Source of the DNA: Methylophilus sp. 13
GTDB lineage: Bacteria > Pseudomonadota > Gammaproteobacteria > Burkholderiales > Methylophilaceae
Length of the DNA: 64,000 nucleotides
Assembly: GCF_015354335.1 (NCBI RefSeq)
Contig: NZ_JADKYR010000002.1
Location: forward strand, 310,001-374,000
Direction of reading: 5' to 3'
This document shows, piece by piece, positions 1 to 64,000 of the stretch. A program made the translations under genes and the position numbers. The notes under the pieces were generated by a model that was given only the letters and a program-made list of their open reading frames with translations, had not been told where the DNA came from and did no database searches. Positions within the stretch are counted from its first letter, which is position 1; every line of letters starts with the position of its first letter.

Positions 1-6
1 CGATGC

Positions 7-2310
7 CTAACCTTTCTGCCAGGCCGACTTATCCCAGTCGGTCAATCGCAATGCATTTAACAGTACCAGTAACGAACTGGCCGCCATCCCCAACCCGGCT
101 AACCAGGCAGGCAACAGCCCCATAATCGCCAAAGGCACACCGGCCGCGTTATACAACGCCGCCCACAACAAATTCTGTTTTACGATGAGGATGGTTTTTT
201 TGCAGTGTGAAATGAGCGAAACCAGCACGCCGATATCATTGCCCAACACTACCATATCGGCCTGTGCCTGCGTCAAAGGGACGCCGGAACCCATTGCAAT
301 AGAAGTATGCGCTGCTGCAATGACAGGGCCGTCATTCAAACCATCACCTACCATCAACACTTTCCGCCCCTGTTGTTGCAGCTGCTTGACATGCTGCAGC
401 TTATCTTCTGCTTTTTGTAACCCTGCTGCTCGCTGGATACCCAGTTGTGATGCAAGGTTTTTAACGGCCGCTATTCTATCACCAGATAACAGTTGAATAT
501 CAAGCCCGGATGCAATTAATTGTGAAACAGCCGCCTTGGCGTGTGGCTTCACTTGCTCAGACAACGCTAATGTTGCCAACATTTGGCCATTGCTAGCCAG
601 ATAGACCACTCGCAACGCCTCGTGTTCCGGCTTGACCGTGATCCCGCAAAATTCAGCATTGCCCAATTTTAATGGCATGGAATCACCAGACTGTGTGATC
701 AAGGTCGCAGACATGCCACCCCCCACAATTTCTTGCCAGTCCTGCATCTCCAGCTGGTCACTCGCGTCTTGCCGGGTGGCAAATCCGTGCAAGGCCTGCG
801 CCACAGGATGCAGGGAATCACGGCTCATGCTGGCAATCACATCCAGCAGCCACTGATGGTCTTGCCCGGCGGCCATTTCGACCGCGCTGACCTGTTGCAA
901 GCTCTCGGTCAAGGTTCCGGTTTTATCAAACACAATAGTGTCAATTTCGCTGAGGGCCTGAATCGCCTGCAGACGGCGGATCAGCACACCGCCTTTGGCA
1001 AACGTGCCCGCACTGGCCAGCATGGCCGCAGGCGTTGCCAGCGACAAGGCACAAGGGCAAGTCACTACCAGCACCGCCACTGCTGACATAATCGCTTTGG
1101 CCGGATCGGTGGTCCACCAGAAAACCAGGGCATACAGCGCGGCCAGCAGCACGCCCCACAAGAACGGTTGCGCCACTTTATCAGCCAGCAAAGCGATGCC
1201 AGGTTTCTCGGTTGAAGCAGAGGCCATCAGGTTCACCAGCGCATGATACTGCGTACCCTCACCCACTTGCTCCACCTGCATTTCAATCGCCGAAGTCAGG
1301 TTACCCGAACCGGCAATCACAGTTGCACCGGCAGGTTTCAATACTGGATCTGACTCACCTGTCAGCATGGATTCATCGGCACTGGTATTGCCTACCAGCA
1401 CCTTGCCGTCGGCGGCAAACACTTCACCAGGGCGCACATATAAGACATCGCCCACATTGATGTTGCTGGCGGCGATTTGCACCCATTCGCCCGTTTCATT
1501 CTTTTTGAGCACCGCATGTGGCAAGCGTCGCATCATGTTTTCCAGCGCGCCTGCCGTACGATTGCGCAGCTTCACATCCAGCCAGCGGCCAACCAGCAAA
1601 AAGCTGACAAACATGGTCAGAGAATCGTAATAGACCACATCGCCCCACCAGCCACCCGGCACAAACGTGGCCAGCGTACTCATGATAAAGGCAGCCAGTA
1701 TGCCCAGTGACACCGGCACATCCATGCCTAACTGGCGTTGTTTGAGACTGTTCCAGGCCTGGGAGAGAAACGGTGTCGCAGAAAACAGCATCACGGGCAG
1801 TGTCAGCACCCATGACGCCCACTTCATCAACTGCACCATGTCAGGCGCCATGTCATTACTGCCGGTCCAATAAGTCGGATAGGCATACATCATGACCTGC
1901 ATCATGCAGAAGACGGCGACCACCAGGCGCCACAGCATCTTGCGCTGCTGCACGGTTCTGTCGCTGATGGCGTTGTATTCGTTAAGCGGAAGCGCTGGGT
2001 AGCCAATCTCGTTAAGACCGGCAAACCATTGCGAGGGGGAAGTTTGATGCGCATCCCATACCACACGGACGCGCTTGGAAGCGGCACTGGCATGCACAGC
2101 CAGCACACCACGCATTTGTTTCAATGTCTGCTCAATGCGGCCGCTGCAGGCGGCACAATGCATGCTATCAACCCAGACATGCGAGGTCCACACCTCGTTG
2201 GCAGAAGCATCACGCTGACTAAACCGCTCCCACTCGGACTGGACATCCAGCCCCTGCCAGGGATTTGCACTGCTCACTGCTAAAGGGGTTGCCATTGGGT
2301 GATGGAGCAT
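7..2310 (-). CDS. Heavy-metal (probably copper) P1B-type ATPase, CcoI/FixI-like
   Basis: Pumps a soft metal ion, probably Cu(I), across the inner membrane using ATP. Seen in the 767-residue protein: one N-terminal heavy-metal-associated domain with CAAC (Cys52, Cys55), a transmembrane metal site Cys418-Pro-Cys420 followed by ALSLATP, the phosphorylated Asp462 in DKTGT, and a GDGLND hinge near the C-terminus. The form CPCALSLATP together with a single HMA domain is what I associate with CcoI/FixI pumps that supply copper to cbb3 oxidase; plain CopA usually reads CPCALGLATP. A CcoI role would predict ccoS or ccoNOP just left of the window, which cannot be seen. A strong promoter lies immediately upstream. 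An internal ATG at codon 6 is an alternative start. Confidence 0.88.
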   Translation of the reverse strand: MLHHPMATPLAVSSANPWQGLDVQSEWERFSQRDASANEVWTSHVWVDSMHCAACSGRIEQTLKQMRGVLAVHASAASKRVRVVWDAHQTSPSQWFAGLNEIGYPALPLNEYNAISDRTVQQRKMLWRLVVAVFCMMQVMMYAYPTYWTGSNDMAPDMVQLMKWASWVLTLPVMLFSATPFLSQAWNSLKQRQLGMDVPVSLGILAAFIMSTLATFVPGGWWGDVVYYDSLTMFVSFLLVGRWLDVKLRNRTAGALENMMRRLPHAVLKKNETGEWVQIAASNINVGDVLYVRPGEVFAADGKVLVGNTSADESMLTGESDPVLKPAGATVIAGSGNLTSAIEMQVEQVGEGTQYHALVNLMASASTEKPGIALLADKVAQPFLWGVLLAALYALVFWWTTDPAKAIMSAVAVLVVTCPCALSLATPAAMLASAGTFAKGGVLIRRLQAIQALSEIDTIVFDKTGTLTESLQQVSAVEMAAGQDHQWLLDVIASMSRDSLHPVAQALHGFATRQDASDQLEMQDWQEIVGGGMSATLITQSGDSMPLKLGNAEFCGITVKPEHEALRVVYLASNGQMLATLALSEQVKPHAKAAVSQLIASGLDIQLLSGDRIAAVKNLASQLGIQRAAGLQKAEDKLQHVKQLQQQGRKVLMVGDGLNDGPVIAAAHTSIAMGSGVPLTQAQADMVVLGNDIGVLVSLISHCKKTILIVKQNLLWAALYNAAGVPLAIMGLLPAWLAGLGMAASSLLVLLNALRLTDWDKSAWQKG

Positions 2311-2334
2311 CCGTGAAACAATCTATAACTTTAT

Positions 2335-2363
2335 ATTATATGATTGAATATAATATAAATCAA
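2335..2363 (-). promoter_or_regulatory. Sigma-70 promoter for the P-type ATPase
   Basis: Read leftward, the sequence gives TTGATT, a 17-nt spacer, then a perfect TATAAT, in a very AT-rich stretch. The predicted start lies near 2328, leaving a leader of about 18 nt before the ATG at 2310. This is one of the best promoter matches in the window. Confidence 0.7.
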
Positions 2364-2481
2364 TGTGTTAGCGAACTTTTCAAGCCGTCATTAAAGCAGC
2401 AAACGATCTTCTCTTTGTTGATTTGGCGCAAACATCGCGTCCATGACAGCCCAAGAAAACCGCCTGATGCGCATGCAACCA

Positions 2482-4533
2482 TTATTTCACACGCATCCCC
2501 GCTTGCGCACCACTGTCAGGTGAGAGGATATAAGGCCCACCACGCTCATCGCTGGCGGCCAACACCATGCCCTCACTCATGCCAAACTTCATTTTGCGTG
2601 GTGCCAGGTTAGCCACCATCACAGTCAGCCGCCCCACCAGCGTCGCCGGGTCATAAGCGGACTTGATACCGGCAAACACCTGACGCGGCTTCTCTTCGCC
2701 AATATCCAGTTGCAGCTTAAGTAACTTCTCTGCACCCTCTACGTGCTCGGCGTTGACAATTTTTGCAATCCGCAAATCCACCTTGCCAAAGTCATCAATC
2801 GAGATATACGCACCCTCTTCTGTCGCCTTGGCTTCGGCTTTCGCTTCTACCTTTACTTCAGCCTTGGCTGGCGCTGCCGCTTGCAGGCTTTCTTTATTGG
2901 CTTCAACCATGGCCTCGATTTGCTTGGCCTCCAAACGCGTCACCATATGACTATAAGCCTGGATCGTTTGCGCAGCCAGGCCTTGGTTCACATGTGACCA
3001 CTGCAAGGCTGGCACGTTCAAGAAAGCCTCCACCGCACTGGCGATATTTGGTAACACTGGCTTCAGATAAATGGTCAACAGACGGAACATTTCCAGCGCA
3101 TTACTGCAAATGATATGCAGCTCAGCCGCCTTGCTTTCGTCTTTAGCCACCACCCACGGCGCCGCTTCGGCGACATAGCCATTCGCGGCATCGGTCAGCT
3201 TCATGATTTCACGCAAAGCACGCGCAAAATCACGCGCGGCATAGGCTTCGGCAATCACAGGCGCGGCGGCGCGCATCTCGTCAATCACAGCGTGCTGCGC
3301 TGCAATCACTTGGTGATCGAATTTTTTGGCGATAAAGCCGGCCGTGCGGCTGGCGATATTGATATATTTACCCACCAGATCACTATTCACCCGGGCAACA
3401 AAATCTTCCAGGTTGAGATCGATATCTTCCATACTGCCATTCAGTTTAGCGGCATAGTAGTAGCGCAAGTATTCAGGATTTTTGACATGTTCCAAGTAGC
3501 TACGCGCCGTGATAAACGTGCCGCGCGACTTGGACATTTTTTCGCCGTTCACAGTCAAAAAACCATGCGCAAACACCTGCGTAGGCGTGCGGTGACCGGA
3601 ATATTCCAGCGTGGCTGGCCAGAACAAGGCATGAAAATACAGGATATCCTTGCCGATAAAGTGATACAGCTCGGTCGAAGAATCCTTCTTCCAGTACTCA
3701 TCAAAGTCCAAACCAGCTTTGGCACACAGATTTTTGAAGCTGGCCATGTAGCCAATTGGCGCATCCAGCCAGACATAAAAATACTTGCCTGGCGCATCCG
3801 GGATTTCAAAGCCAAAATAAGGCGCATCGCGCGAAATATCCCAATCGGAGAGCTTGTTCTCGCCCGCCTCGCCTACCCACTCGCTCATCTTGTTGGCAGC
3901 TTCGGCTTGCAGCGTGCCAGACCGTGTCCAGTCACGCAAAAAGTCAGCACATTCACTGAGTTTGAAGAAGTAGTGTTCGGTCTCTTTACGTACTGGCGTC
4001 GCACCAGAAACGGCAGAATAGGGATTCAGCAAATCTGTCGGGCTGTAGGTCGCACCGCACACTTCACAGTTATCGCCATACTGGTCTTTGGCGTGGCACT
4101 TGGGGCACTCGCCTTTGATAAAGCGATCCGGCAAAAACATACTTTTCACCGGGTCAAAATATTGCTCTATGGTTTTGCTGGCGATTTTGCCGTTGGCCTT
4201 GAGCGCCTTGTAAATGCCAGAGGCCAGTTCGCGGTTTTCTTGCGAGTTGGTGGAATAGTAGTTATCAAACTGCACCAAAAATTCGGCAAAATCCTGGCTG
4301 TGCTCAGCGTGGACTTTCTCAATCAACGCCTCAGGGGTAATGCCCTCTTTTTCAGCACGCAACATAATCGGCGTGCCATGCGTATCATCCGCGCAAACAT
4401 AATGCACGGTATGCCCCTGCATCTTGTGAAAACGCACCCAGATATCGGTTTGAATGTATTCAACCAAATGGCCCAGATGGATACTGCCATTGGCATAAGG
4501 CAAGGCGGAGGTCACCAGAAGTTTGCGTGTCAT
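2482..4533 (-). CDS. metG: Methionyl-tRNA synthetase
   Basis: Charges tRNA-Met with methionine for initiation and elongation. The 683-residue protein has the class I signatures HLGH (residues 19-22) and KMSKS (332-336), a zinc-knuckle insertion with CPKC and CEVC pairs around residues 143-160, and a C-terminal tRNA-binding domain of the EMAP/Trbp111 type (from about residue 575: VDLRIAKIV, then RQVFAG and NLAPRKM), which is the dimerising E. coli-type layout. An Ala/Lys/Glu-rich linker ([13 protein letters not shown]) joins the catalytic and C-terminal parts. The length is normal for the long form. The 483-codon open frame on the opposite strand is a shadow of this gene. Confidence 0.98.
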
Positions 4534-4650
4534 GTCAGCCAGATCAAAATAAAACGACTATTTTAGCAAACCATGCGGCATTTCAGCGATGCCAGCGGCA
4601 GATAATGTTTGTGAGCAAACGCGCGATCAACCCCTGGCTCATTTAAACCA

Positions 4651-4672
4651 ATATGGTTGATATCAACCATAT
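4651..4672. promoter_or_regulatory. Perfect 22-bp palindrome, candidate operator upstream of the sigma-factor gene
   Basis: The half-site ATATGGTTGAT is followed directly by its exact reverse complement ATCAACCATAT, with no spacer. It lies in the 263-bp gap between metG (leftward) and the FecI-like sigma gene (rightward), about 125 bp before the latter. It does not match a Fur box. There is no T-run, so a terminator is unlikely; a binding site for a dimeric repressor or activator is the simplest reading. Confidence 0.5.
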
Positions 4673-4796
4673 ACTCACAACCAAAGTCACAGCTTGAATT
4701 TATAAAAATCATGATAAACAACAAGTTAGCCCATGCTGGCGGCACGGTACAATCCTTGCCTGATGCCAAACAAGTTCACCTTACTGGCAAATTCGC

Positions 4797-5288
4797 ATGT
4801 TATGGCATGGCATTAATCTTCATTGGGCATATAGCACGTTGCTACCCGGCATCCGCCGTAAAACGCAATGCCAGCATCATGCCAAGGATATTTTGCATGA
4901 TGGCTTTCTGCGCTTTGCCCTGACCACCAGCCCCAACCGCGGGCAAGAACCGCATGCCTATTTGCGCACCATCGTACAAAATCTGCTGCTTGAGCATTAC
5001 CGTAAAGAACGTTATTTTGCCGAGTATCAGCAGCAGGCAGACTTGGAAGAACCCGTCACGATTTCCGTCGAACACTTGGCAGACATCAAACAACGGCTGG
5101 AACTGGTCACCCAAATCATTCAGGATTTACCCCCCAAATGCCGCCAGGTGTTTGTCATGTACCGCATTGAAGGCCATGCGCAAAAAGACATTGCAACGCA
5201 ACTCAACATTAGCCTCAACATGGTCGAACGCCACCTGATCCGCGCCTTGCTTGACCTGCGTGCGGCGCGCGAGCAGTTTCTCAAATAA
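4797..5288 (+). CDS. ECF RNA polymerase sigma factor, FecI-like
   Basis: Predicted extracytoplasmic-function sigma factor that directs RNA polymerase to the downstream receptor gene. The 163-residue protein has region 2 (KDILHDGFLRF, then AYLRTIVQNLLLEHYRKE) and region 4 (QDLPPKCRQVFVMYRIEG, ending in a helix-turn-helix with LNISLNMVERHL). Length fits FecI. The first 25 residues match the family poorly, and an in-frame stop at 4761 rules out an upstream extension. A second frame reads MPNKFTLL from 4763 and runs to 4814, so a small frameshift near the start cannot be excluded. The FecR-like gene follows 4 bp after the stop, giving the usual fecI-fecR-receptor order. Confidence 0.87.
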   Translation: MLWHGINLHWAYSTLLPGIRRKTQCQHHAKDILHDGFLRFALTTSPNRGQEPHAYLRTIVQNLLLEHYRKERYFAEYQQQADLEEPVTISVEHLADIKQRLELVTQIIQDLPPKCRQVFVMYRIEGHAQKDIATQLNISLNMVERHLIRALLDLRAAREQFLK

Positions 5289-5292
5289 GCGC

Positions 5293-6276
5293 ATGTCGGC
5301 CCATCAAAAAATCGCTGAGACAGCTGCCCGCTGGTTTATCCGCATGCAAGAAGCGGCACCAGACGCGCCGGAACGCAGCCAGTTTGAAGCCTGGCTCATG
5401 CAAAGCCCATTGCATCAACAAGAATACCGTAGCATCAGCGAAGCCTGGCAAGGCATAGACTCGGTCACCGAGCTGCAATCTCTGGCGCAGGCCAAACAGG
5501 CTGATGCTTTCTTCAAACAGAGCGAGCGCAAAAAATCGCGGCAGAAACTGGCAGGCACGGTGGCCAGCGTGATCGCGGCGCTGTGCATAGGCTGGGCTGG
5601 CTTGCACCAATATCAGGTTTGGCAAAGCGCGCCCACGCTACAACTCGCCGCGCAAACCACCACCGCTCAACTCAGCACACAAACGCTGGACGACGGCAGC
5701 CGTGTCACACTCAATGCCAACTCGCGTATTGAGATCAAGTACTACCGCAACCAGCGTCACATTGACCTGCTGCAAGGTGAAGCCGTGTTTGAAGTGCAAC
5801 CAGACCGCGACCGCCCGTTTGTAGTAGAAACCCAGCGCCTGAAAGTCACCGTGCTGGGCACACGCTTTGCCGTCAACAAACTCAAACAGCTTGAACGTGT
5901 CAGCGTCGATCACGGCAAGGTACAAGTGCTCAACAAGCAAGATCAGCAAGGCCTCATCCTGCAAAATAACCAGGTCGCTGAAATCAACCAGCACGGCCTG
6001 CAAGCTCGCCCACAAGTGAGTGCCCAGGACTACTTCCGCTTTATTAGCGGCACCTTGGTATTTAATCAATCCTCGCTCTCAGAAATCGCCGAAACCCTCA
6101 CCCGCTACCAGCCCCAACCCATCACCAGCGATGAGCGTTCCAGCGAAAAAATCAGCGCCGTGGTCGCCATTAAAGACAGCAACAGCTTTATCGCCACCCT
6201 GCCCCGCATAGCCAATGTGCGTGTGCACCGCAGCCCAGAAGGTATTCAACTAGAAACTTACCCCGCAGCCAAATAA
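5293..6276 (+). CDS. FecR-like transmembrane anti-sigma/signal-relay protein
   Basis: Relays occupancy of the outer-membrane receptor to the ECF sigma factor. The start at 5293 gives 327 residues, begins MSAHQKIAETAARWF, and sits 4 bp after the sigma stop; the frame can be opened to 5251 but that would overlap the sigma gene. The order is an N-terminal cytoplasmic DUF4880-type segment (AARWFIRMQEA, SPLHQQEYRSI), one membrane span around residues 87-105 (VASVIAALCIGWAGL), then a periplasmic FecR domain (TLDDGSRVTLNANSRIEI, GEAVFEV, RPFVVETQ, VLGTRFAV). The C-terminal part, which contacts the receptor's STN domain in FecR, is intact. Confidence 0.92.
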   Translation: MSAHQKIAETAARWFIRMQEAAPDAPERSQFEAWLMQSPLHQQEYRSISEAWQGIDSVTELQSLAQAKQADAFFKQSERKKSRQKLAGTVASVIAALCIGWAGLHQYQVWQSAPTLQLAAQTTTAQLSTQTLDDGSRVTLNANSRIEIKYYRNQRHIDLLQGEAVFEVQPDRDRPFVVETQRLKVTVLGTRFAVNKLKQLERVSVDHGKVQVLNKQDQQGLILQNNQVAEINQHGLQARPQVSAQDYFRFISGTLVFNQSSLSEIAETLTRYQPQPITSDERSSEKISAVVAIKDSNSFIATLPRIANVRVHRSPEGIQLETYPAAK

Positions 6277-6377
6277 GCAAATCGCACATCATTACATTTT
6301 TTTGCAATCAACATATCAGGGTTTTGACGCCCCGTGCATTAAGGCAATAACAAGCCAAAAAGTAACGGGGAAGTCAG

Positions 6378-9300
6378 ATGCACACACCAAAAAAATTGAT
6401 TCTGGGCGCAGCCATCGCCGCCTGCTTTAGCAGCCAGCCGACCTGGCTCAACCCTTTATGGGCGGCAGAGCTTAATACCAAGTTGCCGCAGTCAGAAGAA
6501 GACGTTTTGCTCTCGCAAAAAATCACCATCTACCTGCCAGCCCAACCACTGGCAGCCTCACTCAAAGCACTGAGCGCCAAAATAGGTTTAAACATCACCT
6601 ACAACGATAAACTGGTGGCAGATAAACAAGCCCCGGCGTTGAGTGGCACCATGCGTAGCAAGGAGGCGTTGCAAAAACTGCTAGCAAATACCGGGCTTGA
6701 AGCGAAGTTAAATGACAATACGCTGTATATACAGCGCATCACAAAGGTTGAAGCACAAGACATTCAGCTCGAAAAAATCGAGACCATTGCCAAGCGTCGT
6801 TACGATGTGGGTCCGCTACGCGGGCTTGCGGTGACCAAAGAAGAAATCCCCGGCAACGTACAAAGCATTAGCGCGAAAGAGATCAAAGAGTCTAAAGCAG
6901 TCAGCCTGACTGACCTCATGAACAGCAAGTTGCAGTCGGTGAACGTTAACGACTACCAAAGCAACCCGTTTCAAATGGACGTCACTTATCGGGGCTTCAC
7001 TGCCAGTCCGCAGTTAGGTACCTCACAAGGCTTGAGCGTGTTTCTTGATGGCATCCGTGTTAACGAACCGTTTGGGGATGTGGTGAACTGGGACATGATC
7101 CCCATGAACGCGCTCAACAGCCTGGACGTATTCCCAGGCTCTAACCCGCTGTTTGGCTTGGGTACGTTAGGTGGCGCCATCAGCATGAAAACCAAAAGTG
7201 GCTTTGACAGCAACGAAGGTACGGTGGAATACCTGGGTGGCTCTTTCAAGCGTAACCAGTTTCAAGGCTCTGTGAGTGGCAACAACGGTGTGGTGGCAGG
7301 TTTTGCGGCAGCTAATATCTTTAGGGAGGACGGCTGGCGTGTGAATTCACCTAGTGAGGTCAACCAGATATTTGCTAAAGGCGAATGGCGTAATGACAGT
7401 GTGCAACTGGGCTTAAGCATGCTCTATGCAGGCAACAAACTGATCGGTAACGGATTGTTACCCACTGAAATGGCCAAACAAGATGGCAGCCAGATTTTCA
7501 CCAGCCCAGATGAAACCAAAAACCGATTACTGCAATTTCAACTCAACGGCATCTGGGATGTCAGTGACACCTTCAATATCACCGGTCAAGTTTACAAACG
7601 TAAGAGCCGCAGAAATGCCAGTAACGGCGATGTAAACCAAAACTTTGGTGGTAGTGCGACCCGTAGACCAAACCCTGGTGAGCAATTATCTAATGGCGTA
7701 CCTGATTTTGATGGGGATGGGTTGCCAGATATTGAATCTAGTAGTTTATCGATTGAGAATGTGGCTGCACAGACTGTGCCAGATGGAAATGGGGGCACTA
7801 TTTTAGCAATGTTGGATATTAATGGCGAACCAGAATATTTTGGTCTTGATTCCAGTGGAAATGTTTTATTAAATTCCGCATTCTCTGCTTACGATTCATC
7901 CTCACCCTCCGGATATGATTTAAGTCGATTAGCCATAGGTAGTAATGCAAATTCGACTGCTGTGACAGGGCAATCTGTAGATGCAAGCGGGAATCCAATC
8001 TGGACGCTTAATCCGCAGAATCCTACTACTGCACCAGCCTTTACTCCTGAGTTTTATCAATATGCTTTGAATGCCTGGAAGCTGCGCCAAATTTCGGCGC
8101 CAGATCCAAGAACCGATGGGCAGCGCTTTGATCCTCAAGATTTAACTTATGCATATAAGGATGTTAATGGTTTTCTTGTTGGGGGTGATTCTTACTCTGT
8201 GCCAGCAGTAGACCCCGTAACAGGTGCAAATCTAATTCGTGTATTTTCAGGGAGTAACCCAGGGATCAATAAGCCACTAGGGTTGTTAGTCACCGATGCC
8301 AATGGTACGCCAATTGAACGTAATGGCGCTGATTGTAATTCCGGGCAGATCGGGCAAGGTAAATGCTCTGGTTATGTTGAAGGCACACCGACCGCACTGA
8401 TTACTCAAACCGAGATTGATCAGACAACCGATGGTGCATCTATGCAGCTCAACTGGAATTTCGAGAAGCATAAATTCATGGTTGGTACTTCGATTGATGC
8501 TGCCGATGCTACTTACGAGAGTGGTCAATACTTGGGCTTGTTTGATGCAAACCGCCGGTCTTACCTTGACCCGAGCCAGCTTGGGTATGAGTTTTATGCG
8601 GCTGATCATCGCATAGATCTGAATAACTTTGCAGGCAATAGCACGACCAAGAGTATTTACTTTAGCGAAACCTGGACGCCGAATAAAGAATGGGCGTTTA
8701 CCGCCGCCGGTAGATTCAACCATACAAAGATCAAGAACGTATTGGCAATTAATAATTTCTTGGGTTTGTTAGGGCCCACTGCATTTAAAAACTTCTATCA
8801 AGATACTATCCTGTGCCCTGATAGCAATGGAAACGGCACCTTAGAGCTGGAGGAGTGTCCTGTAGTGAGTGTGCTGCCGTTTAGCCCAGAGCTGGCAGGC
8901 GGATTAGGCTATCTTGGTCAACCAGAAACAGAGAAGTTTACTTATCGTTCGTTTAATCCCAGTTTAGGGGCTACCTGGCAACCGATTGAAACTCTTAACC
9001 TTTATGCCAACTGGAATAAAGGCGCTCGTACCCCAAGTGTGATTGAACTTGGATGCGCGTTTGATGATACCCCAGTCAGAATCGGAAACGACCCTGTTAC
9101 GGGTGCTCCAACATTCGGACCAAGATCACTAGTTGAGCGTCGCTTTTGTTCACTACCCAGCACGCTTTCTGGTGACCCTTACTTAAAACAAGTACGATCT
9201 GAGACGATAGAGTTTGGTGGGCGCGGCTATCTCACTCCAACAATACAGTGGAATGCCACTGCCTATCAAACTGAGCTGACAGATGATATTTACTTCGTTT

Positions 9301-10067
9301 CTTTTACCGCTGACCGTAGTTTCTTCCAAAACATAGGGGATACTCGCCGCCGTGGGATTGAGCTTGGGTTGCAAGGCAAGGTTGATAGACTTGGTTTTAG
9401 AGTCAACTACTCACTGACGGATGCGACCTTTCAGGACCGCTTTACTGTCGCTAGTCCTAATAACAGTACCGCTGGCAATGTAGTTGGGCGAGGCAATGGC
9501 TACGAGCAGATTGTTGTTTCCCCCGGCAATCGCATCCCAGGCGTACCTCTACATAACCTGAATGCCACTGTTAGTTACGACATCACTCCAGATTGGACTG
9601 TGAGCCTGACAGGGATATTGCACTCAGAGAGCTTTGTGCGCGGTAACGAGAATAATAAGCACCAAGCTGGAGCTACGAATTCACGATACATATGTAGCAT
9701 CTTAGCTTCACCCTCAGTGAATGATGGAGTTCAGTACGGAAACGATACATGCGAAACCAGAGTTGACCGACCTAACTTTCGCTATCCAGGCAAGGTACCA
9801 GGCTATGCGGTGTTTAACTTCAAAACTGCCTATAAATTAAACAAGAACTGGACGGCCGGCTTGATGATTAACAACCTGTTTGACCGAGAGTATTACAGTG
9901 CTGGTCGTCTCGGTGTCAATCCGTTTTCACCTTCTATCAACGGTGCAATCGGCCCTGGTGGATTCAATTACAACAGCAATGACTGGTTAGCAACAACCTT
10001 CCTTGCGCCTGGGGCTCCGAGATCTGCTTTCATCACACTCACTTATGACTTTGATGTGGGCAAGTAA
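6378..10067 (+). CDS. Large STN-type TonB-dependent outer-membrane receptor (FecA-like transducer)
   Basis: Takes up an unknown ligand through the outer membrane and signals through the adjacent FecR and sigma factor. The 1229-residue protein has a signal peptide (about 1-30), an STN signalling domain at about 47-120 (PAQPLAASLKALSAKIG), a plug at about 150-270 (SVFLDGIRVNEPFGD, FGLGTLGGAI) and a C-terminal beta barrel ending ITLTYDFDVGK. It is far longer than FecA (about 770). The extra length lies in predicted loops with paired cysteines and two acidic metal-binding-like motifs: DFDGDGLPD at 443-451 and an EF-hand-like loop at 815-826 (D, N, N, G, then E at position 12) between Cys813 and Cys827. 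From about 7.68 to 9.7 kb codon choice turns visibly more AT-rich than in the plug-coding part. The substrate is unknown; ferric siderophore is the default, and the acidic loops leave calcium or lanthanide open. Confidence 0.92.
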   Translation: MHTPKKLILGAAIAACFSSQPTWLNPLWAAELNTKLPQSEEDVLLSQKITIYLPAQPLAASLKALSAKIGLNITYNDKLVADKQAPALSGTMRSKEALQKLLANTGLEAKLNDNTLYIQRITKVEAQDIQLEKIETIAKRRYDVGPLRGLAVTKEEIPGNVQSISAKEIKESKAVSLTDLMNSKLQSVNVNDYQSNPFQMDVTYRGFTASPQLGTSQGLSVFLDGIRVNEPFGDVVNWDMIPMNALNSLDVFPGSNPLFGLGTLGGAISMKTKSGFDSNEGTVEYLGGSFKRNQFQGSVSGNNGVVAGFAAANIFREDGWRVNSPSEVNQIFAKGEWRNDSVQLGLSMLYAGNKLIGNGLLPTEMAKQDGSQIFTSPDETKNRLLQFQLNGIWDVSDTFNITGQVYKRKSRRNASNGDVNQNFGGSATRRPNPGEQLSNGVPDFDGDGLPDIESSSLSIENVAAQTVPDGNGGTILAMLDINGEPEYFGLDSSGNVLLNSAFSAYDSSSPSGYDLSRLAIGSNANSTAVTGQSVDASGNPIWTLNPQNPTTAPAFTPEFYQYALNAWKLRQISAPDPRTDGQRFDPQDLTYAYKDVNGFLVGGDSYSVPAVDPVTGANLIRVFSGSNPGINKPLGLLVTDANGTPIERNGADCNSGQIGQGKCSGYVEGTPTALITQTEIDQTTDGASMQLNWNFEKHKFMVGTSIDAADATYESGQYLGLFDANRRSYLDPSQLGYEFYAADHRIDLNNFAGNSTTKSIYFSETWTPNKEWAFTAAGRFNHTKIKNVLAINNFLGLLGPTAFKNFYQDTILCPDSNGNGTLELEECPVVSVLPFSPELAGGLGYLGQPETEKFTYRSFNPSLGATWQPIETLNLYANWNKGARTPSVIELGCAFDDTPVRIGNDPVTGAPTFGPRSLVERRFCSLPSTLSGDPYLKQVRSETIEFGGRGYLTPTIQWNATAYQTELTDDIYFVSFTADRSFFQNIGDTRRRGIELGLQGKVDRLGFRVNYSLTDATFQDRFTVASPNNSTAGNVVGRGNGYEQIVVSPGNRIPGVPLHNLNATVSYDITPDWTVSLTGILHSESFVRGNENNKHQAGATNSRYICSILASPSVNDGVQYGNDTCETRVDRPNFRYPGKVPGYAVFNFKTAYKLNKNWTAGLMINNLFDREYYSAGRLGVNPFSPSINGAIGPGGFNYNSNDWLATTFLAPGAPRSAFITLTYDFDVGK

Positions 10068-10109
10068 TCATTTGGCGCGTTCAAAATTGACGTGACACTT
10101 TTAAAATTT

Positions 10110-10143
10110 AAGCAAAAGCCTCGCAAAATCAAGGCTTTTGCTT
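10110..10143. terminator. Bidirectional terminator between receptor and fasciclin gene
   Basis: A perfect 12-bp stem, AAGCAAAAGCCT with AGGCTTTTGCTT, around a 10-nt loop. It sits between two convergent genes and carries short A/T tracts on both arms, so it can serve both strands. Confidence 0.75.
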
Positions 10144-10158
10144 AATCAATCTATCGGC

Positions 10159-10617
10159 TTAGCCCTTCGGAATCAACACAGCACTCATCGTATGGATCAC
10201 GCCGTTATCAGCATTGATTTCATCACCAATGACTTTGACATTGTCCACTTTTACGCCATCGGTCACAGTGAGTTTCAAGTCTGCACCCTCTAGCGATTTA
10301 ACCTTGCCAGCACTCACGTCTGCCTGGGTAATTTTGCCAGGATAGATATGGTAGCTGAGCACTTTTTTAAGTTCAGTCGGGTTTGCCATCAAGGCTTTGA
10401 GTTTGGCTTTGGGCAATTTGGCAAAGGCGGCATCGTTAGGGGCAAACAGGGTAATCGGGCCTTTATCGTTGAGGGTGCTTTCCAGGCCGGCAGTTTTGAC
10501 GGCTTGTAAAAAGGTTTTGAAGTTGCCTTCCTGATCTGCGGTTTGCAGCAGGGTATCTGCATTGGCATGATGGGTATAGCTGATGGCTAACAAGGTGAGT
10601 GCAAGTAGTTTGTTCAT
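10159..10617 (-). CDS. Secreted fasciclin (FAS1) domain protein
   Basis: A 152-residue protein with an N-terminal signal peptide (MNKLLALTLLAISYTHHANA) and a single FAS1 domain with its usual hallmarks: GPITLFAPNDAAFAKLP in the first half and the YHIYPGK and ADNGVIHTMSAVLIP blocks toward the C-terminus. FAS1 domains mediate adhesion or bind small ligands; the bacterial single-domain form is periplasmic or secreted and its role is usually unknown. A GGAG sequence sits 8 nt before the ATG. It has its own terminator and is convergent with the TonB receptor, so it is probably monocistronic. Confidence 0.92.
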   Translation of the reverse strand: MNKLLALTLLAISYTHHANADTLLQTADQEGNFKTFLQAVKTAGLESTLNDKGPITLFAPNDAAFAKLPKAKLKALMANPTELKKVLSYHIYPGKITQADVSAGKVKSLEGADLKLTVTDGVKVDNVKVIGDEINADNGVIHTMSAVLIPKG

Positions 10618-10896
10618 GCGTGTTCTCCAGAATTATTGTTTAACTGAAACTAAAGCGTGTATTACCGAGACTTTTAGCGGCTTGCGTGCTGCTGTCGTCG
10701 ATGTGCTTACCTTAGCAAGCCAGCCTTACGCTTAACTTACCGGGGCATGGTCAAAACTTACAGCGAGCTGAACACCCGTGAAGCATGTGCGCAGGGATGA
10801 TCAGTTGGGCAATGGTTATCGCAGCTTTAAAGCGAGATGTTCATAAACTCGTCATGCTGGCTTGGCAAGATCATGGCACCTTGTTGCGGAGCTTGC

Positions 10897-11937
10897 ATGA
10901 TGACGATGTTGATTGTGACGGACACTTTTCAGCAAACCAATGGCGTCTCTACGACCTACAAAAACCTGCGGCGGGTGGCCAAATCACGCAACTTGCGTTT
11001 TCGTGTTTTGCACCCTAGCCTGTATCGCTGGATACCGTTGCCGTTTTATCCTGAAATCCAGCTCAATATCCAACCCTTGCGCCTGTGGCGCACACTCAAT
11101 CGCATCCAGCCTAAACAATTGCATATTGCCACCGAGGGCGTCATGGGCCTGGTGGCGCGCCACTGGTGCAAATCGCGCGGGATTGCGTTTACGACCTCCT
11201 ATCACACGCGCTTTCCTGAATACCTCGAATTAATGTGGCGGATCCCCGCACGCTGGACCTATGCTTATTTACGCTGGTTTCACCAAGGTGCACATGCCAC
11301 CTTTGTCACCACCGAAAGTATGCGCCAGACCTTGCAGACGCATGGATTCAAGCGTCTGGTGATTTGGTCGCGGGGCGTTTCTGAACAGTTATTGAGCGTT
11401 GCGCAGCCACAAGCAGCCGGGCAAAAATTGCGCGTGTTGAACGTCGGCAGGGTGAGCCGTGAAAAAAACCTGGATGCGCTATGTGAGCATCAGGATACCT
11501 TTGACATCACCATCGCTGGCGATGGTCCTTATTTAAGCCAGCTTAAGCAAAAATACCCGCGCGTCAATTTTGTCGGCTATCAATATGGCAAGGCACTGGC
11601 AGCGTTGTATGCACAGCATGATGTGTTTGCCTTCCCCTCCCGTACCGATACGTTTGGCATTGTGATGATAGAGGCGATGTGCAACGGCTTGCCCGTGGCA
11701 GCATTTGATGTGACGGGGCCCAGAGATGTGATCAAACATGGCTTTTCAGGCATGTTGGCCGAGGATATTGCACAAGCTATTGTGCAGTGTTCATCGCTGG
11801 ATAAGGAGGCCATACGCGAGCAGGCGCGCAGCCAGTGGAGCTGGGCGCATTGCTTTGAGACGTTTCAAAAGCACTATCCTGACCATAGCCCCTGTGTGCG
11901 CTCACAGCCTGCCACGACCAACGCAGAGATTGCATGA
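10897..11937 (+). CDS. GT4-family glycosyltransferase (alpha-mannosyltransferase-like)
   Basis: A GT-B fold retaining glycosyltransferase. The chosen start gives 346 residues beginning MMTMLIVTDTFQQTNGVSTT, with GGAG 5 nt upstream; the open frame extends to 10837 but without a ribosome-binding site. The N-terminal half has the NGV(S/V)TT pattern of GDP-mannose-dependent and SQD2-like enzymes. The C-terminal half has LNVGRVSREKNLDAL, IAGDGPYLSQL and the donor-binding stretch FPSRTDTFGIVMIEAMCNGLPVAAFD, with the E-x7-E motif intact. Such enzymes add hexoses to lipids or glycans at the inner face of the membrane. Donor and acceptor cannot be told from sequence, and no other glycan genes adjoin it. 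Confidence 0.85.
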   Translation: MMTMLIVTDTFQQTNGVSTTYKNLRRVAKSRNLRFRVLHPSLYRWIPLPFYPEIQLNIQPLRLWRTLNRIQPKQLHIATEGVMGLVARHWCKSRGIAFTTSYHTRFPEYLELMWRIPARWTYAYLRWFHQGAHATFVTTESMRQTLQTHGFKRLVIWSRGVSEQLLSVAQPQAAGQKLRVLNVGRVSREKNLDALCEHQDTFDITIAGDGPYLSQLKQKYPRVNFVGYQYGKALAALYAQHDVFAFPSRTDTFGIVMIEAMCNGLPVAAFDVTGPRDVIKHGFSGMLAEDIAQAIVQCSSLDKEAIREQARSQWSWAHCFETFQKHYPDHSPCVRSQPATTNAEIA

Positions 11938-12004
11938 CGAATCAGGGGGGATGGAGTAGAATTCCTGATTTAATTAGTCAGGCATTTCTGCGGGAATTCA
12001 AGGC

Positions 12005-13093
12005 ATGGCCATCAGCGATATTGTGATTCAAAGCACGCTCAAACTGAGCATAGACCCCAATACTGGCAAGGACTTTGTCAGCAGCAAATCAATCAAAAAC
12101 ATACAAGTCAATGGCAATGATGTCAGCCTGGATGTGGTGCTAGGCTACCCTGCAGCGACACAACTGGACCTGATACGTGCACAAATTACCGAGGCATTAA
12201 AAAGCATTGCCGACATTGGCAAAATCACCGTCAATGTTGGCAGCCGCATTGTGGCGCATAGCGTGCAACGCGGCGTCAATTTGCTGCCTAATGTGAAAAA
12301 CGTGATTGCCGTGGCCTCTGGCAAAGGCGGCGTCGGCAAATCCACCACGTCGGTCAACCTGGCACTGGCCTTGGCTGCTGAAGGCGCCACCGTCGGCTTG
12401 CTCGATGCGGATATTTACGGGCCTAGCCAGCCACAGATGCTAGGCATTTCTGGCCGCCCGGATAGCGCCGATGGCAAGAGCATAGAACCGATGCGTGCGC
12501 ATGGCATCCAGGCCATGAGCATCGGCTTTCTGGTCGATACCGACACACCCATGGTGTGGCGCGGCCCGATGGTGACCGGCGCTCTGGAGCAATTGCTGCG
12601 CGATACACGTTGGCAGGATCTGGATTACTTGGTGATTGACCTGCCTCCTGGCACCGGCGACATCCAGCTGACTCTGGCACAAAAAATTCCGGTCACCGGC
12701 GCGATTATCGTCACCACCCCGCAAGACATCGCCCTGCTCGACGCGCGCAAGGGTCTGAAAATGTTCGAAAAAGTCGGCATCCCGATTTTAGGCATTGTTG
12801 AAAACATGAGTACGCACATCTGCTCCAACTGCGGCCATGAAGAGCATATTTTTGGCGCAGGCGGTGGCGCCTTGATGGCTAAAGACTACAACGTGGATTT
12901 GCTCGGCAGTTTGCCGCTGGATATCAATATCCGCATGCAAGCAGACGGCGGCCAGCCTACCGTAGTCGCCATGCCGGATGGCGCCATTGCAAAAACGTAT
13001 AAAGAAATTGCACGCAAAGCAGCAAGCAAAATCGCCATTGCCAGCCTGGACCATAGCGCCAAGTTCCCCAACATCGTCATTCAAAATACATAA
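12005..13093 (+). CDS. apbC: Mrp/ApbC iron-sulfur cluster carrier ATPase
   Basis: Cytosolic carrier that holds and transfers [4Fe-4S] clusters to apoproteins. The 362-residue protein has an N-terminal MIP18-type domain (about 5-80), then a deviant Walker A GKGGVGKS (106-113), DADIYGPSQPQM, the D-L-P-P-G-T-G-D motif and the cluster-binding Cys273-Ser-Asn-Cys276 near the C-terminus. This is the complete Mrp layout with normal length. In many betaproteobacteria mrp neighbours metG and dcd; here those genes are 7.5 kb and 5 kb away. AAGG lies just before the ATG. Confidence 0.95.
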   Translation: MAISDIVIQSTLKLSIDPNTGKDFVSSKSIKNIQVNGNDVSLDVVLGYPAATQLDLIRAQITEALKSIADIGKITVNVGSRIVAHSVQRGVNLLPNVKNVIAVASGKGGVGKSTTSVNLALALAAEGATVGLLDADIYGPSQPQMLGISGRPDSADGKSIEPMRAHGIQAMSIGFLVDTDTPMVWRGPMVTGALEQLLRDTRWQDLDYLVIDLPPGTGDIQLTLAQKIPVTGAIIVTTPQDIALLDARKGLKMFEKVGIPILGIVENMSTHICSNCGHEEHIFGAGGGALMAKDYNVDLLGSLPLDINIRMQADGGQPTVVAMPDGAIAKTYKEIARKAASKIAIASLDHSAKFPNIVIQNT

Positions 13094-13115
13094 TCAATCA
13101 AGCCGACAGACTGCA

Positions 13116-13679
13116 ATGACCGCCAGTGAACATGAGATTGCAGAAACGCTGATCGGCAAGGATTATGACGCCATGGACGCGCATACCCAGCGCGTCGCCC
13201 GGCACCTGACCGAGCGCAGGCATGTGTCACGCAATACGGCAGATGAGAGTGACGGTAGCATGACCACCGCTCAACGGGCCGCCGATGCCGTAGCTCGTTT
13301 TGGCGGCTCCTGGACCTTTATTTTTGTGTTTGCCCTGGTGCTGATCGCCTGGGTCGTGCTGAACTCGGTCATTTTGCTCAAATATGACCGTGCGTTTGAC
13401 CCCTATCCTTATATTCTGCTCAATCTGTTTTTGTCTATGCTGGCCTCGATACAAGCCCCCATCATCCTGATGTCGCAGAACCGGCAAGCAGAAATAGACC
13501 GCAAACATGCAGAGCATGACTATGAAGTGAACTTGAAAGCAGAACTGGAGATTTTGCTGCTGCATGAAAAAATGGATGGTTTGCGCGAGCAACAGTGGCA
13601 GGAGTTAATTTCACTTCAGCAGCAGCAAATCGTAATGCTCGAAAAACTACTCCAAGAAAAAACCATACCAACGAACTAA
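13116..13679 (+). CDS. DUF1003 membrane protein
   Basis: A 187-residue protein of the DUF1003 family. The N-terminus is soluble (MTASEHEIAETL), followed by two membrane helices (about 68-88 FIFVFALVLIAWVVLNS and about 101-122 YILLNLFLSMLASIQAPIIL) with the typical FDPYPYILLN and QAPIILMSQNRQ blocks, then a charged coiled-coil-like tail rich in Glu and Gln (EILLLHEKMDGLREQQWQEL). The frame is open back to 12978 but that part overlaps mrp. It begins 22 bp after the mrp stop and is probably cotranscribed. Function of the family is unknown. Confidence 0.88.
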   Translation: MTASEHEIAETLIGKDYDAMDAHTQRVARHLTERRHVSRNTADESDGSMTTAQRAADAVARFGGSWTFIFVFALVLIAWVVLNSVILLKYDRAFDPYPYILLNLFLSMLASIQAPIILMSQNRQAEIDRKHAEHDYEVNLKAELEILLLHEKMDGLREQQWQELISLQQQQIVMLEKLLQEKTIPTN

Positions 13680-13806
13680 GCCCTACAAAGTGCAGTGATA
13701 CCCCCTTTAATGTGGTTTTAAGGCGGGTTTAAAGCCTCCGTGATTCTCAAGCAACGCTTTTAACTACCTGCTCAACTGAGCGACTCTCGTCCATCCAAAC
13801 GGCCGG

Positions 13807-13850
13807 TTAAAATGTATTTGTTATTCTTTTTATCACTTTAAAATGTATTT
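13807..13850. repeat. Tandem 13-bp direct repeat upstream of the pilin gene
   Basis: TTAAAATGTATTT occurs at 13807-13819 and again at 13838-13850, so the start points are 31 bp (about three helical turns) apart. It lies 80-120 bp before the prepilin start in an AT-rich stretch within the 249-bp gap after the DUF1003 gene. The spacing suggests two sites for one regulator on the same face of the DNA. No clear -35/-10 pair was found here. Confidence 0.4.
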
Positions 13851-13928
13851 ACTTTTGTTATCTTAGGCTTATTGCCATTCAAGCGAACTTTCGTTAGTGA
13901 GCACACCACCCGCTAATGCTTTCCAGCG

Positions 13929-14459
13929 ATGTCGCAAACAACGCAACAAGCAATCATGAAGCATACTCACAAACCAAGGGCCGTCGCCAATAGGTATTTA
14001 ACCGGGTTCACGCTGGTAGAACTGGTCACAACCATAGCCATTCTGGCTATTTTGGCCGCCACCGCTTTGCCCCGTTTTGCAAGTGTTGATAAAAACGCAC
14101 GCATTGCCTCCCTTAACGCACTGGCTGGCTCCATAAAAAGCGCAATGCAAATGGCTCATGCGCAATGTTTTATCACAGCGGAATGTAACGTCCCTGACTG
14201 GTCAAACGAAGTCATTGCTTCTCCCGACGACCCTACGTTAAAAGCTATGTATAACGGCTATCCAACATCAAACATGGACGGCTCTCACATCAGTTTATGG
14301 ATGACGTTTTCTGGTTTTCAAATGGACAGCAGCAATTTCTTATTTACTTCGTTTTATATTGCAAATACGCCCAACCCAGCCATGTGTAGTGTTAACTATC
14401 AATATGCCTTAAGCTTTGGCGCCCCACCCACGGTCACAGTCAATACATCAGGTTGTTAA
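13929..14459 (+). CDS. Type IV prepilin-like protein (pilin/pseudopilin)
   Basis: A 176-residue secreted subunit. It has a class III signal: a short basic leader, then the prepilin peptidase site G-FTLVELVTTIAILAILAA, with the conserved Glu at +5 and a hydrophobic helix that would form the pilus core. The globular part carries two cysteine pairs (CFITAEC and a C-terminal pair ending SGC at the very end), the latter like the D-loop of type IVa pilins. The start could also be at 13956. No pilus assembly genes lie nearby, so this is an orphan pilin gene. A hairpin (ACCCTCA/TGAGGGT) follows but lacks a T-run. Confidence 0.85.
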   Translation: MSQTTQQAIMKHTHKPRAVANRYLTGFTLVELVTTIAILAILAATALPRFASVDKNARIASLNALAGSIKSAMQMAHAQCFITAECNVPDWSNEVIASPDDPTLKAMYNGYPTSNMDGSHISLWMTFSGFQMDSSNFLFTSFYIANTPNPAMCSVNYQYALSFGAPPTVTVNTSGC

Positions 14460-14549
14460 CACAGGCTGCAAATGAAAAACCCTCACAGAGGGATCTATGA
14501 GGGTATCTCGATGAGAGTTTTACAGCTTGCGTTTTTTATTGGTGCATTT

Positions 14550-15236
14550 TTATTTCAACACTACGCCAAAGCAATACACGTCCACCCCATTGGGTGATTG
14601 AATCAAGGTGGCCGGAATCGCTACACCTTCACGCCAGTTATCCACCGCCTCCTGCTTGCCCGCGCCCGTCACCAGAAACATGACCTCATGCGTATCGTTC
14701 AGCCGCTTTTGGCTAATCGTAATACGATCCGCGGGCGGTTTGGGCGAGTTAAACACCGGCACGGCATCAGCACTGTTATCCACGGCCTGTCCCGGGAATA
14801 GGCTGGCAGTATGCCCATCTTCACCCAGCCCCAAAATCACCAGATCAAAGGTGCGCACGCCTTTAAGGATCTCGCTATAAGCCAGCGCGCCAGCCACATT
14901 GCCAAGCTCGGCCGGAATATCATGAATCTGATTTTCAGGAATCGCCACATGGCTTAACCACGCATCGCGGGCCATTTTGCTGTTGCGATCCACATGATCG
15001 ACTGGCAAACAACGGTCATCATTATGATAGACATGCCATTTGGACCAGTCGGCATCAGCTTTTGCCAATAACTGATACACCGCTTTGGGCGTACTGCCGC
15101 CTGCCAGCACAATCAGAAAACTGCCATGTTTGGCAATGGCGGCGTCGGCAGCCGCCAGAATTCTGTTAAGTGCTGCCTGGTTGATTTCTTCCTGGGATTG
15201 ATACGTGTGCCAACGGGTTTGAGCATTCAAAGACAT
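14550..15236 (-). CDS. pgl: 6-phosphogluconolactonase
   Basis: Hydrolyses 6-phosphogluconolactone to 6-phosphogluconate, the step between G6PDH and 6PGDH. The start at 15236 (AGG 6 nt upstream, MSLNAQTRWHTY) gives 228 residues; the frame stays open to 15296. The DevB/SOL family blocks are present: LAGGSTPKAVYQLLA, W-x-K-W-H-V-Y-H-N-D-D-R-C-L-P and LGLGEDGHTASLFPG. It is divergent from gnd, and zwf lies just beyond, so all three enzymes of the oxidative pentose phosphate branch are here. In RuMP-cycle methylotrophs this branch serves cyclic oxidation of formaldehyde carbon. Confidence 0.95.
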   Translation of the reverse strand: MSLNAQTRWHTYQSQEEINQAALNRILAAADAAIAKHGSFLIVLAGGSTPKAVYQLLAKADADWSKWHVYHNDDRCLPVDHVDRNSKMARDAWLSHVAIPENQIHDIPAELGNVAGALAYSEILKGVRTFDLVILGLGEDGHTASLFPGQAVDNSADAVPVFNSPKPPADRITISQKRLNDTHEVMFLVTGAGKQEAVDNWREGVAIPATLIQSPNGVDVYCFGVVLK

Positions 15237-15297
15237 AGAAAACCTGTAAAAAACAATACAAAAAAGCTTGCGCAGCCTTTTAGACCGTGACTGCATT

Positions 15298-15306
15298 TGT
15301 TATAAT
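15298..15306 (+). promoter_or_regulatory. gnd: Extended -10 promoter upstream of gnd
   Basis: TGTTATAAT combines the extended TGn element with a perfect TATAAT. The region about 17 nt upstream (TTTTAG) is a poor -35, as is usual for extended -10 promoters. The leader to the gnd ATG would be about 107 nt. Confidence 0.45.
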
Positions 15307-15419
15307 TATAGCTGACTCGACATGATAATTCTGCAAAATTATCCGAAGCACTGATCGGGTTCATGCCATCCAAAAGATGGGTGTCTCTTAAACTATCCTC
15401 ACACCATAGGAAAATCCGA

Positions 15420-16325
15420 ATGAAATTAGCAATGATTGGCTTGGGCAAAATGGGCGGTAACATGGCTGCTCGCTTGCTGCGTCACAAAATTAACGTGGTT
15501 GGTTTTGACTTTAACACCGAATTCGTTAACAGACTGGTTAAAGAAGAAGGCCTGGAAGCAGCGACCTCCGTTGCGGATGCAGTTAGCAAACTCGAAGGCC
15601 AAAAAATTGTTTGGTTGATGTTGCCCGCTGGCGAAATCACCGAAAATCAAATCAAAGATTTGATCCCAATGCTGAACAAAGGCGACATCATCGTCGATGG
15701 CGGCAACTCAAACTACAAACATAGTCAGCGCCGTGGCGCAATGTTGGCCGAACATGGTATCGGCTTTATCGACTGTGGTACTTCCGGCGGCGTTTGGGGC
15801 CTGGATAACGGTTACTGCCTGATGTACGGCGGTGAAAAACAATATGCTGATGTATTGGCTCCATATGCACAGGCATTGACCCACGCGGATCGCGGCTGGG
15901 CACACGTTGGTCCTGTCGGTTCCGGTCACTTCACTAAAATGATCCACAACGGGATCGAATACGGCATGATGCAAGCCTTTGCTGAAGGTTTGGACCTGAT
16001 CAAAGGTAAAGAAGAGTTCAACCTGGACTTGGCACAAATCACTGAACTGTGGCGTCATGGTTCTGTGGTACGCAGCTGGTTGCTCGACTTGACGGCTGAA
16101 GCACTCAAACAAGACCAAAGCCTGCAAGAAATTGCACCATACGTTGCTGACTCCGGTGAAGGCCGCTGGACCGTGGTTGAGGCGGTTGAGCAAGGTGTGG
16201 CAGCGCCAGTGTTGACCACTGCATTGCAAGCACGTTTCAGAAGCCAAGACTCAGAAGGCTATAGCTACAAGCTGCTGTCACTGATGCGTAATGCATTCGG
16301 TGGCCACTCAGTGAAAACCAAGTAA
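15420..16325 (+). CDS. gnd: 6-phosphogluconate dehydrogenase (decarboxylating), short NAD-type
   Basis: Oxidatively decarboxylates 6-phosphogluconate to ribulose 5-phosphate. The start at 15420 has AGGA upstream and gives 301 residues, the short form (classical Gnd is about 470) that generally prefers NAD over NADP. Seen: the Rossmann motif GLGKMG (7-12), VDGGNSNYKHSQRR, the substrate-binding DCGTSGGVWGL, and the catalytic stretch GHFTKMIHNGIEYGMM. In RuMP-cycle methylotrophs this is the last step of the dissimilatory formaldehyde cycle and regenerates the formaldehyde acceptor. A terminator follows at once, so zwf downstream probably has separate or read-through expression. Confidence 0.97.
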   Translation: MKLAMIGLGKMGGNMAARLLRHKINVVGFDFNTEFVNRLVKEEGLEAATSVADAVSKLEGQKIVWLMLPAGEITENQIKDLIPMLNKGDIIVDGGNSNYKHSQRRGAMLAEHGIGFIDCGTSGGVWGLDNGYCLMYGGEKQYADVLAPYAQALTHADRGWAHVGPVGSGHFTKMIHNGIEYGMMQAFAEGLDLIKGKEEFNLDLAQITELWRHGSVVRSWLLDLTAEALKQDQSLQEIAPYVADSGEGRWTVVEAVEQGVAAPVLTTALQARFRSQDSEGYSYKLLSLMRNAFGGHSVKTK

Positions 16326-16332
16326 GTGATAT

Positions 16333-16360
16333 AAGCCTCTCATCACGAGAGGCTTTTGCT
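16333..16360 (+). terminator. Rho-independent terminator after gnd
   Basis: A 9-bp stem AAGCCTCTC/GAGAGGCTT with a 5-nt loop, followed by TTGCTTATTT. It starts 8 bp after the gnd stop codon. Confidence 0.8.
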
Positions 16361-16428
16361 TATTTGTTCATAGCCACATGCTGACACGACTAAGTTTAAG
16401 AACTTATTAGCGCTAGTCATAAACATAT

Positions 16429-16449
16429 GGGAAAGGCCTGCCCTTTCCC
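16429..16449 (+). other. Hairpin in the zwf leader
   Basis: GGGAAAGG and CCTTTCCC form an 8-bp stem with a 5-nt loop, 27 bp before the zwf ATG and followed by a T-rich stretch (GTTTACATTTTTAT). It could be a second terminator for gnd read-through or a leader structure affecting zwf; sequence alone does not decide. Confidence 0.4.
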
Positions 16450-16476
16450 GTTTACATTTTTATCTTAAGGTTAGAA

Positions 16477-17952
16477 ATGACGAATAAAATTGATCCATGC
16501 ACCCTGGTATTATTTGGCGCAAGTGGCAACCTGGCCCGCGTAAAATTGTATCCTGGTTTGTTCAGGCTAGACCTGCTGGGCCGCCTGCCTGATGACATGA
16601 AAATTATCGGCGTTGGCCGTCAAGTGGTTGATCTGGATGCCTGGCGTGCAGACATCAAATCCATGCTGGATACCAAATTCAAAAAAGGCTATGACCAGAA
16701 AGTCTTCGAGCGCTTTATCGCCCGTAACTTCTACCATGCCAACCCACCAACTGACCCAGACGCGTTCAACAAACTGAAAGCTACGCTGAGCGACGAAAAA
16801 GTATTTCCGCAGAACCTGGCTTACTTCCTGTCTGTACGTCCGGTAGACTTTGCACCAGTTGTTGAATCACTGGCCAATGTCGGTCTGACTCAGGAAGACA
16901 AATACTGGCGCCGCGTGGTGATCGAAAAACCATTCGGTACCGATCTGCCATCTGCCAAAGAACTGCAGGCTGCCATCACCAAGCACCTGAAAGAAAGCCA
17001 GATTTACCGTATCGACCACTACCTGGGCAAATCCGCGCTGCAAAACATCTTGCTGCAACGCTTTACCAATACCGTGTTAGAGCCGATCTGGAACAACCAG
17101 TACATTGACCACGTGCAAATCACCAACACCGAAATGCTGGGTGTAGGCGACCGTACGCAGTTCTACGACAGCACAGGTGCCCTGCGCGATATGTTGCAAA
17201 GCCATATTCTGCAAACCTTGGCACTGACCGCCATGGAGCTGCCAAAAGACCTGTCACCGGAAGGCGTACGTGACGCTAAAATCAAGTTGCTGGAGCAGAT
17301 TCGTCCTATCCCAGTTAACGAGCTCGAGAAGCATGCTTTCCGCGCGCAATACAGTGCCGGTGAAATCAATGGCGAAAAAGTGCCTGGCTACCTCGAAGAG
17401 CTGGGCAACAATGACAGCGTGGTAGAAACCTATGCTGCCTTGAAACTGTTTATTGACAACCCACGCTGGAAAGGGGTGCCTTTCTACATCCGCACCGCCA
17501 AGCGCCTGCACGAAGCCGATACCCGTATTGCTATCCGTTTCAAAAAAGCGCCATTGCAAATCAATGACCAGGACCAAAACTGGCTCATCATCGGCATCCA
17601 GCCACGTGAGTGCATCAAGCTCGAAATCCAGTCCAAGATTCCTGGCCTGGATGTACAAACCCGTACCATCCAGCTGGATGCAGCCAACCGTTGGGACGCA
17701 GACGACTCCGTAGATGCTTACGAGGCCTTGCTGCTGAACCTGATGCAAGGTGACAACTCCAACTACCTGCATATTTCTGAAGCCGAAGCACAATGGCGCC
17801 TGGTGGATCCAGTGGTGAAAGCCTGGGCAGAAGACAAGCGTCCGGTCCATCAGTACCCTGCCGGTAGCCGCGATCCAATCGAGTCCAAAGTGATTTTTGA
17901 AGCGGAAGATCAATTCTGGCGCTACAGCATTGAATTGGGCGGCGATAAGTAA
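16477..17952 (+). CDS. zwf: Glucose-6-phosphate 1-dehydrogenase
   Basis: Oxidises glucose 6-phosphate to 6-phosphogluconolactone. The 491-residue protein has the N-terminal nucleotide-binding stretch LFGASGNLARVKLYP, the active-site signature RIDHYLGK (178-185) with the catalytic region around it, and EKPFGTDLPSA. The usual GASGDLA reads GASGNLA here. Length is normal. AAGG precedes the ATG. With pgl and gnd next door it completes the oxidative branch feeding NAD(P)H and ribulose 5-phosphate to the RuMP cycle. Confidence 0.98.
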   Translation: MTNKIDPCTLVLFGASGNLARVKLYPGLFRLDLLGRLPDDMKIIGVGRQVVDLDAWRADIKSMLDTKFKKGYDQKVFERFIARNFYHANPPTDPDAFNKLKATLSDEKVFPQNLAYFLSVRPVDFAPVVESLANVGLTQEDKYWRRVVIEKPFGTDLPSAKELQAAITKHLKESQIYRIDHYLGKSALQNILLQRFTNTVLEPIWNNQYIDHVQITNTEMLGVGDRTQFYDSTGALRDMLQSHILQTLALTAMELPKDLSPEGVRDAKIKLLEQIRPIPVNELEKHAFRAQYSAGEINGEKVPGYLEELGNNDSVVETYAALKLFIDNPRWKGVPFYIRTAKRLHEADTRIAIRFKKAPLQINDQDQNWLIIGIQPRECIKLEIQSKIPGLDVQTRTIQLDAANRWDADDSVDAYEALLLNLMQGDNSNYLHISEAEAQWRLVDPVVKAWAEDKRPVHQYPAGSRDPIESKVIFEAEDQFWRYSIELGGDK

Positions 17953-18050
17953 ACCTTGGGGGCTCATGCCTCCTCGGTAGATTAATTCGCCTCAAAGCCA
18001 AAAAAATTTGCAAATTTAACTCTAATTGTTGTTATTATTTGCACTCACTA

Positions 18051-18077
18051 AAAGCGGAGTTTAAACTCCGCTTTTTT
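18051..18077 (+). terminator. Terminator after zwf
   Basis: A 24-nt perfect self-complementary sequence (arms AAAGCGGAGTTT and AAACTCCGCTTT) running into a T-run, about 100 bp after zwf and 45 bp before dcd. Confidence 0.85.
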
Positions 18078-18121
18078 CTCTTTATTGCATGCGTTGATGA
18101 CGCAAATGACTGGATATCGTA

Positions 18122-18691
18122 ATGAGCATTAAGTCTGATAAATGGATACGCAGGATGGCTGAACAACACGGCATGATCGAGCCGTTCGAGCCCAGGCTGG
18201 TCCGCGAGGTGAATGGTCAAAAAATCGTGTCTTACGGCACCTCCTCTTACGGCTACGATATCCGTTGTGCGGATGAATTCCGCGTGTTCACCAACATCAA
18301 TAGCACTATTGTCGACCCCAAGGCATTTGACCCACAGTCTTTTGTCGAGGTCTCAGGCAAAGGCTATTGCGTCATTCCTCCCAACTCGTTTGCACTGGCA
18401 CGTACGGTCGAATATTTCCGCATCCCGCGTTCCGTGTTAACGATTTGCCTAGGCAAGTCTACTTACGCGCGCTGCGGCATTATTGTCAATGTGACACCGT
18501 TTGAACCTGAGTGGGAAGGCTATGTAACGCTGGAGTTTAGTAACACGACGCCGTTGCCAGCCAAGATTTATGCAGGTGAAGGTTGTGCACAAGTGCTGTT
18601 CCTGGAGTCTGATGAAGTCTGTGAAACCAGTTATAAAGACCGTGGTGGCAAATACCAAGGTCAAATTGGTGTCACATTACCAAAGATATAA
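18122..18691 (+). CDS. dcd: dCTP deaminase
   Basis: Deaminates dCTP to dUTP, feeding dTTP synthesis through dUTPase. The 189-residue trimeric-fold protein starts [22 protein letters not shown] and has [20 protein letters not shown] and the conserved catalytic block [33 protein letters not shown] that includes the catalytic Glu. Length matches E. coli Dcd (193). The ribosome-binding site is weak. A CACAGAG inverted repeat follows. Confidence 0.97.
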
Positions 18692-18723
18692 TCACACTCT
18701 TGAACACAATCAGAACATTTCAC

Positions 18724-18768
18724 CACAGAGGCACAGGGTTAAGCGATGACTTTCCCTGTGCCTCTGTG
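18724..18768. repeat. CACAGAG-type inverted repeat, copy 1
   Basis: Perfect 15-bp arms (CACAGAGGCACAGGG and its complement) around a 15-nt centre, in the dcd-decarboxylase gap. It shares the CACAGAG core with inverted repeats at 39605-39688 and 60284-60385. There is no T-run, so it is not a standard terminator. Confidence 0.7.
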
Positions 18769-18793
18769 TCTTAAGCGGTAAAAGGATTCCTTT

Positions 18794-21040
18794 ATGAAAT
18801 TTAGATTTCCCATTGTGATTATTGACGAAGATTTTCGCTCGGAAAACTCGTCTGGCCTGGGCATCCGGGTGTTGGCCAAAGCGATTGAAGACGAAGGTCT
18901 GGAGGTGCTTGGTGTGACCAGCTACGGCGACCTCACCTCTTTCGCGCAGCAGCAAAGCCGTGCCTCGGCGTTTATCCTGTCAATTGACGATGAGGAAATC
19001 GTTGAAGAGAAACCAGAAGCCATCGAGCAACTGCGTAATTTTGTACAGGAAATCCGTTACCGTAACGAAGAGATTCCGATCTTTTTGCATGGCGAGACCC
19101 GCACCAGCCGCCACATTCCAAACGATGTGCTGCGTGAGTTGCATGGCTTTATCCATATGAACGAGGATACGCCAGAGTTTGTGGCACGCCTGATTATCCG
19201 CGAAGCCAAGGCCTACCTGGACAGCCTGCCACCGCCCTTCTTCAAGGCGCTGACGCATTACGCGGCTGATGGTTCCTACTCCTGGCACTGCCCCGGTCAC
19301 TCCGGTGGCGTCGCGTTTCTGAAATCACCGGTCGGCCAGATGTTCCACCAGTTTTTTGGCGAGAACATGCTACGTGCAGACGTCTGTAACGCCGTTGATG
19401 AGCTCGGTCAATTGCTGGATCATACCGGCCCGGTGGCTGCTTCCGAGCGCAATGCCGCGCGCATTTACAACTGTGATCACCTCTATTTTGTCACTAACGG
19501 CACCTCGACCTCGAACAAGATCGTCTGGAACTCCACCGTCGCGCCTGGTGACATCGTGGTGGTTGACCGTAACTGCCATAAATCCGTATTGCACTCCATC
19601 ATCATGACCGGGGCCGTACCGGTATTCCTGATGCCAACGCGTAACCACTTTGGCATTATCGGCCCGATTCCGAAAAGCGAGTTTGCCTGGGAAAACATCC
19701 AGAAGAAAATCGAACGCAACCCGTTTGCCACCGACAAAAACGCCAAGCCACGCGTACTGACCATCACGCAATCCACCTATGACGGCGTGCTGTACAACGT
19801 TGAAGAAATCAAGGAAATGCTGGATGGCAAGATCGACACCCTGCACTTCGATGAAGCCTGGCTGCCACACGCGACCTTCCATGACTTTTATGGTGACTAC
19901 CACGCGATTGGCGCAGACCGCCCACGCTGTAAAGAATCCATGGTGTTCTCCACCCAGTCCACGCACAAACTGCTGGCTGGCCTAAGCCAGGCCTCGCAAA
20001 TTCTGGTACAGGATGCTGACCAGAACCGCCTAGACCGCGATGTGTTCAACGAAGCTTATCTGATGCACACCTCTACCAGCCCGCAATACTCGATTATTGC
20101 CAGCTGCGACGTGGCTGCCGCCATGATGGAAGCCCCTGGCGGTACCGCCCTGGTAGAAGAATCCCTCAAAGAAGCCCTGGACTTCCGCCGTGCCATGCGC
20201 AAGGTCGACGAAGAATGGGGCACTGACTGGTGGTTTAAAGTCTGGGGCCCGACTGATTTGTCAGAAGATGGCCTGGAAGAACGAGATGCCTGGATGCTGA
20301 AAGCCAATGAGCGCTGGCACGGCTTTGGCAACCTGGCCGAAGGCTTTAACATGCTGGACCCAATCAAAGCCACCATCATCACCCCCGGACTGGATGTAGA
20401 TGGTGAATTCTCAGAAGAATTTGGCATCCCGGCGGCGATTGTGACCAAGTACCTGGCTGAACACGGCGTGATCGTCGAAAAAACCGGTCTCTACTCGTTC
20501 TTTATCATGTTTACCATCGGCATTACCAAAGGCCGCTGGAACACCATGGTTGCTGCATTACAACAGTTTAAAGACGACTACGACAAAAACCAGCCATTAT
20601 GGAAAGTGTTGCCGGAATTTGTGCAGAAGCATCCACGCTACGAACGCGTCGGCCTCAAAGATTTGTGTACACAAATTCACGAAGTCTACAAAGCCAATGA
20701 CGTCGCCCGCCTGACTACAGAAATGTATCTGTCTGACATGGTTCCAGCCATGAAACCGACGGACGCCTTCTCAAAAATGGCCCACCGCAAAATTGAGCGC
20801 GTGGCCATTGATGAACTCGAAGGCCGCGTGACTGCTGTGCTCTTAACCCCCTACCCACCAGGCATTCCGCTGCTGATTCCAGGTGAACGCTTTAACAAGG
20901 TCATTGTGAACTACCTCAAATTTGCACGCGAATTCAACGAGAAATTCCCCGGCTTTGAGACCGATAACCATGGTTTGGTGAAGCAAGTCGTGGATGGTAA
21001 AGCCGTGTATTACGTGGATTGTGTGCAGCAGGAAGATTAG
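18794..21040 (+). CDS. Orn/Lys/Arg decarboxylase (fold type I, PLP-dependent)
   Basis: Decarboxylates a basic amino acid to a polyamine-type product. The 748-residue protein has the N-terminal response-regulator-like wing domain (FPIVIIDEDFRSENSSG), the PLP-binding core with FVTNGTSTSNKI, LHFDEAWLPHATF, and the Schiff-base lysine Lys392 in STQSTHKLL, then the C-terminal domain (TPYPPGIPLLIPGERF). Length and order match AdiA/LdcC/SpeC-type enzymes. Which substrate is used, and whether the role is acid resistance or polyamine synthesis, cannot be told; no antiporter gene adjoins, which argues mildly for biosynthesis. A good AAGGA site lies 7-8 nt before the ATG. Confidence 0.93.
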   Translation: MKFRFPIVIIDEDFRSENSSGLGIRVLAKAIEDEGLEVLGVTSYGDLTSFAQQQSRASAFILSIDDEEIVEEKPEAIEQLRNFVQEIRYRNEEIPIFLHGETRTSRHIPNDVLRELHGFIHMNEDTPEFVARLIIREAKAYLDSLPPPFFKALTHYAADGSYSWHCPGHSGGVAFLKSPVGQMFHQFFGENMLRADVCNAVDELGQLLDHTGPVAASERNAARIYNCDHLYFVTNGTSTSNKIVWNSTVAPGDIVVVDRNCHKSVLHSIIMTGAVPVFLMPTRNHFGIIGPIPKSEFAWENIQKKIERNPFATDKNAKPRVLTITQSTYDGVLYNVEEIKEMLDGKIDTLHFDEAWLPHATFHDFYGDYHAIGADRPRCKESMVFSTQSTHKLLAGLSQASQILVQDADQNRLDRDVFNEAYLMHTSTSPQYSIIASCDVAAAMMEAPGGTALVEESLKEALDFRRAMRKVDEEWGTDWWFKVWGPTDLSEDGLEERDAWMLKANERWHGFGNLAEGFNMLDPIKATIITPGLDVDGEFSEEFGIPAAIVTKYLAEHGVIVEKTGLYSFFIMFTIGITKGRWNTMVAALQQFKDDYDKNQPLWKVLPEFVQKHPRYERVGLKDLCTQIHEVYKANDVARLTTEMYLSDMVPAMKPTDAFSKMAHRKIERVAIDELEGRVTAVLLTPYPPGIPLLIPGERFNKVIVNYLKFAREFNEKFPGFETDNHGLVKQVVDGKAVYYVDCVQQED

Positions 21041-21093
21041 CTCTTTAGCTTCACTCAGCTATTTTTTACTGAGCTTTCTTTTTTGTGAGCTTC

Positions 21094-21123
21094 AGCAAAG
21101 GCAACTTAATGGTTGCCTTTGCT
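21094..21123 (+). terminator. Terminator-like hairpin after the decarboxylase
   Basis: A perfect 12-bp stem AGCAAAGGCAAC/GTTGCCTTTGCT with a 6-nt loop, followed by a short T tract (ATTTTA). A weaker hairpin with a better T-run (CTCAG/CTGAG, then TTTCTTTTTT) lies just upstream at about 21054-21083. Confidence 0.65.
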
Positions 21124-21141
21124 ATTTTACCGAGACCTCTG

Positions 21142-21175
21142 TTTCGCCTGTGAGCGAGTCACCTTTCTTTGCGTA
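21142..21175 (+). repeat. Structured repeat, truncated copy C
   Basis: TTTCGCCTGTGAGCGAGT followed by CACCTTTCTTTGC matches the first 30-odd bases of the inverted copy at 21541-21771 (TTTCGCCTGTAGGCGAGT, then TACTTTCTGTTGC) and then stops matching. It appears to be a 5' fragment of the same element, 50 bp before the full copy A. Confidence 0.6.
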
Positions 21176-21223
21176 CATTGAACAAGGTTGTATTAGGCAT
21201 TAACAGGATGGGTGAATGATTTA

Positions 21224-21440
21224 TTTCGCCTTTTAGGCGACCGTTCTTTCTTATGCTTGTCCAGAAGAAAGAAGGCAAAGAACAAGACACCCTAGCTTCC
21301 GCTTGTTTCCTGCGTTGCTCGCCAAAACAAGCGGTCACGAAACTCGACCTGGCAGCTCACAAAATACGTGAGCTGCTGCGGGACTCGAACAGTCGCTCCC
21401 TTCTTCCTTGTTTTGGCTGCGCTACTCGGCGCGGCAGATA
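21224..21440 (+). repeat. Structured repeat, copy A
   Basis: About 217 bp, homologous to the opposite-strand copy B. Shared blocks in order are TTTCGCCT-TAGGCGA, a hairpin with loop TGCTTGTCC, CACCC, TTCCnTGnGTTGCT, CGAAACTCGnCCT, CACAAAA, ACTCGAACAG and CTGCGCTACTC. Seen pairing in copy A: TTCTTTCTT/AAGAAAGAA (21244-21252 with 21265-21273), GCAGCTCAC/GTGAGCTGC (21352-21360 with 21368-21376), and a long-range stem GCCAAAACAAG/CTTGTTTTGGC (21321-21331 with 21407-21417). Short open frames here show no coding signs. Confidence 0.8.
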
Positions 21441-21540
21441 GGGGCCCGAAAACCCATGAGCGCCACCGTTTGTGGGCTAAAAAGAAAAGAATTTGAGTTT
21501 TTGATCGGTCCAAATTTCAACAGTGTGAGTTTGACGCGAC

Positions 21541-21771
21541 AAATCCCATCCCATCACGCTGAGTAGCGCAGACGAAGTGGGGGATGTCGGCCATCGGCTG
21601 TTCGAGTTCCGCGGTGGCTTGCGTTTTGTGCAAGCCGCTAGGGCGAGTTTCGATGGACGCCCACTTTGTTAAGCAACACAAGGAAGCCGTAGGCCGTGAT
21701 GGCTGGGTGCCCTCCTCTTTGGTTACTTTCTGTGGGACAAGCAACAGAAAGTAACTCGCCTACAGGCGAAA
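21541..21771 (-). repeat. Structured repeat, copy B (inverted)
   Basis: Second, diverged copy on the opposite strand, with the 3' ends of A and B facing each other across about 100 bp. Its hairpins sit at the same places as in copy A but with different bases: a perfect 12-bp stem GTTACTTTCTGT/ACAGAAAGTAAC (21722-21733 with 21744-21755), GGCTTGC/GCAAGCC (21616-21622 with 21630-21636), a long-range stem ACGAAGTGGG/CCCACTTTGT with one mismatch (21572-21581 with 21660-21669), and the tight TCGCCT/AGGCGA hairpin at its outer end. No transposase or coding frame is present. Confidence 0.8.
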
Positions 21772-21866
21772 AAGAAAGGTGGAATTCCGTAAATATCTAA
21801 GAAGACTTGCAGCAAATTCAATACGCGCTCTTCAATTTTAATCAGATTAGTATTAACCTTGCATGA

Positions 21867-21885
21867 ATTCGGCCTACGCCGGAAT
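21867..21885. repeat. Small REP-like hairpin
   Basis: ATTCGGCCTACGCCGGAAT folds with one bulged base and is followed by GACGA. This is the general shape of the short extragenic palindromes (CATTCCGGC type) scattered in beta- and gammaproteobacterial genomes. Only one copy is in the window. Confidence 0.4.
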
Positions 21886-21919
21886 GACGAAAAACTGGAC
21901 TAACTTGGATTGAGATTAA

Positions 21920-21957
21920 GCATCGAAAAAAGAATAACCTTATTCTTTTTTCGATGC
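21920..21957. terminator. Bidirectional terminator downstream of folA
   Basis: Perfect 18-bp arms (GCATCGAAAAAAGAATAA and complement) with a 2-nt loop, 20 bp past the folA stop. The U-rich arm on the leftward transcript suits termination of the bcp-folA transcript. Confidence 0.75.
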
Positions 21958-21976
21958 ATCAAGCCAAAGGCTTCTA

Positions 21977-22471
21977 TCATCGCCGCTGATAAACCATATC
22001 ACTATAATGCAAGCCATTCTCCGAGGTATGCCCTTCCTCACTCAACAATTCCCACTCATGCATCTCCATTTCCGGAAAAAACGCATCCCCGCCGACATGT
22101 GCATATACCCGCGTAATGTATAGCCGCGTGACATAAGGCAGGCCCTGTGCATACAACTCCGCGCCGCCAATCAGAAAGGGTTCTTCATCACCGGCACAGG
22201 CTGCAAGCGCTTGTGGCAGTGAATGTACAACCTTGGCCCCTTCAACCGCGTATTCAGTATCGCGAGTGACGACTACCGTGGTGCGTCCGGGCAACAAGCG
22301 ACCCAGCGACTCATAGGTTTTGCGGCCCATAATAATGTGATGGCCCATGGTCAGTTGTTTGAAGCGCTTGAGGTCTTCGGGCAGGTGCCAGGGCAACTGA
22401 TTATTGTGACCAATGACACGGTTGTCTGCATGGGCGACGATCAGGGAAAGGGCTTGCATGGTGATACTCAC
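21977..22471 (-). CDS. folA: Dihydrofolate reductase
   Basis: Reduces dihydrofolate to tetrahydrofolate with NADPH, needed for thymidylate and C1-carrier recycling. The 164-residue protein has LIVAHADNRVIGHNNQLPWHLPEDL, with the substrate-binding Asp/Glu as LPEDL, then HHIIMGRKTYES and the glycine pair in FLIGGAELYAQ. The longest frame begins with a GTG that shares its G with the TAG stop of the upstream peroxiredoxin gene; an ATG four codons later (22459) would give MQALSLIVAH and is equally plausible. The two genes are surely cotranscribed. Confidence 0.97.
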   Translation of the reverse strand: MSITMQALSLIVAHADNRVIGHNNQLPWHLPEDLKRFKQLTMGHHIIMGRKTYESLGRLLPGRTTVVVTRDTEYAVEGAKVVHSLPQALAACAGDEEPFLIGGAELYAQGLPYVTRLYITRVYAHVGGDAFFPEMEMHEWELLSEEGHTSENGLHYSDMVYQRR

Positions 22472-23010
22472 TAAAAAGCCGACAGGCGCTTGAGGTCGCG
22501 AATGATGGCCTCGCTATGCCCGTCAGGGTTGACGTTGCTGTAGGACTCGGCAACGACGCCTTGCGGGTCAACAATAAAGGTCATGCGCTTGGCAGCCTGG
22601 AAGACGACAAGGTTAAACAAGGCGCCATAGGCATCAGCCACCTGACCATTGCTGTCTGCCAGCAACGGAAAAGACAAGCGGTGTTTTTGCGCAAATGCGG
22701 CATGGCTGGCAACGGTATCGACACTGATACCTACCACCTCGGCACCCAGGGCATGGATCTGCTGGATATCATCCCTGAACTGGCAAGCTTCGCGCGTACA
22801 ACCAGGCGTGTCATCTTTGGGATAAAAATAAAGCACCAGCCATTTACCCTGCCATTCGGAGAGTTGCCGCAGGTGTCCCTGGGCATCTGGCAGACTGAAT
22901 GCCGGAGCTTTCATGCCGACGCTGACACGTGTAGAAGGCTGCTGATATTGGCGATAGCCCCAGACGGCTAACCAGAACAACAGGCCGTACATGATCAGTT
23001 TGATCAGCAT
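22471..23010 (-). CDS. bcp: Membrane-anchored peroxiredoxin of the BCP/PrxQ type
   Basis: Reduces hydroperoxides through a thiol mechanism. The start at 23010 has AAAGGA 7 nt upstream and gives 179 residues; an open frame reaches 23040. The fold signature FYPKDDTPGCTREACQF holds the peroxidatic Cys71 and a resolving Cys76 five residues on, typical of BCP. Unlike the usual soluble enzyme (about 155 residues) it has an N-terminal membrane helix (residues 2-18, LIKLIMYGLLFWLAVWG), so the catalytic domain is tethered to the membrane, probably facing the periplasm. It overlaps folA by one base. Confidence 0.9.
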   Translation of the reverse strand: MLIKLIMYGLLFWLAVWGYRQYQQPSTRVSVGMKAPAFSLPDAQGHLRQLSEWQGKWLVLYFYPKDDTPGCTREACQFRDDIQQIHALGAEVVGISVDTVASHAAFAQKHRLSFPLLADSNGQVADAYGALFNLVVFQAAKRMTFIVDPQGVVAESYSNVNPDGHSEAIIRDLKRLSAF

Positions 23011-23137
23011 TGAGTTTCCTTTCTTTAGGGTAAATGACATTCAGGTCGTTGACGCTGACAGCTGCTTATTGTACCTTAATCCGCCATCCATCCATTTAAG
23101 GTCGCCCGCAATCGCTTGAAGTGTTGCCAGTTATCCC

Positions 23138-25000
23138 ATGAACAATGAAGCCATTGCAAAACTGCTGAAACTGATTGCTGCCGATCCGCAGAAGTGGGAT
23201 GCCTATCAGAAGCTGGCAGGCCTAATGCTGCAAAATCAGGAGTTTCATGCGGCTGAGCAATATTTGCTGCAAGCGATCAGTCTGCGGCCTGACCTGCTGG
23301 AACTGCGGGTGCAGCTAGGCAACCTGCATATGCGCACACAACAGTTCAAGGCGGCGCATGAGTGCTACAAACAAGCCATTGCCCTGGATGCCAAACAGGC
23401 ACAGCTTTATTACCTGGATGCACGCGCACTGAAAAACCTGGGCAGAACGCAAGAAGCCATTTTGCGCCTGCGTACCGCCATCAAGCTTGACCCGCAACGA
23501 CTGCCCGCTTTTACCGAATGTACTGACCTGATGCTGCAACTGCAGCAAGTCGACCAGGCAGCCAATGTTTTACGACAGGCAGTGGCGGCACATCCGGAGC
23601 ATGCCCATTTTCACTATCGTCTGGGGGTGTTATGCATGCAACTGCAACAGACAGGCGATGCGCTGCTATGTATGAACGAGGCGATCCGCATACAGCCTGA
23701 CTTTGCCGATGCCTATCATCAGCGCGCCTTGATTCTGCAATCACAGGGCAAGCCACAAGAGGCCGTGCTAAGTTTTGATGAAGCTATCCGCTATCAACCA
23801 AATTTGCATTTACCGTACAACAACCGTGGCGTAGTGTTATGCCAACTGGGGAAGTACACTGAAGCGATTGCCGATTTCCGCCTGGCTTTGCAGTTGAACC
23901 CTGGGTATGCAGCTGCCCAATGCCACCTGGGCTTGGCGCTGTATGAAAACAGGCAGCACGATGAGGCTTACGCCTGCCTGGAGACGGCGCTTAAATTGGC
24001 GCCGAATCATGCACAAGCCAGATATACCATGAGTATGCTGCGATTGGCACGCGGAGAATTCGAAAACGGCTGGCCGCTGTATGCGGCGCGTTTTCAAGTG
24101 CTTGCGGACAAACACCGGCCAGATTTAAACTTGTTATGGTCATCGGCAGGCGCTCTGGTCGGCAAAACCATTCTGATCTGGGCCGAGCAGACGTTGAGCG
24201 ACACTCTGCAATATTGCCGTTATCTGCCTATGGTTCAAGCCTGCAAACCTAACCATCTGGTATTAGCCGTCCCTGAGGCTTTATTTGACCTGTTTAATGA
24301 GTATTGGGCGCATGATGCAACGATTCTGGTCGTTTGCCAGGATGGACGTAGCCTGCCGCATTTTGACGTATTCTGCCCCATGCTGAGCTTGCCAGCGGTG
24401 TTTAACACGCAACTGGATACGATACCGGCCGGCTTGCCTTATCTGGGGGTAGAGGCACGCCACAGTGAACCCTGGCAACAATTACTGGGGCCTGGCCGTC
24501 GGTTGCGCATCGGGCTCAACTGGTGTGGCGAGGCGACGAACAAATATGATCAGTGGCGCAGTATTCCGCTCTTTCTGATGGCGCCTCTGCTGAATATGGA
24601 AGTCGAATGGCACAGCTTGCAAAAAGAGTTCAGGCGCGAAGACCATATCATGCTCAAACGGTTTCCCATGCTGGAATGTCATCACCCGGAATTAATAAAC
24701 TTTACCGCCACTGCGGGGCTGATCATGCAAATGGATCTGGTGATATCAGTTGACACCGCCGTCGCGCATTTGGCTGCGGCCTTAGGCAAAGAGGTCTGGT
24801 TATTACTGCCGCAACATGCGCATTTCCGCTGGTTACAACAGCGCGAAGACAGTCCGTGGTATCCAGGCATGCGCCTGTTCAGACAGGGGGATGACGAAGC
24901 TTGGGAGCAAGTGATTGACCGGATACATCAGGCCGTCACCGATGTGCTGGCCCAGCGTCATGAGCGCCTGATCGCAAGCGAACAAGCCGCACAAGACTAA
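23138..25000 (+). CDS. TPR protein with a C-terminal glycosyltransferase-like domain
   Basis: A 620-residue protein. The first about 320 residues are roughly eight to nine tetratricopeptide repeats (for example FADAYHQRALILQSQGKPQE and LPYNNRGVVLCQLGKYTEA), forming a helical scaffold. The remainder resembles the domain that follows TPRs in many proteobacterial proteins related to GT9/GT41 enzymes: RLRIGLNWCGEATNKYD, RSIPLFLMAPLL, MDLVISVDTAVAHLAAALGKEVWLLLP and a W-Y-P-G-M-R-L-F-R-Q end. Such fusions modify proteins or surface glycans, but no substrate can be named. No signal peptide is seen. Its stop overlaps the stop of the convergent HDOD gene. Confidence 0.85.
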   Translation: MNNEAIAKLLKLIAADPQKWDAYQKLAGLMLQNQEFHAAEQYLLQAISLRPDLLELRVQLGNLHMRTQQFKAAHECYKQAIALDAKQAQLYYLDARALKNLGRTQEAILRLRTAIKLDPQRLPAFTECTDLMLQLQQVDQAANVLRQAVAAHPEHAHFHYRLGVLCMQLQQTGDALLCMNEAIRIQPDFADAYHQRALILQSQGKPQEAVLSFDEAIRYQPNLHLPYNNRGVVLCQLGKYTEAIADFRLALQLNPGYAAAQCHLGLALYENRQHDEAYACLETALKLAPNHAQARYTMSMLRLARGEFENGWPLYAARFQVLADKHRPDLNLLWSSAGALVGKTILIWAEQTLSDTLQYCRYLPMVQACKPNHLVLAVPEALFDLFNEYWAHDATILVVCQDGRSLPHFDVFCPMLSLPAVFNTQLDTIPAGLPYLGVEARHSEPWQQLLGPGRRLRIGLNWCGEATNKYDQWRSIPLFLMAPLLNMEVEWHSLQKEFRREDHIMLKRFPMLECHHPELINFTATAGLIMQMDLVISVDTAVAHLAAALGKEVWLLLPQHAHFRWLQQREDSPWYPGMRLFRQGDDEAWEQVIDRIHQAVTDVLAQRHERLIASEQAAQD

Positions 25001-25830
25001 TGTTGTGGCACGCCGACGATATGTTTGACGCGCTCAACATCAACATGCAGCAACTCGGCAATATCTTTGTAGTCATCGGGCAAGGCAGCATTATCCCAGC
25101 CGTCGGCAGAATGTCTGGCCAGATTCACGGCTAACTGCACATTACGCACCCTGGGCAGGTCTGCGCGCGCTTCGTCCATCAGGTCACTGAGCAATGGCGG
25201 CAAGTTAAAGACCTGCACCAGCTCGGCCTGTAACTCCAGCAATCTGAAACCCAGCACCTCTTGTTGAACGATCCGGCTACGCAAGGTTTTATCTGCATCC
25301 TGGCGCTGGCTGATTTCGCCCATCGCATCCGGGTTAAAGCACCACATGAGCATTTCGGCAAAATCATGCAGCGAGGCTGCCACCCTCACCTCTTCTGCGT
25401 GCAAATCCATCAAATGCGAGGCAAACTCTGCGGAAAAATAACCGGCACGGTGAGCCCGTATCATGAGCTTGAGCAAATCGATCAAGGCGGACATATGTTC
25501 ATGCAACACATCCTCCACATGCGGAACGGTAGGAATCTGTGCGAAAAACGTGCCAGTACCCATCATGATAATTGCCTGCTCGACCTGCACCAGGTCCTGT
25601 AACTGATGACGGCTGCGATGATTATTGGCGTACGCCAACACCTTGAACATCATGAGCGGATCATTAATGACCACACGGGTAATGTCACGGGCGCCCGTTT
25701 CATCTTCACGCGCCTGTAATTGAGCGATCTCTCTGGCCGTCTGCCGCAAGACCGGAATCTCTGCCGCCTTAAAAAAAGCCACCCAATCTTTAACGGTGCG
25801 GTTGGCTCTTGCTTCGGTGAGTGTCACCAT
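24997..25830 (-). CDS. HDOD-domain protein
   Basis: A 277-residue protein with an HDOD (metal-dependent phosphohydrolase-related) domain. Seen: VINDPLMMFKVLAYANNHRS, QAIIMMGTGTF, and VAASLHDFAEMLMWCFNP, plus the late VFNLPPLLSDLMD block. HDOD proteins usually lack the catalytic HD pair and act as signalling scaffolds, often tied to c-di-GMP, motility or stress. GGAG lies ahead of the ATG. It stands alone between divergent map and convergent TPR genes, with stop codons overlapping by 3 bp at 24997-25000. Confidence 0.88.
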   Translation of the reverse strand: MVTLTEARANRTVKDWVAFFKAAEIPVLRQTAREIAQLQAREDETGARDITRVVINDPLMMFKVLAYANNHRSRHQLQDLVQVEQAIIMMGTGTFFAQIPTVPHVEDVLHEHMSALIDLLKLMIRAHRAGYFSAEFASHLMDLHAEEVRVAASLHDFAEMLMWCFNPDAMGEISQRQDADKTLRSRIVQQEVLGFRLLELQAELVQVFNLPPLLSDLMDEARADLPRVRNVQLAVNLARHSADGWDNAALPDDYKDIAELLHVDVERVKHIVGVPQH

Positions 25831-26079
25831 AAGTGTGCTCCAGCTAAAATCATGCCCGAGTATAAATCATTGCCATCAAGTGCCATGTCGGGATCAATTA
25901 CACTAATGCCAGTCAGTTTCTTTTATGACTCAACTCTATTAACGGCGTTCTTGCGCATTCCTTGAGCGAAGTAGGCCAAACATCATGACTGCTATGTGTC
26001 TATGTTAGAATGTTGTTTTAGTTAATAATTCCGAAAGCCTGTCTGGAAAACGGATTAACGTAAGAGCGGTCACTCGTTT

Positions 26080-26874
26080 ATGGCAATTGTTCTGCATACC
26101 CCCGAAGAAATTGAAAAAATGCGCATCGCAGGTCGTTTGGCCTCAGAAGTGCTGGATTACATCACACCGTTTGTCGTGGCGGGGGTGACCACCAACGAAC
26201 TGGACCAGCTTTGCCATGATTACATCGTCAATGTACAGCAAGCGATCCCGGCCCCATTAAACTATGCACCAGATGGCCATGCACCCTACCCCAAGTCTAT
26301 TTGCACCTCGATTAACCAGCAAATCTGCCATGGGGTCCCTAGCGAAAAAGAGCTTAAAAATGGTGATATCGTCAATCTGGACATCACAGTCATTAAAGAC
26401 GGCTATCATGGCGATACGTCACGCATGTTTATGGTCGGCAGTGTCTCACCACAGGCCAAGCGGCTGTGCGACCTCACCTACCAAGCCATGTGGCGCGGCA
26501 TAGAAAAGGTCAAGCCTGGTAACACGTTGGGCGATATTGGCTATGCGATTCAGTCATTTGCAGAAAAAAATGGCTACAGCATTGTGCGTGAATTCTGCGG
26601 ACATGGCATCGGCAAAAAATTTCATTGCGAGCCCCAAGTGTTGCATTATGGCAAACCTGGGGCAGGTTTGACGCTCAAGCCTGGCATGATTTTTACCATC
26701 GAACCCATGATCAATGCTGGACGCCGCGACATCAAATTCATGCCGGATGGCTGGACCGTGGTCACCAAGGACCGTAGCTTGTCGGCACAATGGGAGCATA
26801 CCGTACTCGTCACTGAAGAGGGCTTTGAAATCATGACCGTCTCAGCGGGTACGCCAGCCCGGCCCACGCTCTAA
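26080..26874 (+). CDS. map: Methionine aminopeptidase, type I
   Basis: Removes the initiator methionine from nascent proteins. The 264-residue protein has the type Ia pita-bread fold blocks: QICHGVPSEK, VNLDITVIKDGYHGDTSRMF with two metal-binding Asp, the FCGHGIG histidine motif, and FTIEPMIN plus WEHTVLVTEEG with the two metal-binding Glu. Length equals E. coli Map. glnD follows after 27 bp, a common proteobacterial pairing, so the two probably form an operon. Ahead of it is an extended -10 (TGTTAGAAT, about 26009-26017) with no good -35. Confidence 0.97.
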   Translation: MAIVLHTPEEIEKMRIAGRLASEVLDYITPFVVAGVTTNELDQLCHDYIVNVQQAIPAPLNYAPDGHAPYPKSICTSINQQICHGVPSEKELKNGDIVNLDITVIKDGYHGDTSRMFMVGSVSPQAKRLCDLTYQAMWRGIEKVKPGNTLGDIGYAIQSFAEKNGYSIVREFCGHGIGKKFHCEPQVLHYGKPGAGLTLKPGMIFTIEPMINAGRRDIKFMPDGWTVVTKDRSLSAQWEHTVLVTEEGFEIMTVSAGTPARPTL

Positions 26875-26901
26875 GGCACGCATGTCGATGGTCAGTCCCG
26901 C

Positions 26902-29478
26902 ATGACAGTCATTGGCAAGGAACATCTCAAGCATTGGCGAGCGTCAGTACAACTGACACGTCAACAACTGGCCGATGCTTATCTGGCCAAGCCGCAAGCC
27001 AAACGCCTGCTACAACAACATACGCGCTCACTCGATCTACTGCTTAAACAGATTTGGCAGGCTTATGCCCTGCCAGACAGTGCTTGCCTGGTTGCGGTCG
27101 GCGGCTATGGCCGTGGCGATATGTTTCCCTACTCGGACATTGATTTGCTGATCCTGATGCCGGAAAACAGCGATGCTGCGCTACAGACGCTGGTTGAATC
27201 GCTGATTGGCACCTTGTGGGATATTGGTCTCAATATCGGTCATAGCGTGCGCAGCCTCAAAGAGTGCCTGGACGAAGCGCAGCTGGATGTGACCATCATG
27301 ACCAACCTACTGGAAGCCCGCTGGCTGAGCGGAGACAAAAAAACTTTCCAGTCCCTGACGCAGTTACTGCATACACAGCTGGACCAAGCCCGTTTTTTTG
27401 CTGAAAAACTGCGTGAGCAACAAATCCGTCATGCCAAATTTCATGACACGGCTTACAACCTAGAACCCAATGTCAAAGAGAGTCCAGGCGGCCTCAGGGA
27501 TTTGCATATGGTTCTTTGGGTCGCGCAAAGCCAGGGCTTGGGCAGTGATTGGAACGCGCTTGCCCAGGCGGGGTTATTAAGTCGGCATGAAGCCATTCAA
27601 CTCAAAAAACACGAACGTTTGCTGCAAAACCTGCGCATCCGCCTGCACTTGATGGCCAAGCGCCGGGAAGACCGCCTGGTATTCGACTTTCAAAACACGC
27701 TGGCGGAGCAGATGGGCTATGAGACCAATCCGCAAAAACGTGCCAGCGAACAGTTAATGCAAGGCTTTTACCGGAGTGCCAAAGCGGTCATCATAGAAAA
27801 TGAAGTCCTGCTCAAATTACTGCATGCACGCATTCAGCCAGAAACCAAGCCGCCGCAAGCATTAACAGAAGACTTTAGCCTGTCTCAGGGCTTGCTAAGT
27901 GCAAATGCGCCAGACCTGTTTCAACGCAAGCCAGAAACCATCTTGCAATGTTTTCAACTCCTGCAACAATACCCGGAAATTACCGGCTTTAGTGCGCCGC
28001 TCGTACGTGCATTGCAGGCGGCACAGCCGCTGATCAACCATCAATTCAGACAACGCGCCAATCACAAAGCCTTGTTCCTGCAAATTTTGCACAGCCGCGA
28101 AGGTGTGCACCGCAGCCTGCGGCGCATGAACCGTTATGGCATCCTCGGCCGCTATATCCCGGTATTTGGCCGCGTCATCGCACAAATGCAGCATGATCTG
28201 TTTCATGTGTATACGGTAGATGAGCACACGCTGAATGTCTTACGCAACCTCAGACGCTTTGCCAAACCCGATTTGAGACACGAATTTCCGCTGTGCAGCC
28301 AACTATTTAATGCATTCAGCCAGCCACATTTGCTCTATCTGGCGGCCATTTTTCACGACATTGCCAAAGGCCGTGGCGGCGATCATTCGCTGCTTGGCAC
28401 CCTGGACGCGCGCCGATTCTGCAAACAACATGGCTTAAGCAAAACGGATACAGAGCTAGTCGCTTGGCTGGTTGAGGCACATCTAAAACTGTCCAGTACG
28501 GCACAAAAAAGTGATTTATCCGACCCCGATGTGATTGAAGCCTTTGCGCATCTGGTGGGGACAGAATATCGACTGACAGCGTTGTACTTACTGACGGTGG
28601 CCGACATTCGTGGCACCAGCCCGAATGTCTGGAATGCGTGGAAGGCCAAACTGCTCGAGAGCCTGTTTTTGCAAACGCGGCGAGTGCTGCAACAATCACT
28701 GAATACCGAAGCCCAGCTCAGCTTACGCAAACAGGAAGTGTTGCAGAAACTCAGCAGTTTCAACCTTAAAGAGTCTTCGGTGGCAGCCCTGTGGCAAGCC
28801 TTTGGCAATGGCTATTTCAGTCGTTTTGACAGTGATGAAATCGCCTGGCAAAGCCGATTACTGATTCCGCATCTCAATACCGAACAAGCCATTGTGCGTG
28901 CCCGGCTCAGCCCTAAAGGCGACGGCATTCAGGTGATGATCTACAGCCGAGATCAAAAAGAGATTTTTGCCCGTATCTGCCATTTTTTTGACAGCATGCA
29001 ATACAACATTGTGCAGGCCAAGATTTATACCACCGCTCACGGCTACGCCCTGGATAACTTTATTGTGCTGGAACCTGAAACACGGCAGATCAGCTATAAC
29101 GGCTTATTGAAGCATATTGAACAAGGGTTGAATACGCAATTGATCAGCCATGAGGCGATTCCCGCGCCAATTCGCGGCCGGGTCAGCAGGCAAGTCAAAC
29201 ATATGCCGATTAGCACGCAAGTGAGTTTTAAAGCCGTGCCCAATCCACAGGACGCAGACCAGCCTTTTCAACAGCTGGATATCATCGCCAATGACCGCCC
29301 AGGATTATTGGCCAGTATGGCGCTGATTTTTCAGCAACATGGCATTGCATTACATAATGCCAAAATCAACACCTTAGGCAACCGGGTAGAAGATAGTTTC
29401 TTGATCTCTGCGTGTAATAACGGCCTGCTTGATGCAACATCCATCACCAACTTGACGCAAGCACTCCATCAAATATAG
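26902..29478 (+). CDS. glnD: [Protein-PII] uridylyltransferase / uridylyl-removing enzyme
   Basis: Senses glutamine and adds or removes UMP on PII proteins, setting nitrogen control. The 858-residue protein has the nucleotidyltransferase motif GGYGRGD (67-73) with the metal-binding DID (79-81), the GlnD-specific KESPGGLRDLH, an HD phosphohydrolase domain with His485-Asp486 (FHDIAKGRGGDHS), and two C-terminal ACT domains (VMIYSRDQKEIFARICHFFD and LDIIANDRPGLLASMALIF). All parts are intact, so both activities should be present. It follows map closely. Confidence 0.97.
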   Translation: MTVIGKEHLKHWRASVQLTRQQLADAYLAKPQAKRLLQQHTRSLDLLLKQIWQAYALPDSACLVAVGGYGRGDMFPYSDIDLLILMPENSDAALQTLVESLIGTLWDIGLNIGHSVRSLKECLDEAQLDVTIMTNLLEARWLSGDKKTFQSLTQLLHTQLDQARFFAEKLREQQIRHAKFHDTAYNLEPNVKESPGGLRDLHMVLWVAQSQGLGSDWNALAQAGLLSRHEAIQLKKHERLLQNLRIRLHLMAKRREDRLVFDFQNTLAEQMGYETNPQKRASEQLMQGFYRSAKAVIIENEVLLKLLHARIQPETKPPQALTEDFSLSQGLLSANAPDLFQRKPETILQCFQLLQQYPEITGFSAPLVRALQAAQPLINHQFRQRANHKALFLQILHSREGVHRSLRRMNRYGILGRYIPVFGRVIAQMQHDLFHVYTVDEHTLNVLRNLRRFAKPDLRHEFPLCSQLFNAFSQPHLLYLAAIFHDIAKGRGGDHSLLGTLDARRFCKQHGLSKTDTELVAWLVEAHLKLSSTAQKSDLSDPDVIEAFAHLVGTEYRLTALYLLTVADIRGTSPNVWNAWKAKLLESLFLQTRRVLQQSLNTEAQLSLRKQEVLQKLSSFNLKESSVAALWQAFGNGYFSRFDSDEIAWQSRLLIPHLNTEQAIVRARLSPKGDGIQVMIYSRDQKEIFARICHFFDSMQYNIVQAKIYTTAHGYALDNFIVLEPETRQISYNGLLKHIEQGLNTQLISHEAIPAPIRGRVSRQVKHMPISTQVSFKAVPNPQDADQPFQQLDIIANDRPGLLASMALIFQQHGIALHNAKINTLGNRVEDSFLISACNNGLLDATSITNLTQALHQI

Positions 29479-29483
29479 CTGGC

Positions 29484-29771
29484 TCACTCAAAATGGTAAT
29501 GCTTTTTCAACGGCTGTTTGACTTCCCACACACAATCCAGCCCACTGGCAAAGGTGACTAAGTCACCCGCCCCAAAATTCACCGGCTCGCCATCTTTAGG
29601 TGTCACGGTCACCTCCCCTTGCAAGATATAAGCAATCTCGCTACTGCTATATTGCCAGGGGAAAATAGAAACCTCTTTTGACCAGGTTGGCCACTGATCC
29701 ACACCAAGTGCGGCGAGTATCTCGGCGCTGGGACGCTCGACCTTAATTTGATTCACTGGATGATGACTCAT
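29484..29771 (-). CDS. Small cupin (DUF861/cupin_3) protein
   Basis: A 95-residue single-domain cupin. It has the beta-barrel blocks IFPWQYSSSEIAYILQGEVTV and GAGDLVTFASGLDCVWEV typical of cupin_3, ending LKKHYHFE. An AAAGGA site precedes the ATG. It is a paralogue of the 91-residue cupin upstream (29861-30136), sharing TVTP or KVTP, GxGE or GGE, WEV and LKKHY at matching places. A terminator lies between the two, so expression may differ. Function of this cupin class is generally unknown; ureidoglycolate or glucosamine links are not supported here. Confidence 0.88.
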   Translation of the reverse strand: MSHHPVNQIKVERPSAEILAALGVDQWPTWSKEVSIFPWQYSSSEIAYILQGEVTVTPKDGEPVNFGAGDLVTFASGLDCVWEVKQPLKKHYHFE

Positions 29772-29814
29772 GTGTATTCCTTTCTTGCTTAGGATAACGG
29801 AGGCCCATCAGCAA

Positions 29815-29841
29815 AAAACCCTGCCGGATTGACAGGGTTTT
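29815..29841 (-). terminator. Terminator between the two cupin genes
   Basis: 9-bp stem AAAACCCTG/CAGGGTTTT; on the leftward strand it runs into TTTTTTGC. It lies just past the stop of the 91-residue cupin. Confidence 0.8.
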
Positions 29842-29860
29842 CATCATACTACCACTTCAA

Positions 29861-30136
29861 TTAAAAGTGTTTGTAGTGTTTTTTCAATTGCTTGACCACT
29901 TCCCACTGGGATTTCAGGCCTTTTGGAAACTCTACATAGTCACCTGCTTTGATGGTAACAGTTTCGCCACCGGCTGGCGTCACTTTGAATTCACCTTCCA
30001 ACACATAGGCTTTTTCAGTCATGGTGAAGTCGAGTGGGAATTTTGATGGAGGGCAATCCCAAATGTTCCAGCTGGACACGCCCAGCTCGTTCAATTTCTC
30101 TTGGGATGGGTTGCTATCGATAATGATTTGAGCCAT
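29861..30136 (-). CDS. Small cupin (DUF861/cupin_3) protein, paralogue
   Basis: The start at 30136 has AAGGA 6 nt upstream and gives 91 residues beginning MAQIIIDSNPSQEKL; the open frame extends to 30232 but would cover the tRNA terminator. Cupin blocks: KFPLDFTMTEKAYVLEGEFKV and IKAGDYVEFPKGLKSQWEV, ending LKKHYKHF. Together with the next gene it forms a tandem duplicate pair. It lies between a strong terminator upstream (tRNA-Ser) and one downstream, so it must have its own promoter within about 40 bp, which I could not pin down. Confidence 0.88.
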   Translation of the reverse strand: MAQIIIDSNPSQEKLNELGVSSWNIWDCPPSKFPLDFTMTEKAYVLEGEFKVTPAGGETVTIKAGDYVEFPKGLKSQWEVVKQLKKHYKHF

Positions 30137-30173
30137 GACGGTTCCTTCATGTAAATATAAAAAACTGCAAATA

Positions 30174-30199
30174 GAAATGCCGCAAAACTGCGGCATTTC
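30174..30199 (-). terminator. Terminator of tRNA-Ser
   Basis: 11-bp stem GAAATGCCGCA/TGCGGCATTTC with a 4-nt loop, then CTATTTG on the leftward strand, starting 5 bp after the CCA end of the tRNA. Confidence 0.75.
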
Positions 30200-30204
30200 A
30201 TGTC

Positions 30205-30294
30205 TGGCGGAAGAGGTGAGATTCGAACTCACGGAGGGCGTGAACCCTCGACAGTTTTCAAGACTGTTGCATTAAACCGCTCTGCCACTCTTCC
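30205..30294 (-). tRNA. tRNA-Ser (anticodon TGA)
   Basis: A 90-nt class II tRNA. The acceptor stem GGAAGAG pairs with CTCTTCC, followed by discriminator G and an encoded CCA. The anticodon stem-loop CAGTCTTGAAAACTG places TGA, reading UCA/UCN serine codons. The long variable arm GAGGGTTCACGCCCTC is as expected for serine, and the T arm reads GTGAGTTCGAATCTCAC. It has its own -10 and terminator. Confidence 0.97.
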
Positions 30295-30305
30295 CGAAAG
30301 CGCGC

Positions 30306-30311
30306 ATTATA
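30306..30311 (-). promoter_or_regulatory. -10 element of the tRNA-Ser promoter
   Basis: A perfect TATAAT on the leftward strand, followed by a GC-only discriminator GCGCGC, 11 nt before the mature 5' end. GC-rich discriminators are typical of stable-RNA promoters under stringent control. The -35 (CTTCCA at 17 nt) is poor and would lie in the 3' end of def. Confidence 0.6.
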
Positions 30312-30319
30312 GCAAACAA

Positions 30320-30853
30320 TCAGTCATCTGGAAGCGTTATTCCAGGAAAAAGTACATCATTAAAGCCAAATTTTGTCAGATCACGGATACGCATGGGGTA
30401 AAGCACACCAAATAAGTGGTCACATTCATGCTGGACCACCCGCGCATGAAAGCCGCTCACTGTGCGGTCAATCACGTTGCCTTGCGGGTCAAAGCCACGA
30501 TAATGCAGGTGCTGATAACGCGGCACCAGGCCGCGCATGCCAGGCACAGACAGACACCCTTCCCAACCCTCTTCTTCTGCCTCATCCACAGGTGTGAGTT
30601 CGGGGTTGATCAAAATCGTAAAAGGCACGGCTTCGGCATCCGGATAACGCGGATTGGCACCGACGCCGAACATCACCACCTGCAAGCTGACACCAATTTG
30701 TGGCGCGGCAATGCCTGCGCCCTGCATGTGCGTCATCGTGTCGTGCATATCCTGAATCAAGGCATGCAACTCGGGCGTATCAAACTCGGTGACCTTGTCT
30801 GCTACCCGATAAAGTAAAGGCTCGCCCATTCTCAGCACAGGTTTGACTGCCAT
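30320..30853 (-). CDS. def: Peptide deformylase
   Basis: Removes the formyl group from the N-terminal methionine of new proteins. The 177-residue metalloprotein has motif 1 GIAAPQIG (47-54), motif 2 EGCLS (98-102, metal-binding Cys100) and motif 3 His142-Glu-Cys-Asp-His146. GAGGAG lies 5 nt before the ATG. It is not in the usual def-fmt pair; instead it follows the nucleoside phosphorylase gene by 21 bp and precedes the tRNA. A second def copy with fmt elsewhere in the genome would be normal. Confidence 0.97.
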
Positions 30854-30874
30854 TTCTGCTCCTCTGACTGCCGT

Positions 30875-31630
30875 TTAAGCCACAGAACAATCATTATCTG
30901 ACAGGTATTGCGCAATGACGGCACGGACTTTATCCATGGTTTGCTGCAGCAAAGGCATGACCTGCTCAAACTGGATAGATTGTGTACTATCGCCGCGACC
31001 AGCCGCAAAATTGGCTACCGGGCAGATGGCCGCATAAGACACGCCCAATTCACGCGCCAATACCGCTTCCGGCATGCCAGTCATACCGACAAGGGTGGCA
31101 CCATCCCGCTCATAGCGGTCTATCTCTGCGGCGGTCTCTAGCCGCGGCCCTTGCACGCAAGCATACACACCGCCATCCACCACGCTGCAGCCCACATCGG
31201 CAGCGGCTTTGAGACAGCGTTCACGCATGGCTTGTGAATAAGGTTGTGTGAAGTCTACATGCCGCACAGGCAGCTCTATGCCATCGTGATAGGTATTATT
31301 ACGGCCATAAGTGTAATCGAGTATCTGGTTAGGCAAGACGATATCTCCCGGGATCAGATTACGCGTAATGCCACCCACCGTGGCCACTGCCAGCAAATCA
31401 CAGACGCCGACCGAATGCAGGGCCCAGACATTGGCCCGGTAATTGATCGCATGTGGCGGAATCGTATGCCCACCACCATGACGGGCTAAAAACACCACCT
31501 CTTTGCCATTGATTTCGCCAAAGACTAAGGGCTGCGAAGGTTCCCCATAAGGCGTGCGCACGATCAAGCGCTTAGAAATGTTCAAATTATCCAGTGCGGT
31601 GAGCCCAGTGCCCCCAATAATGCCTAACAT
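30875..31630 (-). CDS. MTA/S-methyl-5'-thioinosine phosphorylase family
   Basis: A purine nucleoside phosphorylase-type enzyme for 5'-deoxy-5'-methylthio nucleosides. The 251-residue protein has the phosphate-binding start MLGIIGGTGL, FLARHGGGHTIPPHAINYRAN, GVYACVQGPRLET and VGMTGMPEAVLARELG. In MTA phosphorylases the residue pattern near the C-terminus includes NxAxG with Asp for adenine; here it reads VANFAAGRGDS. The short, roughly 245-residue proteobacterial form often acts on S-methyl-5'-thioinosine, but the sequence alone does not settle it. It salvages the by-product of polyamine synthesis. It is probably cotranscribed with def. Confidence 0.88.
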   Translation of the reverse strand: MLGIIGGTGLTALDNLNISKRLIVRTPYGEPSQPLVFGEINGKEVVFLARHGGGHTIPPHAINYRANVWALHSVGVCDLLAVATVGGITRNLIPGDIVLPNQILDYTYGRNNTYHDGIELPVRHVDFTQPYSQAMRERCLKAAADVGCSVVDGGVYACVQGPRLETAAEIDRYERDGATLVGMTGMPEAVLARELGVSYAAICPVANFAAGRGDSTQSIQFEQVMPLLQQTMDKVRAVIAQYLSDNDCSVA

Positions 31631-31697
31631 AAGTTCTCTTTATGATTGTTCATCTGCAAGGCGTAAGCGTATCATGGATTTATGGCATACTTAAGCC

Positions 31698-32567
31698 ATG
31701 CATGCCTTTTCCAAGCCCGCCCAGCCCCAACCTAGCCTGACACTGGCGCACACGCATTACGAAAACTTTCCGGTTGCATCCTTGCTGTTACCGGCCCATT
31801 TACGTCATGCAGTGACGGTCATTTACCAGTTTGCGCGCGAGGCAGACGATATTGCAGACGAAGGCAACGCGAGCGAAATCGATCGCCTGCAAGCCCTGCA
31901 GGCTTATGAAGATGAGTTATTATTGATCCAGGCCTATATACAGCCCTCACAGCCATTGTTTCAATCGTTGCAAGCGGTGATCCGGACTCACACTCTCGAT
32001 GTCCAACTGTTGATCGACCTCATCGATGCTTTCAAACAGGATGTGGTGAAAACCCGTTATGCTAACTTTGAGGAAGTGCTGGATTATTGCCGCCGCTCGG
32101 CAAATCCGGTAGGCCGCCTGATGCTGCAACTGTATGGCAGTGACAGCACGCAACACCGGCTGTGGTCCGATCAAATATGCAGCGCGCTGCAACTGATTAA
32201 TTTTTATCAGGACATTGCGCTAGACCTGCAAAAACATGGGGCCGTCGGACGGATTTACCTGAGCCAGGAGGACATGCTGGCAGCAGGCATCAGTGAGCAG
32301 GATTTGCGAGCTCAACGGCTGGACAGACACTGGCAACAGTTCTTTTTGACACAAGTGGGGCGTGCTGAGGCCATGTTAAAGGCTGGCAAACCGTTAGGTC
32401 GCGCCCTACCTGGACGGATCGGTTTTGAGTTGCGCATGATGATTGCCGGTGGCGAACGTATCGTGCATAAATTAAAATCCTGTCGTGGCGATATTTACCA
32501 TCACCGCCCGACCTTGAAAGCCTATGATTGGCCACTGATTTTGCTGAAAGCCCTGTTTAAACAATGA
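31698..32567 (+). CDS. hpnC: Hydroxysqualene synthase HpnC
   Basis: With HpnD and HpnE converts farnesyl diphosphate to squalene; HpnC turns presqualene diphosphate into hydroxysqualene. The 289-residue squalene/phytoene synthase family protein has the first Asp-rich motif as READDIADEG and the second region as NFYQDIALDLQKHGAVGRIYLS. Start is at the ATG at 31698 with only a weak ribosome-binding site. It overlaps hpnD by 4 bp (ATGA), and hpnD overlaps hpnE the same way, so the three are translationally coupled. Confidence 0.93.
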   Translation: MHAFSKPAQPQPSLTLAHTHYENFPVASLLLPAHLRHAVTVIYQFAREADDIADEGNASEIDRLQALQAYEDELLLIQAYIQPSQPLFQSLQAVIRTHTLDVQLLIDLIDAFKQDVVKTRYANFEEVLDYCRRSANPVGRLMLQLYGSDSTQHRLWSDQICSALQLINFYQDIALDLQKHGAVGRIYLSQEDMLAAGISEQDLRAQRLDRHWQQFFLTQVGRAEAMLKAGKPLGRALPGRIGFELRMMIAGGERIVHKLKSCRGDIYHHRPTLKAYDWPLILLKALFKQ

Positions 32568-33406
32568 CGCCGCAACAATATTGCCTGCAAAAAACCCGTG
32601 AAAGCGGTTCCAGCTTCACGCTGAGTTTTGCTTTTTTACCCAAAGCCAAGCGCGAGGCGATGACGGCGCTGTATGCCTTTTGCCGCGAAGTGGATGATGT
32701 GGTGGATGAGTGTACGGACTACCAGATCGCCCAAACCAAGCTTGGCTGGTGGAAACAGGAAGTTGAGCGGCTGTTTCATGCCACGCCGCAACATCCGGTG
32801 ACGAAAGCCTTAGAGCCCGTCATCAAAACTTATGGCTTGCAAGAAAGCCATTTCATTGAAATCATCGATGGCATGCAAATGGATACGCAATACAATCGCT
32901 ATGCGGATTTTGAACAGCTGGGCCTGTACTGTTACCGTGTGGCAAGTGTGGTCGGCTTGCTGTCAGCGCAAATTTTTGGCTATAAAAATCCGGCAACCTT
33001 GCAATACGCGCATGACTTGGGCATGGCGTTTCAACTGACCAATATCATCCGCGATGTCGGCGAAGATGCGCGGCGCGGACGCATTTATATTCCACTGGAT
33101 GAGCTGGAGCGTGGCAGTGTCACTGAGCAACAACTGCTTAATAGCGAAGCCACGCCGCAAACGCAGGCCTTGCTGCTCAAGCAGATTGCCCGCGCGGAAC
33201 TGTTTTATGACAAAGCCCTGCAGCAGCTCCCGCCAGAAGATCGGAAAGCCCAATTACCAGGATTGATGATGGCGGCCATTTACCGAACACTGCTGCAGGA
33301 AATCAAACAAGATCCCAACCTGGTACTTAACCATAAAATTGCGTTGCCGCCATTTAGAAAGCTCACCTTGGCGCTGGGCGCCTGGTTTAAATCCCGCCGT
33401 TCATGA
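32564..33406 (+). CDS. hpnD: Presqualene diphosphate synthase HpnD
   Basis: Condenses two farnesyl diphosphates to presqualene diphosphate. The 280-residue squalene/phytoene synthase-type protein has both aspartate-rich motifs, CREVDDVVDE (about 44-53) and NIIRDVGEDARRGRIYIP (about 162-179), and YCYRVASVVGLL between them. The fold and the position between hpnC and hpnE identify it over phytoene synthase; no phytoene desaturase or lycopene genes are near. Confidence 0.95.
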   Translation: MTPQQYCLQKTRESGSSFTLSFAFLPKAKREAMTALYAFCREVDDVVDECTDYQIAQTKLGWWKQEVERLFHATPQHPVTKALEPVIKTYGLQESHFIEIIDGMQMDTQYNRYADFEQLGLYCYRVASVVGLLSAQIFGYKNPATLQYAHDLGMAFQLTNIIRDVGEDARRGRIYIPLDELERGSVTEQQLLNSEATPQTQALLLKQIARAELFYDKALQQLPPEDRKAQLPGLMMAAIYRTLLQEIKQDPNLVLNHKIALPPFRKLTLALGAWFKSRRS

Positions 33407-34755
33407 GTGCAGTGTTATTCAGGGCTAGTCAGAAAACATCCCCAACCGTTAGCGCCACCGCGAAGCTTCGCAGAGTAGCGGTGATTGGCGCCGGTCTGGC
33501 CGGGTTGTCTACGGCGTTGCGCTTAGGTCAGCAAGGCTATCAAGTATGCGTCTTTGAGGCCGCCCCGCAGGCAGGTGGCCGTGCACGTGGGGTATCGCAC
33601 TCTTCCACCACGCTGGATAACGGCCAACATCTTTGCCTGGGCGCCTATCATGCCACGCTGGCCTTGCTACGCGATGCCGGCCTGGATCACAGGCATGTGT
33701 TCAAGCGCTTGGCGCTGGCATTGCACATGCATGATGGCCAGCATCGTATTTCGCTGGTCACACCAGAATGGCTACCCGCCCCGCTGCATCTGCTGTGGGG
33801 CTTAATCACCGCGACTGGACTGGACTGGAAAAGTAAATGGCGCGCCATCTGCTGGATGCGGCAGTTACAAAAAACCGCTTTTACGCTTGCGCAGGATATG
33901 CCGGTATCCGGCTTACTGGCTCAAGCCCAACAAACGCCACTGGCGATCAAGTACTTGTGGGAGCCCTTATGTCTGGCTGCACTGAACACGCCGCTAGCGC
34001 TTGCCAGTGCACAGGTATTTTTAAATGTACTCAGGGATAGTTTTCAGCATCGTCGTCAGGACAGTGACTTTCTAGTGGCTAGATCTGATTTGTCCACCGC
34101 CCTCATTCAGCCGCTGTTAACGCAGTTACAAACACAAGGGGTTGCAGTCAGGCTGGGGACCACTGTCACCGCCCTCGAGGCTTTTGAACATGGTTGCAAA
34201 CTGACACATCAGCAACAAGAAGTGTTTGATGCAGTGGTGCTTGCGGTCGGACCACACCAACTGAAAACCATCGCAGGCGCACCTACGTTGCCCTGGCGCG
34301 AGTATCAACCCATTACCACCATTTACCTGCAATTCAGCGATCAGGTGCGCTTGCCGCACCCCATCATGGGCTTATGCGGCGGCTGGGCACAATGGGTGTT
34401 TGACCGCGGGCAGTGTTGTGACCAGGCCGGATTGCTCGCCGTAGTCATCAGTGCGCATGCGCCCTTTGAGATGGACAAGGCCGTCCTGGTCACACATTGC
34501 CTTAATGAGATTAATGCTGCGCTCGGCAACTACGACATGGCATTGCAGCAAACGCCTCTGTGGACAAAAATCATCACAGAAAAACGCGCCACCTTCAGTT
34601 GCAGCCCGGCTTTAAAGCGGCCTGGCCCTCAAACCGCACATGCACGCATCTTTTTAGCCGGAGACTATGTCGCGAGCCCTTATCCGGCCACCATAGAAAG
34701 TGCAATCCGTAGCGGTGAGGCCGCTGCGCAAGCAATTGCGCGATTACTGGGCTAG
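33403..34755 (+). CDS. hpnE: Hydroxysqualene dehydroxylase HpnE
   Basis: FAD-dependent enzyme that reduces hydroxysqualene to squalene. The 450-residue protein has the dinucleotide-binding start VAVIGAGLAGLSTALRL, then FEAAPQAGGRARG and DNGQHLCLGAYH, and the C-terminal FAD motif LAGDYVASPYPATIESAIRSGEAAA. It belongs to the amine oxidase/phytoene desaturase-like superfamily. It is the last gene of the hpnCDE operon; no squalene-hopene cyclase lies within the window, so the end product (hopanoid, C30 carotenoid or squalene itself) is not determined here. Confidence 0.93.
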   Translation: MSAVLFRASQKTSPTVSATAKLRRVAVIGAGLAGLSTALRLGQQGYQVCVFEAAPQAGGRARGVSHSSTTLDNGQHLCLGAYHATLALLRDAGLDHRHVFKRLALALHMHDGQHRISLVTPEWLPAPLHLLWGLITATGLDWKSKWRAICWMRQLQKTAFTLAQDMPVSGLLAQAQQTPLAIKYLWEPLCLAALNTPLALASAQVFLNVLRDSFQHRRQDSDFLVARSDLSTALIQPLLTQLQTQGVAVRLGTTVTALEAFEHGCKLTHQQQEVFDAVVLAVGPHQLKTIAGAPTLPWREYQPITTIYLQFSDQVRLPHPIMGLCGGWAQWVFDRGQCCDQAGLLAVVISAHAPFEMDKAVLVTHCLNEINAALGNYDMALQQTPLWTKIITEKRATFSCSPALKRPGPQTAHARIFLAGDYVASPYPATIESAIRSGEAAAQAIARLLG

Positions 34756-34773
34756 CAGCGCCAAGACAGGCGA

Positions 34774-35049
34774 TTAGCCTTTACACACCACCGCCAGGTG
34801 ATTATTCGCTGGTCTGTAAAGCCCATCACCGCTATCGGGGAAGGTTTCGGTGTAAGACAAACGTTTGTCTAGCTCATACCCCCCGGCACACTGTTCACCC
34901 GCCTTGCGCTGGCATTGCTCCCAGGTCGTGTTGAATTCACTGCATGTCAGGGTATAGCCCGTTTTACCATTGTTGCCTGTATATTGCTGCGGGCTGACAC
35001 TGGCACAAGCCGTCATTAACAGTGGCAAAAGAAAAATGATTTTTTTCAT
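34774..35049 (-). CDS. Small lipoprotein of unknown function
   Basis: The start at 35049 has AAAGGAG about 9 nt upstream and gives 91 residues. It has a lipoprotein signal MKKIIFLLPLLMTAC with the lipidated cysteine at residue 15, then a small domain with four further cysteines (LTCSEF, EQCQRK, EQCAGG and a final VVCKG) that could form two disulfides. I do not recognise the family. It is convergent with hpnE, 18 bp away, and divergent from the small exported protein at 35318. Confidence 0.8.
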   Translation of the reverse strand: MKKIIFLLPLLMTACASVSPQQYTGNNGKTGYTLTCSEFNTTWEQCQRKAGEQCAGGYELDKRLSYTETFPDSGDGLYRPANNHLAVVCKG

Positions 35050-35255
35050 TATTTTTTCTCCTTTAATACATATCGTCATCTTATTGTCATAATTTTGTGA
35101 ATCTAACTTTATTTCGGCCTACATTTTGTAGGAATAGTTGCATTAAATTTTTATGACAATTACTTTTATATAAATTAAAATTATTGGTGATGCACGCGAT
35201 ACTTGCTCTGTATCGAACTCGCTACAAATGCCTACAAAATGCGCGGCCTTTGTAA

Positions 35256-35284
35256 CTGACAGAACCCAGTGGGTTTTTTATACT
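35256..35284 (+). promoter_or_regulatory. Sigma-70 promoter for the small exported protein
   Basis: CTGACA, a 17-nt spacer, and TATACT; each hexamer differs from consensus at one position. The predicted start near 35291 gives a leader of about 27 nt before the ATG at 35318. Confidence 0.6.
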
Positions 35285-35317
35285 GTTTTCAATGTCATTG
35301 ATTGAAAGGAGTTAAGC

Positions 35318-35629
35318 ATGAAATATGCGACCGTCATGGCCACCGGCTTATTCGTCCACATGTCAATCTTCGCTTCAGATATATTACCGACAGAAGATTA
35401 CGCAAACCTGACAGGGGAAAAAGTACGCATCCTCAAACAACTGGGGGAACATGCAGAGTGCATCCGCTTGGCTGATAACGAGCAGGCTTTGCGCGATTGC
35501 CAGGAGAAACTGAGCCAACACCAACTCACCCAGGATCCACTCGCGCGTGACCCGTCTGTAAAACAAAGAACAGCCAGAAATATAGAAAAATTAAAGACAG
35601 ATAACCCGAATCAAAACGAGTTTTTTTGA
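35318..35629 (+). CDS. Small exported protein of unknown function
   Basis: A 103-residue protein with a short signal peptide (MKYATVMATGLFVHMSIFA, cleavage probably before SDILP) and a mature part of charged, mainly helical sequence (EKVRILKQLGEHAECIRLADNE) with two cysteines (HAEC, LRDC) and a C-terminal NQNEFF. AAAGGAG lies 6-7 nt before the ATG, and a promoter and terminator flank it, so it is a genuine single-gene unit. No family recognised. Confidence 0.8.
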   Translation: MKYATVMATGLFVHMSIFASDILPTEDYANLTGEKVRILKQLGEHAECIRLADNEQALRDCQEKLSQHQLTQDPLARDPSVKQRTARNIEKLKTDNPNQNEFF

Positions 35630-35703
35630 CACGGCCATCAAGCCGCTTAAGTGAACCGACTTCCCTGTGGTTGCCTACCCTCTTCTGGGCAACCTCATCC
35701 TTA

Positions 35704-35742
35704 GGCAACGATAGGACTCCCATCTATCGTTGCCATTTTTTT
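35704..35742 (+). terminator. Terminator after the small exported protein
   Basis: 11-bp stem GGCAACGATAG/CTATCGTTGCC with a 9-nt loop and then seven T. A smaller hairpin GGTTGCC/GGCAACC lies just upstream at about 35669-35692. It abuts the stop codon of the convergent radA gene. Confidence 0.88.
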
Positions 35743-37096
35743 ATGCGCGCATGACGTCTATGGCCTGTTCCAGCCTATCCACGGCCTCAACCTGCATACC
35801 GGCAATGCCGCCTTTGGGCGCATTCGCTTTGGGGATAATGGCATGGGTAAAACCCAGTTTGGCAGCCTCCTTGAGACGCTCCTGACCCCGCTGCACGGGC
35901 CGCACTTCGCCTGCCAACCCGACTTCACCAAAGACAATCAGCTTGTTTGGCAACGGTTTGTTTTTCAACGATGAAACAATCGCCAGTAACACTGCCAGAT
36001 CCACCGCAGGCTCACTGATTTTGACACCACCGACGGCATTGATAAACACATCCTGGTCATAACAGGCCACCCCCGCATGCCGGTGCAACACCGCCAGCAA
36101 CATAGCCAGCCGGTTCTGCTCCAGACCCACGCACAAGCGCTTGGGATTGGGGGCATGTGCCGTATCCACCAGCGCCTGAATTTCGACCAGCAAAGGCCGT
36201 GTGCCCTCTTGCGTGACCGTGATACAGGAGCCAGGTACTGGTGATTCATGGTGCGATAAAAACAAGGCGGAAGGATTGCTGACTTCGCGCAGACCCTTTT
36301 CGGTCATGGCAAACACACCGAGTTCATTGACCGCACCAAACCGGTTTTTAAACGCGCGAATCAGCCTGAAACTCGAATTCTGGTCGCCCTCAAAGTACAG
36401 CACGCTGTCGACAATGTGCTCCAGCACTCGCGGGCCCGCCAGCGAGCCTTCTTTGGTCACATGACCAACCAGAATCATGCTGATCCCAAGTTGCTTGGCC
36501 ACCCGAGTGAGTTGCGCAGAACATTCACGCACTTGCGCCACCGAGCCTGGTGCAGACTGCAAAGCCTCGGAATACACGGTCTGAATCGAGTCTATCACCA
36601 CCACGTCCGGCTGATGATGCTGCAATACCTGGCTGATTTTTTCGAGATTGATTTCCGCCAGCACATCGACCTGGCTCGCATCAAGCCCCAGGCGATGTGC
36701 CCGCATGGCAATCTGCTGCGCAGACTCCTCACCGCTGATATAAAACGCTTTGAGCGATTGTGAAACCTTGCACACGGTTTGCAGCAACAAGGTCGATTTA
36801 CCAATGCCAGGATCGCCACCGATGAGCACCACACCGCCCGCCACCAGCCCGCCCCCCAGCACCCGATCAAACTCGGTAATGCCGGTCGCCTGACGGGACA
36901 CATCCTGCGCTTCAACATCAGCCAGTTTTTGTAATTGGGCCGTTGGCGCCAGACTGGCAAACCGGCTTGTCGTTGCCGCTTCCGGCACCGTCTCTACCAG
37001 CGTGTTCCAGGCATGGCAACTCGGGCACTGCCCTTGCCACTTAGGCTCAGTGGCACCGCATTCGGTACAGGTGTATTGTGTTTTTGCTTTAGCCAT
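35741..37096 (-). CDS. radA: DNA repair protein RadA (Sms)
   Basis: RecA-related ATPase that processes recombination intermediates. The start at 37096 (MAKAKTQYTC) gives 451 residues and overlaps the end of alr by 8 bp; the frame is open to 37129. It has the N-terminal zinc finger (Cys10, Cys13, Cys24, Cys27), Walker A GDPGIGKS (94-101), the RadA-specific FKNRFG motif, and a C-terminal Lon-protease-like domain (VFINAVGGVKISEPAVDLAV, GEVGLAGEVRPV). All are intact. It is the last gene of dnaB-alr-radA. Confidence 0.97.
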   Translation of the reverse strand: MAKAKTQYTCTECGATEPKWQGQCPSCHAWNTLVETVPEAATTSRFASLAPTAQLQKLADVEAQDVSRQATGITEFDRVLGGGLVAGGVVLIGGDPGIGKSTLLLQTVCKVSQSLKAFYISGEESAQQIAMRAHRLGLDASQVDVLAEINLEKISQVLQHHQPDVVVIDSIQTVYSEALQSAPGSVAQVRECSAQLTRVAKQLGISMILVGHVTKEGSLAGPRVLEHIVDSVLYFEGDQNSSFRLIRAFKNRFGAVNELGVFAMTEKGLREVSNPSALFLSHHESPVPGSCITVTQEGTRPLLVEIQALVDTAHAPNPKRLCVGLEQNRLAMLLAVLHRHAGVACYDQDVFINAVGGVKISEPAVDLAVLLAIVSSLKNKPLPNKLIVFGEVGLAGEVRPVQRGQERLKEAAKLGFTHAIIPKANAPKGGIAGMQVEAVDRLEQAIDVMRA

Positions 37097-38156
37097 AGTG
37101 CTTGAACGGGACCCTGGCGGTGACCGCACATAATAATTCGTAGCCTATCGTCCCCGCTGCTTGCGCAACCTCATCTACAGGGACTTGCTCACCCCATAAT
37201 TCCACAATGCTGCCAACGGTTGCGTCAGGGATATCGGTGACATCTACCGCCAGCATATCCATAGACACGCGCCCCAGTGTACGGGTCAATTGACCATTAA
37301 CGGCAATCGGCGTCCCTGTTGGCGCATGACGAGGATAGCCGTCGGCGTAACCACAAGCGACAATACCGACCTTGGTAGGCTGATCTGCGGTAAAGAAGCT
37401 GCCATATCCGACACTTTCCCCGGCCTGAATTGACTGCAAGGCAATAATAGCGGACTGCAAGGTCATGACAGGTTTCAGGCCCAGCATGGAAGCATACTGG
37501 TCGGCAATCGGCGAGGCACCATACAACATAATCCCAGGCCGCACCCAATCGGCATGGGTTTGCGGCTGTTGAATCACGGCGGCCGAATTCGCCAGGCAGC
37601 GCGCATAAGGCTGATTGGCCATGACCGCCTCCACGGTGTGCATGGCCTGCTCAACGCCATCCGCGAGATCCGCATTGGCAAAATGCGTCATCATGACGAT
37701 CTCGCACACATTGGCGCATGCAGCAAGAGCAGATAACGCCTGCGGATACTCGGCTGGCGACAAGCCAAGCCTGTGCATGCCGCTATCCAGCTTGAGAAAC
37801 ACTCGAATGGGGGCACTCAATGCGGCCTGCTGCAACCAGGCAATCTGCTGCATCTGGTGCACGACAATATCCAGCCGGTACCTGTCTACCTCAAGCAATT
37901 GCTCGGGCGCAAACACCCCTTCAAGTAACAATATGGGCTGCGTATAACCCGCTTCACGCAAAGCGATGGCTTCACTAGGATTGAGCACAGCGAAAGCATC
38001 TGTTTCGCTGAGCCCTTGTGCAGCATTCAGCAAACCGTGACCATAAGCATTGGCTTTGACAACGGAGATGATCTTCGCAGCTGGCGCGTAACGTTTGACC
38101 TGCGCCAGGTTATGCCTCAGCGCAGCTAAAGACAGATGAGCAACAATCGGACGCAT
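37089..38156 (-). CDS. alr: Alanine racemase
   Basis: Interconverts L- and D-alanine for peptidoglycan. The 355-residue PLP enzyme has the Schiff-base Lys34 in VVKANAYGHGL, and the C-terminal catalytic tyrosine region GYADGYPRHAP. Its ATG overlaps the dnaB stop (TAATG) and its end overlaps radA, so the three genes are translationally coupled. dnaB-alr order is common in proteobacteria. Confidence 0.97.
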   Translation of the reverse strand: MRPIVAHLSLAALRHNLAQVKRYAPAAKIISVVKANAYGHGLLNAAQGLSETDAFAVLNPSEAIALREAGYTQPILLLEGVFAPEQLLEVDRYRLDIVVHQMQQIAWLQQAALSAPIRVFLKLDSGMHRLGLSPAEYPQALSALAACANVCEIVMMTHFANADLADGVEQAMHTVEAVMANQPYARCLANSAAVIQQPQTHADWVRPGIMLYGASPIADQYASMLGLKPVMTLQSAIIALQSIQAGESVGYGSFFTADQPTKVGIVACGYADGYPRHAPTGTPIAVNGQLTRTLGRVSMDMLAVDVTDIPDATVGSIVELWGEQVPVDEVAQAAGTIGYELLCAVTARVPFKHYG

Positions 38157-39538
38157 TAATACTCGTCCGGCATGTAAGCCGCATTGGCATAGTCGGCAAA
38201 GCGCGTATGCGCACCCATAAAGGTCAGGCGCACCCGGCCAATCGGGCCGTTACGCTGTTTGGCAATAATAATCTCCGCCGTGCCTTTTTCGGCACTGTCC
38301 GGGTTGTAATACTCATCGCGATATACGAACATGATCAAGTCAGCATCTTGTTCAATCGCGCCGGATTCGCGCAAGTCACTCATCACCGGGCGCTTATCTG
38401 GCCGTTGGTCCACGCTACGGTTAAGCTGCGAAATCGCAATCAGCGGCACATTGAGTTCTTTGGCCAATGCCTTCAGCGAACGTGAAATTTCTGAAATCTC
38501 GGTTGCACGGTTTTCGCCCTGACGGCCGGCTGGTGAGCTCATCAACTGCAAATAGTCGATCACAATCAGACCTAGTTCGCCTGTTTGCCGATGCAAGCGA
38601 CGGGCACGCGCCCGCACGTCAAAACTGCTTAAACCGGCCCCTTCATCAATATAAATCGGCGCCTCGTTCAATTTGCCCAGCGCTGTGGTGAGCTTTTCCC
38701 AGTCCTCATCTTCAAGGTTACCGTTACGCATCTTGTGCTGGTCGAGGCGGCCAATTGAGCCGATCATACGCGTGGTCAACTGCGTCGCCCCCATCTCCAT
38801 CGAGAAAATAGCGACCGCTTTATTGGTCTCAAGTGCCACATTCTCAGCAATATTAATTGCAAACGCGGTTTTACCCATGGACGGACGACCGGCAATAATC
38901 ACCATGTCACCGCCTTGCAGGCCGGAGGTCATGGAGTCAAGATCGGTAAAGCCGGTGGGGATCCCCGTCACATCAGAATGATTTTCGCGTGAGTACAAGT
39001 AGTCAATGCGGTCAGCCACTTGTGGTAAAAGCACTTGCATGCCCAAAAAGCCCTGGCTCTTGCGGTTACCACCTTCGGCAATCTGGAAAATCTTGGCTTC
39101 GGCTTCATCCAGTAACTGCTGTGCATCGCGACCATTTGGTTGGTAAGCACTTTCGGCAATATCAGTGCCCACTGCGACCAGTTGGCGCATGACAAAGCGC
39201 TCATGCACAATTTCTGCATAGCGGCGGATATTGGCAGCAGTGGGCGTATTTTGCGCCAGCGCACCCAGATAAGCCACACCGCCAACCGTGGTCAACTCAC
39301 CACTGTTTTCAAGCGATTCAGCAACCGTCACAATATCGGCTGGCTGGTTGCGCTCAATCAGCCGTGCGATATGTTCATAAATCAGTTTATGGTCATGCTG
39401 GTAGAAATCCTGCGGGGCCAGAATATCGGCAATCTTGTCCAGTGCTTCGTTATCCAGCAACAGGCCGCCCAGCACGGACTGCTCAGCTTCAATGGAATGT
39501 GGAGGGAGTTTTAAGAATTCGAGTTGTTCATCAGCCAT
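38156..39538 (-). CDS. dnaB: Replicative DNA helicase
   Basis: Hexameric helicase of the replication fork. The 460-residue protein has the N-terminal DnaG-binding domain (HSIEAEQSVLGGLLLDN) and the RecA-like motor with Walker A GRPSMGKT, the Walker B region LIVIDYLQLM and the Q-rich AISQLNRSVDQRP. No intein. It heads the dnaB-alr-radA operon. A TATAAT box ends only 6 nt before the ATG and there is no purine-rich ribosome-binding site, so its mRNA may be leaderless. Confidence 0.98.
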   Translation of the reverse strand: MADEQLEFLKLPPHSIEAEQSVLGGLLLDNEALDKIADILAPQDFYQHDHKLIYEHIARLIERNQPADIVTVAESLENSGELTTVGGVAYLGALAQNTPTAANIRRYAEIVHERFVMRQLVAVGTDIAESAYQPNGRDAQQLLDEAEAKIFQIAEGGNRKSQGFLGMQVLLPQVADRIDYLYSRENHSDVTGIPTGFTDLDSMTSGLQGGDMVIIAGRPSMGKTAFAINIAENVALETNKAVAIFSMEMGATQLTTRMIGSIGRLDQHKMRNGNLEDEDWEKLTTALGKLNEAPIYIDEGAGLSSFDVRARARRLHRQTGELGLIVIDYLQLMSSPAGRQGENRATEISEISRSLKALAKELNVPLIAISQLNRSVDQRPDKRPVMSDLRESGAIEQDADLIMFVYRDEYYNPDSAEKGTAEIIIAKQRNGPIGRVRLTFMGAHTRFADYANAAYMPDEY

Positions 39539-39544
39539 CTGGCG

Positions 39545-39550
39545 ATTATA
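39545..39550 (-). promoter_or_regulatory. dnaB: -10 box directly before dnaB
   Basis: Perfect TATAAT on the leftward strand, separated from the dnaB ATG by 6 nt (CGCCAG). Transcription normally starts 6-8 nt past the box, which here falls on the start codon. No convincing -35 is present at 16-18 nt. Confidence 0.45.
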
Positions 39551-39604
39551 CCGAAAAGCTGACTGGCATTTTTGGGTTTCAGAACAGATGAAAGATTAAA
39601 AATA

Positions 39605-39688
39605 CTTTAGCCACAGAGATCGTAGAGTAGATAGAGAAAAACCTCATGTACTTTATTGGTACGTTATCAAATAACGCTTTGTGGCAAA
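39605..39688. repeat. CACAGAG-type inverted repeat, copy 3 (degenerate)
   Basis: The left arm CTTTAGCCACAGAGA is nearly identical to the left arm of the copy at 60284; the right arm has decayed to CTTTGTGGCAAAA. It lies between dnaB and the terminator of the rpsF operon. Confidence 0.5.
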
Positions 39689-39694
39689 AAAGCA

Positions 39695-39718
39695 AAAAGG
39701 CTACCGAAGTAGCCTTTT
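39695..39718 (-). terminator. Terminator of the rpsF-priB-rpsR-rplI operon
   Basis: 10-bp stem AAAAGGCTAC/GTAGCCTTTT closed by the stable tetraloop TTCG on the leftward strand, followed by a T-rich run. Confidence 0.88.
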
Positions 39719-39742
39719 CTTGTCATGCATGCAGATGCCTGA

Positions 39743-40192
39743 TTAGGCTTCTGGCGTCACAGTCACAGTGATATCAACCACTACGTCGTGGTGCAATGCC
39801 ACGCTCACAGCGAAATCACCAATGGTCTTCAGTGGGCCGTTTGGCAGGCGCACTTCAGCTTTTTTCACTTCGTGGCCTTGTGCTTGCAAGCCTTCAGCGA
39901 TGTCCATGTTAGTCACGGAACCGAACAGACGGCCATCCACACCCGCTTTTTGAGCGACTGTCAGTACAAAACCAGCCAGTTTTTCGCCACGCGCTTGTGC
40001 TGCGGCCAACAGGTCTGCCTGTTGTTTTTCCAACTCGGCACGCTGAGCAGCAAACACTGCCTTGTTCGCTTCGGTAGCGCGTTTTGCTTTACCTTGTGGG
40101 ATCAGGAAGTTGCGGCCGTAACCGTCTTTCACTTTAACCACGTCACCCAGGGAACCCAGGTTTGCTACTTTTTCCAATAAGATTACTTGCAT
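39743..40192 (-). CDS. rplI: 50S ribosomal protein L9
   Basis: Structural protein of the large ribosomal subunit, binding 23S rRNA. The 149-residue protein has the signature [36 protein letters not shown]-type N-domain, a connecting helix rich in Ala, Glu and Lys, and the C-domain ending in [17 protein letters not shown] lies ahead of the ATG. Last gene of the rpsF operon, just before a strong terminator. Confidence 0.99.
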
Positions 40193-40213
40193 GTTGTTCT
40201 CCTAAGCCGCCGA

Positions 40214-40447
40214 TTAACCTGGGTGTTTGTCTGTGTAAGGCATCAGCGCCAGGAAACGTGCGCGTTTTACCGCGGTTGTCAATTGACGTTGGTATTTAGC
40301 CTTGGTACCAGTCATACGGGCTGGGATGATTTTGAAGTTTTCAGAAACGAAATCTTTCAACAGATCTACGTCTTTGTAGTCAACTTCTTTGATGCCTTCT
40401 GCGCTAAAACGGCAGTAACGGCGACGTTTGTACATATCTCTTGCCAT
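40214..40447 (-). CDS. rpsR: 30S ribosomal protein S18
   Basis: Small-subunit protein that pairs with S6 on the platform. The start at 40447 ([18 protein letters not shown]) has AAGGAG 7 nt upstream and gives 77 residues; the longer frame to 40525 is spurious. Typical blocks: [25 protein letters not shown] and [19 protein letters not shown] zinc-binding-type CRF cysteine is at residue 12. Confidence 0.99.
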
Positions 40448-40466
40448 TTGAAACTCCTTAAATTCT

Positions 40467-40757
40467 TTAATACTGTATTCGCTGTAACTCTTGTATGTGC
40501 AGTACCACTTGTGTGCTTTTTGCACTGCGCTGTGCCAGAAAACCCTTCACTTTGATCTGATCGCCGCTTTGCAATGGCAGATTGGCTTTTTCACCAATAA
40601 TCACTGCGGGTAACTGACACTGCACCTTCCGATTCATCCCAGCCTCTAGCTGCTCTGAATCATGTTGCAATTGCAATTGCAACAAGGGCAAGCCCGCCGG
40701 TGTGTATCGCAACGTTTCAACTGCTTGAACCGTCGCTGCAATCACCAGCGTATTCAC
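40467..40757 (-). CDS. priB: Primosomal replication protein N (PriB)
   Basis: Single-strand DNA-binding OB-fold protein of the replication restart primosome. The 96-residue protein begins with a GTG codon 5 bp after the rpsF stop. Typical blocks: [45 protein letters not shown] and [13 protein letters not shown]. Its position between rpsF and rpsR is the standard one. Confidence 0.96.
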
Positions 40758-40762
40758 AACAC

Positions 40763-41137
40763 TTAAGCAGCCGCCTCTGTGCTAGCAGCAGGTGCGTCAC
40801 CAACGATGGTTTTGGATTTTTCCTCTTTCATCATTGGGCTTGGTGCGGTGACCGCTGTTTTCGTCGCGATGGTCAGGTGACGTAATACAGCATCATTAAA
40901 TTTGAAGCCATGCTCCAACTCTTCCAGCACTTCTTGGCTGCACTCGATGTTCATCAACACGTAGTGTGCTTTGTGTACTTTTTGGATTGGATAGGCAAGT
41001 TGACGACGGCCCCAGTCTTCCAGACGGTGGATGTTGCCGCCATTACCTGTGATTTGTGCGCGGTAACGCTCAATCATCGCAGGCACTTGTTCACTCTGGT
41101 CAGGGTGAACAATAAACACGATTTCATAGTGTCGCAT
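40763..41137 (-). CDS. rpsF: 30S ribosomal protein S6
   Basis: Small-subunit protein that forms a heterodimer with S18. The 124-residue protein has [19 protein letters not shown], the [22 protein letters not shown] block and [10 protein letters not shown], then a non-conserved Ala/Thr-rich tail of about 25 residues. First gene of the rpsF-priB-rpsR-rplI operon, with AAGGA before the ATG and a clear promoter upstream. Confidence 0.99.
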
Positions 41138-41213
41138 GAGATTTCCTTATGGTTAAAGCCACCTTCGGATCAAACTTAAGAATGCCTGATCAAAGTGTGG
41201 CAAGGTTGCAAAG
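41138..41213 (-). promoter_or_regulatory. rpsF leader, possible S6:S18 autoregulatory site
   Basis: The roughly 76-nt leader can fold near its 3' end: GATCC pairs with GG-AA-ATC around a small GGT/ACC hairpin, placing CCG at the junction and tying up the AAGG ribosome-binding site. In many bacteria the S6:S18 complex binds a CCG-bearing structure in this leader and represses translation. The fold here is hand-drawn and short, so this is only a candidate. Confidence 0.3.
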
Positions 41214-41219
41214 CACGCG

Positions 41220-41249
41220 ATTATAAACCCTTTTTTAAGGATTGATCAA
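41220..41249 (-). promoter_or_regulatory. Sigma-70 promoter of the rpsF operon
   Basis: Leftward TTGATC, an 18-nt spacer, and a perfect TATAAT followed by a GC-rich discriminator CGCG, as in growth-rate-controlled ribosomal promoters. Predicted start near 41213. Confidence 0.65.
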
Positions 41250-41256
41250 GAACCGA

Positions 41257-41589
41257 TTATGTTTTAGGCGGATTCTCTAGGGATTTGTCTTCTTTTGGCA
41301 GGTAATAAGGGTCAGCGACGTAGCCAGGCCCCTTCATGATAATGATCACGATCAGGCCTATCATGGCGGCACCGATAAAGAACCAGAAGGTAAACAGCAA
41401 GCCCAAAAACATGGAGTTGCGTTCCAGGTCATGAGCCAGCAAATCGCCTGACTGCCACCAGTCATAAGCAATGGGGGCAGCAAACACCACGCTCCCCAAT
41501 AGCCACCATTTAGGCAGTTTCTTGAGCAGCTGCCATTCTTTATAGCTAGGGTAACGCACGCCACCAGGAAGTCTTTTCAAAATACCCAT
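41257..41589 (-). CDS. Small two-span membrane protein, unknown function
   Basis: A 110-residue protein with a basic, cytoplasmic-looking N-terminus (MGILKRLPGGVRYPSYKEWQ), one hydrophobic helix about residues 29-44 (WWLLGSVVFAAPIAYDWW) and another about 61-86 (MFLGLLFTFWFFIGAAMIGLIVIII), and a polar tail with PYYLPKEDKS. No family recognised. It lies upstream of the rpsF promoter on the same strand; its own promoter is not obvious. Confidence 0.7.
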   Translation of the reverse strand: MGILKRLPGGVRYPSYKEWQLLKKLPKWWLLGSVVFAAPIAYDWWQSGDLLAHDLERNSMFLGLLFTFWFFIGAAMIGLIVIIIMKGPGYVADPYYLPKEDKSLENPPKT

Positions 41590-41821
41590 GAATGTCTGGA
41601 CCTTAAAGCCATCTCATCACACCAGCCTTATTTTACCTTAAGGCCCCAAGTAGTAGGAAAACGATGTGGCCAAATCGTTCAACCCTTGCGCCATATCAAG
41701 TGCGCACTTTGCAAGGATTCCCACATGCATGGTTAAAGAATTGCCAGCCTATGCCGTAAAACCCTTAAACCATGAAACATCGGGCAATGCTGCCCTGCTC
41801 ATTACCGTTTGAGGTCATTGC

Positions 41822-42601
41822 ATGCTGGTACAAAAAAAACAAACCTATTGGGAAGGCATTTTGCAAGCCATACAGAAATCATATGCGATTAAACGGCATA
41901 TTGAATTCTTTCAATGGCTGAAACAAGACATTCATCCACTGATGCGGCACGATGCGCTATTGGCAGCGTGGGGCGACTTCAGCACTGGCGAACTGCATTT
42001 TGATGTCTCTTCTGCAATCCCGGAAATGTCTACCCAGCGCTTACTGGAAGACTCTGCCATTGTGAACTACCTGATGTGCAACCTGTACAAACGCTGGGTA
42101 GAAAACGACGAAAAATGGTTTGTGATTAACCGTTTTGATGCCACGGGCATTCATGCACAGTCGCCCAACCCGTTCACGCAGCAGTTGATAAAAATGCATT
42201 CGCTCATGGTGTATGGCGTACGCGATACCCGTGGCAAATCAGACTGTATTTATGTGTTTTTTGACCGCACCAAAGAGTTTCATGTGCCAGACCAGATGCT
42301 GGGCATGATCATGCCGCACCTGGATGCGGCGATCCGCCGTATTGGACACCTGAAACCGGTGATTAAAGACGAGGACCTGCTGGACAGTATGGCGCAAGGC
42401 GGGTTATCAGACCGCGAGCAGGAGATTCTGCATTGGGTGCGTAGTGGCAAAACCAATCTGGAGATAGGCATGATCCTGCATATCAGTGCCAATACGGTCA
42501 AAAACCATCTCAAACGCATTTTCCAGAAACTGGATGTTTCTTGCCGGGCACAGGCGGTGGCAAAAACCGGCCTGAGCAATGGCGCCCGCAGGCCAAGCTA
42601 G
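41822..42601 (+). CDS. epsA: LuxR-family transcriptional regulator, EpsA-like
   Basis: A 259-residue regulator. The N-terminal about 180 residues resemble the sensor part of EpsA, named from the exopolysaccharide cluster of Methylobacillus and found in genomes with exosortase/PEP-CTERM systems (HIEFFQWLKQDIHPLMRHDALLAAWGDF-type start). The C-terminal LuxR helix-turn-helix is clear: LSDREQEILHWVRSGKTNLE, then ISANTVKNHLKRIFQKLDV. GAGG lies 7 nt before the ATG. No eps or exosortase genes adjoin, but two PEP-CTERM proteins are encoded 7-11 kb downstream. The EpsA assignment is from memory of the family and is less certain than the LuxR domain. Confidence 0.82.
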   Translation: MLVQKKQTYWEGILQAIQKSYAIKRHIEFFQWLKQDIHPLMRHDALLAAWGDFSTGELHFDVSSAIPEMSTQRLLEDSAIVNYLMCNLYKRWVENDEKWFVINRFDATGIHAQSPNPFTQQLIKMHSLMVYGVRDTRGKSDCIYVFFDRTKEFHVPDQMLGMIMPHLDAAIRRIGHLKPVIKDEDLLDSMAQGGLSDREQEILHWVRSGKTNLEIGMILHISANTVKNHLKRIFQKLDVSCRAQAVAKTGLSNGARRPS

Positions 42602-42602
42602 A

Positions 42603-43028
42603 CTAACCGCGTCCAATAAAGCGCTGAATCTCGCGCATCTGACGCTTGGTCGGACGCCCCATGCCACGGTCGCGCTCGGCAAAATGCTCCGCACCGCTCT
42701 CTTTCATCTGCTGGCGTATTCGTTGGCTTTCTTCAGTCTCGCGGTATAGCAAGGCGGCTTCGGGCGCGCCGCGCCGTACATTACTGAGCGCCAGCACTTC
42801 CACCTCTATCTGCATATCCTTGTTTTTAATACTCACGCGCATGCCAGGCTTCATTTCGCGTGCATTTTTGGCGCGGTCACCATCAATGCGCACCTTGCCG
42901 GCATCGACGGCGTCGGCCGCCAGACTGCGTGTTTTAAAAAAACGGGCGGCCCATAGCCATTTGTCTAGTCGGCAACCGTCGTCTTTTTCTGGCGGTGCCT
43001 CTTGCTTGCGGTGATGCGTGCGTGGCAT
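42603..43028 (-). CDS. hslR: Heat-shock protein 15 (S4-domain RNA-binding protein)
   Basis: Binds 50S subunits carrying stalled nascent chains and helps recycle them. The 141-residue protein starts MPRTHHRKQEAPPEKDDGCR and has the S4 fold RLDKWLWAARFFKTRSLAADAV, GKVRIDGDRAK and VSIKNKDMQIEVEVLALS, followed by a basic C-terminal tail (GRPTKRQMREIQRFIG). It starts 3 bp after the stop of the Lon-like gene and ends the rmuC-moaD-moaE-lon-hslR operon. The stop lies 1 bp from that of convergent epsA. Confidence 0.95.
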   Translation of the reverse strand: MPRTHHRKQEAPPEKDDGCRLDKWLWAARFFKTRSLAADAVDAGKVRIDGDRAKNAREMKPGMRVSIKNKDMQIEVEVLALSNVRRGAPEAALLYRETEESQRIRQQMKESGAEHFAERDRGMGRPTKRQMREIQRFIGRG

Positions 43029-43031
43029 AAA

Positions 43032-45197
43032 TCAAAAATGTTGATGGTCTTGTTGTTGCTGGATATAGGCCATTCGCGCCTGATTACGTTCCAGCGTTTG
43101 CCGGTAGCTGGCGAGTGCAGCTTGCGCGCGTGCCATGAGCGTATCGCCCTGATAGGTGCCATCCGCCTCTTGCACGCCGGCTTCGCAGTCGGTCAGATGG
43201 GCAATGCCTTCCAGCACATGGTCAATGGCAATAATTTTGAACATGCCATTATTCACGGCCGTGACGACTGTCTCATCCAGCAACAGGTGACGCTGGTTAC
43301 GTTTGGGGATAATGACGCCCTGCTCGCCGTTTAAGCCCAATGCCTGACAGACGCGGAAATAGCCCTCGATTTTTTCATTGACGCCACCAATCGGCATCAC
43401 TTCGCCAAACTGGTTGAGGGCGCCGGTGACGGCCATGCCTTGCTTGATCGGCAAGCCGGTCAGCGCAGATAACAGCGCAAACAATTCGGCACAGGAGGCA
43501 GAGTCGCCTTCTACGCCATTATATTCTTGCTCAAACACCAGCGAAGCGTTCAGGCTCAACGGTGCCAACGCCCAAAAACTGGCACTTAGCCAGTTTTGCA
43601 GAATATAAATACCTTTGTCATGCGTGGGGCCACTCATATTCACTTCGCGGTCAATATTGATCACGCCACTGCGGCCAGGATAACAACGGGCGGTAATCCG
43701 GATAGGCGAACCGAAACTGGCATCGCCCAACTCGATGTGCGTGAGGCCATTGACCTGTCCGACCACACTGCCATGCACCTGAATCAATAACTCATTATCA
43801 ATAATCGAGTCACGAATCTGTGTTTCAAAAAACTGTTGACGCAACAAGCGCGCAGACAGAGCCTGCTTGACATGCGCATCGGTCACGAGACGCGCTTCAG
43901 CCGCCACCGCAGCACTCTCATGCATGAGCTGGTCCAGATGCACAAAGCGTGTACTGATACGGCCTTGGTCCTCTTCCAGCCTGTGCATGAACTGCAACAA
44001 CACATTGACCGCCGCACTCGTAAAATGCGGCATTTCTTGTTGCTGGCATTTACGCGCAATATAACCGGCCACCCAGGCATAATTGTCTAGTGTGGCGGCA
44101 ACGCGGTCCTCAAATTCAACTTTTACCGGAAAGAAGTCAAAGAAATCCGGCTGTGCTTCAAGACAGTCGTAATAATCTTCGCGGCTGGCAATCATGACAA
44201 TTTTGACATGGACCGGCAAGGCGCCATGACGATTGCCACCAGCCCCTTGCTGCGCATGGTTTGCCCAGTCTTCAATCTGCACCTCGCGGTTACGCATGAG
44301 ACGGTAAAGCTTTTCGAGCAAGGCGCTGCCGTTGCCTTCGTCTTGCATCAGATCACGTAAATGCAGCAGCAACATGCCTCCATCGGCCTGGTGCACACTG
44401 CCGGCACGCAAGCGTAAGAACTCCGGCCATTGCGCCGACTCTCCTGCCGCGGTTTCCAGCATGCCAAACAAGGCGGCAAAGCCGGGGTCTTTGTCCTCAA
44501 CCACAGGCTGCTTGATGCCGGAGGTGAGGTTAGCGCGCTGATCGACCAGCAGATTTACCCGAAAACGCGATAAGAAGCCGTCATTGACCAAGCCGTCAGT
44601 GCCGCTGTCGCCCTCACTGCCGACTTGCTGCCAGGCTTGCAGATACCCCAGCACCTCGGGTTTGATCAGATTAAAAAATGGCGATAACTTGGCGCTGCTT
44701 AATTGCGAGCGCAAACCATCGACGCGCTCCTCAAGCCAGGTTTCGGCCTGCGAAAAATTGACCTGGCCATTGGCATCCACCCATTGCTGCATCTCTGCCA
44801 CCAGCGACTTGATAAACGATTCCATCACAGTCCGCAACTGGGCGCCCAGCCCGGCTGGCAGCTTGATGTAGTTGGCGCAGGATTGCTGGCTAAAATCATA
44901 CAGCGCCACCAGGTCGGTAAGCGTGGTATCAATCCCGGTCATGGCAGAGGCTTTCATCGCCGCCAGTGTGAGTCCGGCACGACCGGAACCAGGCGTGCCC
45001 AGCACCAGCACATTACAACCATCCTGTTGCAGCGACAGGCCCATCATCAGTGTTTTCTGTGCTTCTGGCTGTAGTTTCCAGCCGTAGTCGGTCAGGCTAA
45101 GCTCACTCGCATCCAGCAGGTCGGCGGTGGACTCAAATGACATGGGTGACAGTTTGTAGGAAACGGTCATTTCTTCAGGACTGAGGACTTGCATCAT
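43032..45197 (-). CDS. Lon-like (S16) protease, YcbZ/LonH type
   Basis: A 721-residue protein with a C-terminal Lon-type proteolytic domain: catalytic Ser566 in GVEGDSASCAE and Lys609 in GGVNEKIEGYF. Their 43-residue spacing equals that of E. coli Lon (Ser679/Lys722). The N-terminal AAA-like part is odd: the Walker A position reads GTPGSGRAG (67-75), with Arg in place of the catalytic Lys. Downstream blocks include LRDLMQDEGNGSALLEKLYRLM and HGALPVHVKIVMIASREDYYD. This architecture is that of YcbZ-type Lon paralogues, not the main Lon. The ATG follows the moaE stop with no gap. Confidence 0.9.
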   Translation of the reverse strand: MMQVLSPEEMTVSYKLSPMSFESTADLLDASELSLTDYGWKLQPEAQKTLMMGLSLQQDGCNVLVLGTPGSGRAGLTLAAMKASAMTGIDTTLTDLVALYDFSQQSCANYIKLPAGLGAQLRTVMESFIKSLVAEMQQWVDANGQVNFSQAETWLEERVDGLRSQLSSAKLSPFFNLIKPEVLGYLQAWQQVGSEGDSGTDGLVNDGFLSRFRVNLLVDQRANLTSGIKQPVVEDKDPGFAALFGMLETAAGESAQWPEFLRLRAGSVHQADGGMLLLHLRDLMQDEGNGSALLEKLYRLMRNREVQIEDWANHAQQGAGGNRHGALPVHVKIVMIASREDYYDCLEAQPDFFDFFPVKVEFEDRVAATLDNYAWVAGYIARKCQQQEMPHFTSAAVNVLLQFMHRLEEDQGRISTRFVHLDQLMHESAAVAAEARLVTDAHVKQALSARLLRQQFFETQIRDSIIDNELLIQVHGSVVGQVNGLTHIELGDASFGSPIRITARCYPGRSGVINIDREVNMSGPTHDKGIYILQNWLSASFWALAPLSLNASLVFEQEYNGVEGDSASCAELFALLSALTGLPIKQGMAVTGALNQFGEVMPIGGVNEKIEGYFRVCQALGLNGEQGVIIPKRNQRHLLLDETVVTAVNNGMFKIIAIDHVLEGIAHLTDCEAGVQEADGTYQGDTLMARAQAALASYRQTLERNQARMAYIQQQQDHQHF

Positions 45198-45671
45198 TTA
45201 GGGCTGTTTCCATTGTTGTTTTGCTTGTTCATCAGAGGCACGGGCTTCTACCCAGTGTTCGCCAAACGCGCCGATTTCTTTTTTCCAGAACGGCGCATCG
45301 GTCTTTAAATAGTCCATCATAAAGGCACAGGCTTCAAAGGCTGCCTGGCGGTGCAAGCTGGTAGCGGCCACCAGCACAATCTGCGCCTGAGCAGCCAATA
45401 GGCCGACACGGTGGATGATACGCACCCCAAGCAATGGCCAGCGACTGGCCGCCTGTTGCGCAATACCCTGCAAGGCCTTTTCGGTCATGCCAGGATAATG
45501 TTCGATTAACATCTGGCTTAACTGACCTTCACTGGCGTGCTCTCTTACCCAACCGACAAAATTCACCAGCGCACCGGCTTCTGGCGAGGCTAGGCGCAAG
45601 CGCTGCAACTCGCTGGCCAGGTCAAAATCCTCAGACTGAACAGAAATATCCAGAAATGGTGGCTTGCTCAA
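45198..45671 (-). CDS. moaE: Molybdopterin synthase catalytic subunit MoaE
   Basis: Large subunit of molybdopterin synthase, which transfers sulfur from MoaD thiocarboxylate to precursor Z. The 157-residue protein has GALVNFVGWVREH, LIEHYPGMTEKAL, IHRVGLLAAQAQIVLVAATS and the lysine-rich YLKTDAPFWKKE near the active site. It begins with TTG; the upstream GGAGG ribosome-binding site is formed by the Gly-Gly codons ending moaD. Confidence 0.95.
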   Translation of the reverse strand: MSKPPFLDISVQSEDFDLASELQRLRLASPEAGALVNFVGWVREHASEGQLSQMLIEHYPGMTEKALQGIAQQAASRWPLLGVRIIHRVGLLAAQAQIVLVAATSLHRQAAFEACAFMMDYLKTDAPFWKKEIGAFGEHWVEARASDEQAKQQWKQP

Positions 45672-45672
45672 A

Positions 45673-45930
45673 TCAGCCTCCGGTCACAGGTGGAAAAAAC
45701 GCCACCTCATCGCCTTCTTCAAAGGTTGCCATATCGTCGACCAGTTCATGATTGATAGCCGCACGCACTACCCCGCTGCCGTTAAACAGTTTTTGCCAGG
45801 TCTCGCCGCGGCCAGACAACCAGGACTTGAGTGCGACGATGGTTTCTATCTCATCCGGCAACTCTACGTCTTCAGAGGAGTAATTCACCACCTCTTTGAT
45901 GCGTGCAAAATATAAAATGGTGATCTTCAT
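45673..45930 (-). CDS. moaD: Molybdopterin synthase sulfur-carrier subunit MoaD
   Basis: Ubiquitin-like sulfur carrier. The 85-residue protein starts MKITILYFARIKEVVNYSSE and ends in the required Gly-Gly (VAFFPPVTGG), which becomes a thiocarboxylate. Its ATG overlaps the rmuC stop (ATGA), and moaE follows at once. moaA, moaC and moeB are not in the window. Confidence 0.95.
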   Translation of the reverse strand: MKITILYFARIKEVVNYSSEDVELPDEIETIVALKSWLSGRGETWQKLFNGSGVVRAAINHELVDDMATFEEGDEVAFFPPVTGG

Positions 45931-47279
45931 GTAGGGGTGCTCTTTCCAACCTCGTCTAATTCATCCAGCAATTCCAGCGTTTCCAGACCAGCCTCTGCCA
46001 GCTCGACTTTTTCAATCTGGGCGAAGCGTCTGGAAATCTTCTGACTGCTGATATGCACGTCTTGCGCATTTTCATGCGCCTGCCGGATATTATCAGCCAG
46101 TTTTTTCATGCGGGTATCAAAGCGGTCAAAATCTTTACTTAATTTGCCCAGCTCGTCTTTGATGATATGCACCTGTTTGCGCATTTCCACATCTTTGAGC
46201 ACTGCGCGTGCCGTATTGAGCACCGCCATCAGGGTGGTCGGCGACACCAGCCACACGCGTTTCTGCATCGCATAATCGACCACATCCCTATGATAGGCAT
46301 GAATCTCGGCAAACACCGCTTCAGCCGGGATAAACATGACCGCGCCATCGGAGGTCTCGTTGGCGATGATGTATTTGCTGCTGATATCATCAATGTGTTT
46401 TCTGATGTCGGCCTTGAACAGCTTGGCGGCTTGCGCCTGCACCAGATCGCCCTGGCTGCTATCTATCATGCGATGGTAGTTTTCCAGGGGAAATTTACTG
46501 TCAACGGCCACTGTGCCAGTTGGCTCAGGCAAAAATAAAGCACAGTCCACGCGTGCGCCGTTACTCAGCGTATGTTGCATGGCAAAACTGCTATTGGGCA
46601 ACACATTGCGGATCAGCCCTTCCAGTTGCACTTCCCCATAAGCACCGCGGCTACGCTTATCCCCCAACAGCTCCTGCAAACTGACCACATTCACACTGAG
46701 ACCATCAATTTTCTTTTGGGCCTCATCAATGGTGGCCAGTCGCTCCATCACACTCACAAAGGTCTCATTGGTTTTTTTGAACCCTTCTTCCAGGCGAATA
46801 GACACCTTGCCACTCATTTCCTCCAGGCGGCCATCGACGACTTTGGTCAGTGCTTCAATGCTTTGCGTCAGGCTTTGAGTCGTTGTTTGCAAGGCGGTTT
46901 TAAGCAAGTTTTGCTGGGCAATGCCCTGCTCCGACAAGCCATTACGCAAGCTCAGGCTGAGTTGTTCAGTGCTCTGGCTCAAGTGGTCGCGCTGGGCAAC
47001 CTGTAACGCCTGCATCGCTTCACGCGTCGCGGTCAGCTCTTGCGACAATTGCGCCCGCAAACGGTCTTGCTGGTCGGTATTCAGGCTTTGCAAGCGATCA
47101 GCCAGATGATTGAGTGACTGGTGCATCTCCTGCATCATCATGCGGTGTTTCTCTTCAAGCTGCTGCGCCAGTAACTGTGCCAGCGCCTGCTGCGCAGCCT
47201 GTTGTTGCCTGCGAGATTGCCACACCAGCATGGCAATAATCACCACTAATAAAAGAAGCTGAATAATTTGAAACGTCAT
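45927..47279 (-). CDS. rmuC: DNA recombination protein RmuC
   Basis: Limits recombination between inverted repeats; a predicted nuclease-fold protein. The start at 47279 gives 450 residues (frame open to 47327). It has an N-terminal membrane helix (FQIIQLLLLVVIIAMLVWQ), a long coiled coil to about residue 190, and the RmuC core with GDKRSRGAYGEVQLEGLI, VDCALFLPE, VAVDSKFPLENY and ANETSDGAVMFIPAEAVFAEI. A TATAAT box ends 6 nt before the ATG, the same spacing as at dnaB. It heads a five-gene operon. Confidence 0.95.
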   Translation of the reverse strand: MTFQIIQLLLLVVIIAMLVWQSRRQQQAAQQALAQLLAQQLEEKHRMMMQEMHQSLNHLADRLQSLNTDQQDRLRAQLSQELTATREAMQALQVAQRDHLSQSTEQLSLSLRNGLSEQGIAQQNLLKTALQTTTQSLTQSIEALTKVVDGRLEEMSGKVSIRLEEGFKKTNETFVSVMERLATIDEAQKKIDGLSVNVVSLQELLGDKRSRGAYGEVQLEGLIRNVLPNSSFAMQHTLSNGARVDCALFLPEPTGTVAVDSKFPLENYHRMIDSSQGDLVQAQAAKLFKADIRKHIDDISSKYIIANETSDGAVMFIPAEAVFAEIHAYHRDVVDYAMQKRVWLVSPTTLMAVLNTARAVLKDVEMRKQVHIIKDELGKLSKDFDRFDTRMKKLADNIRQAHENAQDVHISSQKISRRFAQIEKVELAEAGLETLELLDELDEVGKSTPT

Positions 47280-47285
47280 GCAGGC

Positions 47286-47291
47286 ATTATA
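47286..47291 (-). promoter_or_regulatory. rmuC: -10 box directly before rmuC
   Basis: Perfect TATAAT on the leftward strand, 6 nt (GCCTGC) before the rmuC ATG. As at dnaB the transcript should begin at or next to the start codon. The 166-bp gap upstream to 47445 is GC-rich with a GATCGCATG/CATGCGATG-type palindrome and no gene. Confidence 0.45.
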
Positions 47292-47445
47292 GCCGATGAC
47301 TGGGAGGGCCACACTGCCCGGCTGCAAATTCGGCCGCCGGGCGGCAGGCCCATCGCATGCGCCATGCGATCAGAGCAATCAACACCTATTCTTTGCGATG
47401 CCTGGGCATGCAGTCCAGACATCGCTAGCGATCAGGCCGACGCGA

Positions 47446-48195
47446 CTAATGATGATGCGACTGCAAGCCAGGCGCATCGTGCGCTTTGGCCAGCCATTGC
47501 ATTTCGGAAGGGTTGTGTTCCATATCGCCCAAATCGGCATAATCTACATGCTGGTACTGACTCAACGCCGTCAAAGAGGTTTTGGGCGCGACTTCGACGG
47601 GCTGACCAGGCTTGGCTGCCGGTTGCAGCGCCTGCAACTGTATGCTGACCGTGTGTTGTGGATAGGTATATTCGACCTTGTAGGGCAATTTTAAGGCTGG
47701 AATCCACCAGACCTGACTACGGATCCCGTTGCCCAAGGTGCCACTGTACTTCTCAATAGCATAGCCATACTGTTCGCTGGCTTCGTCTGCCACTTTTTGC
47801 AGGCTGGCCAACTCGCTATCGGTGACCAATTGCGTCTTCAGTTGCCATGTGGCTTCATCCATTTTGATCGCCAGCAGTTTTAAATCCACATCGCTGTAAT
47901 CAATGGTGCGCTGCTCGTCATGCATCAGGTAAATATAGCTGAATTGCCCACCCGGTTTTTTCTGCCACAAGCTGCTGTGGTGTGCTGGCTCGCCATTTTG
48001 ATACAACTGACGAATTTCCACCTCATCCTGGTCACGCATCAGCCACCATTGCAAGTGCTTGGCGGCATCGGCCTGGCATGGCAAGGCGCACTGCACGGTG
48101 TCATAGCGTGCATTGACGATCTCTTCGGCCTGCGCACCAGCGCTTGCCATCGCCATCACCAGCGCAAAACGGCCAGCGGTTTGTTTCAATCTCAT
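47446..48195 (-). CDS. Secreted protein of unknown function in the phosphatase operon
   Basis: A 249-residue protein with a signal peptide (MRLKQTAGRFALVMAMASAGAQA). The mature part has a Cys pair (VQCALPCQADAAKHLQWWLM), beta-rich stretches and an HVDYADLGDMEHNPSEMQWL block, ending in a His-rich LQSHHH. It is not a phosphatase by motif. It follows the alkaline phosphatase gene by 92 bp on the same strand, with a hairpin between. The pattern resembles periplasmic DUF-type proteins, but I cannot name a family. Confidence 0.8.
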   Translation of the reverse strand: MRLKQTAGRFALVMAMASAGAQAEEIVNARYDTVQCALPCQADAAKHLQWWLMRDQDEVEIRQLYQNGEPAHHSSLWQKKPGGQFSYIYLMHDEQRTIDYSDVDLKLLAIKMDEATWQLKTQLVTDSELASLQKVADEASEQYGYAIEKYSGTLGNGIRSQVWWIPALKLPYKVEYTYPQHTVSIQLQALQPAAKPGQPVEVAPKTSLTALSQYQHVDYADLGDMEHNPSEMQWLAKAHDAPGLQSHHH

Positions 48196-48221
48196 GATGA
48201 TTCCATTTCTTACTAAAGGCA

Positions 48222-48241
48222 GAGGGCAGCTTTCGCTGCCC
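48222..48241. other. Intergenic hairpin between alkaline phosphatase and the secreted protein
   Basis: Perfect 8-bp stem AGGGCAGC/GCTGCCCT with a 4-nt loop and no T-run. It may stabilise the upstream message or dampen the downstream gene. Confidence 0.5.
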
Positions 48242-48287
48242 TACTGTTAAAACAATTGATGTTCAGGTCTATTCTAAAGACAGTCGA

Positions 48288-49832
48288 TTAAAAACCGAAT
48301 GCATCTTTCATGACTTGATAAATGTAGCTTTGCTCTTGTACCCCATGGACCAGATAGGCTTTAGGGCCGACGGCATAAATCGCAACCTCTTCACCAGCAT
48401 GCGTTTCAGAGCTCAGTGGCACCAGTGCCTCCTGGTGGAAATCTGGGTCCTCAGTATCTACGCCCGACATGTCGACCACGCGGCCTGCAGCAATCGCCTC
48501 ATTGTAAACCGCATCACCTGGTGAGTTAGTGTGATAGCCTGGGCCGTTGGCAAAGCTCACGGTGGTGTAAGGCTTGCCATCAGCCGCCAGGGTTGGCGTG
48601 GTTTTACCTGGCTCAACCACTTTACCCAAAATCGGGTTACCACGTTTTGGATAGCCGCCTATGGTCAGGGTGTGGCTATGGTCAGCTGTGACAATAATCA
48701 AGGTGTCGTTCAGATTCACTTTGGAAGCCGCTTCACGCACCGCATCTGACAGCGCCACCGCATCTTTAAAGGTACGGTAAGCATTGCCTGCATGAGAAGC
48801 ATGGTCAATCCGGCCACCTTCCACCATCAGGAAGAAGCCATTCTGGTTTTTCTTCAAAATGTCGATGGCCTTGCCCGTCATCTCTGCCAAAGAAGGCTCA
48901 CCAGCGATATCGTTCGGACGGTCTTGCTCGTATTCCATGTGGGAGGGGTTGAACAAGCCCAAGACTTTATTGGTCGTGGCTGGATTCAAGGCATTGAATG
49001 CCGATTGATTTTCGATATAGACGCCACCAAACTTGTTCACATATTCTTGCGTCAGGTTACGGCCATCGGTACGGCGGCCTTTGGCGCCTTCGATATCCTT
49101 AATACTGTTAGGCAAAAAGTAGCTACGGCCACCGCCAAATACGACATCAACGCCATCGCCAAGCTTGCCATTGCCAAAGTTATCAATCAGTTGTGCGGCA
49201 ATATCCTTGACGCCATTGCTAGCCGCCGCCGCTGACAGGTTAGCATTGGCTTCCCAGTCACGGTTGGAAATATGTGCATAGGTGGCTGCCGGGGTGGCAT
49301 GCGTGATACGGGCAGTCGACACCACACCAGTGGCTTTGCCAGCTTGCTCGGCCTGTTCCAGCAGGGTGGTTACTTTATTCGCATTGATCACAGCAGGGTT
49401 AGCCTCATTGCGCGGAACAGACTGGTTCAATGAAATGATGCCGTCATTGGTTTTCACGCCAGAAATAATGGCGGTCATGGTCGGTGCAGAGTCAGAGGTC
49501 TGCTGGTTGGTCGAATAAGTTTTGGACAGGGCCACATAAGGGAACTCTTCAAAAGACAGTTTGTTGCGCTCACCATCCTTGCCTTTGAGCTGACCTTCAA
49601 AAATACGCGCGCCAGTGACTGTCGAAATCCCCATACCGTCGCCGACAAACAAAATCACGTTTTTGGCTTTGCGTGCATTCGGTACCAGTTTTTTACTGTC
49701 GCTCAGGCTGGCTGCGCCATCGTTGAGCCAGAACTGGGCGTTTTCCTCAGCCATCAAAGGTTGTGTCAGGGAGACTTGTGTCCCCAGCAGCATGGCCAAC
49801 AGAGCAGTACGTTTTAAGTTAAACAGTTGCAT
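48288..49832 (-). CDS. Alkaline phosphatase (PhoA superfamily)
   Basis: Periplasmic or secreted phosphomonoesterase releasing phosphate. The 514-residue protein has a signal peptide (cleavage after about residue 28, QPLMA), the metal-binding Asp65 in LFVGDGMG, the nucleophile Ser115 in TSDSAPTMTA, and later metal sites MVEGGRIDHASHAGN, VTADHSHTLTIGG and GYHTNSPGD. This is the complete PhoA catalytic set in the longer bacterial form. It lies 30 bp behind a PEP-CTERM gene and before an unknown secreted protein, all leftward. Confidence 0.95.
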   Translation of the reverse strand: MQLFNLKRTALLAMLLGTQVSLTQPLMAEENAQFWLNDGAASLSDSKKLVPNARKAKNVILFVGDGMGISTVTGARIFEGQLKGKDGERNKLSFEEFPYVALSKTYSTNQQTSDSAPTMTAIISGVKTNDGIISLNQSVPRNEANPAVINANKVTTLLEQAEQAGKATGVVSTARITHATPAATYAHISNRDWEANANLSAAAASNGVKDIAAQLIDNFGNGKLGDGVDVVFGGGRSYFLPNSIKDIEGAKGRRTDGRNLTQEYVNKFGGVYIENQSAFNALNPATTNKVLGLFNPSHMEYEQDRPNDIAGEPSLAEMTGKAIDILKKNQNGFFLMVEGGRIDHASHAGNAYRTFKDAVALSDAVREAASKVNLNDTLIIVTADHSHTLTIGGYPKRGNPILGKVVEPGKTTPTLAADGKPYTTVSFANGPGYHTNSPGDAVYNEAIAAGRVVDMSGVDTEDPDFHQEALVPLSSETHAGEEVAIYAVGPKAYLVHGVQEQSYIYQVMKDAFGF

Positions 49833-49862
49833 GATTGTTTCCTCAAAGATATTCGTTATAAG

Positions 49863-50609
49863 TTATTGTGCGCGTCTACGCATGATGGCGGCAATCAAAC
49901 CAAGCCCCACCAGCATCAAGGCATTGGTATCCGCTTCTGGGACTGCAGAAGCCGTTTGCAAGCTAATATTGTCTACGCCCAATTGAAGAGAACCCTGGTT
50001 GGCGACACTGGCGAAGCGCAACATGAATTGGCCACCGCCAGACAGGATGGAGGTCAGGTCAAACTGGTAGCTCAGGTAGTTGTTGGCAGCCAGCGTGCCA
50101 TTGGCACCGCCCAGATACAGGCTCTGCAGGACATCGCCCTGGCTGGTAGAAAAAGGATCACTGCCCGCCTTTAAGATATCCACACGGATATGCTGGTTTG
50201 GATGATCGGTTGCGTCAACGGTGTAATCAAGGCCACCTGCATCGACAGCACTGCTGGCTGACTGATTGTTGACAAACATTTGGAAGGTCAAGGTCGCCTG
50301 GCTGACCGCCGACGTCGTAAAGTTTTGATACAAAATGTTGCTGGCCAGGCCGTTATTATCAAGCAAACCGTAATGTGTGCCCTGATAAGCGCCAACGGTG
50401 GTGTTTCCGGTGACTTCAGTCGTGGTGCCTTGCTGTGCCAGTACGCTCCCAAGGATGCCAGCTTCAGCCACTTGCCAGCCGACGATGTCATAGGCGTCTA
50501 CACCCTGCACCTCGAAGCCACCATTTTGGATTAATTCAGCGGCGTGTGCTTGAGAGAGCAAAGTCGCTCCCATCAACCCAGCCATGAGCCAAGGTTTCAA
50601 TGTCATCAT
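49863..50609 (-). CDS. PEP-CTERM sorted extracellular protein
   Basis: A 248-residue exported protein. It has a signal peptide (MTLKPWLMAGLMGATLLSQAHA), a beta-rich domain beginning ELIQNGGFEVQG (a carbohydrate-binding or choice-of-anchor-like start), and a C-terminal sorting signal at 221-248: VPEADTNALML, a hydrophobic span and a final RRRAQ. VPEA replaces the canonical VPEP but the tripartite form is clear. PEP-CTERM proteins are processed by exosortase and exported with exopolysaccharide. The alkaline phosphatase gene follows after 30 bp and probably shares its transcript. AGAGGA precedes the two tandem ATGs. Confidence 0.9.
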   Translation of the reverse strand: MMTLKPWLMAGLMGATLLSQAHAAELIQNGGFEVQGVDAYDIVGWQVAEAGILGSVLAQQGTTTEVTGNTTVGAYQGTHYGLLDNNGLASNILYQNFTTSAVSQATLTFQMFVNNQSASSAVDAGGLDYTVDATDHPNQHIRVDILKAGSDPFSTSQGDVLQSLYLGGANGTLAANNYLSYQFDLTSILSGGGQFMLRFASVANQGSLQLGVDNISLQTASAVPEADTNALMLVGLGLIAAIMRRRAQ

Positions 50610-50658
50610 TCATCCTCTCGCAGATGGTTATATTACGTTTTTGTACACGGTTAAGTGC

Positions 50659-50679
50659 CTGTCATGTCACAAGTCATTT
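50659..50679 (+). promoter_or_regulatory. Weak Pho-box-like sequence, rightward
   Basis: CTGTCAT, then five bases, then AAGTCAT (5 of 7 match). The repeat unit spacing is 12 rather than the canonical 11 bp, and the plus-strand gene is about 285 bp away. It lies in the 354-bp divergent gap 50610-50963, which holds no gene. Confidence 0.25.
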
Positions 50680-50735
50680 GCTTGTGTTAGCCCATGCATT
50701 CTTGAAAAACTCTGTGTCAGACAGGTTACGGAAAC

Positions 50736-50753
50736 ATGAAATTTATGTGACAT
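50736..50753 (-). promoter_or_regulatory. Weak Pho-box-like sequence, leftward
   Basis: Read leftward: ATGTCAC, an AT-only 4-nt spacer ATAA, then ATTTCAT, with the right 11-bp period but 5 of 7 matches per half. It faces the PEP-CTERM/alkaline phosphatase operon, about 125 bp upstream. No good -10 follows at the expected distance. Confidence 0.3.
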
Positions 50754-50963
50754 GCCTGACTAGTTTTGAGCTGTTCAACACCCGCTAAAACATTAAAAAA
50801 TGTAAGCCAGTATTGGGTTCACGCAACCTTCATAAAACCATCACGCCCACTAGTCATGATGAGCTACGTTTCAGGCGCAGGACCACTGAATACCTGTTAC
50901 ACAGCCAGGTTAAGATTTCCGTGCTCAAGAATTGTTCTTGTGCTCTTGATATGGGGATGATTT

Positions 50964-53054
50964 ATGAATTTTTTTCGTTTGTTACCAATTTCTGCTGCAG
51001 TATGGATGGCCTTAAGCGGATCAGCTTTCGCCGCGGCCAGCACCGCTGGTGTTGTGATCGGCTTGCATGGCGCCAAGCTTGCCAATACCCTGGTTTGCAT
51101 TGACGCCAACCTGAATGCCCGCTGTGACAGCGGTGAAGTCAGCACACAGACCAATGCCAACGGCGAGTTTAACCTGGCAGGCCATGGTGCTCTGGTGGCG
51201 CAAGCAGGGAAGTCTGTGTACCGCGCAGCTGCCGAAAACACGACCGTTGTCAGTGCGTTGAGCACCGAAATCCTGGCGCTCATGGAAGGCAGCAATCTTG
51301 ATTACATGACCGCACGCGATCGTCTGGCCGCCAGACTACACGTCAGCGGATCACAGCTCGAAGCTGACTTCACACAAACGAGCACTGGCGCCGACCTTGA
51401 CAGCCTGATGACCGAAAACGATGAGCTGCAAAATCGCCTTGCCGAAGCGGTGCGTGAGGCTGGCAGCAAAGGCAATCTGAATAAAGCGCTGAGCAACCGT
51501 CTAAATCTGGACAAAATCGAGCATTTTGTCGTGATCTACCTCGAAAACCGCAGTTTTGACAATCTGTTTGGCAAATATCCAGGCGCCAACGGCCTGAATA
51601 CACCGCAAGCTAAAGCGATCAAACAGGTAGACCGAGACTACACCACGACGCTGACCACCTTGCCACCGGCTTGGGGTGGCATGCTGGCCAATGGCCAGAA
51701 AAACACCGCTGGCCAGACCATCACCCAGGCACAAACCACTGGGGTGTGGCCCAATGCGCCCTTTCAGGTCGATGCCACGAGTGACCAGTTTGGCTATGGC
51801 CTGGTGACTGGTAACAACATCACCCGCGATCTGTATCACCGCTTTTTTGAGAACGCCATGCAAATCAATGACGGCCAGAATAACCTTTATGCGGCCTTTA
51901 GTGATGCCGGTGGTTTATCCATGGGTTATTTTGATGGTAGCAAAATGCAACTGTGGGGGCTGGCGAAAAAGTACACCCTGGCAGATAACTTTTACCAGGC
52001 CGCATACGGCGGTTCATTCTTGAACCACCAGTATCTGGTCTGCGCTTGCGCACCGGCAATTTCCGCTGATACCGTCGCCAATAACAAAGCTTCTCTCAAC
52101 GTCTTGACTACCCCAGTCAACGGCGTGCCACAATTGGCCCGCAACAGCTCCATGAGCGCCTCTGCGATTGGCACCAACGCGACCAACACCTCATTCAAGA
52201 GCGGCAATATTGCCCCATTGGACTACTTTGGTGCGGGTGATGGCTATCGCGCCGTGAACACCATGCAGCCACCATTCCAACCCAGTGGCAATGCGCCGGT
52301 GACCAGCGCCTCAGGTAACCAGCTGCTGTACGCCAATCCATCGGCTTCCACCACCTTACCAGCACAAACCATCACCACCATTGCAGACCTGCTGGATAGC
52401 AAGCAAATCAGCTGGAAATGGTACTCAGGCGGCTGGAATGATGCGGTCAATGATCGCGGCAATGTCTACAAGTCAAACAGCTTTGGCGTGGCAGATGCGA
52501 CCCATGGCGACTTTCAGGCCCATCACCAGCCATTTAACTACTATGCAAATTTTGACCCAGTGGCCCATGGCACCTACCGTAACAGCCACCTGCAAGACCG
52601 TGCAGATTTGTTGAATGACATTACACAAGGCACCTTGCCAGCCGTGTCGTTCTATAAACCGATTGGCAACCTGAACCAGCACCCAGGCTATACCAACGTC
52701 ACCAATGCGGATGATGAAGTGATGACCATCATCAGCCAGTTGCAAAACAGCCCGCAATGGAATAACACCCTGGTATTGATTACCTATGATGAATTTGGCG
52801 GCCAGTTTGACCATGCCGTGCCTCCTAAAGGCGATTTGATCGGGCCAGGCACACGTATTCCGGCCTTGATCATTTCACCTTTTGCCAAAAAAGGCGCCGT
52901 GGATCATACCCAGTATGACACCGGTTCTGCCTTGCGTTTTATCACACACCGCTACTCACTGCCGCCATTGGACGGCCTGAAAAAGCGTGATGAAACCTTG
53001 CAAAGCAATGGTGCCAACATCATGGGCGACCTGACCAACGCCCTGGCATTCTAA
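50964..53054 (+). CDS. Secreted phosphoesterase (phospholipase C/acid phosphatase family, PF04185 type)
   Basis: A 696-residue exported hydrolase. It has a signal peptide (to about residue 24, SGSAFA), then an unusual N-terminal domain with CIDANLNARCDSGE (45-58), an acidic metal-binding-like loop between Cys45 and Cys54, and a helical linker. The catalytic domain starts near residue 185 with HFVVIYLENRSFDNLFG (ENRSFD 194-199 includes the metal and nucleophile region of this family), and later has DEFGGQFDHAVPP and a GPGTRIPALIISPFAKKG block. Relatives cleave phosphate monoesters or phospholipids in the periplasm or outside. It is divergent from the PEP-CTERM/alkaline phosphatase operon, and a second PEP-CTERM gene follows after 71 bp. 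Confidence 0.9.
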   Translation: MNFFRLLPISAAVWMALSGSAFAAASTAGVVIGLHGAKLANTLVCIDANLNARCDSGEVSTQTNANGEFNLAGHGALVAQAGKSVYRAAAENTTVVSALSTEILALMEGSNLDYMTARDRLAARLHVSGSQLEADFTQTSTGADLDSLMTENDELQNRLAEAVREAGSKGNLNKALSNRLNLDKIEHFVVIYLENRSFDNLFGKYPGANGLNTPQAKAIKQVDRDYTTTLTTLPPAWGGMLANGQKNTAGQTITQAQTTGVWPNAPFQVDATSDQFGYGLVTGNNITRDLYHRFFENAMQINDGQNNLYAAFSDAGGLSMGYFDGSKMQLWGLAKKYTLADNFYQAAYGGSFLNHQYLVCACAPAISADTVANNKASLNVLTTPVNGVPQLARNSSMSASAIGTNATNTSFKSGNIAPLDYFGAGDGYRAVNTMQPPFQPSGNAPVTSASGNQLLYANPSASTTLPAQTITTIADLLDSKQISWKWYSGGWNDAVNDRGNVYKSNSFGVADATHGDFQAHHQPFNYYANFDPVAHGTYRNSHLQDRADLLNDITQGTLPAVSFYKPIGNLNQHPGYTNVTNADDEVMTIISQLQNSPQWNNTLVLITYDEFGGQFDHAVPPKGDLIGPGTRIPALIISPFAKKGAVDHTQYDTGSALRFITHRYSLPPLDGLKKRDETLQSNGANIMGDLTNALAF

Positions 53055-53125
53055 TCATTACAACATACGGCGCAGTTGGGTATCCCCAATTGCGCTGACT
53101 GAATCTTAACTTCTGGAGAAGAATC

Positions 53126-53746
53126 ATGATCAAATCTTTGGGCTTTGCCACCCTGCTGGCCTTCACCTTCGCATCCAACAGCAGTGTTGCGGCCACCCCT
53201 ACCATCGTGTTTTCAAGTGCTGACTATGTGAGCGAATCTGCCGCTTTCGGTAGTTACATCATCGATAACACGGATTATCTGGGTGTACGCCTTACCTTGA
53301 GCAGCAGCATGGATATTTCCTACATTGGCGGTAACTTCAGCCAATTCTCCGATGGCAATATCTTTGGGGCGATCGTCAGAGCCGGTGACTGGAATAGCAG
53401 CACCCTGGGCGCCAACAGCCTGGCACATACCGTCTTTGCAGCGACCGGTGGCGATCAACTCGCTTCACTGGGCAGCACCGTTCATCTGGCCGCAGGCAGC
53501 TATGACATCATCTTTGGTTCCGGTCAATTTGGCGCGACTGGCTACAGTGCACTGGTTGACACACAAGATGCCGCCAGTACCAGCAATATGTTCCAAAGTA
53601 CCGATGCAGGTGTGACCATCAGCGCGCTGTCCGGCACGGCTGTACGCGTAACCGCCGCTGCAGTCCCAGAAGCCAGCAACACTGCGATGATGCTGGCCGG
53701 CCTGGGCTTGACTGGCCTGATGCTGCGCAGACGCCAGTCCAAATAA
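53126..53746 (+). CDS. PEP-CTERM sorted extracellular protein, second
   Basis: A 206-residue exported protein with a signal peptide (MIKSLGFATLLAFTFASNSSVA), a beta-rich, cysteine-free middle domain, and a C-terminal PEP-CTERM signal at 178-206 (VPEASNTAMMLAGLGLTG, then LRRRQSK). Ribosome-binding site TGGAG lies 7-8 nt upstream. It follows the phosphoesterase gene by 71 bp on the same strand and is followed by a terminator, mirroring the pairing of a PEP-CTERM gene with a phosphatase on the other side of the divergent region. Confidence 0.9.
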   Translation: MIKSLGFATLLAFTFASNSSVAATPTIVFSSADYVSESAAFGSYIIDNTDYLGVRLTLSSSMDISYIGGNFSQFSDGNIFGAIVRAGDWNSSTLGANSLAHTVFAATGGDQLASLGSTVHLAAGSYDIIFGSGQFGATGYSALVDTQDAASTSNMFQSTDAGVTISALSGTAVRVTAAAVPEASNTAMMLAGLGLTGLMLRRRQSK

Positions 53747-53765
53747 TCACATTTCTGTGCCCAAC

Positions 53766-53799
53766 AAAGCGGATGAGCAGCCTGTTTATCCGCTTTTTT
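53766..53799 (+). terminator. Terminator after the second PEP-CTERM gene
   Basis: 9-bp stem AAAGCGGAT/ATCCGCTTT with a 13-nt loop running into further T. It ends 20 bp before the peroxidase start, so the peroxidase is either read through or separately expressed. Confidence 0.8.
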
Positions 53800-53818
53800 A
53801 CTCACCTCATTCACAGCC

Positions 53819-55075
53819 ATGCTCAACTTGAAAACATTATTGCTGACCGTGCTTTGCTTCTCTTCTTTGCAATTGACAGCTCAGGAAGATGAAGCCTTAG
53901 TCCCGCCGCTGGTACAAGAACCCCAGGCGGCCATTAAACTGTCACCCACCTCACGCACTCAGGCATTGACGGCGCTGGGTAAACGTCTGTTTCATGATGC
54001 GCAACTATCGGCTTCGGGCAAGTTATCCTGTGCCAGCTGCCATCAGGCCCAGCACGCGTTTACGCCAGGCAACCCGCAGCCGGTTCAAAAGGGCGGTGAC
54101 CATATACAGTTAATGGGGACGCGGGCAGTGCCTACCCTGATGTACTTGCAATCGACCCCGCCTTTCACAGAACACTACACGGAAGATGAAGGCTTACAGC
54201 CTGGCCTGGATAATGGTCCGGCAGGCGGTTTTACCTGGGATGGCCGCGTCAATACACTGGCCGAGCAAGCAAAAATCCCTTTGTTTTCGAGCAATGAAAT
54301 GGCCTCGACACCGAGCCTGCTGACCAAAAGAATACGCAAGGCTTATCCCCAGGCGTTCAGCCAGTTGTTTGGCACGGCCAGCTTGCAATCCGACGCCGCC
54401 ATCACGGATGCGGTTTTATTGGCACTGCAAACCTACCAGCAAGACGCGACAGAATTTGCGCCCTATTCCAGCAAGTTTGATCACGTCATGCAAGGCCAGG
54501 CCCGCTTTACCCCATTGGAAGAAAAAGGCCTGCGGCTATTTATGGATCCCAACAAAGGCAACTGTACCAGTTGTCACCAGGCAGCAGTCGTCCATGGTGC
54601 CCTGCCGCAATTTACCGATCATGGCTATGCTGCGCTGGGTCTGCCACGCAATCCACACATCGCGCAAAATCATGACCGGCACTATTACGACCTCGGCTTG
54701 TGCGGCCCGGCCAGACAGGATTTGAATGCAGAGTACTGTGGCTTGTTTAAGGTGCCGACGCTGCGCAATGTGGCGCGCAAAAAAAGCTTTTTCCATAATG
54801 GCGTGGTACACACCCTCAGAGATGCCGTGCGCTTTTATGCCGAACGCGATACCGCGCCAGAAAAATGGTATCCGCATGACCGTACCGGCAAGCGCCTCAA
54901 ATTCAATGACCTGCCAGAAAAGTATCAAGACAATATCGAGATGAAAGCCCCATTTGGCCAGCAGCCTGGTGACCCCGCTCCGCTGGATGCAAAGGAGATC
55001 GACGCGATTGTGGCCTTTTTAAAAACGCTCAACGATGAAGCGCGCACTGGCAGCCGCCTGGCCAAAGCACCATAA
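53819..55075 (+). CDS. Di-haem cytochrome c peroxidase / MauG-family protein
   Basis: A 418-residue periplasmic protein with a signal peptide (MLNLKTLLLTVLCFSSLQLTA). Two c-type haem sites are seen: Cys71-Ala-Ser-Cys-His75 (LSCASCHQAQHAF) and Cys249-Thr-Ser-Cys-His253 (GNCTSCHQAA). Other family blocks are GKRLFHDAQLSASGKLSC, NDGPAGGFTWDGRV-type text and LRNVARKKSFFHNGVV. It may reduce hydrogen peroxide or, like MauG relatives, oxidise a substrate protein. Being the last gene of the phosphatase island its role there is unclear. The ribosome-binding site is weak. Confidence 0.92.
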   Translation: MLNLKTLLLTVLCFSSLQLTAQEDEALVPPLVQEPQAAIKLSPTSRTQALTALGKRLFHDAQLSASGKLSCASCHQAQHAFTPGNPQPVQKGGDHIQLMGTRAVPTLMYLQSTPPFTEHYTEDEGLQPGLDNGPAGGFTWDGRVNTLAEQAKIPLFSSNEMASTPSLLTKRIRKAYPQAFSQLFGTASLQSDAAITDAVLLALQTYQQDATEFAPYSSKFDHVMQGQARFTPLEEKGLRLFMDPNKGNCTSCHQAAVVHGALPQFTDHGYAALGLPRNPHIAQNHDRHYYDLGLCGPARQDLNAEYCGLFKVPTLRNVARKKSFFHNGVVHTLRDAVRFYAERDTAPEKWYPHDRTGKRLKFNDLPEKYQDNIEMKAPFGQQPGDPAPLDAKEIDAIVAFLKTLNDEARTGSRLAKAP

Positions 55076-55099
55076 CCGCAGCGCGCTATCCCAAAAAGA

Positions 55100-55130
55100 C
55101 AAAAAGAAAAAGCCCCGACGAGTCGGGGCC
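55100..55130 (-). terminator. Terminator of the 26-residue peptide gene
   Basis: 8-bp GC-rich stem GCCCCGAC/GTCGGGGC with a 2-nt loop; on the leftward strand it ends in CTTTTTCTTTTT. It lies 34 bp past the short gene's stop. The rightward strand has no T-run, so it mainly serves the leftward transcript. Confidence 0.85.
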
Positions 55131-55163
55131 AAAGAGACTTTAAACTTGAAAAACACGCCACAA

Positions 55164-55244
55164 TTACACAAAAGCATCCAAAATGCTGACAATGAGCAGG
55201 ATGAGCAATCCAAACCATAATACTTTTAGATTAAACCCTGTCAT
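55164..55244 (-). CDS. 26-residue hydrophobic membrane peptide
   Basis: A short gene missed by normal length limits. It reads MTGFNLKVLWFGLLILLIV, then SILDAFV and TAA: one membrane helix with a single basic residue near the N-terminus and an Asp near the C-terminus. AAGGACACAAGAA precedes the ATG, giving AGGA with about 8-9 nt spacing. A strong terminator follows on the same strand. The region 55245-55413 upstream holds no other gene. No family is recognised; single-helix peptides of this size often bind a larger membrane protein, and the neighbouring permease (55414-56418, same strand, upstream) is one possible partner. Confidence 0.6.
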   Translation of the reverse strand: MTGFNLKVLWFGLLILLIVSILDAFV

Positions 55245-55413
55245 TTCTTGTGTCCTTGCGATGTGTGTAGAATACTTGTCTGGTTAAGCCGCCACAATGG
55301 CCCGTTCGGGTCATCTGTTTCAACCTCCGACCACGTCAGGCCAGACTGACAAATCTGAGCATGACCGCCATGGCTGATTAATGTTTTTACCGAATATCCA
55401 GACATTGCAGCCC

Positions 55414-56418
55414 TTAAACCCACTCCCGTGCCCGACACTCGCTTTTAAGGTAGGCATAGTAAACCGGCGCAGCGACGATGCCCGGCAGCCCAAAGGTGGC
55501 CTCCATCAGTAACATGGCGACCAGCAACTCCCAGGCGTGCGCGCGGATTTGCCCGCCAACAATACGCGCGTTTAAAAAGTATTCCAGCTTGTGAATGACG
55601 ATGAGAAAAGCCAGCGAGCCCATGGCGATCACAAAGGAATGACTGGTACTGACTATGACAATCACGGTATTGGACATCAGGTTGCCCACCACAGGCAGCA
55701 AGCCAACCAAAAAGGTAATCGCAATCATGGTCTTGGTGAATGGTAGATGTACACCGCACAACGGCAAAATCACGATCAGGTAAATCGCGGTCAGGCTGGC
55801 GTTGACCGCGGAAATTTTCACCTGCGCAAACACGATATTTTTAAACGCCAGCGCAAACAGCGTGATGCGATTGAGCAGGCTTTGCGCAAGCGGTTTATGG
55901 TTACCGTGTGTTTGCACATCATGCAAGGCGACCATGGCCCCGATCACCATGCCGATCAGAATATGCGCCAGATGATGCCCGGCCTCCTTGCCCAGCAATT
56001 GCCAATCTGCCGAATGTGAACGTAACCACTCAATCACGGTTTGCTGCAAGGTAATCGCATCATCAGGCAAACGCTCGTTGAGCCAGGGCGGCAACACTTT
56101 GCGCGAGTCTTCAATGATTTTAGCCAGTTGATCAAACAACATGGCCAAACCGCCGCTGTCACTGCGGATCAGCGTTACAATCCCCATGCCCAAGGCAACC
56201 AGCAGGCCGATCACTAGCGTGGCAATCAGCATGACTGCCAGCCATTTGGCATATTTACCCGGCAATTTGCGTGCAATCAGCGGCGAAATGACATGAATCA
56301 GCTCAAACACCAGCATGCCGACCAGTAACGCGGGCAATAATTGCACCTGCAATACCAGCCACATTAACCCTACCATGAGCAAACAGGTGGCAGTATCCAG
56401 TCGTTGGGTTTGGTTCAC
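55414..56418 (-). CDS. AI-2E family transporter (YdiK/PerM-like permease)
   Basis: A 334-residue inner-membrane protein with about seven to eight helices, beginning with a GTG codon (GGAG 8 nt upstream). N-terminal helices (LLMVGLMWLVLQVQLLPALLVG) are followed by a large soluble segment, then LIVILPLCGVHLPFTKTMIAITFLVGLLPVVGNLMSNT and LNARIVGGQIRAHAWELLVAMLL, typical of the family. Members export diverse small molecules or sodium/protons; AI-2 export is only one documented case. The substrate is unknown. Confidence 0.88.
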   Translation of the reverse strand: MNQTQRLDTATCLLMVGLMWLVLQVQLLPALLVGMLVFELIHVISPLIARKLPGKYAKWLAVMLIATLVIGLLVALGMGIVTLIRSDSGGLAMLFDQLAKIIEDSRKVLPPWLNERLPDDAITLQQTVIEWLRSHSADWQLLGKEAGHHLAHILIGMVIGAMVALHDVQTHGNHKPLAQSLLNRITLFALAFKNIVFAQVKISAVNASLTAIYLIVILPLCGVHLPFTKTMIAITFLVGLLPVVGNLMSNTVIVIVSTSHSFVIAMGSLAFLIVIHKLEYFLNARIVGGQIRAHAWELLVAMLLMEATFGLPGIVAAPVYYAYLKSECRAREWV

Positions 56419-56458
56419 GTCGAACTCCGGTTCCTCAGTTGTTCAGTCTATTGCGCGA

Positions 56459-57016
56459 CTAAAACTTGGCGCGTATTTGTTGGGCGGCATCCATGGGCAG
56501 CTTGAGTAGAAAATGCACAGCCTCATCAAACTGCTTGTCCAGAATTTCGCCCTGGCACTTTTGTACTTCGCGGGTCAGTTCATCTACCCGTTTATAACTG
56601 GTTGAGATCTTCAGTTGCACCATCTCGACGAAAGGCATGTTTCCGGCTTGATCCATGGCCTGCTTGGCCGTGCCACCATACGCCCGCACCAAGCCGCCAG
56701 TGCCTAAATTGATGCCACCATAATAGCGCACCACCGCCACACAGCAATTGACATAATTCTGCCCATCCAGCATTTGCATGATGGGTTTACCCGCCGTGCC
56801 TGCCGGCTCACCGGCATCTGAAAACCGCGCGACGATGCCCTCTGGAGTTTTCATGCGAAACGCATACGCCAAGTGGCCGGCAGTTTGATGCTCGCTGGCA
56901 AACTGACGTAAAAACAGGGCCAGTTCGCGCTCGTTTTCACAGCGCTTGGCGCGGGCGATAAAGCGGGATTTATTGATGGTTTGATCGGCTTGACCGAGTT
57001 GGCTAAACGTTTGCAT
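56459..57016 (-). CDS. IMPACT/YigZ family protein
   Basis: A 185-residue protein (start 57016, MQTFSQLGQ; frame open to 57058 but into fhs). It has the UPF0029 N-domain signatures KSRFIARAKRC, TAGHLAYAFRM, FSDAGEPAGTAGKPI and VVRYYGGINLGTGGLVRAYGG, and a small C-terminal domain. YigZ-type proteins are linked to translation control by similarity to IMPACT, without a firm bacterial role. The ribosome-binding site is weak. Confidence 0.93.
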   Translation of the reverse strand: MQTFSQLGQADQTINKSRFIARAKRCENERELALFLRQFASEHQTAGHLAYAFRMKTPEGIVARFSDAGEPAGTAGKPIMQMLDGQNYVNCCVAVVRYYGGINLGTGGLVRAYGGTAKQAMDQAGNMPFVEMVQLKISTSYKRVDELTREVQKCQGEILDKQFDEAVHFLLKLPMDAAQQIRAKF

Positions 57017-57026
57017 GACACAGACT

Positions 57027-58670
57027 TCAGGATAACCCCTGTATTCTACCATCTGCATCGACGCTAATCCGGCTGCTGGCGGGCTGTTTGGGCAAGCCGG
57101 GCATGGTCATCACGTCTCCACAGATAGCGACGACAAAGCCTGCACCACGCGACAAACGCAGCTCTCGCACATGCAATACATGATCCGCGGGCACATTGCG
57201 CAACTTGGGGTCACACGAGAACGAATACTGCGTTTTGGCGACACACACCGGCAGGCCCTGGCTGACTTCTGCCAGACGGGCAAGTTGCTGTTGTGCCAGC
57301 ACACTAAAGGTCACCCCGCTGGCGCCATAGAGTTTTTGCGCAATAGTGTCTAGCTTTTCAGTCAGGGACAAATCGTCTGCATACAATAACGAAGGCGTCG
57401 ATGCTTGTTGGGCCTGGTCAGCCACCGCGTGCGCCAGCGCAATCGCCCCGGCGCCGCCCTGTGCCCAGTGATGGCAGACATGCAGACTGGCGCCCAAGGC
57501 TTGCACGGCTGCCTGTACTAACGCGATTTCGGCCTCGGTATCCGCGGTAAAATGATTCAGCGCCACCACCACCGGCAAATTGAAATGCTGGCGTAAATTC
57601 GTCACATGCTTGCGAAGGTTGGCCACGCCTACCTGTAGAGCGGCAAGGTTTTCGCGGTTCAAGTCCGCCACATCCACCCCCCCGTGATATTTCAAGGCGC
57701 GCACCGTGGCAACGATCACCGCCACATCCGGCCGCAGGCCAGACTGGCGGCATTTGATATCCATGAATTTTTCTGCACCGAGGTCGGCACCGAAGCCAGC
57801 TTCAGTCACCACATAATCCGCCAGGCGCAAGGCGGTCTTTGTCGCCACCAGAGAATTACATCCATGGGCAATATTGGCAAACGGTCCCCCATGTACCAGC
57901 GCCGGCGACCCTTCCAGGGTCTGTACCAGATTGGGTTGAAAAGCATCTTTAAGCAAGGCAGCCATGGCGCCCTCAGCCTGCAAGTCACTCGCCAGAATCG
58001 GGCTGCCTGCTGCACTCAAGCCGACCTGAATCCTTCCCAGTCTAGACGTCAAATCGGCCAGATCGGTCGCCAGGCAAAAAATGGCCATCACCTCACTGGC
58101 GACGGTGATATCAAAGCCGGTATGGGTATTATTTTCCAGCGTGAGCCGTCTTAAGGCGCGATCATTCATATCTATACAGCGGCGCCAGCTGACGGTGTCA
58201 AACTGCAGCGCATTGCCCTGATATATATGGTTATCTACAAGGGCAGCCAGCAAATTATTGGCGGCACTGATGGCATGAAAATCACCGGTAAAATGCAGGT
58301 TAATATTTTCCATTGGCACCACCTGCGCGTAGCCGCCGCCGGTCGCCCCGCCTTTCATCCCAAACACCGGGCCCAAAGAGGGTTCACGCAAACAAGCCAT
58401 TGCCTGATACCCGGCCTGATTCAAGGCATCGGTCAATCCTATCGTGGTCGTGGTTTTGCCTTCGCCTGCCGGGGTCGGATTGATCGCCGTGACCAGGATC
58501 AGTTTGGCTTTGGCAGGTTGCGCCTGCAAGCGGTTGACGGTGGCCTGCGTCAGTTTGGCCATATGCTGACCATAGGCATGCACATCGTCCGCCACCAGCC
58601 CAAGTTTGCTGGCTATGTTAACGATGGGCGTTAGCGTGGCGGCCTGGGCGATCGCGATATCACTGAGCAT
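57027..58670 (-). CDS. fhs: Formate-tetrahydrofolate ligase
   Basis: ATP-dependent synthesis of 10-formyl-tetrahydrofolate from formate. The 547-residue protein has the P-loop [10 protein letters not shown] (65-74), [55 protein letters not shown] and [26 protein letters not shown] lies before the ATG. In methylotrophs Fhs links formate, an oxidation product of methanol, to C1 assimilation into serine, purines and formyl-methionine. It is followed by the IMPACT gene 10 bp on. Confidence 0.98.
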
Positions 58671-58694
58671 GTCTCTTCCTGACTGACTTCACGG

Positions 58695-60182
58695 TTAACG
58701 CTTGCTTTTGCCATTCCCCATGATGGAGCCTAGCACGCCACGGATAATCGCCCGCCCTAGTTGTGAACCGATGGCGCGCGCGGCTGATTTGGCCGCAGAC
58801 TCCAGCACCGAGTCTGAGCGGCTGGTTTTACCGCCTAGAATGCCGCCCAAATCAAAGCCTGAACTTTCTTCCTGTTGTTGTGCCTGCGTCGCAGCACTGG
58901 CCTGCTCTGCCCGCTGTTTGAGAATCTCATACGCAGATTCACGATCCACCAGCTTGTCGTAAACACCCGCCACCAGAGACAGCGCCATCACCTGCTTGCG
59001 CTCCACATCGGTCGCCGGTCCGATCCGGCTCTCGGGTGGACAGACAAACACGCGCTCAACCGGCGTCGGCGCGCCTTTTTCATCCAAAAATGATACCAGC
59101 GCCTCGCCCACGCCTAACTCGGTAATCGCTGTGGCGACATCCAGCTTGGGATTGGCACGAAAGGTTTGAGCCGCCACTTGTACCGCTTTCTGGTCGCGCG
59201 GGGTAAACGCGCGCAAGGCATGCTGCACCCGATTACCCAATTGACCCAACACCACATCTGGAATATCCAGCGGGTTTTGCGACACAAAGTAGACGCCCAC
59301 GCCTTTGGAGCGCACCAGGCGCACTACCTGCTCGATTTTTTGCATCAGAATGGTCGGCGCATCATTAAACAGCAAATGCGCCTCATCAAAGAAAAACACC
59401 AGTTTTGGCTTATCCAGGTCACCGACTTCAGGCAGTTTTTCAAACAACTCGGAGAGCAACCACAGCAAAAGCGTCGCATACACACGCGGCGAATTCAGCA
59501 GCTTGTCCGCAGCCAGAATATTGATAAATCCCAATCCTTTGCCATCGGTTTGCATCATGTCTTCGAGATTCAAGGCCGGCTCACCAAACAGCACATCGCC
59601 ACCTTCTGTCTCCAGTTGCAACAAGGCTCGCTGAATGGCACCAACACTGGCGGTAGAAATATTGCCGTACTGGGTCTGATAGGTGGCGGCATTTTCGGCA
59701 CAATGTTGCGCCATGGCGCGCAAATCCTTTAAATCCAGCAGTAGCATGCCATTGTCATCGGCGATTTTGAAAATCGCATTCAAGACACCGCCCTGCACCT
59801 CATTAAGGTTCAGCATGCGTGCCAGCAGCAACGGCCCCATCTCACTCAAGGTGGTGCGCACCGGATGGCCTTTTTCACCAAACATATCCCAGAACATGAC
59901 TGGATAGGCTTTATTCGCATAGCCAGTCAGCGCCAGCTGCTGCACACGCGCCTCCACCTTGGCGTTGCCACCGCCAACCTGACTCATGCCAGACAAATCG
60001 CCCTTCACATCAGCCATAAATACCGGCACACCAATGCGCGAAAACTGCTCCGCCAGACTTTGTAGGGTCACGGTTTTGCCCGTCCCGGTGGCCCCGGCAA
60101 TGAGGCCATGACGGTTGGCCATTTTCGGCAGCATCACACTTTCGATGTCATTATTTTTTGCGATGAGCATAGGTTGAACCAT
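58695..60182 (-). CDS. HerA-like ATPase (DUF853, YjgR-type)
   Basis: A 495-residue FtsK/HerA superfamily ATPase of the DUF853 type. The ATG at 60182 is preferred ([10 protein letters not shown]); a TTG at 60200 opens the longest frame. Walker A is GATGTGKT (30-37), Walker [14 protein letters not shown], and there is a HerA-type [19 protein letters not shown] block. The C-terminal tail has a Gln-rich linker and ends [10 protein letters not shown]. The family is widespread; its function is not established, and no nuclease partner (NurA) adjoins. Confidence 0.9.
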
Positions 60183-60283
60183 GGAATGCACTCTTAACAA
60201 TTAAAGTTAAGTTGAGTATAGGGGATGGCTCTAAAAAGGGGAAGATTGTTGTTTTGCCTTAAAGGAGAAATCGTTTAAAAAAC

Positions 60284-60385
60284 TTTTAGCCACAGAGAAC
60301 ACCGAGAAAAGCGATGAGTGTGCACCACAGTAAATCAGAACATAGCGGATTGATGCTGCTCCCTCTGTGTTCTCTGTGGTTAAAA
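60284..60385. repeat. CACAGAG-type inverted repeat, copy 2
   Basis: Arms of 23 bp matching at 21 positions (left TTTTAGCCACAGAGAACACC then GAG; right CTCTGTGTTCTCTGTGG then TTAAAA) around a 56-nt centre, in the 204-bp gap between the HerA-like and DUF302 genes. Same family as 18724-18768 and 39605-39688. That gap contains no gene. Confidence 0.7.
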
Positions 60386-60404
60386 AATGTTTTTATAAGA
60401 ACTA

Positions 60405-60947
60405 TCAAAAATCCCCACGTCGGGCTTTTTCCATCAACTCAATCAAGGCATTTTCAAGCTGTTGTGCCGAGGCTTGCGCCCTGGCGGTGGGATGCTTGAT
60501 ATTTTTCAAGTCATGCGTGGGTCTGTCCAGCCCCAGGTAAAGTTGCCGCTTGCCGTGCGCATCCGGCTTTTCATAAATGGCCAGGCGGCAAGGCGCAAAC
60601 ACCAGAAATTCGGGGTGATCGAGGATAATTTCGGTGCCCATGCTCAGGTTACAAAAGGTGCGGACTTCTTTGATGCCTTGCGGATCCTGGCCGCGTTGTT
60701 TCATATGGTCACCAATCGGGAAGTTTGCAGGGTTTACAAAATTCATGCCCTCAGAGAGCGATTTAAGGCTATCCACCAGATCCTGGTAGCTCACGTCAGG
60801 CTGCACCGGCACTTCATAAATGGCGTTATCGAGATCGACGTCTGGCATGCCATGACCAATGACACGGACATGCGCCGGCGCGGCCCAAACCGAGCAATGG
60901 ATCAAAAAACAGAGGCAACACCATCCCTTGAGGTGACTTAAACGCAT
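60405..60947 (-). CDS. Exported DUF302-domain protein
   Basis: A 180-residue protein with a signal peptide (to about residue 23, CSVWAAPA) and a DUF302 domain: VSYQDLVDSLKSLSEGMNFV, then EVRTFCNLSMGTEIILDHPEFLVFAPCRLAIYEK with two cysteines. The C-terminal ARAQASAQQLENALIELMEKA is helical. DUF302 proteins are found near sulfur- and thiol-related genes in some bacteria, but no function is assigned. Confidence 0.85.
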   Translation of the reverse strand: MRLSHLKGWCCLCFLIHCSVWAAPAHVRVIGHGMPDVDLDNAIYEVPVQPDVSYQDLVDSLKSLSEGMNFVNPANFPIGDHMKQRGQDPQGIKEVRTFCNLSMGTEIILDHPEFLVFAPCRLAIYEKPDAHGKRQLYLGLDRPTHDLKNIKHPTARAQASAQQLENALIELMEKARRGDF

Positions 60948-61018
60948 GAAAGACCTCTCTATCTGTGAAGACTATGCAGCATTACAGCATGCCGCTACGC
61001 AGACCAATGTGACGCGCA

Positions 61019-61945
61019 TCACAAGTCCTGATGCAAGGCCCGTTGCACACTGCGCTTGTCATATTGCGGTGACAGCATGGTAATAAAGTTAAGCATGTAA
61101 TCACGCAAAAAAGCATCCCTGCGCACACCCAGATAAGTGGTGCTGTCAGGAAATAGATGGCTGCAGTCCAGGCTTTTTAGCGGTGCATCGCGGGTTTCCT
61201 CATAAGCCATATTGGCAATCAACCCAATACCCAGCCCCAGATTGACATAGGTTTTGATCACGTCGGCATCAATCGCCGTAAACACCACATTGGGCTGCAG
61301 ACCGGCATCGTGAAAGACTTTAGACACCAGTGTGCCGCCAGTAAAGGCAAAGTCATAGGTGATCAGCGGATAGTTGACCAGATCTTTCAGGCTGATGGTT
61401 TTCTTTTCCAGCAAGGGATGTTGCGACGGCACGACCAGGCACCGGTTCCAGCTGTAGCATGGCAAGCACGACAAACGCTCATCCTTGCTGATGTTCTCGG
61501 TCGCAATGCCGATATCGGCTTCTCCGGCAGCAACCTGTTCGGTGACTTGCGACGGGTTGCCCTGATGAATCGTCAATTTCACATTGGGATACTGCGCCAT
61601 GAACTGCTTGACCGCAGCAGGCAGGCGATAACGCGCTTGCGTATGGGTAGTGGCAATGGTCAGTTCACCACTGTCTTCGCGGCTGTATTCGTCGCCCACC
61701 CGTTTGATATTCTGCATATCCAGCATGACACGTGCGGCCAGCTCGACAATTTTACGGCCAGGCTCAGTCACGCCGATGAGGCGTTTGCCATTACGCTGAA
61801 AAATCTGCAATCCCAACTCTTCTTCTAACAGCTGGATTTGCTTGCTGACCCCAGGTTGGGAGGTATGCAATGCCTCAGAGGCAGCAGAAATATTCAAATG
61901 CTGCCGCACCACCTCATGCACATAGCGTAACTGGTGAAACTTCAT
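61019..61945 (-). CDS. cysB: CysB/Cbl-type LysR regulator of sulfur assimilation
   Basis: A 308-residue LysR-family activator. The N-terminal helix-turn-helix is MKFHQLRYVHEVVRQHLNIS and SEALHTSQPGVSKQIQLLEEELG, closely like CysB (MKLQQLRY...), followed by a CysB-type effector domain with TTHTQARYRLPAAVKQFMAQYP and LTIHQGNPSQVTEQVAAGEADIGIATE, the segment that binds sulfate or N-acetylserine in CysB. It is divergent from the TauE permease and cysI, which it probably controls. AAAGGGTGG precedes the ATG. Confidence 0.93.
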   Translation of the reverse strand: MKFHQLRYVHEVVRQHLNISAASEALHTSQPGVSKQIQLLEEELGLQIFQRNGKRLIGVTEPGRKIVELAARVMLDMQNIKRVGDEYSREDSGELTIATTHTQARYRLPAAVKQFMAQYPNVKLTIHQGNPSQVTEQVAAGEADIGIATENISKDERLSCLPCYSWNRCLVVPSQHPLLEKKTISLKDLVNYPLITYDFAFTGGTLVSKVFHDAGLQPNVVFTAIDADVIKTYVNLGLGIGLIANMAYEETRDAPLKSLDCSHLFPDSTTYLGVRRDAFLRDYMLNFITMLSPQYDKRSVQRALHQDL

Positions 61946-62050
61946 AGACCACCCTTTATAACCAAAAGCTATATCATAGAAGAATTTATTATTAAATCAA
62001 CACTTAAAAACTTGTTATGATGCCGCGCTTAACTTTTCAAGATACTCCTC

Positions 62051-62821
62051 ATGGAATTCGGATACATATTGGCAGGCTTTGTCGTGGGCTTTTTGGTTGG
62101 TCTGACGGGCGTTGGCGGCGGCTCATTAATGACGCCGATTTTGTTGCTTATTTATAACATCAAGCCCGCCGTCGCCGTAGGGACAGACCTGCTCTATGCC
62201 TCGATCACAAAATCTGTGGGGATTTTTGCGCATGGCAAACTGGGGAATATTGACTGGCGTATCGTCAAACGCTTGGCCATGGGTAGCGTTCCAGCGTCTC
62301 TGTTAACCCTGTGGGCCTTGCACAGCATGGATTTACAGTCAGGCGAAGTGGTATCCACAATCAAATTCTGGTTAGGCATTGCCTTGATGGTAACCTCAGC
62401 GGCCGTGCTGTTACGTAACAAATTAATCGCCTTAGTCTCCAAAGACGAATGGATTCCAGCCCATTACGTACCTCCGGCCACCGTATTACTCGGGGTGGTA
62501 CTGGGCGCACTGGTGACGCTGACCTCGGTCGGTGCAGGCGCGCTTGGGGTAACAGCGCTGATTCTGCTATATCCCAAGGAGAAAATCACCACGATTGTCG
62601 GCAGTGATATTGCGCATGCCGTCCCGCTGACGCTGGTGGCCGGTCTCGGCCATGCTTCCCTGGGCACCATAGACTACCAGTTACTCGGCACCTTGCTGAT
62701 CGGTTCCATACCGGGCATTTACCTGGGTAGCCATATGAGCTCACGTGTTGCAGAACACTGGGTACGTATTGCCTTGGCTATGATATTGATTTATGTAGGC
62801 TTTAAGCTAGTTTTCCATTAA
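62051..62821 (+). CDS. TauE/SafE-family sulfite or sulfonate permease
   Basis: A 256-residue inner-membrane protein with seven to eight helices. The family repeats are GFVVGFLVGLTGVGGGSLMTPILL at the N-terminus and VVLGALVTLTSVGAGALGVTALILLYPKEK in the second half, with YIGFKLVF-like ending (IYVGFKLVFH). TauE/SafE proteins export sulfite or related anions. Placement between cysB and cysI supports a sulfur role, perhaps sulfite efflux or uptake of a sulfur anion. An extended -10 (TGTTATGAT, about 62014-62022) precedes it. Confidence 0.9.
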   Translation: MEFGYILAGFVVGFLVGLTGVGGGSLMTPILLLIYNIKPAVAVGTDLLYASITKSVGIFAHGKLGNIDWRIVKRLAMGSVPASLLTLWALHSMDLQSGEVVSTIKFWLGIALMVTSAAVLLRNKLIALVSKDEWIPAHYVPPATVLLGVVLGALVTLTSVGAGALGVTALILLYPKEKITTIVGSDIAHAVPLTLVAGLGHASLGTIDYQLLGTLLIGSIPGIYLGSHMSSRVAEHWVRIALAMILIYVGFKLVFH

Positions 62822-62862
62822 AATACTGCCTCTTCGCTTTTTGCGAACAAAGTGACTCAAGC

Positions 62863-64000
62863 ATGTACAAATACGATCCTATAGACCAACAAATTGTTAA
62901 TGAACGTGTCGCCCAGTACCGCGACCAGACCCGCCGCTATTTGGCAGGCGAACTCACGGATGAAGAGTTCCGCCCACTGCGTCTGCAAAACGGCCTGTAT
63001 ATTCAGCGCCATGCACCGATGCTGCGGATTGCCGTACCTTACGGACTCATGTCCAGCAAACAATTACGCAAACTGGCAGACATTGCCAAGCGCTATGACC
63101 GTGGCTATGGTCACTTTAGTACCCGTCAGAACTTGCAGCTCAACTGGCCCAAACTGGAAGACACCCCAGAGATTCTGGCTGAACTGGCGACCGTAGAAAT
63201 GCACGCGATTCAAACCTCAGGCAACTGCATCCGTAATATCACGACCGACCAGTTTGCCGGCATTGCGCCAGATGAAATCATTGATCCGCGCGCCATCGCT
63301 GAAATCATGCGCCAGTGGAGTACCTTTCACCCTGAATTCGCCCTGTTGCCACGTAAGTTCAAGATTGCCGTCTCAGGCACTCAACAAGACCGTGCGATTG
63401 TGCAGGCGCATGACATTGGCCTCGAATTTTACAAAGACGCACAAGGCCAGATGGCGATCAAAGTCTGGGTGGGTGGTGGCTTGGGCCGTACACCGATCCT
63501 GGGCACTGTGATTCGCGAACATCTGGAATGGCAACATGTGTTGTCTTACTGCGAAGCGGTGATCCGTGTCTATAACATTCACGGCCGTCGTGACAACATC
63601 TACAAAGCCCGCATCAAGATTCTGGTGAAGGCGCTGGGCATTGATGAATTCAGACGCCAGGTAGATGAGGAATGGGCCCACCTCAAAGACGGTCCACTCA
63701 CCATCACTCAAGCCGAACTAGACCGCGTGGCGCATTACTTTGAGCCCATGCCATACAAAACATTACCAGCGCATGATGCCTCTTTTGATGCTGCCGTAGC
63801 CAGCAATCCGGCATTTGCTGCCTGGGTCAAACGTTGTGTCCACGCACACCGTGTTGCAGGCTATCGCGCGGTGACCTTGTCACTGAAACCACACGGCAAA
63901 GCGCCTGGGGATATCACCAGCGAGCAAATGCACGTGGTGGCTGACTTGGCCGATGCCTACAGTTTTGGCGAGCTGCGCTCCTCTCACGAGCAAAACCTGA
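62863..64000 (+). CDS. cysI: Sulfite reductase hemoprotein subunit (CysI-like), 3' end outside window
   Basis: Reduces sulfite to sulfide with siroheme and a [4Fe-4S] cluster. The frame opens with ATG at 62863 and stays open to the window end (379 codons seen). It has the nitrite/sulfite reductase ferredoxin-like start MYKYDPIDQQIVNERVAQYR, LRLQNGLYIQRHAPMLRIAVPYG, YGHFSTRQNLQLNWP and TSGNCIRNITTDQFAG, RKFKIAVSGT and GGGLGRTPILGTVIREHL. The cysteines that bind the cluster lie beyond the edge, so integrity is unknown. It follows TauE by 41 bp. Nitrite reductase is a less likely alternative given the cysB neighbour. Confidence 0.93.
   Translation, partial: MYKYDPIDQQIVNERVAQYRDQTRRYLAGELTDEEFRPLRLQNGLYIQRHAPMLRIAVPYGLMSSKQLRKLADIAKRYDRGYGHFSTRQNLQLNWPKLEDTPEILAELATVEMHAIQTSGNCIRNITTDQFAGIAPDEIIDPRAIAEIMRQWSTFHPEFALLPRKFKIAVSGTQQDRAIVQAHDIGLEFYKDAQGQMAIKVWVGGGLGRTPILGTVIREHLEWQHVLSYCEAVIRVYNIHGRRDNIYKARIKILVKALGIDEFRRQVDEEWAHLKDGPLTITQAELDRVAHYFEPMPYKTLPAHDASFDAAVASNPAFAAWVKRCVHAHRVAGYRAVTLSLKPHGKAPGDITSEQMHVVADLADAYSFGELRSSHEQNL

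Follow-up and report, generated by a model that had tools for sequence, protein, structure and literature searches.

A two-armed element between convergent genes

The window, the whole stretch of 64,000 nucleotides of Methylophilus sp. 13 DNA that was analysed, holds an element of 547 bp at 21225-21771. It is flanked by two convergent ORFs, 18794-21040 (+) and 21977-22471 (-), which we take from their sequences to be of the Orn/Lys/Arg decarboxylase type and of the folA type, respectively. The two halves of the element are inverted, diverged copies of a single arm type, and a repeat search recovered this inverted relation over 58 nt at 76% and 47 nt at 74%, together with the h2 hairpins. The features are as follows.

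21225-21771, no strand: whole two-armed element, without cargo, between convergent genes
21225-21444, +: left arm, from outer end to centre h1, h2, pseudoknot linker, P0-P4
21545-21771, -: right arm, from outer end to centre, in inverse orientation to the left arm
21226-21240, +: h1, terminal mini-hairpin of the left arm (TCGCCT..AGGCGA)
21244-21273, +: left-arm hairpin h2, whose loop (TGTC, 21258-21261) is complementary to GACA at 21286-21289 and can form a pseudoknot with it
21290-21302, +: 5' strand of the P0 closing stem, CCCTAGCTTCCGC; partner GCGGCAGATAGGG at 21431-21443
21314-21318, +: P1 strand GTTGC; partner GCTAC at 21421-21425, enclosing a T.T mismatch
21321-21331, +: P2 strand GCCAAAACAAG; partner CTTGTTTTGGC at 21407-21417
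21352-21376, +: P4 hairpin GCAGCTCAC..GTGAGCTGC, flanked by the conserved boxes AACTCG and ACTCGAACAG
21445-21544, no strand: centre, variable, without cargo here; ORFs in some relatives
21142-21175, +: copy C, an outer-tip stub of h1 and the 5' half of h2; genome G002 has the same stub

An earlier note on this DNA had described the two halves as inverted, diverged copies of a structured repeat. The inverted and diverged relation holds, whereas their reading as separate copies does not, as they are the two arms of one element. Both arms also run about 12 nt deeper into the centre than the limits given there, because GCGGCAGATAGGG pairs with CCCTAGCTTCCGC. The stems that it named are present, judged by eye, at the places where it had put them, one ACGAAGTGGG/CCCACTTTGT pair being a wobble, and the fragment that it called copy C is visible as an outer-tip stub.

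Such stubs were also observed next to full elements or another arm at L014, L019, L041, L042, L046, L056, L069, and L072. Seven of the eight stubs found with the profile stop at profile positions 38-46, that is, in the h2 loop or just past it, and copy C of the window resembles them.

The arms share a conserved and covarying fold

Both arms share one conserved fold composed of h1, h2, the pseudoknot, P0, P1, P2, and the hairpin P4; the P0 closing stem emerged when the window arm was folded as RNA on the minus strand. An alignment of 40 arms with 60 named pairs has standard pairs in 88.1% of the cells, compared to 35-47% when the partners are slid by 1-3 columns. Two-sided changes occur in 318 cells and 32 of the 60 pairs, against 27.0 pairs in shuffles (1 of 500 shuffles was as high), and the covariation score is 0.379 against 0.180 (none of 500 shuffles reached it), while further pair types are fewer than in the shuffles (54 versus 66.7), all of these being shuffle statistics that ignore the relatedness of the arms. 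When the columns of 88 arms (19 effective) were ranked by mutual information, many named pairs came near the top, among linked columns that do not pair. Many columns of the arm alignment are invariant. All 88 of the 88 genus arms keep the T.T mismatch of P1, and pyrimidine mismatches lie three steps away from it on either side. Among 40 arms, the third pair of the pseudoknot between h2 loop and linker appears 20 times as C-G, 19 times as U-A, and once as U-G.

We also compared pairing within arms with pairing between loci in 63 class-level arms, hand-picked out of 148 matches by leaving out incomplete, weak, and duplicate ones. Within-arm pairing was better for P0 (p ~4e-9) and for the pseudoknot (p ~1e-6); of the 63 single arms, 17 (P0) and 11 (pseudoknot) fell within the best 5% of mismatched pairs, though the means differ clearly. 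The suggestion of the earlier note that selection acts on a folded single strand is thus strongly supported, by covariation on the 40 arms and by P0 and the pseudoknot on the 63 class-level arms. That note had named a lack of further copies, or a loss of covariation once more copies were aligned, as telling against such a fold; neither was seen, since further copies were found and covariation was kept on 40 and on 63 arms.

Mismatches were used to look at the acting strand. Read from outer end to centre, h2, P0, and P2 of the 63 arms contain 13 G-T against 45 A-C mismatches (h2 3/15; P0 5/14, alone p 0.06; P2 5/16), these three stems having been picked for the recount after the count over all stems of 43 class-level arms was known. 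In those 43 arms the G-T/A-C counts are 6/9 for h1, 5/18 for h2, 29/2 for P1 (28 of the 29 G-T from one column), 5/13 for P2, and 24/8 for the inner pairs; the total over all pairs, 69/50, is opposite to the lean of the three stems. Genus arms gave 24/24 in P2, 2/31 in P4, and 2/0 in the pseudoknot. An A-C mismatch being G-T on the complement, the acting strand tentatively leans centre-to-outer; the lean is tentative because the stems were chosen afterwards and related arms were treated as independent, and because P1, the inner pairs, and the all-pair total point the other way. In other taxa the P4 tip, read centre-to-outer, is GCGNAGC (complement of GCTNCGC), where N is T in 74, G in 25, A in 20, and C in 8 cases; we take this tip to be an unusually stable mini-hairpin.

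Copies in the genome, genus, family, and class

A blastn search of the 3.1 Mb genome with the left arm gave 28 matches including itself, and 23 of the 27 others had E <= 5e-9, the last four being weak. The right arm gave 31 matches in the same genome, including itself and a weak tail. In total, the genome holds eleven two-armed elements including that of the window, three cut by contig ends, plus fragments. A DNA search of 22 genus genomes found the arm, about 200-230 nt long, in 18, the highest number of matches in one genome being 44. The earlier note had proposed a covariance-model search of related genomes. Our model R1 detected arms in 47 of the 80 genomes searched in the family; in the class, where six candidates were scored for each genome, it did so in 94 of 369 genomes, which represent 75 of 272 genera. 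Both searches miss weak matches, which affects the counts of genomes without a match (33/80 and 275/369).

The two-armed build recurs. Six complete class genomes contain 67 arm matches. Among these, 17 pairs face inward at a distance below 1.5 kb, whereas no pair that close faces outward; 33 of the 67 matches are unpaired, and one of these genomes has no pair. Within the genus, a single outward-facing neighbour was found (L064). Convergent ORFs flank 26 of the 34 genus elements whose setting could be decided (37 in all); of the 24 window gaps that measure >=100 bp, 6 have this setting. In this count the loci are partly dependent and ORFs were called from length only.

Occurrence beyond the class

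An exact 21-mer of the core was scanned over named genomes and matched at least 117 stretches; the taxa among the matches listed include Haemophilus, Variovorax, Flavobacterium, Parabacteroides, Lachnospiraceae, Nitrospira, and Desulfosarcina. All 117 listed loci entered the analyses of flanks, neighbouring ORFs, and motif sites, and 80 of them the R1 search. In these 80 loci R1 gave 53 matches at E up to 0.5, the weaker ones doubtful; the E-values on L118-L197 are inflated because the loci had been selected by the 21-mer, and the comparison of motif sites with random places serves as the control. The top R1 score among the named loci belongs to a Methylotenera MAG. An h2-like hairpin with a loop-linker pseudoknot was found at 59 of 124 listed motif sites versus 143 of 2540 random places in the same loci, a flanking stem at 89 of 127 versus 393 of 2540, and both together at 41 of 124 versus 24 of 2540. 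Haemophilus, Flavobacterium, Parabacteroides, and Nitrospirales contain the core motif, which is often accompanied by the same hairpin, pseudoknot, and flanking stem. Identity with the element is thus shown for part of the 21-mer sites, not for every one. The similar blocks in other proteobacteria that the earlier note had mentioned were borne out, and the reach extends to other phyla.

Outside the class, most listed motif sites are solo arms. The flanking ORFs of the Haemophilus records are divergent, and these records probably represent one shared site. The centre of the Haemophilus elements (L131, L141, L163) contains AAGTGCGGT-type words, presumably the DNA uptake signal. Against plasmids and phages, the window element had no match. 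A Variovorax element matched 13 plasmid records, 9 of them larger than 1 Mb and only one spanning most of the element, and had no match in E. coli genomes; another class-level arm matched one plasmid record over 20%.

Site occupancy, rearrangements, and nested insertions

The site of element E4 is a short, element-free gap in genomes G003 and G005 and has a different filling in G010; further sites appear empty, judged by spacing. Some sites are occupied across several species, so persistence is partly by descent. In G000, the genome of the window, and G002, which are of one species, elements E1 and E10 have common flanks; the differences between them lie inside and consist of a module swap and hairpin insertions. 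The swap in G002 left one right arm with weaker pairing, judged by eye. No target-site duplication was seen by eye in the outer 30 bases on each side of 37 elements.

Several further observations concern these sites. At E4 and E9 (L011/L258, L016/L263), the genes of G000 and G002 are nearly identical and the whole intergenic stretch is strongly diverged, with arm types swapped at E4. Hairpin modules of about 33-75 bp lie inside arms of L010, L016, L017, L018, and L071; they look as if they were nested mobile hairpins. The flanks of E3 are 39 kb apart in G002, and in G004 and G010 they are in opposite orientation about 7 kb apart; these differences are rearrangements at elements. A separate short palindromic repeat of the GTGGGCAT..ATGCCCAC type adjoins elements in L010, L014, and L018. 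Six contig ends of G000 (L009, L013, L015, L019, L022, L023) involve an insertion sequence that has an integrase core (PF13683); its ends abut the h2 loop of an element at 6 of 6 junctions read. This insertion sequence seems to target the loop of the h2 hairpin, and these repeats break the G000 assembly.

Centres, cargo, and candidate machinery

Long centres of about 0.9-1.4 kb were read in six elements, centres of 300-420 bp being left out, and all six contain ORFs. Three of the six gave Pfam matches above cut-off (DpnII-MboI nuclease; DUF4760; nucleotidyltransferase with MUG113/T5orf172) and three gave none; according to PADLOC, the L237 nuclease is linked with a defence family. No transposase was recognised in these six. 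L236, a long centre without Pfam match, contains an extra arm fragment. Part of the cargo centres could be genes trapped between solo arms.

No mobilising gene was found inside the elements read or recurrently beside them. When the 583 neighbouring ORFs of the 117 listed loci were clustered for a protein partner, the largest cluster covered 7 loci. Y1_Tnp (PF01797) matched in 9 of 22 genus genomes and in none of G004, G005, G007, G010, G015, and G016, which have 16-44 arm matches; IS110 transposase (PF01548) matched in 2 of 22 and RVT_1 (PF00078) in 6 of 22, neither linked with arm number, and none of the three matched in G004, G005, G010, and G015 (16-40 arm matches). Y1 transposase, reverse transcriptase, and IS110 were accordingly rejected as mobilisers, as none tracks arm number across the 22 genus genomes. 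The REP-associated transposase suggested in the earlier note finds no backing here, with several arm-rich genus genomes lacking a Y1_Tnp match.

At gathering score, Rfam reported only tRNA in the window and nothing for the element, and a relaxed search around the element gave eight weak matches, all below threshold. In 17 loci of other taxa, Rfam gave four matches, all in L164. One match there, Flavo-1 RNA (RF01705) at L164:2973-3081, overlaps the edge of the Flavobacterium arm by about 20 nt. No literature on the element appeared among the titles and abstract starts searched, a coverage that leaves out most subscription journals, and the papers listed for short element stretches used as query were all unrelated.

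Interpretation

The element is non-coding, two-armed, conserved in fold, and widespread yet patchy, and it is most likely a mobile cassette moved in trans. Its fold, build, copy number, and reach are shown, and its movement and mechanism are inferred; that the window element is a copy of such a non-autonomous cassette, recognised as a folded single strand, we hold to be narrowly probable. Machinery acting in trans would recognise the folded single strand, ssDNA or RNA, that each arm forms, and the same machinery may copy or move the whole two-armed unit. The unit would survive mostly in gaps between convergent genes, where no promoter is damaged, and its copies would swap modules and take up additional hairpin and IS insertions. 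Dispersed copies of one build in a single genome argue for mobility, as do the E4 site without the element in G003, G005, and G010, the inward pairs, the covariation, the ORFs in long centres, the convergent setting, and the module swaps within one species. The reading is weakened by the lack of a target duplication visible by eye, of Y1_Tnp, RVT_1, and IS110 matches in four arm-rich genus genomes, and of a protein cluster beyond 7 of the 117 listed loci, and by sites shared across species, the divergent Haemophilus flanks, and the solo arms outside the class. Its wider form, a class of mobile cassettes across several phyla that have their ends marked by a pseudoknotted single-strand fold instead of a sequence and that use a widely available enzyme to ferry defence or toxin-antitoxin type genes between convergent genes, is possible, and we regard it as doubtful.

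The RNA-like fold with its covarying pseudoknot and many invariant columns would also suit arms that are structured ncRNAs with a host function, either sRNAs read outward or 3'-UTR insulators of convergent genes, with descent and gene conversion as the main routes of spread. The position between convergent genes agrees with this, the outer-to-centre arm has the sense of the preceding gene, and P1 has a fixed wobble column that suits the same strand. We consider it unlikely, given the patchy distribution, with 33 of 80 family and 275 of 369 class genomes lacking a match in searches that miss weak ones and dozens of arms in relatives, the element-free sites in related species, and the G002 module swap that weakened pairing by eye; no promoter-like site was found at 21000-22000, a weak argument as 0.6 would be expected by chance. 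Inverted structured ends around a spacer, in many intergenic copies, recall a REPIN, a MITE, or another non-autonomous derivative of a known insertion-sequence family, which we judge quite unlikely because Y1_Tnp, IS110, and RVT_1 are unlinked to arm number, target duplications were not seen, and the pseudoknotted arms are about 220 nt long. The rearrangements at the E3 site (G002, G004, G010) and the equal G-T and A-C mismatches in genus P2 (24 and 24) would agree with a site for recombination or DNA binding that is maintained as a cruciform and acts at the double-strand level. We hold this to be very unlikely, because the pseudoknot, and the several helices that surround conserved unpaired boxes, exceed what a cruciform needs. 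ORFs of 52-75 aa do span the window element, so its short reading frames might encode small proteins; this is hardly credible, as five of these ORFs gave no Pfam family at E up to 10 and the changes follow base pairing.

Under the mobile-cassette reading, the element would belong to a widespread kind of non-coding mobile DNA so far unnamed; as an RNA it would be a widespread RNA, likewise unnamed. Its pseudoknotted fold is kept from the genus of the window to Haemophilus and Bacteroidota despite changed letters, and a genome can hold dozens of arms, yet no Rfam family reaches threshold. The covariance model makes both the mobile-DNA and the RNA question testable.

Relation to known elements

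REPINs or BIMEs with their RAYT transposase resemble the element in plan, as two inverted structured repeats with a spacer, intergenic, multicopy, and presumably mobile in trans. REPINs have a GTAG-type tetranucleotide adjoining the hairpin. Their arms are short, roughly 20-40 nt, whereas the element has arms of some 220 nt that form a pseudoknot and several helices, holds ORFs in some cases, and abounds in several genomes without a Y1_Tnp match. Integron attC cassettes also combine folded single-strand sites with small cargo genes, a likeness by cargo type only; the element differs by two inverted arms per unit and by other motifs. The minimal mobile elements of Neisseria and Haemophilus, which we take to be variable cassettes between conserved genes, are alike in setting, but the cassette here has conserved structured ends. 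The Haemophilus intergenic dyad sequences are presumably a different sequence from the element. These dyads are among the subjects of PMC4144887. MITEs, such as MITEAba12 (PMC6382973), share the non-autonomous, dispersed build with inverted ends. The element has no visible target duplication, no parent IS was found in the long centres read or recurrently beside the arms, and its ends change letters and keep pairs. Ppu-1 of Pseudomonas putida, given in Table 3 of PMC2267715 as 617 bp long with 39 intergenic copies, is similar to the element in length, copy number, and location. Compared by this description, not by sequence, Ppu-1 is possibly an earlier sighting of the element.
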